From the NCBI RefSeq assembly GCF_000336675.1, contig NZ_AOMB01000010.1, forward strand, positions 82,006-118,233: a DNA stretch of 36,228 nt, given 5' to 3'. A model generated the notes under the pieces. The model saw only the letters and a list, made by a program, of their open reading frames with translations, made no database searches and was not told the origin of the DNA. The translations under genes and the position numbers were made by a program. Below are positions 1 to 36,228 of the stretch, one piece after another; the first letter of the stretch is position 1; every line of letters starts with the position of its first letter. The stretch is from Halococcus hamelinensis 100A6. Lineage in GTDB: Archaea; Halobacteriota; Halobacteria; Halobacteriales; Halococcaceae.

Positions 1-494
1 ACCTCGCGGAGCTTCGCTCCGCTCAGTGACGAAAATCGGAGATTTTCGAACCACCTCCCGGTGGTCGGCCACGCGTTCCCCGTTCGCATCCGAGGTTCTC
101 CCTTCGGTCGAACCTCGCGCCGCTCGCTCCCTGGCAAAATGTCGATCAAAAGCGCGTCGGGTTCCCGTTGGTCACCCTCGCGCCCGCTCGCTCACTAACG
201 TTCGCTCGCGGTACAATCACTCCCCACTCCGCACAGCACCGCCTCCGCACCGCCGAAGCCCTCCGCGCGCTCGCTCCGCTCGCGGTGTTCGCTTCGCTCA
301 CACCAAGCGCTCTGCCCTTCATCCGCCAGGAGAGCACAGCTCTCCTGAGCCTCGGCTCGCTAACGCTCGCCGAGACGCCAGGAACCGCAGCCACACCGCC
401 ACCGCACCACCGACCGCACCCGCATGGCGGCCGCACCGCGACCGCCGCGCGGCGGACCACGCGGCTTTTTGCGGGGCGGCCGTAACTCGCGACG
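1..494. repeat. Non-coding array of perfect hairpins upstream of nadK
   Basis: I see no credible gene here. At least seven perfect inverted repeats follow one another: 6-22 (7-bp stem, loop TTC), 30-48 (8-bp stem, loop GGA), 50-65 (6-bp stem, loop TCCC), 91-98 with 110-117 (8 bp), 284-288 with 300-304 (5 bp), 327-347 (9-bp stem, loop ACA) and 351-356 with 369-374 (6 bp). Between and inside them a degenerate unit recurs, such as TCGCTCCGCTC, TCGCTTCGCTC and TCGCTAACGCTC. Similar TCGCT/CGCTC-rich stretches lie near 22430-22560. Bases 376-460 are CA/CG-rich without clear structure. The last 30 bases hold the nadK promoter. Function is unknown; termination, mRNA stability or chromatin-protein binding are all possible. 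Confidence 0.6.
466..470 (+). promoter_or_regulatory. TATA-like box of nadK
   Basis: A TTTTT tract in an otherwise GC-rich stretch lies 25-29 bases before the nadK ATG. This is the spacing expected for a leaderless haloarchaeal transcript. Inferred from position and composition only. Confidence 0.4.
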
Positions 495-1316
495 ATGAAG
501 GTCGGGATCGTCGCCCGGCGGGGGAACGACCGGGCGGCCGCACTCGCCGACGACACCCGCGACCGACTCCACGAGTCGGGCATCGAGGTGCTGGTCGACG
601 AGGCCACCGCCGACGCGCTCGGGGTCGCGGGCCACGCCGTCACCCGAATGAACGACGCGGACCTCGTGGTCTCGATCGGTGGCGACGGCACCTTCCTCTT
701 CGCCGCCCGTGGCGCGGGCACCACCCCCGTGATGGGCATCAATCTGGGCGAGGTCGGCTTCCTCAACGTCACCGCGCCCGAGAACGCGCTCGCCGAGATC
801 GACCGCGCGGTCGAGCAGGTCCGCGAGACGGGCAACCCCGAGGTCCGAACGGTCCCACGGCTCCGGGCCACCGGTGAAAACGTCTCGCTCCCGCCCGCGC
901 TCAACGAGGTCGTCGTGGCCACCGGACGTGGTCCGGGCCGGGGCGGCGAGTTCGCGGTCGAGGTCGACGGCGACTCCTTCTTCGAGAGCCACGCCGACGG
1001 CGTGCTGGTCGCCACCCCGGCCGGGAGCACCGCCTACAGCCTGAGCGAGGGCGGGCCGCTGGTCCATTCGGACGTCCCCGGCCTGATCGTCACCGACATG
1101 TGCGCCACCGACCCGCGACCGCCGGCGGTGGTCGACGCCGGCAGCGAGGTCACCGTTCGCGTCACCGACGCACCCGATGCCGTCGTGGTCGGCGACGGCC
1201 GGACCCGAAAACCCATCGAGCCGCCCGCCGATCTCACCATCCATGTGGCCGACGAGCCGATGCGGATCGCCGGCCCGCCCCTGGACTTCTTCGGCGCGCT
1301 CGACAAGCTCGATTGA
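495..1316 (+). CDS. nadK: NAD kinase
   Basis: ATP- or polyphosphate-dependent NAD kinase, which phosphorylates NAD to NADP in the cytoplasm. The 273-residue length is normal for the family. The diagnostic GGDGT loop is at residues 62-66, followed by an NE motif (137-138) and the GSTAYSLS segment (177-184) that forms the NAD site. The ATG at 495 fits both the protein start and a T-tract 25-29 bases upstream. The next gene, mptA, starts 62 bases downstream on the same strand but has its own upstream space, so co-transcription is possible and not certain. Preceded by a long non-coding hairpin array. Identification is firm. Confidence 0.96.
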   Translation: MKVGIVARRGNDRAAALADDTRDRLHESGIEVLVDEATADALGVAGHAVTRMNDADLVVSIGGDGTFLFAARGAGTTPVMGINLGEVGFLNVTAPENALAEIDRAVEQVRETGNPEVRTVPRLRATGENVSLPPALNEVVVATGRGPGRGGEFAVEVDGDSFFESHADGVLVATPAGSTAYSLSEGGPLVHSDVPGLIVTDMCATDPRPPAVVDAGSEVTVRVTDAPDAVVVGDGRTRKPIEPPADLTIHVADEPMRIAGPPLDFFGALDKLD

Positions 1317-1378
1317 TACGGCGGAAACGCTAGCGGCTTTCACAACACGTAACCCGCACCGAACCGTTGGCTTAAAGG

Positions 1379-2326
1379 ATGAGCCAGCAGCTGCCGGACG
1401 TACAGGCAACCCAACCCGACGTCAGCGTGGGCCTCAACCACGTCGGCGTCACTGGCGTCGAGAAGCTCGTCAAACTCGGCCGTGCCGACGACCGTCCGAT
1501 CGTCCTGATGGCGGAGTTCGAAGTGTTCGTCGACCTCCCCTCGTGGCGCAAGGGGGCGGACATGAGCCGCAACATGGAGGTCATCGACGAGACCCTCGAA
1601 GCCGCGGTGGCCGAACCCGCCTACCGCGTCGAGGACGTCTGTGGCGACGCCGCCGAACGCCTCCTCGAGAAACACGAGTACACCTCCGAGGCCACCGTGA
1701 AGATGGAGGCCGAGTACGTCACCCGCGAGCGAACGCCCGCGAGCGACAAGCGGACCCAGTCCACCGCGACCATCATCGCCAGCGCCTGCGCCACCGAGGA
1801 GGGCACGACCGAGGAGATCGGGGCTCAGGTCACGGGTATGACGGTCTGTCCGTGCTCACAGGGGATGTCGAACGCCCGCGCCCGCGAGACCCTCGCCGAC
1901 CTCGGTGTCGACGACGAAACCGTCGCGGAGTTCATCGACCGCGTCCCTCAGGCGGGTCACTCCCAGCGCGGTCACGCCACCCTCCGGATCGAATGCGACG
2001 GCGCACCCGGAGTCGACCTCCACGACGTCATCCGGGTCGCGCGCGACTCGATGAGCGCCCACATCTACAACCTCGCCAAGCGGCCCGACGAGGACCACAT
2101 GACCGAGACCTCCCACGCCAACGCGAAGTTCGTCGAGGACTGCGTGCGCGACATGGCCGACGGCGTCGTGAACGAGTTCCCCGACCTCGCCGACGACGCG
2201 GTGGTGACGATGAAACAGTCGAACGACGAGTCGATCCACCAGCACAACGCCCACGCCGAGCGCGTCGCCGAGGTCGGCCAGCTCCGTGCGGAACTGAACG
2301 GCGCGGACGTTCCCGGCGACGACTGA
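1379..2326 (+). CDS. mptA: GTP cyclohydrolase MptA (archaeal type)
   Basis: Archaeal GTP cyclohydrolase of the FolE2/MptA family, an Fe(II)-type enzyme. The characterised methanogen enzyme converts GTP to 7,8-dihydroneopterin 2',3'-cyclic phosphate, the first step to pterin cofactors; in haloarchaea this feeds folate-type pterins. The 315 residues match the family length. The N-terminus ([16 protein letters not shown]), the central [10 protein letters not shown] segment and the [15 protein letters not shown] cysteine motif are typical. The ATG at 1379 is preceded by CTTAAAGG. The gene stands between nadK and a convergent permease, with only 14 bases separating its stop from the permease stop. 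Confidence 0.95.
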
Positions 2327-2340
2327 CCTCCCTGTTTCCG

Positions 2341-3543
2341 TCAGACGAGCACGACCGCGACCAGCGTCGTGAGCACCGATATCGGGAGTCCGATGGCGAC
2401 CAGCCGCGGCACCGAGAGGCGCTGGCCCGACCGACGGGCGCGTTCGAGCACGATGAGGGTCGCGGCGCTCGCCACTGGGGTGGCGTTGCCCGCGAGCGTG
2501 CTCACCGCCGCGAGCCGGAGCCACTCGGTCTCGCCGACGGTGACGGGTGCGAGCAACAGCACGGCGGGTACGTTGCTCACGACCGCCGAGAGCCCGAACG
2601 CCGCGGCCGCCCGCCCGGCGACGCCCGCACCCTCGACGGTGTTCAGGAGCGCCACGAACACAGCGTCGCCGCGGATCGCCCCCGTCAACACGAACAGTCC
2701 GACGAACAGTACCAGAACACCCCAGTCGAGCCGTTCGAGGACCTCGTCCGCCGGAACCCGCCGCCCGACTTGGACGGCTCCGAGATGGGTCAGTGCGGTG
2801 CCGGCGGCGAGCGCACCCGCGTCGATGTCGGGCAACGCGACGAGCAGGAGCAACGTGCCGACGAGGAAGCCGCCGCCGAGCGCCGCCCAGCCCCGGTCGA
2901 ACGACGGCTCCGGGACGGGCGGCAGCCGACGGCGGTCGGTGAACGGCACGAGGACGAGGAGGGCGAGCCCGAGACAGACGACCGCCACCGGCGCGAGTCG
3001 ACGGACGAACTCCCCGGCGGAGACGGCGCTCCGGGCGAGGATGTAGGCGTTCTGGGGGTTGCCGAGCGGCGTGGCGAGGCTCCCGACGTTCGCGCCGACC
3101 ACGAGTCCGACGCCCGGGAGCGTCGGGTCGGCGTCGGCGGTCGCCGCGGCGTCGAGCACCACCGGGGCCAGCAAGATCACGGTCGCATCGTTGAGTGCGA
3201 CCGCGCTCAGGCCCGCCGCGAGACATGCCGCACCCAGTGTGAGACGGCGGGTGGTGGCCGCGCGGTTCGCGAGCCCCGCCGCGGCCCAGCCGTATACCCC
3301 CGAGGTCGAGAGCGCCTCGACGTGGACCAACATCCCGAACACTAGGAGGAGGGTCGTCGGGTCGACGCTCGCGAACGCGGCCTCGGGGGAGAGCCCACCG
3401 AGCGCGACGACGGCGACCGCACCGAGGCCAGCCGTCAGCGCGCGTGAGAGCGGAACCCCTCGAACCCGTGGGACCGCGAGCGCGAGGAAGGTCGCGACCA
3501 CGACCGCCGCGACGAGCAGGTCGGGGGTGGTCGCGCGGAGCAC
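2341..3543 (-). CDS. SLC13/ArsB-like ion permease
   Basis: Polytopic membrane transporter of the ion transporter superfamily (ArsB/NhaD/SLC13-like), about 400 residues with roughly ten hydrophobic segments and a GTG start. The segment GANVGSLATPLGNPQN matches the re-entrant-loop signature of this superfamily, and a second related half (VVSNVPAVLLLAPV) follows near the C-terminus, as expected for the inverted repeat fold. Substrate cannot be read from sequence: arsenite, Na+/H+ exchange or a dicarboxylate/anion are all possible. It lies 40 bases downstream of a TrmB-like regulator on the same strand, so the two probably form an operon. Confidence 0.8.
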   Translation of the reverse strand: MLRATTPDLLVAAVVVATFLALAVPRVRGVPLSRALTAGLGAVAVVALGGLSPEAAFASVDPTTLLLVFGMLVHVEALSTSGVYGWAAAGLANRAATTRRLTLGAACLAAGLSAVALNDATVILLAPVVLDAAATADADPTLPGVGLVVGANVGSLATPLGNPQNAYILARSAVSAGEFVRRLAPVAVVCLGLALLVLVPFTDRRRLPPVPEPSFDRGWAALGGGFLVGTLLLLVALPDIDAGALAAGTALTHLGAVQVGRRVPADEVLERLDWGVLVLFVGLFVLTGAIRGDAVFVALLNTVEGAGVAGRAAAAFGLSAVVSNVPAVLLLAPVTVGETEWLRLAAVSTLAGNATPVASAATLIVLERARRSGQRLSVPRLVAIGLPISVLTTLVAVVLV

Positions 3544-3583
3544 GTCACCGATGGCCCGCCGGGCACCATCCGTGTTTCCCTCG

Positions 3584-4390
3584 CTATTCGAGGTCGAGCG
3601 GCTCGGCCCTCTCCCACCGGGGTTCGAACTCCGTCATGACCTCACCCGCGAACCCCGCGTCCGCGAGGTCGATCATCGCGAACACCTTCGTGCGGTCGAG
3701 CGGGTGGCCGACCTCGATGCAGGTCTCGGCCCCGTCGACCACGGTGAAGGTGTGCTCGACGGCGTCGCTGGTCCGGGTTCTGAACCGTTCGCTCGGCGAG
3801 AGCACGCGGGCGTAGCGCTCGCCGACGGTCTCGGGCAACGCGTCGACGAGTTCGGGCCGCATCAACAGCGAGACCTCGACCCCGCGGTCGAGGGCGGCGT
3901 CGAGCGCCTCGGCGACCCTGTCCCCCACCGCGTCGACGTCGAACTGGGCCGAGAGCATCGAGGCCACCATCACCACGCTCTCGTCGGCCGACGCGATCCG
4001 CTCGACCAGGAGGTCGATGGTGTCCTCGGGCCCCACGGCCGCGGTCCAGAACCGCTCGTCCGTGGACTCGGCCGCGTCGAGGGTCTGACCGAGTTCGTCG
4101 ACCACCGCCTCGTACTGGTCGGCCTTGGCTTCGAGCTCTTGGTGTCGGTCGTCGAGCAGCCGGTCGAGCGCGGTCTCGGGTTCGACCGCGACGTACTTCT
4201 TGGGTCGGCTCGCGTTCTGCGAGCGCGCGAGCCGGTGGGTCTCGATGTTCGCCAGCACGTCGTAGATCCGTCCCATCGGCACCTCGCTCTCGCGCGAGAG
4301 CTCCTTCGCGGTCGTGGGGCCGGTGTCGAGCAGCGTCCGATAGACCCGCGCCTCGTACTCCGAGAGCCCGAGATCCCTGAGGCTCGCCAT
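3584..4390 (-). CDS. TrmB-family transcriptional regulator
   Basis: DNA-binding regulator of the TrmB family, 268 residues. The N-terminal winged helix (LGLSEYEARVYRTLLDTGPT followed by AKELSRESEVPMGRIYDVL) is typical. A linker rich in charged residues resembles the coiled coil, and the C-terminal half (VVMVASMLSAQFDVDAV, EVSLLMRPELVDALP) looks like the PLD-like effector domain. I chose the ATG at 4390 over a TTG at 4417 because an AAAAA/TTTTT tract at 4416-4420 lies 26-30 bases upstream of that ATG. It precedes the permease and probably controls it. Divergent from fxsA, so the shared 126-base gap may hold operators for both. Confidence 0.88.
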   Translation of the reverse strand: MASLRDLGLSEYEARVYRTLLDTGPTTAKELSRESEVPMGRIYDVLANIETHRLARSQNASRPKKYVAVEPETALDRLLDDRHQELEAKADQYEAVVDELGQTLDAAESTDERFWTAAVGPEDTIDLLVERIASADESVVMVASMLSAQFDVDAVGDRVAEALDAALDRGVEVSLLMRPELVDALPETVGERYARVLSPSERFRTRTSDAVEHTFTVVDGAETCIEVGHPLDRTKVFAMIDLADAGFAGEVMTEFEPRWERAEPLDLE

Positions 4391-4415
4391 TGATGCGGTG
4401 TCCCCTTCCACGGAC

Positions 4416-4420
4416 AAAAA
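4416..4420 (-). promoter_or_regulatory. TATA-like box of the TrmB-family regulator
   Basis: TTTTT on the minus strand, 26-30 bases before the ATG at 4390. A second AT-rich patch (GATAAAC on the minus strand, about 4431-4437) lies further upstream. Inferred by spacing. Confidence 0.35.
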
Positions 4421-4488
4421 CCCATCGTCAGTTTATCCCCTCGGCCCTCGACCGCGGCGCGACCGGGAGGCCGACGCATGAAAAAAGG

Positions 4489-4493
4489 TTTTG
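4489..4493 (+). promoter_or_regulatory. TATA-like box of fxsA
   Basis: TTTTG preceded by an A-rich run (4481-4486), 24-28 bases before the ATG at 4517. The spacing suggests a leaderless transcript and argues against starting at the in-frame ATG at 4478, which lies upstream of this box. Confidence 0.4.
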
Positions 4494-4516
4494 CGTCCGG
4501 GGCGAGTACCCGAGGT

Positions 4517-5011
4517 ATGCTGCTCCGGATACTCGGCTTACTTCTCCTGATCCCGCTGTTCGATATGGTGGTGCTCGTCGCGGTGGCGACGCTGACGCCG
4601 CTCGGCTGGGTCGGCACCGTGGCGCTCGTGGTCCTCACCGCGCTCGTGGGCGGGCTGTTGGTCCGGGCCGAGGGCCGCCACACCATCCGGAAGATCCAGC
4701 GCGACGTCGCGCGCGGCGGCCTGCCGGCCGACGAACTCCTCGACGGCGGACTCCTGATCGCCGCCGGCGTCTCGTTGCTCACCCCGGGGCTCGTGACCGA
4801 CCTGCTGGGTGTCCTGCTGGTGGTCCCGGTGACGCGGTGGCCGGTCCGGGGCGCGCTCAAACGCTGGCTCATCGTGCCGTATCTCGACCGGAAGACGGGC
4901 GGGATCGCGAGCGGCGTGGTCTACGGCGGTGGTTTCCCCGGCGGGACCGAAACCGGCGATACCTACGACGTGGACCCCGAGGAGTACGATGTCAGCGAGG
5001 GATCCGGCTGA
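4517..5011 (+). CDS. fxsA: FxsA family membrane protein
   Basis: Inner-membrane protein of the FxsA family (named for suppression of F-plasmid exclusion of phage T7 in E. coli; physiological role unknown). It has 164 residues with three to four hydrophobic segments. The family pattern is clear: an N-terminal hydrophobic segment with LLLIPLFDMVVLVAVA, a GGLLVRAEGRHTIRKIQRD loop, then DGGLLIAAGVSLLTPGLVTD. The C-terminal tail is glycine-rich then acidic, as is usual in halophiles. Start at 4517 is preferred because a promoter-like T-tract sits 24-28 bases upstream. The tRNA-Ile follows on the same strand. Confidence 0.88.
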   Translation: MLLRILGLLLLIPLFDMVVLVAVATLTPLGWVGTVALVVLTALVGGLLVRAEGRHTIRKIQRDVARGGLPADELLDGGLLIAAGVSLLTPGLVTDLLGVLLVVPVTRWPVRGALKRWLIVPYLDRKTGGIASGVVYGGGFPGGTETGDTYDVDPEEYDVSEGSG

Positions 5012-5036
5012 GGGGTCCCGATACCGAAAAGAAACG

Positions 5037-5045
5037 CTTACAAAC
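5037..5045 (+). promoter_or_regulatory. TATA-like box of tRNA-Ile
   Basis: CTTACAAAC lies about 24-32 bases before the first base of the mature tRNA, consistent with an archaeal TATA element driving the tRNA gene. Confidence 0.4.
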
Positions 5046-5068
5046 GGCAGGCAGCAATCGTCGTTCCC

Positions 5069-5142
5069 GGGCCAATAGCTCAGTTAGGTTGAGCGCTCGG
5101 CTGATAACCGGGAGGTCCGCGGTTCAAATCCGCGTTGGCCCA
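5069..5142 (+). tRNA. tRNA-Ile (anticodon GAU)
   Basis: Complete cloverleaf. The acceptor arm pairs GGGCCAA (5069-5075) with TTGGCCC (5135-5141), with discriminator A at 5142. The D arm is GCTC/GAGC, the anticodon arm CTCGG/CCGGG encloses loop CTGATAA with anticodon GAT, and the T arm is CGCGG-TTCAAAT-CCGCG. No CCA is encoded. There is no intron. It is not part of a visible rRNA operon in this window. Confidence 0.97.
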
Positions 5143-5146
5143 CTCG

Positions 5147-5151
5147 TTTTT
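5147..5151 (+). terminator. T-run terminator of tRNA-Ile
   Basis: Five T residues begin five bases after the tRNA 3' end. Archaeal RNA polymerase commonly terminates at such T-runs. Confidence 0.45.
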
Positions 5152-5297
5152 CATACGGACAGCGGTCGTTGACGCATCTCCTCACCTGTCGGGTTTTCGC
5201 TGGCCATCTCAGAGATATACGGTAGTACCCCGGATCCCCAAACCTTGCTGGTGCCTGCTCAACACCGTTCCCTCCGGCCGTCCACTCTCCGATTGCG

Positions 5298-5543
5298 ATG
5301 GCACGAGACTTCACCAACGACGACCGAGGAAGCGGCGTGTTCGACCATGCTGGCAACCGAGTCGGGACCGTCGACGACGTCCGGGACGGGAACGCACGCG
5401 TCAACACGAACGACAGCGACTCCGGCGTTCTCGACAGCATCAAGGACGCGCTCGGGTGGAACGACGACGACGACACCCACGAGCTCCGGGGCGACGACGT
5501 GGACTCGTACGACGACGACGGTGTCCACCTCCGTCGTCTCTAA
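5298..5543 (+). CDS. PRC-barrel-like acidic protein, copy A
   Basis: Small (81 residues), very acidic protein resembling the haloarchaeal PRC-barrel-domain family. It begins MARDFTNDDRGS, continues with a short beta-rich core (GNRVGTVDDVRDGNARVN) and carries a conserved SIKDALGW segment followed by HELRGDD and a C-terminal HLRRL. A paralogue of similar length and plan lies at 6465-6716. The upstream regions of both share CTTGCTGGTGC and CAACAC about 50 bases before the ATG. The PRC barrel is a small beta-barrel found in RimM and photosynthetic reaction centres; the function of these stand-alone forms is unknown. A T6 run at 5567-5572 may end the transcript. Confidence 0.75.
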   Translation: MARDFTNDDRGSGVFDHAGNRVGTVDDVRDGNARVNTNDSDSGVLDSIKDALGWNDDDDTHELRGDDVDSYDDDGVHLRRL

Positions 5544-5704
5544 CGCACCTTCCCAACCCACACCGATTTTTTCAGCGGATAGCCACTCACGACCACCCGC
5601 GCGTACGTCTCGGGTCGCTTGTCGCCTACACTACCCCTGGGACTTCCCCGCCGTTCGAAGGACGGACGCAGTGAGGGATAGGTGGGCCCTCGAACAACCC
5701 TCGC

Positions 5705-5815
5705 TCAGGCGCGGCAGTCCTCACAGAGGTCGTCCTCCAGGTTCAGCGACGACTTCCCACACAGCTTACAGTATTCGACGACACCCCGTGACGAACCGCC
5801 GCTTACCTTCGACAT
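5705..5815 (-). CDS. 36-residue zinc-finger microprotein
   Basis: Very short gene starting MSKVSGGSSRG. It carries two CxxC pairs, CKLCG near residues 16-20 and CEDC near residues 31-34, separated by 11 residues. This is the arrangement of the small treble-clef/zinc-ribbon proteins that are numerous in haloarchaea. The ATG at 5815 is chosen because a TTATAA box lies at 5871-5876 and the longer in-frame upstream sequence looks like noise. It is antisense to its surroundings and sits between the two PRC-like paralogues. Role unknown; zinc binding is inferred from the cysteines. Confidence 0.55.
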   Translation of the reverse strand: MSKVSGGSSRGVVEYCKLCGKSSLNLEDDLCEDCRA

Positions 5816-5870
5816 GGATGTTCCATTGCCACCGGACCATGTACCAACTGTGCGGGCAGTATCAAGCAGG

Positions 5871-5876
5871 TTATAA
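5871..5876 (-). promoter_or_regulatory. TATA box of the zinc-finger microprotein gene
   Basis: TTATAA, about 56-61 bases before the ATG at 5815. If it is used, the mRNA would carry a leader of about 30 bases. Confidence 0.35.
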
Positions 5877-6046
5877 CGGGGTAGTAAAACTTCGTTGAGA
5901 GCCATCGCCGCCCTGGATGTCGTCCGGAGCCGGTCCCCGTCGACCCGGACCGCCCCGTGAGTTGGGTCGTCGCTGTCGTCCCACACCCTCGCACGCGCTC
6001 GCCCGTTCACTGGCGCTGATCAGGTAATCGAAAAGCTCGAAAGTGA

Positions 6047-6147
6047 GTGATGCCACGCAACGGGTCGTCCCTTTTGCGAGCTCACTTTCGAGTAGAGGCG
6101 ATTTCGTTGCCCAAAATAATGAGCTTTGTGGTGGATCGAAACCACGA
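6047..6147 (+). repeat. Structured repeat, copy 1
   Basis: Begins with GTGATGCCACGCAACGGGTC (6047-6066), identical to 6831-6850. It ends with AGCTTTGTG (6122-6130, also in copy 2) running into a hairpin: 6126-6132 pairs with 6141-6147 around an 8-base loop starting GGA. Copy 2 has the same stem with two base pairs changed on both sides. The middle is not conserved. A 12-bp inverted repeat (6036-6047/6081-6092) brackets the conserved 20-mer in this copy only. The strand is arbitrary: either DNA or RNA structure could be meant. Confidence 0.55.
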
Positions 6148-6430
6148 CGCGCCGTTTTCCCTGTTTCTCGTCGGTCTCGCTCACGAAAGGGGAAGTGAGG
6201 ACGACGACGGATTCGGACTGGATCAGTGGCAGTCTCACTCCCCGCAAGAACGTTCATATTCGTACATAATAAACATCCCGAAGCACCGTGGTCAGTTCAG
6301 TCCCGGGGAGGTAGTCGTCGTACGGAAATCGGCCCCGGGAACGGGGTTTCTACCGCACGATGTCGGTGTCGTGAGCCTAGCCCCTCTACACCCGGTCCGC
6401 CACCGTCCCGTAGCTTGCTGGTGCGGGGAC

Positions 6431-6442
6431 AACACAGTTTAC
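6431..6442 (+). promoter_or_regulatory. Promoter of PRC-like copy B
   Basis: AGTTTACC with its core at 6437-6442 is 23-28 bases before the ATG at 6465. Just upstream is a GGTG-N9-CACA element that is shared with copy A, where it reads GGTG-N9-CACC. The equal spacing suggests a common operator. Confidence 0.4.
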
Positions 6443-6464
6443 CCTCCCGTGATTCGACCGAACC

Positions 6465-6716
6465 ATGGCACGGGAGTTCACCGACGACGACCGAGGGAGC
6501 ACCGTCCTCGACCACGAAGGGACCGAGCTCGGGAGCGTGACCGACGTTCGCGACGGACGAGCTCACGTGAAGACCGACGATACGGCGTCCGAGTCGGGGG
6601 TCATCGACGAGATCAAGTCCGCGCTGGGATGGGACGACGGCAACGACACCCACGAGCTTCGTGGCGACGACGTCGAGACGATCAACGACACCGAGGTCCG
6701 TCTGAAACGGATGTAG
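6465..6716 (+). CDS. PRC-barrel-like acidic protein, copy B
   Basis: Paralogue of the gene at 5298-5543, 83 residues. It shares MAR(D/E)FT(N/D)DDRGS at the start, VTDVRDG in the core, IK(D/S)ALGWDD and the run THELRGDDV near the end, with a C-terminal LKRM in place of LRRL. It is acidic throughout, as expected for a soluble cytoplasmic haloarchaeal protein. The promoter-proximal CTTGCTGGTGC block is 51 bases before the ATG, against 54 in copy A. The second copy of the structured repeat begins 115 bases downstream of its stop. Family assignment rests on overall resemblance; function unknown. Confidence 0.75.
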   Translation: MAREFTDDDRGSTVLDHEGTELGSVTDVRDGRAHVKTDDTASESGVIDEIKSALGWDDGNDTHELRGDDVETINDTEVRLKRM

Positions 6717-7127
6717 ACGACGGCGGCCTCGCTCGACCCATCGTTTTCGAGGGATTCCCCGGCGGCCGAACGGCTCGCCGTCGGCTACGGTCTCGGGTCC
6801 GAAGGAAGACAGCAGGGGGTTTCGTTACAGGTGATGCCACGCAACGGGTCTCCCCTCGCTGTCCCGGAGCGCCCCGCGCTCCAGCATATACTTTGCGCTT
6901 CGTGAGCATAAGCTTTGTGCGGGACCATCGCACGATTTCGCGGCCGTCCGTCCGTCGAGGGGCCGGATCCGCACCGCTCGACGACCACGGTTCGCTGGAC
7001 CCGCGGCCGGCTGGGATCACGTGTCACACCGAAACGACGTGGGACGAACCGAACGATTGAGGGCCGTTGGGCCCCGTATCCGAACCATGAACGCCGCTCG
7101 ACGGCTGCGGGCTCGGGTGACCCCGTC
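6717..7127. other. Intergenic stretch with structured repeat copy 2
   Basis: No gene supported; the long frames crossing it on both strands lack family features. It contains a T-run shortly after copy B (TCGTTTTC near 6741), repeat copy 2 (6831-6935) with an internal perfect GGAGCGC-CCC-GCGCTCC hairpin (6866-6882), and a short upstream frame at 7087-7131 that overlaps the start of the next gene. Confidence 0.5.
6831..6935 (+). repeat. Structured repeat, copy 2
   Basis: Starts with the same 20-mer as copy 1 (6831-6850) and ends with AGCTTTGTG (6911-6919) entering a hairpin: 6915-6921 pairs with 6929-6935 around a 7-base loop starting GGA. Relative to copy 1 two adjacent pairs differ on both strands of the stem (G-C to C-G, T-A to G-C), so the pairing is kept while the sequence changes. 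An additional 7-bp hairpin (6866-6872 with 6876-6882) sits in the middle. Confidence 0.55.
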
Positions 7128-7331
7128 GTGAACATCGACGAACGGGTGCTGTTCGGCGTCGTCCTCGCCGCCGGCGTCGTGATCCCGGGTGCCGCGGACT
7201 ACGCCCTCTCGATGGCGGGCTACGACACCGTGGGGATGGTGGCCTGGATCGTCGGCTACTTCGGGATGGTGCTCGGCGTGTGGTATCGGTGGATCCGACC
7301 GCTGGATCTCACCGGGCCGGTCGAGGAGTGA
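7128..7331 (+). CDS. Small membrane protein, function unknown
   Basis: A 67-residue protein from a GTG start (VNIDERVLFG). It has two likely membrane helices, roughly residues 7-27 and 34-54 (VLAAGVVIPGAADYAL, GMVAWIVGYFGMVLGVW), and a short acidic tail. I prefer 7128 over the longer upstream frame because the extension (arginine-rich, no helices) looks like non-coding sequence. The start overlaps the stop of a 14-codon upstream frame by the GTGA arrangement. It may be co-transcribed with the next small membrane protein, 54 bases downstream. Family not recognised. Confidence 0.6.
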   Translation: MNIDERVLFGVVLAAGVVIPGAADYALSMAGYDTVGMVAWIVGYFGMVLGVWYRWIRPLDLTGPVEE

Positions 7332-7385
7332 CCCGTCGCGCGGGTCGTAAGTTTGAAGCCGACTACTCACGATCGATTGACGAGG

Positions 7386-7643
7386 ATGTTCACGCCACCG
7401 CTCCAGGCGCTCGACAACTTCCTGCTCCAGTACAATCTCGGGCAGGTCCTGGTGTTCGTTTTCGCCATCGCGTTTCTCGTCGGCCTCACCCAGCGCTCGG
7501 GCAAACTGCTCGCGATCCAAACCGTGACCTTCGGGTTGCTGTTCGCGCTGGTGCCGAGCATCGACGGCCCGGGCTACTTCCTCTACGTCGGTCTCGGGCT
7601 GCTCGTGGTCGCCCCGGTCATGTTCGCGCTCGCGAAGCGATAG
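7386..7643 (+). CDS. Small membrane protein, function unknown
   Basis: An 85-residue protein starting MFTPPLQALDNFLLQ, with about three hydrophobic segments (VLVFVFAIAFLVGLT; a second around TVTFGLLFALVP; a third GLGLLVVAPVMFALA) and a basic C-terminus AKR. The ATG at 7386 is preferred over an in-frame TTG at 7353, whose extra residues are not hydrophobic. A TAAGTTTGAA box lies near 7347-7356. Orientation and spacing suggest pairing with the gene at 7128. No known family was recognised. Confidence 0.65.
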   Translation: MFTPPLQALDNFLLQYNLGQVLVFVFAIAFLVGLTQRSGKLLAIQTVTFGLLFALVPSIDGPGYFLYVGLGLLVVAPVMFALAKR

Positions 7644-7667
7644 CGCCCGCCAGGTCCACACCCCGAC

Positions 7668-8258
7668 CTACTCGCCGTCGAGGACCCGTTCGAGCGCCGC
7701 CTCAACACCGTCCAGAACGTCTTCGGGGGCGGCGCTGGCGTCGACCCGGACGAACCGTTCGGGCTCGTAGTCGATGAGTCGTTCGTAGTTCGCGTGGACC
7801 GCGGCGAGGTAGCCCGCCTGTTCGAACTTGTTGGTCGCGCCGCTCCGGGCCGCCCCGGTCTCGGGGTCGACGTCGAGGTAGATCGTCAGGTCCGGCGGGC
7901 GGGTCCAGGGCTGGTGGACGCCCCGGATATACTCCATGGGCCGCTTCACGACCCCGTCGAGCGCCGCGCCCTGATAGGCGTAGCGCGAATCCGAGTACCG
8001 GTCCGAGACCACCAGCTCACCGGCATCGAGCGCGGGCCGCACGGTTCGAGAGAGGTGGGCGGCGTGGTCGGCGGTGTAGAGGAACAGTTCGGCGAGCGGG
8101 TCGGCGTCGTCGTCGGCGAGCGAGCGCGCCACGGCCTCCCCGTACCACGAGTCGGTGGTCGGCTCGCGGGTGAACACCGCCTCGGGGTAGCGCTCGTGGA
8201 GCGCCTCCCAGACGGTGGTCTTGCCGCTGCCGTCGATGCCTTCGAGCGTGACCAGCAT
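7668..8258 (-). CDS. tmk: Thymidylate kinase
   Basis: dTMP kinase, which makes dTDP for DNA synthesis. It has 196 residues from the ATG at 8258. The P-loop GIDGSGKTT is at residues 7-15, followed by EPTTDSWYG, the nucleoside-binding [13 protein letters not shown] motif, and a late [11 protein letters not shown] strand typical of the family. The longer frame from 8291 would overlap the upstream permease by 8 bases and adds residues before the beta-strand that normally begins the protein, so 8258 is chosen. Same strand as the APC permease with a 25-base gap; co-transcription is possible. Confidence 0.95.
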
Positions 8259-8283
8259 ACACCGACTCTCTCCACGGGCGTCT

Positions 8284-9666
8284 TCAATCATCGGAACTCG
8301 CCGCGGTCCCCCGCTCCTCGGCTCCCGCGGCGACCTCCCGAAGGACGAACCCCACCACGACGCCGCCGACGACGAGCCCGGCGGTCAGCGGGCGCTCGAC
8401 ACCGAGCCCCACTGCCATCGAGCCGAGAAAACAGAGCGCGACCGCCGGGAGGACGAGCCCGCCGGGGGCCTCGAACGTCGGCGTCACGTCGGGGCGGTAC
8501 CGTCGGAGCCCGACGAGTGCGACCACGTTGATGACGTAGGGCACGACCGTGCCGACCAGGGCCGCGAGCACGATCTGGCCGTAGAAGCCGCGGACGAACA
8601 CGAGGCAGAGCGCCGCCGCCGCGACGACCGCCACGCCGACCACGGGCGTCCCCGTCCGGTCGTCGACCCGGGCGAAGACGGCCGGAAGCAACCCGCGCCG
8701 CCCCATCGCGAGCAGCACCCGTGCGGTGCCCGTGATCCCCACGAGCATCGTGGTGAAGACCGCGACGAGCGCCGCGAGCGGCACGAGGTAGTCCCCGACG
8801 GCACCGAGCCCCACCGCGCCCGCGAGCACGCTCAGCGGCGCGAAGAACACGGGCGCGTCCGGGGTGATGGTGGCCGTGGGGACCACCGCGACGAAGACGA
8901 CCATCACGGCGGTGTAGAGCAGCGTGACGACCACCAGCGAGCCGAGGATCGCACGCGGGAGCGTCCACGCGGGTCGTTTCACCTCCTCGGCGCTCGCGGG
9001 GATCACCGTCCACGCGCCGTAGGCCGACAGCGCCACCCCCATCGAGCCGAGGAAGCCGAGCGCGTCGCCGGTCAGGAAGGGGGTGAACTCGCCGCCGTCG
9101 CCCGCGAACACGCTTCCGAGCCCGGCCCCCACCACCAGCACCAGCACGGCGAGGATGAACGCCGTCAGCACCAGCGTCGTTCGTTTCGTGAGGTCGATCC
9201 CCAGCGCGGTGACGACGAAACTCGCCACCACCGCGACCGCCGCGAGCGCCACGGGATGGCTCGCGACCCCGCCGAGCCCCGGGACCTGCCCGAGGTAGGT
9301 CGCGACGAACCACGCCGAGACCGAGACCCCGAACACCCAGCCGATCGCATAGCAGACCCCTTCGAGGAACGCGAAGAAGCGCCGGACGACCGGCCGCCTG
9401 CCGACCGTCTCGGCGGGGAACACCGCGGGGCCGCCCTGTTCGGGAAACGCCGTCGAGAGTTCGGTGTAACACAGCGCGACCGCTATCATCCCGACCCCGG
9501 CGAGGAGCCACGCGAGCACCGCCGCCGGCCCGGTCCGGCCCGCGGTCACCGCGGGGTAGTAGAACACCGCGGGCCCGACCATCCCGCCGACGCTCATCAC
9601 CAGCAGGTCGCGGAGCCCGACCGTCCGCGCGAACCCGCCCGCCCCGTCGTCCGCTCGTCCTGCCAT
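8284..9666 (-). CDS. APC superfamily amino acid permease
   Basis: Polytopic transporter with 460 residues and about 12 hydrophobic segments. The N-terminus ([20 protein letters not shown]) corresponds to the APC helix-1 signature with its glycine-rich break, and [19 protein letters not shown] matches the following conserved region. It probably moves amino acids or related amines across the cytoplasmic membrane; the substrate cannot be told. The short hydrophilic tails are acidic. It is followed by tmk on the same strand. No regulator is adjacent. Confidence 0.88.
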
Positions 9667-9816
9667 CGTCCGATCGCGCGTGACGACGACCCATCAGTGT
9701 GACGAATTGGGGATGCATGACGAAAACGTGATGAAGGGGGTGGGGTGGACGATGGAACCGAACGGCGGTCGAGCGGTATCGGGCAGCGATCGGACGGGCC
9801 GACCCCATCGACGGTA

Positions 9817-9822
9817 AGTTTA
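9817..9822 (+). promoter_or_regulatory. TATA-like box of the NDUFA9-like gene
   Basis: AGTTTA, 26-31 bases before the ATG at 9848, in the context GGTAAGTTTAGGGG. Spacing fits a leaderless transcript. Confidence 0.4.
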
Positions 9823-9847
9823 GGGGCGGTCCCCGAGTAGTCGGCCC

Positions 9848-10732
9848 ATGGACGTACTCGTGACCGGCGGCGGCGGTTTCATCGGGCGATATCTCTGCGA
9901 CGAGCTGGTCGAACGCGGCCACGAGGTGACGGCGCTCTCGCGGGACCCCGACCCGTCGATCTTCGACGAGGACGTCGGGACCGCGGTCGGCGACGTGACG
10001 GCCTACGACTCGATCGAGGGGGCGTTCGAGGGTCGCGACTGCGTCGTGAACCTCGTCGCGCTCTCGCCGCTGTTCCAGCCGCCGGGGGACAAGAGCCACG
10101 AGGGGGTCCACCTCCGGGGAACCGAGAACGCGATTCGGGCGACCGAGGCCCACGACGTCCCCCGCTTCGTCCAGCAGAGCGCGCTGGGTGCCGATCCGAA
10201 CGGCCCGACAGCGTACATCCGGGCGAAGGGGCGCGCGGAGAGCGTCGTCCGCGACTCGGATCTCGACTGGACGATATTCCGCCCCTCGGTGGTGTTCGGC
10301 GACGGCGGGGAGTTCGTCTCCTTCACGAAGAAGGTCACGCCGCCCTACCTCGCGCCGCTGCCCCGCGGCGGGCGCACCCGCTTCCAGCCCATCTGGGTCG
10401 GCGACCTCGTCCCGATGCTCGCCGACGCCGTCGAGGACGACTCCCACGTCGGCGAGACCTACGAGATCGGCGGGCCCGCCGCGCTGACGCTGGCCGACGT
10501 CGCCAAACTCGCCTACCGCGCCGAGGGCAAACCCGTCTCGGTCGTCCCCGTGCCGATGGGGCTCACGAAGGTCGGGATGGCCGCCATCGGCCCGGTGCCG
10601 TTCGTCCCCTTCGGGCCCGACCAGGCCCGGTCGCTGGAGATGGACAACGTCGTCACCCACAACGACATCGACGCGTTCGGCCGCAGCGAATCGGACCTCA
10701 CCACGCTCGCGTCGTACCTCAGCGTGCGGTGA
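9848..10732 (+). CDS. NAD(P)-binding protein, NDUFA9/atypical SDR family
   Basis: Atypical short-chain dehydrogenase/NAD-dependent epimerase-like protein of 294 residues. The Rossmann dinucleotide motif TGGGGFIGRYL is at residues 6-16. The segment FRPSVVFGDGGEFV and the pattern FQPIWVGDLVPMLADAV are typical of proteins annotated as complex I NDUFA9-like in haloarchaea. There is no canonical YxxxK pair obvious, although YIRAKGRAE may represent a variant. Role could be in quinone/redox metabolism, but no partner subunits lie nearby. Ends just before a strong hairpin terminator. Confidence 0.85.
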   Translation: MDVLVTGGGGFIGRYLCDELVERGHEVTALSRDPDPSIFDEDVGTAVGDVTAYDSIEGAFEGRDCVVNLVALSPLFQPPGDKSHEGVHLRGTENAIRATEAHDVPRFVQQSALGADPNGPTAYIRAKGRAESVVRDSDLDWTIFRPSVVFGDGGEFVSFTKKVTPPYLAPLPRGGRTRFQPIWVGDLVPMLADAVEDDSHVGETYEIGGPAALTLADVAKLAYRAEGKPVSVVPVPMGLTKVGMAAIGPVPFVPFGPDQARSLEMDNVVTHNDIDAFGRSESDLTTLASYLSVR

Positions 10733-10774
10733 CCGACCGGCTATGACCGGGCCCCGCACCCCGCGTCAGCTCTC

Positions 10775-10801
10775 CGTCTGACACCCGTCAGACGCCGTTT
10801 T
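10775..10801 (+). terminator. Hairpin with T-tract
   Basis: A perfect 8-bp stem (CGTCTGAC 10775-10782 with GTCAGACG 10787-10794) with loop ACCC is followed by TTTT at 10798-10801. It lies 42 bases after the stop of the NDUFA9-like gene and resembles an intrinsic terminator. Confidence 0.55.
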
Positions 10802-10928
10802 CGGCCCCGAGAGGCCTTCTGGCGCAAGAGTTATCCTTTCGAGCGAGGTTAATTGAGTATCGAGCGGCGGGAACGCAACCGGGCCGCTGCGATGGCCGTC
10901 TCGGCGTTGCCGTCGCCATCACCACTCC

Positions 10929-11693
10929 ATGACCCGACCGACACGCGCGCTCCTTCTCGTGGCCGCCCTCGTCGCGGTCGCCGCGCTCGCCACGCCGGGA
11001 GCGGCGGTCTCGGCCAGCGCGGACCAGTCCCCGAACGCGACACAGGTCGGCGAGAACGTCACGGCGTCCTACGTCCTCACGGACCTCTACACCGACGCGC
11101 CGACGACGTGGCGGCTCAACGCCACCACGGGGCTCGACAACGCGACCTGGACCGTCACGGCCGCCGGGCTCGACCACCGGGTGCTCGCCACCCGGCAGGG
11201 TCGGGGCCCGTCGGTCACCGTTCCCGTTCGCGCCGCCCGGAACGTGAGCGAGATCACCGTCTCGGTCACGGGTACCGCCCCGTCGGTCGCGAACTTCACC
11301 TACCCCGAACGCGAGCGCTACCGGGTGGTTTCGTTCGCTCGCGAGGGCGGGAACTCCTCGGCGGCGATCGACGACTGGCGCGCGGCCCACTACACCCGAT
11401 CGAGCCAGTCGGCGCGGACGACGCTCAACACCAGCCGGGCCGCCATCCGCGACAACGGCAGCGACGCGGAGCTCGAAGAGCAGTTCGGCTTCGCGGTGAC
11501 CGCCTACCGCGCCGGCGAGTTCGACCTCGCGGGGTCGATCGCGGCCGACGCTCGCCAGGACGCGGGTCGGGAGAGCTACCCCATCGGCATGATCTCGGGG
11601 CTGTTCCTCGGGGGCATCGTGGCGGTGCTCGGCGGGGCCGGCGTGCGGACCTACCGCAAGCGCTCGGAGGAGGACTCGTGGCGCGACCGCTGA
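10929..11693 (+). CDS. Secreted, membrane-anchored glycoprotein-like protein
   Basis: A 254-residue protein with a clear signal peptide (basic TRPTR, then hydrophobic LLLVAALVAVAALA, cleavage near residues 26-31), an extracytoplasmic region of about 180 residues, and a C-terminal membrane helix (GMISGLFLGGIVAVLGGAGV) followed by a basic RTYRKR stop-transfer. The outside region has nine N-x-S/T sequons, so dense N-glycosylation is likely. The first half looks beta-rich. No enzymatic motif or known family recognised. It lies 30 bases upstream of cofC but is probably unrelated to F420 synthesis. Confidence 0.75.
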   Translation: MTRPTRALLLVAALVAVAALATPGAAVSASADQSPNATQVGENVTASYVLTDLYTDAPTTWRLNATTGLDNATWTVTAAGLDHRVLATRQGRGPSVTVPVRAARNVSEITVSVTGTAPSVANFTYPERERYRVVSFAREGGNSSAAIDDWRAAHYTRSSQSARTTLNTSRAAIRDNGSDAELEEQFGFAVTAYRAGEFDLAGSIAADARQDAGRESYPIGMISGLFLGGIVAVLGGAGVRTYRKRSEEDSWRDR

Positions 11694-11723
11694 GGATTTG
11701 AGGGCCGGTGTGTTTCGGGCGGT

Positions 11724-12341
11724 ATGCGCGTCGTGGTGCCGTTCGCCGTCGACCAGCCGAAGACCCGACTCGGGGAGCTCCTCGCACCCGCCGAGCGCCG
11801 CGGGTTCGCGCGCGCGATGCTCCACGACGTCCTCGACGCGCTCGGTGCGGCTGGCCACGACCCGACCGTTCTCGCCACCGCGCCGCTCGACGTCGACGCG
11901 CCGACCACCGTCGACGATCGCCCGCTGAGTACGGCGGTCGATGCGGTTCTCGACGACGGACCGGCCGCGGTGGTGATGGCCGACCTCCCGCTCGCGACGC
12001 CCCCCGCGCTCTCGAAACTGTTCGACGCCTCGGGCGACGTCGTGCTCGCCCCCGGTCGGGGCGGCGGGACCAACGCGCTCGTCGCCCGCCACCCCGAGTT
12101 CCGGACCGACTTCCACGGGACGTCGTATCTCGACCACCGACGGGCGGCCAAGCGGGTCGGCGCGCGCGTCGAGACCGTGGACTCGTTTCGACTCGCGACC
12201 GACATCGACGAACCCGCGGACCTCGCCGAGGTGTTGATCCACACGACCGGTGCGGCGCGCGACTGGCTCGTCGACGCCGGCATCGACCTCGCGACGAACG
12301 AGACCGGTCGCGTCACGGTTCGTCGCGACCGAATCCGGTGA
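11724..12341 (+). CDS. cofC: 2-phospho-L-lactate guanylyltransferase CofC
   Basis: Nucleotidyltransferase that activates 2-phospho-L-lactate (or phosphoenolpyruvate in some organisms) with GTP for coenzyme F420 assembly. It has 205 residues. It starts MRVVVPFAVDQPKTRL, matching the family's VPFK-x-KTRL nucleotide-binding N-terminus. It has MADLPLATP (metal-binding Asp region), APGRGGGTNAL and a late FRLATDIDEPADL motif that are characteristic. It is next to cofG on the same strand, with cofH convergent, so the window holds most of the F420-precursor branch. CofD and CofE are not here. Confidence 0.93.
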   Translation: MRVVVPFAVDQPKTRLGELLAPAERRGFARAMLHDVLDALGAAGHDPTVLATAPLDVDAPTTVDDRPLSTAVDAVLDDGPAAVVMADLPLATPPALSKLFDASGDVVLAPGRGGGTNALVARHPEFRTDFHGTSYLDHRRAAKRVGARVETVDSFRLATDIDEPADLAEVLIHTTGAARDWLVDAGIDLATNETGRVTVRRDRIR

Positions 12342-12477
12342 GATTTGGGACAATCGTTTTTCCGTTGGCTCCCCGACTCGTGGACGCGCGAACGCCATGG
12401 TTCGCGCCCGGCGACACCTGACGCCCGCCCGGTGTCATCGCCCTCCACTCGACACCGGGGTCGCGCCGAAGACAGCG

Positions 12478-12483
12478 CTTTTG
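12478..12483 (+). promoter_or_regulatory. TATA-like box of cofG
   Basis: CTTTTG, 25-30 bases before the ATG at 12508, supports that start over in-frame starts further upstream such as the ATG at 12397. Confidence 0.4.
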
Positions 12484-12507
12484 CTCGTCCGGCCGGAAGC
12501 CGACTCC

Positions 12508-13605
12508 ATGTCCGGGACCCTCGCGAGCGAGTTCGGGTTCTCGGCGCACGAGCGCGACCGGCTCCTGACCACTGGTCCCGCCGACGTCGACCCCGCACCG
12601 GCGCTCACCTTCGCGCGCAACGTCTTCGTCCCGCTGACCACCGCCTGTCGCTACACCTGCACCTACTGCACCTACTTCGACCCACCCGGGGAGGCCTCCC
12701 TCATGTCCCGCGAGGCCGTCCGCGACGTGCTCGAAACCGGTGTGGACGCGGGCTGTACCGAGGCGCTGTTCACCTTCGGCGACACGCCCGACGACCGCTA
12801 TACCGAGATCCACGACCAACTCGACGACTGGGGCCACGACTCGATCCACGACTACCTCCACGAGATGTGCGAACTCGCGCTCGACGTCGGGATCCTCCCG
12901 CACAGCAACCCCGGCGACCTCACGTGCGAACAGCTGCGCCCCCTCGCCGACGTCAACGCCTCGATGGGCGTGATGCTCGAAACCACTGCCGACGTCGACG
13001 CCCACGCCGGGCCTCGAAAGAAGACCCCCGAACAGCGCCTCGCCACCATCCGGGCGGCGGGGGAAGTGGGGATCCCGTTTACGACCGGGATCCTCGTCGG
13101 GATCGGCGAGGACTGGTCGGACCGGGCCGAATCCCTGCTCGCGATCCGGGGTCTCCACGAGGAGTACGGTCACATCCAGGAGGTCATCGTCCAGCCGGTG
13201 GCGGAGAACGAGCGCTGGCGCGGGCCGACGCCCGACGTCGAGGACCTCCGGCGCGCGGTGGCGATGGCGCGCGCCGCGCTCCCCGCGGAGATATCGGTCC
13301 AGGTTCCGCCGAACCTCGCGCCGGTTCGGGAGGTGCTCGACTGCGGGGTCGACGACCTGGGGGGTGTCTCGCCCATCACCGCCGACCACATCAATCCCGA
13401 CTACGCCTGGCCCGCGCTCCGCGAACTGGAGGACATCGCCGAGTTCGGCGGCGTGCCCCTGGGGGAGCGCCTGCCGACCCACGCGCGCTACGTCGAGGAC
13501 GGCTGGCTCCCGCCCGCGGTTCAGCGCGCGATCGAGGCCGACGACGCCGCCGGCGAGCGGTATCGGGCGGTCCTGAACGGAGCCACCGCCGTCGACGCGG
13601 ACTGA
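12508..13605 (+). CDS. cofG: 7,8-didemethyl-8-hydroxy-5-deazariboflavin synthase subunit CofG
   Basis: Radical SAM enzyme that, with CofH, forms the deazaflavin ring of F420 (Fo synthase). It has 365 residues from the ATG at 12508. The iron-sulfur motif CRYTCTYC gives Cys47, Cys51 and Cys54 in the CX3CX2C spacing. HSNPGDLT and the GILVGIGEDWSDRAESL segment are typical. The open frame continues upstream to 12250 within cofC, but the extra residues lack conservation features and the promoter-like box at 12478-12483 supports the shorter form. Its stop is immediately followed by the cofH stop on the other strand. Confidence 0.95.
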   Translation: MSGTLASEFGFSAHERDRLLTTGPADVDPAPALTFARNVFVPLTTACRYTCTYCTYFDPPGEASLMSREAVRDVLETGVDAGCTEALFTFGDTPDDRYTEIHDQLDDWGHDSIHDYLHEMCELALDVGILPHSNPGDLTCEQLRPLADVNASMGVMLETTADVDAHAGPRKKTPEQRLATIRAAGEVGIPFTTGILVGIGEDWSDRAESLLAIRGLHEEYGHIQEVIVQPVAENERWRGPTPDVEDLRRAVAMARAALPAEISVQVPPNLAPVREVLDCGVDDLGGVSPITADHINPDYAWPALRELEDIAEFGGVPLGERLPTHARYVEDGWLPPAVQRAIEADDAAGERYRAVLNGATAVDAD

Positions 13606-14976
13606 TCAGTCGTCGGCGGTCGCGGGCGTCGTTCCCGCATCGAACAGCGGCGTGCCGTCGCTCTGCGGCCCGAGTCGCGGGCCGAACGATTCGCTCTCCG
13701 GATCGATGTCGCGGATCCGGCGGTAGTCGGTCGAGCGCTCGGCGGGCGTGCGGCCGATGGCGGTGATCATCTCGACGTACTCGGCGAAACTTCGGTACTC
13801 GCCGAACTCCCCGCCCGCGCGTTTGGTGATCTCCTCCGAGAGGATGGTCCCCATGAAGTCGTTCGCGCCGCACGAGAGCATCTTGAGCCCCTGCTGGTCG
13901 CCGTACTTCACCCAGCTCGACTGGATGTTCTCGATGTTGTCGAGGAACAATCTGGAAACGGCGATCAGGAGTTCGTCCTCGTCGTCCGTGGCACCCGATT
14001 CGACGATCCCGCGGTCGTGGAGCGGCGTGTTCGGGTGGATGAAGGACAGCGGCACGAACTCCGTGATGGCTCCCGTTCTGTCCTGGAGGTCGCGAACCTT
14101 TTCGAGGTGAAGGATCCGGTGGGCTTCGTTCTCGACGTGGCCGTACATGATCGTCGCGGTCATGTCGAGGCCGACGGTGGCGGCCGCCTCCATCGCGTCG
14201 AGCCAGCCCTGGGTGTCGATCTTCCCGGGGCAGATCACGTCGCGGACCTCGTCGACGAGGATCTCGGCGGCGGTACCGGGGGCCGAGGAGAGCCCTGCGT
14301 TCTTCAGCCGGCGGTAGACCTCCTCGTAGCTCCAGTCGGTGCCGCGTCTGGCGTGATAGGCCTCCTCGGGGGTCATCGAGTGGAGGTGGATCCCGTCCGT
14401 GCTCATCGCGCGCATCTGTTCGAGGTAGGTCCCCGGATCCGTATCGTACTCGTCGGGCGGGCGGTAGTTCACGGTTCGCGCGGCGTTGGCGTGCCCGGCG
14501 AGGATCTCGTGGTGTTCGTCGTCGAGCGCGAACGCGGGGTGGAGCCCCGAGACGGAGGTGACCTCGTAGATCCCGCGTTTCGCCGCGGCGCGAACGACCT
14601 CGCGCGATTCCGCGGGCGTCTTCGTGAAGCCCGCGTGCTCGGCGGTCGAGTCGGCGCGGAACTTGTGGGAGCTGTCCTTGAAGTTGCAGAACAGGCATCC
14701 GGTGTTACACGCGGTGGTGACGTTGTTGTTGAGGTTGGCGACGAACGTCACTCGGTCGCCGACCACCTCCTCGCGGCGGCGGTCGGCGGCTTCGAGCACC
14801 GCCTCCTTTCGTTCGGGGTCGATCCCCTCGCTCTCGGTGCCGGTAGTGATGAGTTCGATGCCGTCGGCCACCGTGAGTCGGTCGCCGTCGCGGGCGTTTC
14901 GGAGGGCGTTCTCGAAGGACTGGTCGGTTTCGGGGACGTGTTCGAAGTCGAACTCCCCGCGTGATGCGTCGGCCAT
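13606..14976 (-). CDS. cofH: Fo synthase subunit CofH (aminodeazariboflavin precursor synthase)
   Basis: Radical SAM partner of CofG that couples 5-amino-6-ribitylamino-uracil with tyrosine. It has 456 residues. The motif CNTGCLFCNF gives Cys90, Cys94 and Cys97. LNNNVTTAC just before it and the later EITKRAGG, SCGANDFMGT segments fit CofH. The N-terminal 75 residues and the C-terminal tail are acidic and longer than in methanogens. It is convergent with cofG, and the two stops abut in the palindrome TGATCA. A GTTTTAAC box lies about 24-30 bases upstream of the start. Confidence 0.95.
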   Translation of the reverse strand: MADASRGEFDFEHVPETDQSFENALRNARDGDRLTVADGIELITTGTESEGIDPERKEAVLEAADRRREEVVGDRVTFVANLNNNVTTACNTGCLFCNFKDSSHKFRADSTAEHAGFTKTPAESREVVRAAAKRGIYEVTSVSGLHPAFALDDEHHEILAGHANAARTVNYRPPDEYDTDPGTYLEQMRAMSTDGIHLHSMTPEEAYHARRGTDWSYEEVYRRLKNAGLSSAPGTAAEILVDEVRDVICPGKIDTQGWLDAMEAAATVGLDMTATIMYGHVENEAHRILHLEKVRDLQDRTGAITEFVPLSFIHPNTPLHDRGIVESGATDDEDELLIAVSRLFLDNIENIQSSWVKYGDQQGLKMLSCGANDFMGTILSEEITKRAGGEFGEYRSFAEYVEMITAIGRTPAERSTDYRRIRDIDPESESFGPRLGPQSDGTPLFDAGTTPATADD

Positions 14977-14998
14977 GCCTAAGCCGCGTCGGCGACGC

Positions 14999-15006
14999 GT
15001 TAAAAC
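14999..15006 (-). promoter_or_regulatory. TATA-like box of cofH
   Basis: GTTTTAAC on the minus strand, 23-30 bases before the ATG at 14976; strong match in composition and spacing for a leaderless haloarchaeal promoter. Confidence 0.5.
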
Positions 15007-15033
15007 CCAGCGGTGGGGCGTATCGGGCGGGGT

Positions 15034-15258
15034 TCAGGCCGAGCCTTCAGACCCCGAGTTCGCGTGTTTCGTGAGCTCCGTCTCCAGGTCCTCGAAACAG
15101 CCGTCGCAGACCATCCGCACCGACTCCTCCTCGCCGCCCGTCGGGGTCTCGTCGATCAGGACCGTTCGACACTGGGGATACTCGCTCGGCGACAGCTCCC
15201 GGCCGCACAGCGCACAGTGCGTCCCGATGGTGTCGGTCCCGTCCGACGTGCCGGTCAT
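15034..15258 (-). CDS. Zinc-finger microprotein, downstream member of a pair
   Basis: A 74-residue protein starting MTGTSDGTDTIGTHCALCG, with CxxC at CALC, a further Cys in YPQCRTVL, and CDGC near residue 55. Two CxxC knuckles about 35 residues apart suggest a single bound zinc ion. The tail is acidic. The ATG at 15258 overlaps the stop of the upstream gene as ATGA, so the two are translationally coupled. The longer frame upstream of 15258 is a shadow of the first gene. Role unknown; nucleic-acid binding is a reasonable guess only. Confidence 0.7.
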   Translation of the reverse strand: MTGTSDGTDTIGTHCALCGRELSPSEYPQCRTVLIDETPTGGEEESVRMVCDGCFEDLETELTKHANSGSEGSA

Positions 15259-15416
15259 GACTGGGCCCCCCCGTGCCGCGCCCCGAGCGCCTCCCAGCAG
15301 CCCCGACACAGCCGGTAGTCGGTCGCTTCGCTGGTCCCTCGTGAGTCGTGTTCGAGCCGGATACGCCAGTGGGACTCGGCGCGTTCCCCGCACTTGGCAC
15401 AGAGTGGGTCGGTCAT
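15255..15416 (-). CDS. Zinc-finger microprotein, upstream member of a pair
   Basis: A 53-residue gene reading MTDPLCAKCGERAESHW at its start and DYRLCRGCWEALGARHGG near its end. CxxC pairs at residues 6-9 and 37-40 define a small zinc ribbon. It overlaps the following zinc-finger gene by four bases (ATGA). It is divergent from purC, with 102 bases between start codons. The two proteins share the same layout (CxxCG near the N-terminus, CxGCWE/CDGCFE later), so they are probably an ancient tandem duplication. Function unknown. Confidence 0.7.
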   Translation of the reverse strand: MTDPLCAKCGERAESHWRIRLEHDSRGTSEATDYRLCRGCWEALGARHGGAQS

Positions 15417-15518
15417 GGTTTGAGAGGAGGTATCACGGTCACGTTCGTGAGCCAGCCGTGATATATGTTTGCTCGCCGGGATGGCAACCGATTAGTTCGC
15501 CCCCGGCGACCCCTGACC

Positions 15519-16544
15519 ATGACCAGCGTCAAGGAGTTCCGGGTGGCCGAGCCGGCCACCGACGCGGCCCTCGGCCGGGGACGGTTCGTCTTCACCGACG
15601 CCTACTCGGTGTTCGACTGGGGGCGGATGCCCGATACGATCCCCGAGAAGGGCGCGAGCCTCTGTACGATGGGTGCGCACAACTTCGCGCGTCTCGAAGC
15701 CGCGGGGATCCCGACCCACTACCGCGGCGTCGTCGCGGACGGCGAGGTCGTCGCGCTCGACGACTGCCACGACGCGCCACGCGAGATGGCGATCGACCTC
15801 GCGACGGTGCCCGACCTCCCGGTCGAGGCGGGCGAGTACGACTACGAGGCCTTCCACGCCGCGGCGGGCGAGAACTACCTCATCCCGCTCGAGATCGTCT
15901 TCCGGAACGCCGTCCCGGTCGGGTCGAGCCTCCGGGGCCGGCGCGACCCCGAGGACGTGAGTCTCGACACCCACGAGTGGCCCGACGAACCCGTCTCGCT
16001 CCCCGAACCCGTCGTCGAGTTCTCGACGAAGTTCGAGGAGACCGACCGCTATCTCACGCGCGAGGAGGCCCAGCGGGTCGCGGGGCGGGCGGCCCTCGAC
16101 GACTGTGCGGCGGTCGCCCGCGAGGTCAACCGGGTCGTCACCGAGCGGGCGGAGTCGGCCGGGTTCACCCACGAGGACGGCAAGATCGAGTGTCTCTACG
16201 CCGACGGCGAGGTCCGGGTCGCCGACGTGGCGGGGACCTTCGACGAGAACCGGTTCGCCTACGACGGCCAGCAGGTCTCGAAGGAGGTCGTCCGCCAGTA
16301 CCACAAACACGCCCAGCCCGAGTGGGTGGCGGCGGTCGAGGCCGCCAAACGCGAGGCCGACGAGGCCGGCGACCCCGACTGGCGCGGGCGCTGCGAGCGC
16401 GACCCCGAACCGCTCGATCCGGGCGTCATCTCGACCGTGAGCCACCTCTACGCCGCGGGCGCGAACGCCTACACCGGTCGCGAGTTCTTCGATGCACCGG
16501 CGCTCGACGACGCGGTCGCGGCGGCGCGCGAACTCAACGACTAG
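15519..16544 (+). CDS. purC: Phosphoribosylaminoimidazole-succinocarboxamide synthase
   Basis: SAICAR synthetase, which joins aspartate to CAIR in de novo purine synthesis using ATP. It has 341 residues, longer than the bacterial form (about 240). Key patterns are [17 protein letters not shown] near the start, GIPTHYRGV, and [20 protein letters not shown] in place of the family's P-x-E-V-VRNx-AAGS region; DGKIECLY and DEN(R)F follow later. The ATG at 15519 is chosen; ATTAG at 15491-15495 lies about 26 bases upstream. First gene of a purC-purS-purQ run. Confidence 0.94.
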
Positions 16545-16607
16545 CCCGAGGGGTCGGCTCTCGGCGGATCCAGAACGGTTTTCGCTCGCCCCACCCTTCG
16601 CCCGCCA

Positions 16608-16859
16608 ATGACCGCCTACACCGCCGTCGTCACGGTCCGGCTGAAGCGGGGGGTGCTCGACCCCGAGGCCGAGACCACCGCCCGGGCGCTCGAACGCCTC
16701 GGGTTCGAACTCGAGGACCTCCGGGCCGCCGACCGCTTCGAGGTCGACCTCGCGGCCCCCGACGAGGCCGCGGCCGCCGAACGCGCCGACGCGATGGCCG
16801 AGCGCCTGCTCGCCAATCCAACCATCCACGACTACACCGTGGAGGTCGAGTCCCGGTGA
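16608..16859 (+). CDS. purS: Phosphoribosylformylglycinamidine synthase subunit PurS
   Basis: Small structural subunit of the three-part FGAM synthase (PurS-PurQ-PurL), 83 residues, which helps channel ammonia from PurQ to PurL. The sequence TAYTAVVTVRLKRGVLDPEA and the later DLRAADRFEVDL fit PurS well. It lies 63 bases after purC and 31 bases before purQ on the same strand. PurL is not in the window. Confidence 0.95.
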   Translation: MTAYTAVVTVRLKRGVLDPEAETTARALERLGFELEDLRAADRFEVDLAAPDEAAAAERADAMAERLLANPTIHDYTVEVESR

Positions 16860-16890
16860 GCCCGTTCGCCGGTCCCCGGGAGTGGTCGGC

Positions 16891-17568
16891 GTGACGGTCA
16901 CCGTGCTCCGGTTCGGCGGCTCGAACTGCGACCGCGACGCCGTCCGTGCGCTCCGCGACGTGGGCGTCGACGCCGAGCTCGTCTGGCACGAGGACGGTCT
17001 CCCCGAGGAGCCCACGGGGATCGTCCTCCCCGGTGGCTTCTCGTACGGCGACTACCTCCGCGCCGGGGCGATGGCGAGCCGCGACCCGGTCATGGCGGAG
17101 GTCAGGGCGGCCGCCGAGCGCGGGATCCCGGTGCTCGGGGTCTGCAACGGCGCACAGGTCGGCTGCGAGGCGGGGCTCACGCCCGGTGCGTTCACCACCA
17201 ACGCGAGCGCGCGCTTCCAGTGTGAACACGTCCACCTCCGTGTCGAGAACGCCGACACGCCGTGGACGCGCGGCTTCGAGGTGGGCGAGGTGATCTCGCT
17301 CCCGATCGCCCACGGCGAGGGGCGCTTCGAGATCGCCGACGACCGACTCGACCGGCTCGACGCCGAGGACCGCGTTCTCTTCCGGTACTGTGACGCCGAC
17401 GGCGAGATCGGTTCGGGCTCGAACCCCAACGGCTCGAAGGGGGCGGTGGCGGGCGTGCTCGGCGACGCCTCGACGGTCGCGGTGTTGATGCCCCACCCCG
17501 AGCGCGCGACGCTCCCCGAACTCGGCGGCACCGACGGCCGGATGATCCTTCGCGGGTTCGGTGCGTAG
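16891..17568 (+). CDS. purQ: Phosphoribosylformylglycinamidine synthase subunit PurQ
   Basis: Glutamine amidotransferase subunit that releases ammonia for FGAM synthesis. It has 225 residues from the GTG at 16891. The catalytic nucleophile is in GVCNGAQ (Cys85), the oxyanion region is LPGGFSYGDYLRAGA, and the His/Glu of the triad are in PHPERA near the end. A GTG at 16882 in the same frame is possible but the family normally begins directly with the VTVLRFGGSNCDRD strand. Likely expressed with purC and purS. Confidence 0.95.
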   Translation: MTVTVLRFGGSNCDRDAVRALRDVGVDAELVWHEDGLPEEPTGIVLPGGFSYGDYLRAGAMASRDPVMAEVRAAAERGIPVLGVCNGAQVGCEAGLTPGAFTTNASARFQCEHVHLRVENADTPWTRGFEVGEVISLPIAHGEGRFEIADDRLDRLDAEDRVLFRYCDADGEIGSGSNPNGSKGAVAGVLGDASTVAVLMPHPERATLPELGGTDGRMILRGFGA

Positions 17569-17790
17569 ACGGCCAGTTAGGCCGTTTCGCGCGTCCAGAG
17601 CAGCAATCGTGTCCACCAGCCCGAGAGCCGAGCCAGCGCGTTGCGGACGTGGAGCGAACCGCAGAGCACCACGATTCCGAGGCCGGCGTACGAACTCCCG
17701 CCGTCGGTTTCGAACTCGATCCGAGGGTCGTCCGACCCGGTCGACCGCGGGACGGCGCGCTTTTACCCTCGGCCCGAAAACCACCCGCGA
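17569..17790. other. Intergenic region between purQ and the flippase
   Basis: A 222-base gap. On the minus strand a frame of about 60 codons ends with TAA at 17569-17571 and encodes a hydrophobic/tryptophan-rich stretch (GLGIVVLCGSLHVRN, LSGWWTRLLLW), but it has no usable start codon, so it may be a gene remnant or chance. The right end holds the flippase promoter. Confidence 0.3.
17761..17765 (+). promoter_or_regulatory. TATA-like box of the flippase gene
   Basis: TTTTA in a GC-rich context, 26-30 bases before the GTG at 17791, the leaderless spacing. It decides for the GTG over the longer frame from 17641. Confidence 0.45.
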
Positions 17791-19305
17791 GTGTCGCTCC
17801 GAACCATCGTGGACGTCCTGCGACGCGTTCTCGCCCCCGGCGAGAGCCTCTCCGAGCGGGCGGTCACCAGCGGCGTCTGGGTGACGATCACCAACGTCCT
17901 CGACCGCTTCCTCCAGCTCGTCATCGTGCTGTTCGTCGCGCGGATCATCGGTCCCGACGACTACGGCGTGATGGCGCTCGCGCTCGTGGTGATGAGCGGG
18001 CTGACCCAGCTCTCGCGGCTCGGCATCGACGCCGCGCTGATCCAGCGCGAGGAGGCGAACGTCGACGCCTACCTCGACACCGCCTGGATGATGCAGAACG
18101 CTCGCGGGGTGCTGGTCGCCGCGATCCTGTTCCTCGTCGCCCCGTTCATGGCCTCGCCTGCGGTCTTCGACCAGCCCGAGCTCACGCCGGTCCTCCGGGT
18201 GCTCGCGCTCTCGCCGCTGCTCTCGGGGCTCCAGAACCCCGGACTCCTGTACCTCAAGAAGGACCTCCGCTTCGACAAGCAGTTCTTCTACACCATCTCC
18301 GGTACCGTCTTCTACGTCCTCGTCGCGCTCGGCGTCGCGTTCGTCACCCAGTCGGTCTGGGCGCTGGTGTTCGGGCTCGTCGCGAGCGACTTCGTTCGCC
18401 TGATCGCCTCCTACATCGTCGACGACTACCGGCCGTGGCCACGGTTCGACCTGGGCCACGCTCGCGAACTCTTCGGCTACGGGAAGTGGATCTTCGCCTC
18501 GGGGGTCGTGCTCTTCCTCATCATGGAGGGCGACGACGCGTTCGTCGGGTGGTATCTCGGCGCGGCGGTGATCGGGCTCTACCAGCTCGGCTACCAGATC
18601 TCGAACGCGCCCGCGACCGAGGTGACCCAGACCATCTCCTCGGTGGTCTTTCCGACCTACGCGAAGATGCAAAACGACGAGCGCCAGCTCCGCGACGGCT
18701 TCTTCAAGACGGTGCAGCTCACCACCTTCGTCTCGTTCCCGGTCGCGGTCGGCATCGCCGCGGTCGCCCCCACCTTCGTGAACACCTTCCTCACCGAGGA
18801 GTGGGGCCCGATGGTCCCGCTCATCCAGCTCCTCGCGGCCTGGGGACTGCTGCGCTCGCTCGGGGCCACCACGGGACCGCTGTTCCAGGCGATCGGCCGG
18901 CCCGAGATCGCCACCAAGATCCAGTTCGGCAAACTGGTGATCATCGCGCTCCTGATCTACCCCGCCACCGCGCGGTACGGCGCGGTCGGCACGGCGCTCG
19001 TGATCGTCGGTAACTCCCTGGTGTTCTCCGAACCCGTCTCGACGTATCTCGCGGTGCGCATCGTCGACGGAAGCTACGCCGAACTCCTCGGCCTCGTCGC
19101 CTATCCCGCCGTCGCGAGCGCCGTGATGGGGCTCGCGGTGTTCGGGGTCCACACTGCCGGCATCGCCACGGGCGTGGTCGAGTTCTGTTTGCTGGTGGTC
19201 GTCGGTGCCGCCGTCTACACCGTCTGTGTGGTCGCCTTCGAGGCGTTCTCGGGCTACGACAGCATCCGGCTCTGCCGACGGATGGCCGAGACGATGGTGT
19301 CGTGA
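17791..19305 (+). CDS. Polysaccharide/oligosaccharide flippase (MOP superfamily)
   Basis: Membrane protein of the Wzx/RfbX-like polysaccharide biosynthesis family, about 504 residues from a GTG start, with 12 or more hydrophobic segments. Family features include SGVWVTITNVLDRFLQLVI, ARIIGPDDYGVMALALV (the common GP-x-xYG loop), and DDAFVGWYLGAAVIGLYQLGY in the middle. It probably moves lipid-linked sugars across the membrane for exopolysaccharide or protein glycosylation, but no glycosyltransferases are adjacent. A strong hairpin follows the stop. Confidence 0.88.
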   Translation: MSLRTIVDVLRRVLAPGESLSERAVTSGVWVTITNVLDRFLQLVIVLFVARIIGPDDYGVMALALVVMSGLTQLSRLGIDAALIQREEANVDAYLDTAWMMQNARGVLVAAILFLVAPFMASPAVFDQPELTPVLRVLALSPLLSGLQNPGLLYLKKDLRFDKQFFYTISGTVFYVLVALGVAFVTQSVWALVFGLVASDFVRLIASYIVDDYRPWPRFDLGHARELFGYGKWIFASGVVLFLIMEGDDAFVGWYLGAAVIGLYQLGYQISNAPATEVTQTISSVVFPTYAKMQNDERQLRDGFFKTVQLTTFVSFPVAVGIAAVAPTFVNTFLTEEWGPMVPLIQLLAAWGLLRSLGATTGPLFQAIGRPEIATKIQFGKLVIIALLIYPATARYGAVGTALVIVGNSLVFSEPVSTYLAVRIVDGSYAELLGLVAYPAVASAVMGLAVFGVHTAGIATGVVEFCLLVVVGAAVYTVCVVAFEAFSGYDSIRLCRRMAETMVS

Positions 19306-19315
19306 GACTACTTCC

Positions 19316-19346
19316 GGACTTCCGCTCGACCGAATTGCGGAGGTCC
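19316..19346 (+). terminator. Hairpin after the flippase gene
   Basis: A 10-bp stem with one G-T pair (19316-19325 with 19337-19346) around an 11-base loop, 11 bases past the stop. No T-tract follows, so it may be a processing or stability element and not a true terminator. Confidence 0.4.
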
Positions 19347-19412
19347 TGAGCGGCGGACGGGGATCTAAGGGGGATCCGAAAGCGAAACACGCACGCGCCC
19401 TCTTCTCGGACC

Positions 19413-20729
19413 ATGTCCACCCTCGACGACGCCCGGGCCGTCATCGCGAACGGCCCGGTCTGTGACGCGTGTCTCGGCCGCGTCTTCGCCGACCGGAGCT
19501 TCGGACTCACCAACGACGAACGCGGTCGCGCCCTCCGGATCGCGGCCTGTCTCGACGACGACGAACCCTTCGAGCCGGCCGAGGAGTGCTGGGTCTGTGA
19601 GGGCGAGTGTGAGCGCTTCGACGCGTGGGCCGACGAGGTCTGCGAGGCGCTCTCCGGCGTCGAATTTTCGACCTACCAGGTCGGCACCCGCGTCCCGCCC
19701 CTGCTCGAAGAGAACGACCGCCTGCTCCGCGAGGACAGCGGGCTCCCCGAGGACGCCGGCGAACGCTTCAAATCCGAGCTCAACCGCGAGGTCGGCAAGC
19801 GGGTCGGCGCGCGCACCGGCACGGAGGTCGACTTCGAGCGCCCCGACGTGCTCGCGCTCGTGAACCTCGAACGCGGGCTCGACGCCGGCGGCGTGGACGT
19901 CCAGGTCAACCCGGCGTTCGTCTACGGTCGGTACCGCAAGCTCGAACGCGACATTCCCCAGACCGAGTGGCCCTGCCGGGAGTGCGGTGGTGGCGGCACC
20001 CAGATGGCCGCCGACGGCGGCACCGAACCCTGCGAGCACTGTGGCGGGTCGGGCTACCTCTACGACGAGAGCGTCGAACAACTCACCGCGCCCGTGGTTC
20101 GCGAGGCGATGGACGGCTCCGAGAGCCTCTTCCACGGTGCGGGTCGCGAGGACGTCGACGCCGTCATGCTCGGCACCGGCCGGCCGTTCGTGATCGAGGT
20201 CAAACACCCCCAGCACCGCGCGGTCGACACCGAGGCGCTCGAAACCGAGATCAACGAGTTCGCCGACGGGAAGGCCGAGGTCGAGGGCCTCCGGCGTGCG
20301 ACCCACGAGATGGTCGAGCGCGTGAAGGAGCTCGACGCGAACAAGACCTATTCCATGACCGTCGAGTTCGCCGACCCCGTCGAGGAAAGCGACCTCGAAG
20401 CCGCACTCGACGACCTCCGCGGCGCGACGGTCGAGCAGTACACCCCCCAGCGCGTCGACCACCGTCGCGCGGCGCTGACCCGCGAACGCGAGGTCTACGA
20501 GACCGAGGGGGCGCTCGACGACCCGTACCACGCCACCGTCGAGGTCAAGGGCGCGGGCGGGCTCTACGTCAAGGAGTTGATGAGCGGCGACGACGGCCGA
20601 ACGGAGCCGAGCCTCGCCGGCCTGCTCGGGATCGAGAGCGAGGTCACGGCGCTCGACGTTATCGCCGTCGAGGGCGAGGAGGAGGCCTTCGACGACCCCG
20701 ACTATCTCATCGAGGAATCGGCCGATTGA
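19413..20729 (+). CDS. pus10: tRNA pseudouridine(54/55) synthase Pus10
   Basis: Archaeal Pus10, which makes pseudouridine at tRNA positions 54 and/or 55. It has 438 residues. The N-terminal THUMP-containing part has zinc cysteines at C17/C20 and C59/C62. The catalytic domain has REDVDAVMLGTGRPFVIEV (residues 245-263) with the catalytic Asp, and a C-terminal YVKELMSGDDGRTEPSLAGL motif. Between residues 188 and 214 two CxxCGGxG-like knuckles occur, separated by about 15 residues, which is a longer connection than I would expect in the family. It lies 107 bases after the flippase, unlinked functionally. Confidence 0.95.
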   Translation: MSTLDDARAVIANGPVCDACLGRVFADRSFGLTNDERGRALRIAACLDDDEPFEPAEECWVCEGECERFDAWADEVCEALSGVEFSTYQVGTRVPPLLEENDRLLREDSGLPEDAGERFKSELNREVGKRVGARTGTEVDFERPDVLALVNLERGLDAGGVDVQVNPAFVYGRYRKLERDIPQTEWPCRECGGGGTQMAADGGTEPCEHCGGSGYLYDESVEQLTAPVVREAMDGSESLFHGAGREDVDAVMLGTGRPFVIEVKHPQHRAVDTEALETEINEFADGKAEVEGLRRATHEMVERVKELDANKTYSMTVEFADPVEESDLEAALDDLRGATVEQYTPQRVDHRRAALTREREVYETEGALDDPYHATVEVKGAGGLYVKELMSGDDGRTEPSLAGLLGIESEVTALDVIAVEGEEEAFDDPDYLIEESAD

Positions 20730-20892
20730 GCGGGCCGCTGGTGTGTTCACACGGGGATCGAGCGTGCATCACTGTCCAACGACCGCGTCGATAGGGCCGA
20801 AGACGACAACCAGCGATTTTCGGATGCGTGATCACGGACGAATCCGGTGCCGACGTGGAACCGACCTCGCCCCTGTTCTCACGGAGCGATGG

Positions 20893-21282
20893 TCACCCGA
20901 GTACCGAGACCGTTAATCCGTCGACGCGCTCGAAGTCGTCGTCCCTCGTCACGAGCGTCGCCCCGACCTCCCGCGCCGCTCCGGCGATCAGCGCGTCGAA
21001 CGCGGAGAGAATCGCACCCCGCTCTCGGAGCGCCTCCTGTATCTCGGCGGCTTCCTCGGCCATTCCGTCGTCGAACGGTTCGACCGACACCCACTGGAGC
21101 CCGAGCCGAACCCCCTCGACGGTCATCTTCGGGGACGGATGCTTCAGCGCACCGTTGAACAGCTCGAACCGCACGACGCTCGTGGTGGAGTACGGCTCGT
21201 CCTCGTGCGCTTCCAGGAAATCGATGGTGTACGTCTCGCCCTGGAGGTAGTCCGCGAGAAAACTGGTATCGAAGTGGATCAC
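20893..21282 (-). CDS. vapC: PIN-domain toxin (VapC-like)
   Basis: PIN-domain ribonuclease, 129 residues from a GTG start. It starts VIHFDTSFLADYL, giving the first acidic metal ligand (Asp5); Glu40 in VVRFELFNGAL, Asp96 in SAFDALIAGAA and Asp114-116 in VTRDDDF complete the PIN site. Its GTG overlaps the antitoxin stop as GTGA, so translation is coupled. Together they form a type II toxin-antitoxin module, with VapC expected to cleave RNA. The frame extends far upstream in phase but that part overlaps the antitoxin and RNase HII and is not coding. Confidence 0.9.
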   Translation of the reverse strand: MIHFDTSFLADYLQGETYTIDFLEAHEDEPYSTTSVVRFELFNGALKHPSPKMTVEGVRLGLQWVSVEPFDDGMAEEAAEIQEALRERGAILSAFDALIAGAAREVGATLVTRDDDFERVDGLTVSVLG

Positions 21283-21518
21283 TCGAACACCCGCTCCTCT
21301 CGCTCGGCCGACTCCCGCTCCATCCGCGTGCGCTCCTCGTCGACGACGTCGCTGAACGCCGGCTCGGATTCCCCGGCGAACACCCCGAATCCGGCCCGGA
21401 CGTCCCCCTCGTTTCGGGTGAGTCGGTCGATGAGGTCGCTGAAGCTCTCGTCCGGCCGTTTCATGGCCTTGAGCCGGTCGTACGACGCCTCCTTGATGGT
21501 GATGTTCTTGCTCGCCAT
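21279..21518 (-). CDS. vapB: VapB-type antitoxin
   Basis: A 79-residue antitoxin starting MASKNITIKEASYDRLKAMK, continuing RPDESFSDLIDRLTR. This matches the archaeal VapB family formerly known as DUF217. The N-terminal part should form the DNA-binding/dimer domain and the charged C-terminus (ERTRMERESAEREERVFE) should wrap the toxin. The ATG at 21518 is chosen because it begins the conserved domain. A 28-base imperfect palindrome overlaps the start region and is a good candidate for autoregulation. Divergent from rnhB. Confidence 0.88.
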   Translation of the reverse strand: MASKNITIKEASYDRLKAMKRPDESFSDLIDRLTRNEGDVRAGFGVFAGESEPAFSDVVDEERTRMERESAEREERVFE

Positions 21519-21545
21519 ACAAGTACGTGTACGTGCATACATGTA
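21518..21545. promoter_or_regulatory. Candidate vapBC operator palindrome
   Basis: Half-sites TACAAGTACG (21518-21527) and CATACATGTA (21536-21545) form an imperfect inverted repeat, TACAnGTAnG and its complement, with 8 bases between. It touches the vapB start codon. Binding by VapB or the VapBC complex is inferred. Confidence 0.5.
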
Positions 21546-21655
21546 GCGCTGGCGGTGGTTCTGCCACCCCGAACGAATCGATTTCGGGGATCCCCGGTGC
21601 TGTTTCGGCACCACCGACTCGGAACCGATTTGGTCCCGCCGCGTGAGTTCCGGAC

Positions 21656-22294
21656 ATGCGATTCGGCGTCGACGAGGCTGGCCGCGGTCCCGTCCTGGGG
21701 TCGTTGTTCGTGGCGTGCGTCCGCGCCGACCCCGCCGACCTTCCCGCCGGCATCGACGACTCGAAACGCCTCTCGCCCGCGCGCCGCGAGGCGCTCGTTG
21801 ACGACCTCCACGGTGACGACCGGGTTTCGACCGCCGTGGTCGAGGTCACAGCCTCCGAGATCGACGACCCCGAGACCGACATCAACGCGCTCACGATCAC
21901 GGCGGCGGCCGAAGCGATCGACGACGTGGCCGAGGACGGATTGACTGGGATCGTCGACGCCTGCGACACCGACGCGGCGCGGTTCGGTCGGCGGGTCGTG
22001 GTAGCAACGGAAACCGACGTCGAGGTCACGGCCGAACACGGGGCCGACGAGAATCACGACCTCGTCGGCGCGGCGAGCATCGTCGCGAAGGTCGCCCGTG
22101 ATTCGCACATCGAACGGCTGGCGGACGAGCACGGCCCGCTCGGGAGCGGCTATCCAAGCGATCCGAACACTCGGGAGTTCCTCCGGGAGTACGTCCGTGA
22201 ACACGGTGAGCTTCCGCCGTTCGCGCGTGCCTCGTGGAAAACCAGTCGGGATGTGTTGGATGCAGCTGCCCAGTCGACGCTTTCGAATTTCTGA
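21656..22294 (+). CDS. rnhB: Ribonuclease HII
   Basis: RNase HII removes ribonucleotides and RNA primers from RNA-DNA hybrids. It has 212 residues. MRFGVDEAGRGPVLG gives the catalytic Asp6-Glu7 pair. IVDACDTD supplies the third acidic residue (Asp101 or nearby), and DLVGAASIVAKVARD the last one with its invariant AS-I-AKV context. GSGYPSDPNTREFL near the C-terminus is typical. It is divergent from vapBC across 137 bases, and ends before an intergenic repeat stretch. Confidence 0.96.
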   Translation: MRFGVDEAGRGPVLGSLFVACVRADPADLPAGIDDSKRLSPARREALVDDLHGDDRVSTAVVEVTASEIDDPETDINALTITAAAEAIDDVAEDGLTGIVDACDTDAARFGRRVVVATETDVEVTAEHGADENHDLVGAASIVAKVARDSHIERLADEHGPLGSGYPSDPNTREFLREYVREHGELPPFARASWKTSRDVLDAAAQSTLSNF

Positions 22295-22375
22295 ATAAGA
22301 GTTCGAATAGCACTCGTGCGCCCCGGTTTCTGAGGGTACGCCTTTACTGACCGATAACCGCGAATCCCGATGCAA

Positions 22376-22560
22376 ATGGGAAACCGCACCGCGACCACCA
22401 CCGCCCCGCGTCAGCCACGAGCCTCCCCAGCCGATTCGCTCACTTCACTCGCTTTCGCTCGTTCCGTTCCCTCATCCCTCGCGCGAGTCGGGTGTCTCCG
22501 ACGCCCTCCACACGCGCCAACCGCCTTCACACCGCTACAAAGTCCGAAAAATCGGTGATG
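22376..22560. repeat. Intergenic TCGCT-rich repeat stretch
   Basis: Non-coding. It contains TTCGCTCACTTCACTCGC, TTTCGCTCGTTCCG, the palindrome TCGCGCGA and a GTCGG-GTGTCT-CCGAC hairpin. The style and the preceding CA/CG-rich run (ACCGCACCGCGACCACCACC) resemble the region at 1-450, where the same kinds of blocks occur in the opposite order. I see no gene in the whole 22295-22580 gap. Confidence 0.4.
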
Positions 22561-22580
22561 AACGGATCGAGAGTGCGGAT

Positions 22581-24218
22581 TCAGGTGTCCGTCAGCAGTC
22601 GCCGGAGCACGTTCCCGTAGGCCGGGCGGGTGATCAGGACCCCGATGAGCACGCCGACGATGGTGACGATGGCGAAGCCGCGGAGGTCACCCAACGAAAG
22701 CACCGCGAGCGGGCTCATCGCGATGATCGTCGTGGCGGCGGCCGCGCCGATGACCCAGAAGGCCCGCCGGAAGCGGCTCTGGAACACCCTCCCGGTCTTG
22801 ACCTCGCTCTGGAGGATCTCGTCGGCGATGATCACGAGGTCGTCCACACCCGTCCCTATCACCGCGATGAATCCCGCGATGTGCGAGAGGTCGAGCGCCA
22901 GCCCGACCGCCGAGGAGAACCCGAGGAGGATGAACACCTCCGCGAGCGCGGTGATCACCATCGGGATCGCCACCCGGAGTTCGCGATAGCGGACGAACAC
23001 GACCCCCGCGACCGCGAGCACCGCGACCAGCCCCGTGACGAGCGAGAGCCCCTTGAACCGCTGGGCGACGCTCGGCAGGATGTACTGGCTCGTGCCCTGG
23101 TCGAAGTTCAGCGGCGCGGGCAGCGCCCCCGCCTGGAGGTCGACCTGGAGGTTCTGTGCCTCCGAGGCGTTCCCTGCCGACGTCTGATAGCCAGGGTCGT
23201 TGACGAAGCTTCCGGTGGCGAACTGCCGGGCGAGCCCCTGGGTCACGCTCGCGGCGTAGACCACTTCGCCGTCGCGCACCGTCAGCAGACAGTGCCCGCC
23301 CCCGCCCGTCTCGAAGTTACAGGTCCTGACCTGGCCCTGTCGACTGGAGGCGTTCGCGGCGTCGGCGAAGCCGTAGCGCTGCATCGCCTGGGTGAACGGC
23401 CGGGCGGCCTGCTCGGTGAGCGTCACCGGCACGATGGGTTGGCCCTGCTGGTCCCGCTGGACGGTCCCAACCGACTGGAAGCCGTCCTGACTCTGGAGGA
23501 CGGTGACGTTACAGGTGTTCGCTCCACCTTCGCCTCCCCCACCGCCGCTCCCGTTGCCACCGACCGGGCCCTCACAGTACGAGGGGGTCCGGTTCCCCTC
23601 GACGGTGAAGTACGCCACCGTCTGGACCTGGCCCTGGTCGGCCACCAGGTCCCTGACTTCCGAGCGGTTCTGGTTCGGGACCTCGATCTGGATGTAACTC
23701 TGATCGCCCGAGGACACAGTTTGAACGGTGCCGCCGGTGAGCCCCGACTCGCTGATCTTGTTCTCGAGTACCTCGACGGCGCTCTCGTCGGTCTCCTCGG
23801 TCACGCCGGTCCGGATGTCGTCCCGGGTGGTGTTGTAACCGGCCCGCTGGAGCGCGCTCGCGAACTGCCCCTGTGAGACGTTCTCCGAGAACACCTCGAC
23901 GGTCGCCGACTCGTTGCCCACCCTCACCTGGACGTCGGTCGGCGAGACACCGAGGTCCTCCGCCACCGACCCGGTGAGGTTGGCCTGCTGGTTCGGGGGC
24001 ACGTTCACGTTCTCGGCGGTGAGACCCACCAGAGGCGCGCGGATTCGAGTGCCACCGGAGAGTTCGAGGCCGAACTGGAGGTTGGTGGGACCGCTCGTGG
24101 CGTTCGTCGCGGTGGCGTTGCCGCCGTCGTCGACGCCGAAGCCCGGCACGAACAGCGCCAGCCCGGCGACGACGACGAACACCACGAGCAGGACGATCCG
24201 CCAGTTATCGCGTATCAT
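22581..24218 (-). CDS. secD: Preprotein translocase subunit SecD
   Basis: RND-type membrane protein that, with SecF, uses the ion gradient to assist Sec-dependent export. It has 545 residues: one N-terminal helix (IVLLVVFVVVAGLALFVPGFG), a large extracytoplasmic domain beginning with the FGLELSGGTRIRAPL motif typical of SecD D1, and five C-terminal helices containing AGFIAVIGTGVDDLVIIADE (conserved helix with Asp). A glycine/serine-rich loop (GGNGSGGGGGEGG) lies mid-domain. Its ATG overlaps the secF stop (ATGA), so the two are coupled. Confidence 0.96.
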   Translation of the reverse strand: MIRDNWRIVLLVVFVVVAGLALFVPGFGVDDGGNATATNATSGPTNLQFGLELSGGTRIRAPLVGLTAENVNVPPNQQANLTGSVAEDLGVSPTDVQVRVGNESATVEVFSENVSQGQFASALQRAGYNTTRDDIRTGVTEETDESAVEVLENKISESGLTGGTVQTVSSGDQSYIQIEVPNQNRSEVRDLVADQGQVQTVAYFTVEGNRTPSYCEGPVGGNGSGGGGGEGGANTCNVTVLQSQDGFQSVGTVQRDQQGQPIVPVTLTEQAARPFTQAMQRYGFADAANASSRQGQVRTCNFETGGGGHCLLTVRDGEVVYAASVTQGLARQFATGSFVNDPGYQTSAGNASEAQNLQVDLQAGALPAPLNFDQGTSQYILPSVAQRFKGLSLVTGLVAVLAVAGVVFVRYRELRVAIPMVITALAEVFILLGFSSAVGLALDLSHIAGFIAVIGTGVDDLVIIADEILQSEVKTGRVFQSRFRRAFWVIGAAAATTIIAMSPLAVLSLGDLRGFAIVTIVGVLIGVLITRPAYGNVLRRLLTDT

Positions 24219-25078
24219 CGTGCGACCCCCTCGTACATGTACCAGCGAAGCAGGCTGACGTTGAGGAGATAGGTGTTCATCAGGTCGGTGATGAGTCCCA
24301 TCACGAGGATCGTGCCGACCTCCGGCAGGAGCGGGATCCCGAGCACGAAGTCGGAGGCGACGACCGCCATCACCGCCATCGCGGCGATCGAGCTCAGTGT
24401 CATCGTCACCCCCGTGCGGCGCGCACGATACGTGCTCTCGTAGAAGTCACCCCGCCGCCGGAGGACGTGGTTGTTGAGCAGGATGTCCGAGTCGACGCTG
24501 TAGCCGATCAGCATCAGGAGTGCGGCGACGGTCCCGAGCGAGAGCTTGATCCCGAAGAGGTTCATCAGCGCGAGCGGGATCACGATGTCCGAGAACGCCG
24601 AGGCGATCACCGCGATCGAGGGGATGAAGGTCCGAAAGAGCGCGAACACGAGGAGCGCCATCCCGGCGAACGCCGCGATCAGCCCGATGACGCCCGTCTG
24701 CTGGGCTCCCGCACCGAAGTTCGCGGAGGTGGCCTGGACGGAGTCCACCTGGTAGCCAGCGGACTGGGCGGCGTTGGTGAGCGCACCGGTGTTCGTCGAC
24801 TGGAAGGTGACGATGTAGGTGTTGCCGCCCGCGGTCGGCGTGACGGAGGTCGGCTGGGTCGGGAAGGCCTCCTCGATCTGGGTCTGTGAGGCACCGGTCG
24901 AGACCTGGACCTCGGTCCCGCCGGTGAAGTCGATGCCGGGGGTCACCGGCGCGCCGGTGGCGAGGAACCAGCCGCCGAGAACACAGAGCGCGAGAACGAG
25001 CACCGCCAGCGGAATCGCGGCGAGCTGGCGGTCGGTGTACCGGGTGTAATCGAGGTCCGGTACGTCGAACGCGACCAT
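24215..25078 (-). CDS. secF: Preprotein translocase subunit SecF
   Basis: Partner of SecD, 287 residues from the ATG at 25078. The hallmark PGIDFTGGTEVQV lies after the first helix, and ALLMLIGYSVDSDILLNNHV is the conserved helix 4 segment. The extended frame upstream to 25228 is not used: its residues are arginine-rich with no conservation, and an AGTTTATTC box on the minus strand (near 25101-25109) sits about 25-30 bases before 25078. Order secF-secD, as in other haloarchaea. Confidence 0.96.
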   Translation of the reverse strand: MVAFDVPDLDYTRYTDRQLAAIPLAVLVLALCVLGGWFLATGAPVTPGIDFTGGTEVQVSTGASQTQIEEAFPTQPTSVTPTAGGNTYIVTFQSTNTGALTNAAQSAGYQVDSVQATSANFGAGAQQTGVIGLIAAFAGMALLVFALFRTFIPSIAVIASAFSDIVIPLALMNLFGIKLSLGTVAALLMLIGYSVDSDILLNNHVLRRRGDFYESTYRARRTGVTMTLSSIAAMAVMAVVASDFVLGIPLLPEVGTILVMGLITDLMNTYLLNVSLLRWYMYEGVAR

Positions 25079-25151
25079 GCCGTGCGGTGTGCGACGGCTT
25101 CGAATAAACTTTCTTATGTCGCGCTCGCCGAGGAGCGCGCCTTCGATCGGT

Positions 25152-26869
25152 TCAGCGGCGTCGAAGCGCCACCAGTCCGGCCGCGACGACCGCGATCGCC
25201 GCCGGCAACGCGCCGAACCCGGGTCCATCCTCCGTCGTGGTTTCGGTTCCGCCGACGACCGCCCCGTCGCTCCCGTTCGTCGCCGTCGACGCGCCGGTCG
25301 CCGACGTGGTCGTCTCGGTAGCGGTCGGTGACGGGGTAGCGGTTGCGGTCGTCGTCGGCGTCACGGTGGCGGTCGGTGTCATCGTTGCGGTCGGTGTCGC
25401 CGTCGCCGTTCGTGTCGCCGTTTCGGTGCGCGTTGCGGTCGGTGTCGCCGTCTGCGTCGCGGTCGGTGTCGCTGTCGCGGTCGGTGTCGCCGTCCGAGTC
25501 ACGGGTTCGCCGTTTGCGACCTCACCGAACGAACCCGGACCGACCTCGCGACCGTCGAGGTAGACCCTCGCGTCGCCGTCGAGTCGGAAGCCAGTGATGT
25601 TGCCACGAACGAGATAGGCGTCGCCGCCACCGCCGAGGCGACCATCGACCCGACCGTCCGAGACCGTGTCGACGTCGGTGTCGATCGTCACCGCGTCGTC
25701 GTCGATGGGCGCGCCGTGGCTCTCACCGCTGCGCTCGACGGTTCCATCGTGGGTGAACGCGTAGGTGACTTTGTCCTCCGCCGACCCGCCGACGATGACC
25801 AGCGAGCTGGCTTCCTCCATTCGATCCGACCCGCTTACCGAGACGTTCAGACTGTAGGGAACGAAGCCACCGACCGCTTCCGGGTCGTACTCGGGAACCG
25901 GTCGCACGCTGACGTAGTACGTCCGGCTCGCTTCGACGGTCGTGTTCGCGACTGCGACGGTTTTCGATTCCACCCCCGTCTTCCGGGTCTCGTTGCTCCG
26001 GAACGGACCGCTTTCGGACGCATCACCGGCATAGTCGACGTTGTACGTCCGACTGACCCGCTCGCCCTCACCATCGAGAACGTCGACGACGAGATTCCCC
26101 GGGTTGTCCGTCGGCAGGTCCCCGAGTTCGACGGTGGCGGTGACCTCGCCGTCGGTGGTGGGTTCGACGGCGAAGCGATCGGTGTCGTTGCCCGTGATGG
26201 TCCCGTCGACCGGGCCGTCGTCGATCGCGAGCGCACTGTCGGCATCGTCGTTCGGCTCGAACGGGTCCGGGTCCGCGATCCCGATGCCGAAGTCGTACCA
26301 GTTACTGCCCTCGATACCACCGCTCCCGTTGACCTTGAAGTAGTAGGTCCCGGTCTCCTCGAGCGTGGTTCCGGTCGTGAAGACGTCCCCGATCCCGGAG
26401 CCGGCCGTCGCGACGACCGCCCCGCTCGGACCGTAGAGCGTTCCCTCCGCTGGCGTCATGTCGTAGCGCCCCGATGGGAGGCGACCGGTCCCCTGCGAAT
26501 AGATGTTTATCGACTGGCCCTCCGTGGCGTCGAACGAGTAGAAGTCCACGTCGGGGTCGGTGACGTTTCCCTCGCCGCCGGCGTCTGGTTGATGCTGCCG
26601 GAGATCGTCCCTCCGACGACCCCCTCGTTCCGTCCGGGGATGAGGTCCGTAAGCGGCGTCGCCGTCGAACGGTCGTCGTTGGGTTCGCTGTCGTTGGTCA
26701 CGCCGTTCCAATCGGTCTGTTGGGCGGCCACCGACCCCAGTTCGTGACTCGGTCGCTGGTCGGGTCCGGCCGCCTGGACGACGCCACCACCGTAGCCCAC
26801 GCTCGCGACCACCACGATCACCAGGGCGACCTGTAGACTTCGCCGCACGAAAGCGCTCGGAATCCCCAT
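25152..26869 (-). pseudogene. PPC-domain surface glycoprotein with PGF-CTERM anchor, frameshifted
   Basis: The gene is split by a one-base loss. The first part, from the ATG at 26869, has a signal peptide (RRSLQVALVIVVVASVGYGG) and the start of a PPC-like domain (SEPNDDRSTATPL, GTISGSINQ). After about 26585 the homologous reading continues in the next frame (GGEGNVTDPDVDFYSFDATE), then a second PPC-like unit (DPFEPNDDADSALAI), a region of beta-rich sequence, a Thr/Pro-rich stalk of about 70 residues, and a C-terminal PGFGALPAAIAVVAAGLVAL + RRR, the PGF-CTERM signal processed by archaeosortase. Restoring one base gives 572 residues. It could be a true pseudogene, an assembly error, or a -1 frameshift site; no slippery heptamer is visible. 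Confidence 0.8.
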
Positions 26870-26926
26870 TTCTCTCTCGTCGGTCACGTCATCCTGGCAT
26901 AAGCTTTCAGGTCCGCCTCCGCCGGT

Positions 26927-27391
26927 TCAGGGCAGATATCGAACCGAAACCACGCCCGCCTCGGCGTCGCTGCGCACCTCCACGCGGTTCACACCGAGTC
27001 GGGCCGCCCGGACCAGCGTCGCCTCGTCGTCGAGCACGTCGGTCACCGCGTCCGCGACCCGTTCCGGGGGAAGCGTGAGCACGTGGATCTCGCCGATACC
27101 GGCGCGTTCGCGGGTCGTCACGTCGCCCTCGTCCCCCTCGGTTGCGAGTTCGCGTTCCTGGCTCGTCGGCGGCTCCTCGCTCTCGCCGGTCGTCAGCGGT
27201 CGTCGCTCCTCGATATCCACGAGCTCCCACGTGACGCCGAGTTCGTCGTTCGCGACCGTGGCGTCGAGGGCGTCGTTCGCGTCGAGGCCGGGGTTCCCGT
27301 CGAGCGTGTGGACCTGGCCGTCGTCGGCGTCCTTCAACACCGCCGACGCCGCGTCGGCGTGGGTCACGAGGAACGTGCTCTGCTTTTCCAT
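26927..27391 (-). CDS. Conserved haloarchaeal protein (possibly DUF5812)
   Basis: A 154-residue acidic protein starting MEKQSTFLVTHADAASAVLKD, without signal peptide or membrane segment. The N-terminal third (FLVTHAD, VHTLDGN) looks like a small conserved fold. The central region (LTTGESEEPPTSQERELATE) is probably disordered. The C-terminal part (IHVLTLPPERVADAVTDVL, RAARLGVNRVEVRSDAE) forms a second conserved block. I believe this is a haloarchaea-specific family of unknown function; the DUF number is from memory and is uncertain. It follows the membrane protein at 27435 on the same strand after a 43-base gap. Confidence 0.7.
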   Translation of the reverse strand: MEKQSTFLVTHADAASAVLKDADDGQVHTLDGNPGLDANDALDATVANDELGVTWELVDIEERRPLTTGESEEPPTSQERELATEGDEGDVTTRERAGIGEIHVLTLPPERVADAVTDVLDDEATLVRAARLGVNRVEVRSDAEAGVVSVRYLP

Positions 27392-27434
27392 GTACGGGGT
27401 CCGCGCTCGGCGGGATTGGGTCTTTCAGTTCGAG

Positions 27435-28019
27435 CTACCGCGCGAGCCGGTGGACGAGCCAGATCAGGACGGCGGCGAGGATCGGGGGGACCAACCCCGC
27501 GAGGCTCGGGAGCGCGTAGAGCGCCTCGACGAGGGGTGCAAGCACACCGGTCACGGCTTCCTGGTTTGCGACCGGTACCGCGATGACGAGGCCGACGTAG
27601 AGCGACGCGAGGAAGCCGAACCCCGCGAACCCCAGCCACGCGTCGTAGCGCTTTCGGTCGCCCACCCTGCGGTGGCGGCGCGCGACGAGCAACACCGGCG
27701 CGAGGAGCGGGCCGACGAGGAACAGCGCGACCACCACGTAGAACGCGCGCGAGAGCGTCAGCGACCCGCCGCGTGCGCCCGCGGTCGCGCCGAACAGCGT
27801 GACGAGCGCGAGGGTCATGAAGACGGCCACGAGCACCGCCGCGACCACGCCGAGGACCGCGTAGCTCCTGAAGACCCGCGACCGGCTCGACCGGAACGCG
27901 TAGGGGATCGCACCCAGCAACCCGTCGTAGGTCCTCTCGGACGCGTCCGCTCGGGGGCTCCCGTCCGTCGTGCCGCCGTCGGCCGCGTCGGCGTCGTCGC
28001 CCGCGCTCGCCTCGACCAT
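27435..28019 (-). CDS. Multi-pass membrane protein, function unknown
   Basis: A 194-residue protein with an acidic, Asp/Ala-rich N-terminal tail of about 45 residues and then four to five hydrophobic segments (for example YAVLGVVAAVLVAVFMTLAL, FYVVVALFLVGPLLAPVLLV, FLASLYVGLVIAVPVA, LAGLVPPILAAVLIWLV). A basic loop RRHRRVGDRKRYDAW separates helices. No transporter or enzyme motif recognised. It is divergent from pgi; ATTAAA at 28043-28048 (TTTAAT on the minus strand) lies 24-29 bases before its ATG. Confidence 0.75.
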   Translation of the reverse strand: MVEASAGDDADAADGGTTDGSPRADASERTYDGLLGAIPYAFRSSRSRVFRSYAVLGVVAAVLVAVFMTLALVTLFGATAGARGGSLTLSRAFYVVVALFLVGPLLAPVLLVARRHRRVGDRKRYDAWLGFAGFGFLASLYVGLVIAVPVANQEAVTGVLAPLVEALYALPSLAGLVPPILAAVLIWLVHRLAR

Positions 28020-28042
28020 GGCGCGATGGAGGGTCCCGAGCG

Positions 28043-28070
28043 ATTAAACGCCGCGGTCGGCAGGGCTTTG
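28043..28070. promoter_or_regulatory. Divergent leaderless promoters
   Basis: TTTAAT on the minus strand (28043-28048) is 24-29 bases from the ATG at 28019, and GCTTTG on the plus strand (28065-28070) is 24-29 bases from the pgi ATG at 28094. The 74-base gap is fully taken up by the two promoters. Confidence 0.45.
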
Positions 28071-28093
28071 TCGTCGGCGTCGTCACTCCCCCT

Positions 28094-29377
28094 ATGAAGA
28101 TCGATATCGGCAACGCGCTGGCCGACGTCGCCTCCCCTGGCGTCTCCCGCGCGGCCCTCGACCGCCTCGACGACCGCGTCGAGGCCTGTCACGACCGTAT
28201 CGAGCGCGGCCGCCGGGACGACGAGTTCGGCTACGCGGCGCTGAACCTCCCGGAGACCACCGACCCCGAGGCCATCACGGAGGCGGTCGACCCGGTCGCG
28301 GGGGCGGAGTACGTCCTCGTCGTCGGGATCGGCGGCAGCGCGCTCGGCGCGGCCACCCTCGCCGAGGCGCTCGGCGATTCGCGGGTCCTGACCCTCGACA
28401 ACGTCGACCCCAGGGAGGTGTCGGAGGTGCTCTCGCTGTTGCCGCTCGACGAGACGGTACTGAACGTGGTCTCGCGCTCGGGCACCACCGCCGAGACACT
28501 CGCGAACTTCCTCGTGGCCCGCGCGGCCTTCGAGGAGGCGGACGTCGACTGGACCGACCGAACCGTCGTGACGACGGGCGACTCCGGCCCGCTTCGCGAC
28601 CTCGCCGACGACCACGACCTCCCCGCACTGCGCGTCCCCGACGGCGTGCCGGGACGCTTCTCGGCGCTCTCCTCCGTGGGCCTCGTCCCGCTCGCGGTCC
28701 GGGGCCACGACATCGCGCCCATCCTCGACGGCGCGCGCGACGCCGCCGACCTCTCGGGTTCGCTCTACGAGACCCCCGGCTACGCCTACGGCGCGGTCGC
28801 GTACGCGCTCGACGCCCGCGGCGCGGCGGTCAACGCCATGCTGCCCTACGCCGAATCCCTCGACTCCTTCGGGGAGTGGTTCGCCCAGCTCTGGGCGGAG
28901 AGTTTGGGAAAGGACGGCCTCGGCCAGCTCCCCGCGCGGGCGCTCGGCGCGACCGACCAGCACTCCCAGCTCCAGCGGTATCGGGCGGGGCCGGCGAACA
29001 CCCTCGTGACGTTCGTCCGACCGCGCGAGCGCACGTCGCTCCCGATCCCCGAGACGGACGTCGACGACCTCGCGTACCTCGGCGGGACGGGCATGGACGA
29101 CCTCATCGACGCCGAGTTCGAGGCCACCGAGGCCAGCCTCGCGGCGGCGAACCGCCCCTCGGTTCGGGTCGAACTCGACCGCGTGGACGGTCGGGGCATC
29201 GGCGAGCTCCTCTACACGATGGAGGTCGCGTGCGTGCTCGCGGGCGAGCTCTACGGAGTCGAGACGTTCACCCAGCCCGCGGTCGAGTGGGGCAAGAACG
29301 CCACTCGCGGCCTCATCGGCGAGTCGAACGAGGAGTCGGCGGCGGTCGCGGAGAAGACGCGACTCGTCGTGGAGTGA
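28094..29377 (+). CDS. pgi: Glucose-6-phosphate isomerase
   Basis: Interconverts glucose-6-phosphate and fructose-6-phosphate. It has 427 residues, typical of the haloarchaeal/bacterial type and not of the cupin type. GIGGSALGAATLAEAL, SRSGTTAETLANFLVA and LGATDQHSQLQRYRAG are the sugar-phosphate binding and catalytic segments. The C-terminal EWGKNATRGLIGE also fits. In haloarchaea this enzyme serves mostly gluconeogenesis, as glucose is catabolised by a modified Entner-Doudoroff route. Divergent from the membrane protein gene at 27435. Confidence 0.95.
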   Translation: MKIDIGNALADVASPGVSRAALDRLDDRVEACHDRIERGRRDDEFGYAALNLPETTDPEAITEAVDPVAGAEYVLVVGIGGSALGAATLAEALGDSRVLTLDNVDPREVSEVLSLLPLDETVLNVVSRSGTTAETLANFLVARAAFEEADVDWTDRTVVTTGDSGPLRDLADDHDLPALRVPDGVPGRFSALSSVGLVPLAVRGHDIAPILDGARDAADLSGSLYETPGYAYGAVAYALDARGAAVNAMLPYAESLDSFGEWFAQLWAESLGKDGLGQLPARALGATDQHSQLQRYRAGPANTLVTFVRPRERTSLPIPETDVDDLAYLGGTGMDDLIDAEFEATEASLAAANRPSVRVELDRVDGRGIGELLYTMEVACVLAGELYGVETFTQPAVEWGKNATRGLIGESNEESAAVAEKTRLVVE

Positions 29378-29420
29378 CCAAAGGAGCTATTCGACGCGGC
29401 CACCGACCCCCACAGAACGG

Positions 29421-30209
29421 ATGGCGGCAGAACACACCGACGGCACCCGATCCGACCCCCTTCGCTACCTCTCGGCGATCACGACCGCGTTCGGGCTCGT
29501 CGTCGCCGGTTTCCTCGTCGCGAACCTCATCGTGGTCCCGCTGGTGCCCGTGCTCTCGGCCTTCGACCTCTCGATCCGGAGCACGCCGGGCTACGTCGGG
29601 TCGACGCTCCTCCAGAACGTCGGCTTCGCCGCGGTCGTCTTCGCCTACATACGCTACGCAGACGTCGCCGGCCTCTTCGACGTCCGGTGGCCCTCGCTCT
29701 CGCATCCCCGACGTCTCCTTCGTGACCTCGGCTGGGTGCTCGTGGGCTTCGTCCTGCTGGTGGCCGCCTCGCAGGCCGTCTCGATCCTCCTCCAGGGTAT
29801 CGGCCTCGCGCCCGGCACGAACCGGATCGTGAGCGCGGTCAGGGCGGACCCGACGCTCGCACTCTACCTCATCGCGCTCTCCTTCCTCGCGACCGGTCCC
29901 GGCGAGGAGATCCTGTTCCGCGGCGGGGTACAGGGGATCCTCCGCCGGGTGTTCTCGCCCGTGCCGGCGGTCCTGCTTTCGAGCGCCCTCTTCGGGATCG
30001 CCCACGCCACCGCCACGATCGCCGCCTCGGGCCTCGCCGGGGCCGGCGGCTACGTGGTCTCGACCTTCCTGCTCGGGCTCATTCTGGGCGGGCTCTACGA
30101 GTACACCGACAACCTCCTCGTCCCCGCACTCATTCACGGAGCCTACAACGCCGTCACGTTCGCCCAGCTCTACGCGCTGGAGGCGCTCTCCTTTCACCCC
30201 TACTTCTAG
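29421..30209 (+). CDS. CPBP family intramembrane metalloprotease
   Basis: Membrane-embedded glutamic/metallo protease of the CPBP (CAAX-protease and bacteriocin-processing) family, 262 residues with about seven hydrophobic segments. The conserved motif GPGEEILFRGGVQGILRR has Glu162-Glu163 and Arg167. FGIAHATATIAA supplies the second motif with its His, and HGAYNAV the third. The true substrate is unknown in archaea. It starts 43 bases after pgi on the same strand. Convergent with nob1, with 15 bases between stops. Confidence 0.9.
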   Translation: MAAEHTDGTRSDPLRYLSAITTAFGLVVAGFLVANLIVVPLVPVLSAFDLSIRSTPGYVGSTLLQNVGFAAVVFAYIRYADVAGLFDVRWPSLSHPRRLLRDLGWVLVGFVLLVAASQAVSILLQGIGLAPGTNRIVSAVRADPTLALYLIALSFLATGPGEEILFRGGVQGILRRVFSPVPAVLLSSALFGIAHATATIAASGLAGAGGYVVSTFLLGLILGGLYEYTDNLLVPALIHGAYNAVTFAQLYALEALSFHPYF

Positions 30210-30224
30210 AATCGTCGCGAACCC

Positions 30225-30683
30225 TTACGAGGGGTTCTTCCGGGCGAGGCCGCTGCCACATATCGGACAGCGGTCCCTCCGTTCGTCGAACGTCCGGCCG
30301 CAGCCCTGACACTGGAACTCCCACTCACGGGCCTCGGTGATGCCCTCCTGGGCGATGAACTCGACGCGAACATCGAGCCGGTCGGCGACGTTCTGCATCG
30401 CGTAGTCGTCGGTTACTAACGTGGCATCGAGTTCGAACGCCGCCGCGACGAGTTTGATGTCCGTCTCGGAGAGTTCGCCGGCGTCGCCGCTCTCGCGCGC
30501 GGCGCGCTCGACCCGGCCCACCACGGCCTCCTCGGGCACGTGGATGTACATCCCCGCGCCTTCGAGCGCGTCGTAGCGATAGGAATGCTCGCCTTCGAGC
30601 TCCATCCCCACCTCCGGCACCGTCGCGATGTCGTCGCCCGCGTCGTACTCGTTGATGAACGCCGACGAATCGAGTATTTCCAT
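30225..30683 (-). CDS. nob1: rRNA maturation endonuclease Nob1
   Basis: PIN-domain endonuclease with zinc ribbon that cleaves the 3' end of 16S rRNA precursor. It has 152 residues. EILDSSAFI gives Asp5; LSETDIKLVAAA and LVTDDYAMQNVA supply further acidic metal ligands (Asp75, Asp92/93). The zinc ribbon FQCQGCGRTFDERRDRCPIC carries Cys125, Cys128, Cys139 and Cys142. The ATG overlaps the stop of the PRC-barrel gene by one base (TGATG), so the two genes are translationally coupled. Confidence 0.94.
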   Translation of the reverse strand: MEILDSSAFINEYDAGDDIATVPEVGMELEGEHSYRYDALEGAGMYIHVPEEAVVGRVERAARESGDAGELSETDIKLVAAAFELDATLVTDDYAMQNVADRLDVRVEFIAQEGITEAREWEFQCQGCGRTFDERRDRCPICGSGLARKNPS

Positions 30684-30925
30684 CACCGGTCGACGACGAT
30701 GTGGTCTTTGACCGCCTGCACGCTTCGGATCGGGACGGCGTATCGGCCCTCGTCGTCGCGCTCGATCTCGACCTGGTCCATCGTCTCGCCCCGCGGCGTG
30801 ATGATGAGGTTCGCGAGTTCGCCGGTCTCGATGTTCATCGTCACCGTCGAGAGCGTTCCGAGTTCGGTCCCGTCGGACCCGATCACGGCCTTGTCGATCA
30901 GGTTCCGCGCGAGTACGTCTGGCAT
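30683..30925 (-). CDS. PRC-barrel domain protein
   Basis: An 80-residue PRC-barrel protein from the ATG at 30925 (MPDVLARNLIDKAVIGSDG). The pattern ELGTLSTVTMNIETGELANL followed by two further strands to AVPIRSVQAVKDHIVV is a whole PRC barrel. It is distinct from the acidic PRC-like pair at 5.3-6.7 kb. A TTTATAAT box on the minus strand at 30948-30955 fixes the start at 30925. It overlaps nob1, and PRC barrels occur in the ribosome maturation factor RimM, so a role beside Nob1 in 30S biogenesis is plausible but unproven. Confidence 0.9.
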   Translation of the reverse strand: MPDVLARNLIDKAVIGSDGTELGTLSTVTMNIETGELANLIITPRGETMDQVEIERDDEGRYAVPIRSVQAVKDHIVVDR

Positions 30926-30947
30926 ACCCGTCATACCGAAGGCCGGC

Positions 30948-30955
30948 ATTATAAA
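30948..30955 (-). promoter_or_regulatory. TATA box of the PRC-barrel/nob1 operon
   Basis: TTTATAAT on the minus strand, 23-30 bases before the ATG at 30925; one of the best TATA matches in the window. Confidence 0.6.
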
Positions 30956-31017
30956 CACCACGGAGGGCGGAGCGGCCGAAACGCGCCACTGACCGGTTGG
31001 ACGGACACGACGACGTG

Positions 31018-31023
31018 TTTAAC
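31018..31023 (+). promoter_or_regulatory. TATA-like box of the IF-2 gene
   Basis: TTTAAC, 38-43 bases upstream of the GTG at 31061 and 47-52 upstream of the ATG at 31070, so a short leader of roughly 15-25 bases would be expected. Confidence 0.35.
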
Positions 31024-31069
31024 TGGCGTGGCCCGCTCCCCCTAACTACGACTTTCTCGGGTGAATGCA

Positions 31070-32887
31070 ATGTCCGAAACACACACCAACGCGGACGCCG
31101 CCGGCGGTACGGCGGAGTCCCTCCGAACCCCGATCGTCGCGGTCCTCGGCCACGTCGACCACGGCAAGACCACGCTCCTCGATAAGATCCGCGGCTCGGC
31201 GGTCACCGACGGCGAGGCGGGCGCGATAACCCAGCACATCGGCGCGACCGCCGTGCCCCTCGAAACCGTCTCCGAGCTGGCGGGGAGCCTCGTCGACCCC
31301 GACGACTTCGACCTTCCCGGCTTGCTGTTCATCGACACCCCCGGCCACCACTCCTTTTCGACCCTCCGCTCTCGCGGGGGCGCGCTCGCCGACATCGCGA
31401 TCCTCGTCGTGGACGTCAACGACGGCTTCCAGCCCCAGACCATCGAGGCCCTCGACATCCTCCGACGAACCGAGACCCCGTTCGTGGTCGCGGCGAACAA
31501 GATCGACACGGTTCCGGGCTGGAACCCCCAGTCGGACGTGCCGATACAGGAGAGCTACGACGCCCAGTCCGACCGGGCGCGGGCGACCCTCGACGAGAAC
31601 CTCTACGAACTCATCGGCGAGCTCTCGGACCACGACTTCTCGGCGGACATGTACTGGCGAGTGCAAAACTTCGCCAACAACGTCGGCGTCGTTCCCACGA
31701 GCGCCGAAACCGGGGAAGGCGTCCCCGACGTTCTCACCGTTTTGATGGGGCTCTCCCAGCGCTACCTCAAGGACGCGATGGCGATCGACGTCGACGGACC
31801 GGGGGCGGGCACGGTCCTAGAGGTCAAAGACCAGAAGGGGTTCGGCACCGCGATCGACGTGGTGCTCTACGACGGTACCGTCAGGTCGGACGACACCATC
31901 GTGGTGGGCGCGTCGGGCGACCCGATCGTGACCGACGTTCGGGCGCTGCTCCAGCCCCGGCCGCTCGCCGAGATCAGAACCGAGAGCCGCTTCGAGCAGG
32001 TCGACGCGGTGAGCGCGGCGGCGGGGCTCAAGATCGCCGCACCGGAGCTCGACAGCGCGATGGCCGGGGCCCCGGTTCGGGTGGTCCGCGACCAGCCCCG
32101 CGAGGAGGTCGTGGCGGCGGTCGAGGAGGAGCTCGCCGCCATCGGCGTCACCACCCAGGAGGAGGGGGTCGTGGTGAAGGCCGACACCCTCGGAAGCCTC
32201 GAAGCCGTCGCCGATGCTCTGGAGGAGGCCGAGATCCCGATCGTCCGGGCGGAGGTCGGGGCGGTCGCGCCGCGCGACGTCACAGTGGCGAGCACCGCCG
32301 ACGAGGAGAAACACGAGACGGTGCTCGCCTTTTCGGTCGACGTCCTCGACAACGCCGCCGACCTAGCCGAGGAGAGCGGCGTCCGGATCTTCGAGAGCGA
32401 CGTGATCTACCGCCTCGTCGAGGAGTACGACGAGTTCGTCACCGAACGCGAGCGGAGCCAGCAGGACGCCATCCTCGAGAACATCTCGCGGCCCGCGCGC
32501 TTCCAGCTCCTCCCCGACCACACCTTCCGACAGAACGACCCGGCGGTGGTCGGCGTCGAGGTCCTGACCGGGACCCTGAAGCGGAACGCGCGCGTCGTCG
32601 ACTTCTCCGGGTCGGAGCCGAAGCGCATCGGCGAGGTCAACGGCATCCAGGACCAGGGCGAGGACGTCGACCAGGCCCGCAAGGGCGACCGCGTGAGCGT
32701 CGCCATCGACGGCCCCACCGTCGGCCGGCAGATCGAGGAGGGCGACGAGCTCTGGGTCGGACTCCCCGAGAAACACGCGAAGGTCCTCGAACAGGAGCTC
32801 ACGGAGGACATCCCGGCCGACGAGGCCGACGCCCTCCGGATGTACCTCGACAAACACCGCCGGCGCGACCCCTTCTGGGGGAAGTGA
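31070..32887 (+). CDS. infB: Translation initiation factor IF-2 (aIF5B)
   Basis: Archaeal homologue of eIF5B/IF2, the GTPase for ribosomal subunit joining. It has 605 residues with no intein. G1 GHVDHGKTT is at residues 27-35, followed by G3 [10 protein letters not shown]4 AANKID, and a beta-barrel domain II. Domain III ([17 protein letters not shown]) and domain IV ([19 protein letters not shown]) follow. I chose the ATG at 31070; a GTG three codons upstream (31061) is equally possible. It is divergent from the PRC-barrel/nob1 pair, placing ribosome maturation and initiation genes back-to-back. Confidence 0.95.
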
Positions 32888-32907
32888 CGGCTCGTACGCA
32901 GTAATAA

Positions 32908-32916
32908 TATTTAATT
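32908..32916 (+). promoter_or_regulatory. TATA box of the small membrane protein gene
   Basis: TATTTAATT in an AT-rich patch (32900-32917) between the IF-2 stop and the next gene. It predicts a transcript start near 32936-32940, just before the ATG at 32943. Confidence 0.5.
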
Positions 32917-32942
32917 AGCCGGCGTTCGTGGTGTCGACAACG

Positions 32943-33188
32943 ATGACCCCTCTTCCGCTCCCCGCGACCGCGGAATCGGTCGTCGAGACGGTTCGCGAGC
33001 GCCGCCCGACGGTCGCGCCGGCGGACCTCGTCCTGCTCGCGCTCCCCGCCCTCCTCATCGCGGGGTTCGCCGGCGGTGTGGCCTCGCCGCTGGCGATTCC
33101 GACGGCCCTCGCCGTGGGCACGCTCCCCGCGCTCGCGACGCTCGGCTACGTGTTGTTCTACGACCCGCCGACCACGGTCTCGGGCTGA
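32943..33188 (+). CDS. Small membrane protein, function unknown
   Basis: An 81-residue protein starting MTPLPLPATAESVVETVRER, then one long or two closely packed hydrophobic segments (LVLLALPALLIAGFAGGVA, ALAVGTLPALATLGYVLFY) with a short DPPTT tail. The ATG at 32943 is preferred over GTGs at 32928 and 32931 because of the TATA box at 32908-32916. It is separate from infB despite the same strand. No family recognised beyond a general haloarchaeal small membrane protein. Confidence 0.65.
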   Translation: MTPLPLPATAESVVETVRERRPTVAPADLVLLALPALLIAGFAGGVASPLAIPTALAVGTLPALATLGYVLFYDPPTTVSG

Positions 33189-33224
33189 AGTCTCGTGGCA
33201 CGTCCCTCCCGCTATCGTTGAAGA

Positions 33225-33407
33225 CTACTCCGCAGACCGCTGGTCAGTGTCCACTTTTCGATAGTAGTAGAACGCCACGGGAAGCAAGAGTAATCCTATC
33301 GCGTACAGCGGGAGATGTGTCGGCTCGGGTGCGACGTCGTATTCCGTGATAACCAACAGCAGGAGCATCACTCCCGTCACGACCATCCCCTTCGTGAAAT
33401 CGTTCAT
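33225..33407 (-). CDS. Small two-helix membrane protein
   Basis: A 60-residue protein starting MNDFTKGMVVTGVMLLLLVI. Two hydrophobic helices (about residues 7-21 and 32-50, the latter LPLYAIGLLLLPVAFYYY) are joined by a short loop (TEYDVAPEPTH), and the tail is charged (RKVDTDQRSAE). Codon use is less GC-biased than in the neighbours (many AAT, TAT, ATA-type choices), which suggests a recent arrival or relaxed selection. A GGAGG lies about 15 bases before the ATG, further than an ideal ribosome binding site. Function unknown. Confidence 0.6.
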   Translation of the reverse strand: MNDFTKGMVVTGVMLLLLVITEYDVAPEPTHLPLYAIGLLLLPVAFYYYRKVDTDQRSAE

Positions 33408-33461
33408 CGTCGGTCCCAGTATCCTCCTTCGTCGTCCGATTCGGTATCGACTTCGGAGTGC

Positions 33462-33848
33462 TTACCGCGCGACTGGAACGATGGCGTCCGAGACGGCCTG
33501 TTTCACCTGGAGGGCGGCGCTCGCGGCGAGCCCGCGTGCGACCTCGTCGCGGTCGTCGTCGTCGAGCCCCTCGTCGAGGTCGCTGTCGGCCGGGAGGCCC
33601 GCGCTGACGGGGTGGCCGATGGGCGGCTGGACCGCGACGGTTCCCTCGGGGCCGTCGCTCCCGGCGACGATCTGCGCGCCGACGACGTACTCGTCGGGGA
33701 GGTACTCCCGGGTGCGGGCGACCACGGTGTCGAGGCCCGCCTGGAGCGTCCGGCGTTGCTCGGGCGAGAGCTCCGGCACGTCGGCGTTCGCGCGCCGTCC
33801 GGGGTCGGTGTCGGTCGGTTGTCCCGCGTATGGCGTGTTGCCGGTCAT
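33462..33848 (-). CDS. Conserved haloarchaeal protein (possibly DUF5811)
   Basis: A 128-residue acidic protein from the ATG at 33848 (MTGNTPYAGQPTDTDPGRR). The conserved core is LSPEQRRTLQAGLDTVVART followed by REYLPDEYVVGAQIV, and a second helix-rich block near the C-terminus (RDEVARGLAASAALQVKQAV). It has no signal peptide, membrane helix or catalytic motif. I recall a haloarchaeal family of this pattern (DUF5811), but the number is from memory. It lies 46 bases downstream of the arginine decarboxylase on the same strand. Confidence 0.7.
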   Translation of the reverse strand: MTGNTPYAGQPTDTDPGRRANADVPELSPEQRRTLQAGLDTVVARTREYLPDEYVVGAQIVAGSDGPEGTVAVQPPIGHPVSAGLPADSDLDEGLDDDDRDEVARGLAASAALQVKQAVSDAIVPVAR

Positions 33849-33894
33849 GAGAAGAACGCCCTCCCTATTCGTCACGGCCTCAAAAACCCCCCGA

Positions 33895-34404
33895 CTACAG
33901 GATCGGCTCGCTCTCGCCGTAGGCTCCGACCACCACCGCGGTGGCGTACGCGTCCGAACGGTGGGGGTCGAGGTCCGTCGCGGTGTCGGCGGTCACCACG
34001 CGCTCGTCGACGAACGACCACTCCCGAAGGTCCCGGCCCGCGGTCAGCCCCTCGGTGACGCGGTCGCGGACCGCTTCGGGGTCGGAGCCCGAGGCTTCGT
34101 AGAACAGCCCGCGCCCCGTCGCGTCGCGCGTCCAGCCCAGCCCCGCGGACGCGCCGACGTGGGTTTCAGGGTCGTCACCCTCGATCTCGGTCGTCGCCCG
34201 TGCCTCCACGACGGTGAGGCGGTTCCCCGCCGGCCCGAGGTCGGGGGCGGTGTCGAGCACCTCGATCCGGCTCTCGGCGGGGACTACCGACGAGACTCGA
34301 ATCAGGTTGTAGTTGTGGACGCCGGCGTCGGCGAGCGCGGCGTCGTAGGCGGCGAGCGCGGTCGGGCCAGTGCCGGTTCCGGGGACGACCCTGATGGAAC
34401 TCAT
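33895..34404 (-). CDS. pdaD: Pyruvoyl-dependent arginine decarboxylase
   Basis: Decarboxylates arginine to agmatine, which archaea need for polyamines and for agmatidine in tRNA-Ile2. It has 169 residues, like the Methanocaldococcus enzyme. The proenzyme self-cleavage site fits RVSSVVP, with Ser38-Ser39: cleavage would give a beta chain of 38 residues and an alpha chain with an N-terminal pyruvoyl group. The VGASAGLGW and ATAVVVGAYGE segments also fit. The neighbours are PAN upstream and a conserved protein downstream, on the same strand; no functional link is evident. Confidence 0.9.
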   Translation of the reverse strand: MSSIRVVPGTGTGPTALAAYDAALADAGVHNYNLIRVSSVVPAESRIEVLDTAPDLGPAGNRLTVVEARATTEIEGDDPETHVGASAGLGWTRDATGRGLFYEASGSDPEAVRDRVTEGLTAGRDLREWSFVDERVVTADTATDLDPHRSDAYATAVVVGAYGESEPIL

Positions 34405-34457
34405 GCGGGATGGTCGGCGAAGGGGATCGATGTGGGTTGCGATCTCGGCGGTACCGA

Positions 34458-35675
34458 TCAGTTGAACGCGATCGGCGTGCCGGGCGATTCGTCCTCGGTG
34501 ACCTTCTCGAAGGCCTCCTCGAAGTCGGCCATCCGGACCTCGGTGCGCTCGTCGCGGATCGCGAACATCCCGGCCTCGGTCGTGAGGCTCTCGATCTCCG
34601 CGCCGCTGAACTCCTCGGCCATCTCGGCGAGCGCCTCGAAGTCCACGTCGTCGGCGAGGTTCATCCCACGGGTGTGGATCGCGAAGATCTGCTCGCGACC
34701 CTCGATGTCGGGTTTGGGGACCTCGATGAGGCGGTCGAACCGGCCGGGGCGGAGGATAGCCCGGTCGAGCATGTCGTACCGGTTGGTGGCGGCGATGATC
34801 GAGACGTCGCCGCGCTCCTCGAAGCCGTCCATCTCACTGAGGAGCTGCATCATCGTCCGCTGGACCTCGGCGTCGCCGGAGGTCTTCGAGTCCGTTCGTT
34901 TGGCGGCGACGGCGTCGATCTCGTCGATGAAGATCACGGCGGGCTCGTGCTCGCTCGCCAGCTCGAAGAGGTCACGGACGAGGCGTGCGCCCTCGCCGAT
35001 GAATTTCCTGACCAGCTCCGAGCCGGCCATCTTGATGAACGTCGCGTCGGTCTCGTTGGCGACGGCCTTGGCGAGCATCGTCTTGCCCGTCCCGGGCGGG
35101 CCGTGGAGCAGGACGCCCGTCGGCGGTTCGATCCCGACGGTGTCGAAGCGTTCGGGGTCGATCAGCGGCATCTCGACGGCCTCGCGCACCTCGCGGACCT
35201 GGTCGTCGATCCCGCCGATGTCGGCGTACGTAACCGTCGGGCGCTCCTCGACCTCCATCGCCTGTGCGCGGGCGTCGGTCTCGGCCGAGAGGGTGCGCTG
35301 GACGCTGAAGGAGTCGTTGACGGCCACCCGGTCGCCGTTGTCGATCTCCTCGCGGAGCGCGGACGCGACGTCGGTGAGCACCTCCTGGTTGTTGCCGTGC
35401 TGGCGGACGATCGCGCCGTCGTCGGTGAGCTCCTCGATCGTGGCGACGTAGAGCGAGGAGGTCTTGAGCGCCTCGTTCTCCTCTTGGAGCTGTTCGGCCT
35501 CCTCGGCCAGCTCCTCGCGGTTCTCGCGGGCTTCGTCGAGGCGGGCGGCGAGTTCGTCGTGGACCGCCGTCACGTCCTCCAGATGTTCGGCCAGCGCTGC
35601 CACTCGTTCCTCACCCGTGAGCTCCGGGTCGAGGTTCAGCCGCGGCCGGTCGGGAAGGGAGGGACTGTGTGACAT
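34458..35675 (-). CDS. pan: Proteasome-activating nucleotidase PAN
   Basis: AAA+ ATPase that unfolds substrates for the 20S proteasome. It has 405 residues. The N-terminal coiled coil (about residues 28-72) is followed by an OB domain (75-125). Walker A GPPGTGKT is at 192-199, Walker B VIFIDEID with Asp251-Glu252, and the sensor/arginine-finger region reads AATNRYDMLDRAILRPGRFD. The C-terminus ends PIAFN: the usual hydrophobic-Tyr-X docking tail is not exactly present, with Phe in the Tyr position. A GTTAAAAG/CTTTTAAC box lies 26-33 bases before the ATG. Confidence 0.96.
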   Translation of the reverse strand: MSHSPSLPDRPRLNLDPELTGEERVAALAEHLEDVTAVHDELAARLDEARENREELAEEAEQLQEENEALKTSSLYVATIEELTDDGAIVRQHGNNQEVLTDVASALREEIDNGDRVAVNDSFSVQRTLSAETDARAQAMEVEERPTVTYADIGGIDDQVREVREAVEMPLIDPERFDTVGIEPPTGVLLHGPPGTGKTMLAKAVANETDATFIKMAGSELVRKFIGEGARLVRDLFELASEHEPAVIFIDEIDAVAAKRTDSKTSGDAEVQRTMMQLLSEMDGFEERGDVSIIAATNRYDMLDRAILRPGRFDRLIEVPKPDIEGREQIFAIHTRGMNLADDVDFEALAEMAEEFSGAEIESLTTEAGMFAIRDERTEVRMADFEEAFEKVTEDESPGTPIAFN

Positions 35676-35700
35676 TCGATGTTCGCCGTAGGCTCCGGTC

Positions 35701-35708
35701 GTTAAAAG
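35701..35708 (-). promoter_or_regulatory. TATA-like box of pan
   Basis: CTTTTAAC on the minus strand, 26-33 bases before the ATG at 35675, the leaderless spacing. Confidence 0.5.
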
Positions 35709-35726
35709 TGGTTTTGGTCGGGGCAG

Positions 35727-36228
35727 TCAGACGAGGTCCGCGAACTCGGAGAGCGCCTCGTCGTAGGCGCTGAAGGCCGCCTCGATGGGGTCGGCGGTCG
35801 TCATGTCGACGCCCGCCCCGCGGAGGAGCTCGATCGGGTAGTCGTGTGAGCCCGACGCGAGGAACTCGCGGTAGGGCTCCGCCGCGTCCTCGCCCTCCTC
35901 GCGGATGCCCTCGGCGAGCGCGACCGCCGCCGAGATCCCGGTCGCGTACTGGTAGACGTAGAACGCCCGGTAGAAGTGGGGGATCCGCATCCACTCGCGC
36001 GCGATCCGGTCGTCCACGACGGCGGGCTCGTAGAACTCCTCCTTCAATTCGCCGTAGATCGAATCCAGCCGGTCGGGCGTGAGCGCCTCGCCGGCTTCCG
36101 AGAGCTCGTGGGTCTTCAGCTCGAACTCCGCGAACATCGTCTGGCGCGCCAGCGTCGACCGGAACCGTTCGAGGTACTCGTTGAGGACGTGTCGACGGAA
36201 GTTCTCGTCCTCGACGGTGTCGAGGAGG
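35727..36228 (-). CDS. pepF: Oligoendopeptidase F (M3B), C-terminal part
   Basis: Partial gene: 166 residues from the window edge to the stop near 35727. The sequence TMFAEFELKTHELSEAGEAL, the later YGELKEEFYEP, and especially WMRIPHFYRAFYVYQYATG are the C-terminal signature of M3-family oligoendopeptidase F, a zinc metallopeptidase that cuts short peptides. The HExxH zinc site lies upstream, outside the window. The in-frame ATG at 36137 is internal, not a start. It is followed by pan on the same strand after 51 bases, so peptide trimming and proteasome genes are adjacent. Confidence 0.9.
   Translation of the reverse strand, partial: LLDTVEDENFRRHVLNEYLERFRSTLARQTMFAEFELKTHELSEAGEALTPDRLDSIYGELKEEFYEPAVVDDRIAREWMRIPHFYRAFYVYQYATGISAAVALAEGIREEGEDAAEPYREFLASGSHDYPIELLRGAGVDMTTADPIEAAFSAYDEALSEFADLV

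Follow-up and report, generated by a model that had tools for sequence, protein, structure and literature searches.

The secF gene of Halococcus hamelinensis 100A6 is preceded by a surface protein gene that appears to be cut in two by a single base. We asked whether the cut is real, and whether it reflects a mutation, a fault of the draft assembly or a working feature of the gene. The stretch of DNA analyzed here, referred to as the window, comprises 36,228 nucleotides (G000:C10:82006-118233) of a 3.42-Mb draft genome in 46 contigs (G000).

Layout of the split gene

The first reading frame of the gene starts with a GTG at 26887 or an ATG at 26869 and encodes the signal peptide and N-terminal portion of a surface protein of the PPC type. 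It proceeds through the residues GTISGSINQ and a few more, continues into out-of-frame codons, and ends at a TAA at 26509-26507. The second frame contains ...GNVTDPDVDFYSFDATEGQ... and extends through the PGF-CTERM end, with no stop before the one at 25152. The features of the gene and its neighbors are listed in Table 1.

TABLE 1 Split gene, its domains and its neighbors (window positions)
Feature	Position	Strand	Evidence or remark
5' part of split gene: signal peptide, start of extracellular region, out-of-frame codons	26507..26887	-	87% to G006 residues 1-111
3' part of split gene, second frame to stop	25152..26573	-	90% to G006 residues 103-397
One-base gap versus intact G006 gene	26574..26575	-	blastn alignment; net -1 lone indel, C10:108579-108580
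PPC domain (PF04151), begins just past lesion	26325..26552	-	30.2 bits, cut-off 25.9 (whole-genome search)
Conserved unnamed module (ASSLVIVGG...GRVDGRLGGGGDAYLV...VYLDGREV)	25552..25811	-	Common to short lipoprotein-like paralogs elsewhere
Thr-rich stalk, imperfect tandem repeats	25281..25499	-	Sequence and repeat reading
PGF-CTERM sorting tail	25155..25238	-	TIGR04126 29.1 bits, cut-off 24.5 (whole-genome search)
DUF5812 protein, upstream neighbor	26927..27391	-	PF19129, 193 bits
secF, downstream neighbor	24215..25078	-	PF02355; open in 18/18 family genomes
secD	22581..24218	-	PF02355

Scanned alone, P0002 scored 25.2 bits with PF04151, slightly under the cut-off of 25.9, and 23.6 bits with TIGR04126, under the cut-off of 24.5. 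Profile scans found no peptidase domain in the window protein and no Pfam match in the module region. The module, recognizable by GRLGGGGDAY, also occurs at G000:C22:27843-28090 and at loci L012, L016, L018, and L045-L047, and the proteins that carry it elsewhere in the genus are short and lipoprotein-like. The Thr-rich stalk and NxS/T motifs suggest that the surface protein may be a glycoprotein. The archaeosortase ArtA (TIGR04125) is encoded in the same genome, at 319.7 bits against a cut-off of 75. That genome holds 13 other PGF-CTERM open reading frames (ORFs), each with an in-frame signal sequence by our own reading, and its PGF-CTERM genes are therefore not generally split.

Comparison with an intact ortholog

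A genome of the same genus, G006, served as the intact reference. The G006 ortholog is a single frame of 570 amino acids, in which the signal peptide and the PGF-CTERM tail share the frame that they do not share in the window. The region around the gene is approximately 92% identical and largely collinear between the two genomes, and within the gene 1,899 of 1,901 query bases (1-1899) align by blastn at 86% identity. Before the stalk (before about 25515), the coding alignment contains two gaps of 3 nucleotides and one of 1 nucleotide, the last lying between 26574 and 26575 with the window as the shorter side. Both halves of the window gene match one G006 protein that is in a single frame there, the residue spans in Table 1 being those of a 400-residue query, which makes the split more than chance. 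A family search likewise returned the window gene as two matches in two frames, and none of the listed matches in other genomes contained a stop. Relative to intact orthologs the reading frame is broken, as in a frameshift pseudogene. Read from the assembled sequences, the one-base split relative to the intact ortholog is confirmed as real.

This bears out the original prediction of a single-base lesion splitting a PGF-CTERM, PPC-type surface protein, with motifs kept on either side; both flanks are indeed conserved. A lesion had been placed at 26584-26585, and there is a one-base lesion thereabouts, but the aligned gap is some 10 bp away, so that the first frame runs a few residues beyond SINQ. 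The 572 residues foreseen for the mended protein agree, as a matter of arithmetic only, with the length that one added base would give when the count begins at the ATG.

Copies of the gene next to secDF in the genus

Copies linked to secDF were counted by synteny with secF and by their printed reading frames in ten genomes of the genus. Fourteen copies were found: one each in G000, G001, G002 (Halococcus morrhuae DSM 1307), G003, G006, G008, and G009 (H. thailandensis JCM 13552), two each in G005 and G007, and three in G004. In the last three genomes, the two or three copies stand in tandem upstream of secF. Eleven of the 14 read as intact, with a signal-like start and a PGF-CTERM tail joined by a single open frame, and three are broken. 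Among aligned sequences, TIGR04126 matches 9 of 10 members and PF04151 matches all 10 relatives. None of the other copies is split at the place of the window's lesion, and no stop was found in the adjacent secF in any of 18 family genomes. No loci related to P0002 were found in the 57 genome-contig stretches searched, and tblastn returned no plasmid matches.

The three broken copies differ in the kind of damage: a frameshift in G000, a 67-nucleotide loss of the tail in G008, and a multiply deleted remnant of 65 codons in G001. G008 is a metagenome-assembled genome (MAG), Halobacteriales archaeon SW_9_67_24, that is 72% complete in 200 contigs. At its locus (L025, about 2934-2970), the tail is 26 nucleotides long versus 93 in G001 and G006, the loss shifts the frame, and the alignment shows the copy without a PGF-CTERM tail; in a draft MAG this deletion is possibly an assembly fault. 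The G001 remnant (L044 1468-1749, minus strand), located between the DUF5812 gene and secF, has lost its signal peptide along with most of the protein body and keeps the PGF-CTERM tail. Its pieces follow the order of the G008 locus: the upstream gene's end comes first, then the promoter with the start, a small part of the PPC region, and finally the flank downstream. In a secF tree of 15 genomes, from which a motif filter had dropped 3 of 18 rows (L099-L101), G001 and G008 are sisters (100/99), and G000 and G006 are also sisters. Although G001 is sister to G008, it keeps the tail that G008 lost, which argues for separate events there, and since all three lesions differ we read them as three events.

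Age of the lesion and selection on the gene

Silent divergence (dS) and omega were estimated between G000 and G006, with 92 orthologs as the yardstick. Over the first ~345 codons dS is 0.07 to 0.12, against an ortholog median of 0.216, and it rises to 0.58 in the module and 1.19 in the stalk and is 0.31 at the tail. Silent divergence is therefore a mosaic within the gene (25155-26887), low in the first 345 codons and high in the module and stalk, a pattern that suggests recombination among copies. The lesion sits in the little-diverged part, where silent differences are few, and would accordingly be young, if real.

Omega before the lesion is 0.61, from 14 changes only, and exceeds that of all 92 orthologs (maximum, 0.571); after the lesion it is 0.26, also from few changes, with an ortholog median of 0.131. 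These values would fit either a fast-evolving gene or relaxed constraint. The split gene has accumulated no further stops or frameshifts, which says little given that only 2.3% of single changes create a stop and about 0.6 would be expected.

A probable recent loss of function and its alternatives

The reading we favor, at a probability of roughly 0.65, is that a one-base deletion recently inactivated the gene, at a locus that tends to decay. A gene loss of this kind would be ordinary biology, and a lone one-base frameshift in one draft genome is by itself ordinary too. On this view, the deletion arose recently in a Halococcus species and broke a gene that encodes a PPC-type surface protein, secreted and anchored by ArtA. 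A ribosome beginning at the normal start would make the signal peptide and about 90 more residues, followed by off-frame residues and a stop. Such a truncated product would have no PPC domain, stalk, or PGF-CTERM anchor, and the protein would thus be lost from the surface. The base would then be absent from the living cell, the product presumably non-functional, and the loss tolerated. Two other members of the genus broke their own copies independently, which marks the locus as decay-prone. The original prediction had offered three explanations, a recent change, an assembly error, and a regulated switch, and the first of these has the best support.

A less probable alternative is that the cell carries an intact gene, one base of which was lost from the draft assembly within a GC-rich stretch. 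The lesion is confined to a single genome, a draft of 46 contigs; the 50 bases at the site are 70% GC; the gene shows no other damage; and sequencing errors typically show up as a lone frameshift in a single genome. An excerpt of the GeneTack study (PMC3711429) states the expectation that singletons validated by BLASTp are mostly sequencing errors, and this expectation also favors error. Against it, the site is not a homopolymer, the longest run in the frame 1 part being 5 bases, and two relatives have decayed copies at the same locus. Nor was a second clear lone frameshift seen in G000 when contigs C10 and C22 were surveyed against G006 over 235,394 aligned bases, although this count is a lower bound. 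The survey gave 116 uncompensated indel clusters, 70 of them lone, and 16 of these 70 passed a codon-position filter. By eye, one of the 16 was a clear in-gene frameshift (C22:36454) and another was ambiguous (C22:27796). The count is a lower bound in that the filter missed the lesion site itself, where few substitutions lie nearby; a looser filter was too permissive, letting through too many shadow ORFs. The C22:36454 case, compared with G006:C1, is a one-base difference inside a 317-amino-acid ORF; it breaks the frame in G006, whereas the G000 ORF is intact. A protein frameshift scan returned mostly 5'-extension candidates and excluded the G006 gene (ORF under the GC3 limit). All 11 rows with an in-frame stop fall within the query ORF's first quarter, as would be expected if the starts had been called too far upstream. 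The G000 assembly does not look error-ridden. A single frameshift in G000 cannot tell mutation from error, and what tips the balance toward mutation is that 2 of the 9 other genus genomes decayed at this locus, that secF is stop-free in 18 of 18 genomes, and that the 13 other PGF-CTERM ORFs read as unsplit.

Readings in which the split gene still works fare far worse. Phase variation or programmed -1 frameshifting would give the full-length product in a subset of cells or only at certain times, and the gene does encode a surface protein, a class that is often phase-variable according to an excerpt of PMC3711429. There is also precedent in archaea, as part of another report (PMC8211752) describes -1 frameshifting in an archaeal gene and its suggestion for viruses of halophilic archaea. 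No in-frame X-XXY-YYZ heptamer and no run longer than 5 occurs between the start and the frame 1 stop, however; the tandem arrays found between 25100 and 27000 are in the stalk and at 25666-25793, with none at the site; and 11 of the 14 copies at the locus run unsplit. A repeat search for units longer than 3 bases found no direct-repeat copy over the lesion. With no heptamer, no repeat at the site, and no conservation of the split, programmed frameshifting and phase variation were rejected, and the regulated switch of the original prediction is left without support as the least probable of the readings. Scarcely better is the notion that the two frames each yield a working protein, the N-terminal one short and secreted and the C-terminal one made by a restart. 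Possible restart codons of frame 2, GTG 26549 and ATG 26459, do lie near the frame 1 stop, but a protein begun there would lack a signal peptide and hence have a useless PGF-CTERM tail, and no relative has the split arrangement.

A broader version of the favored loss of function is speculative and, in our view, improbable. The secDF-linked locus would be a birth-and-death hotspot, with tandem expansion in G004, G005, and G007 and repeated independent inactivation in G000, G001, and G008, driven by selection, for example, to escape viruses for which the protein is a target. Recombination among copies at such a hotspot would be in keeping with the mosaic divergence seen within the gene between G000 and G006.

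Relation to known systems and significance

The window gene resembles the haloarchaeal PGF-CTERM/ArtA proteins in its TIGR04126-type tail, Thr-rich stalk, signal peptide, and accompanying ArtA gene, and it differs from them in that the signal peptide and tail are in different frames. With secreted proteins of the PPC type (PF04151) it shares a PPC domain above the cut-off in the whole-genome search; unlike them, it has no peptidase domain that we could find and carries the unnamed GGGGDAY module after the PPC-like part. As with the frameshift pseudogenes described as singletons in the GeneTack excerpt (PMC3711429), the frameshift is alone, homologs are intact, and there is no recoding signal or repeat, but here two relatives have independent breaks at the same locus. 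The -1 programmed frameshift of fucA1 in Saccharolobus (Sulfolobus) solfataricus, as treated in part of PMC8211752, is likewise an archaeal gene split by a -1 shift, and the window gene differs from it in the absence of a slippery heptamer.

The envelope of Halococcus, as a section of PMC13321033 describes it, is a sulfated heteropolysaccharide that replaces the protein S-layer of most haloarchaea, and its anchored surface proteins are therefore of some interest. If the base is truly absent, the window would add a young gene loss to a surface protein locus that has been broken at least two times elsewhere in the genus, and Halococcus would be a place to ask why such surface proteins come and go.
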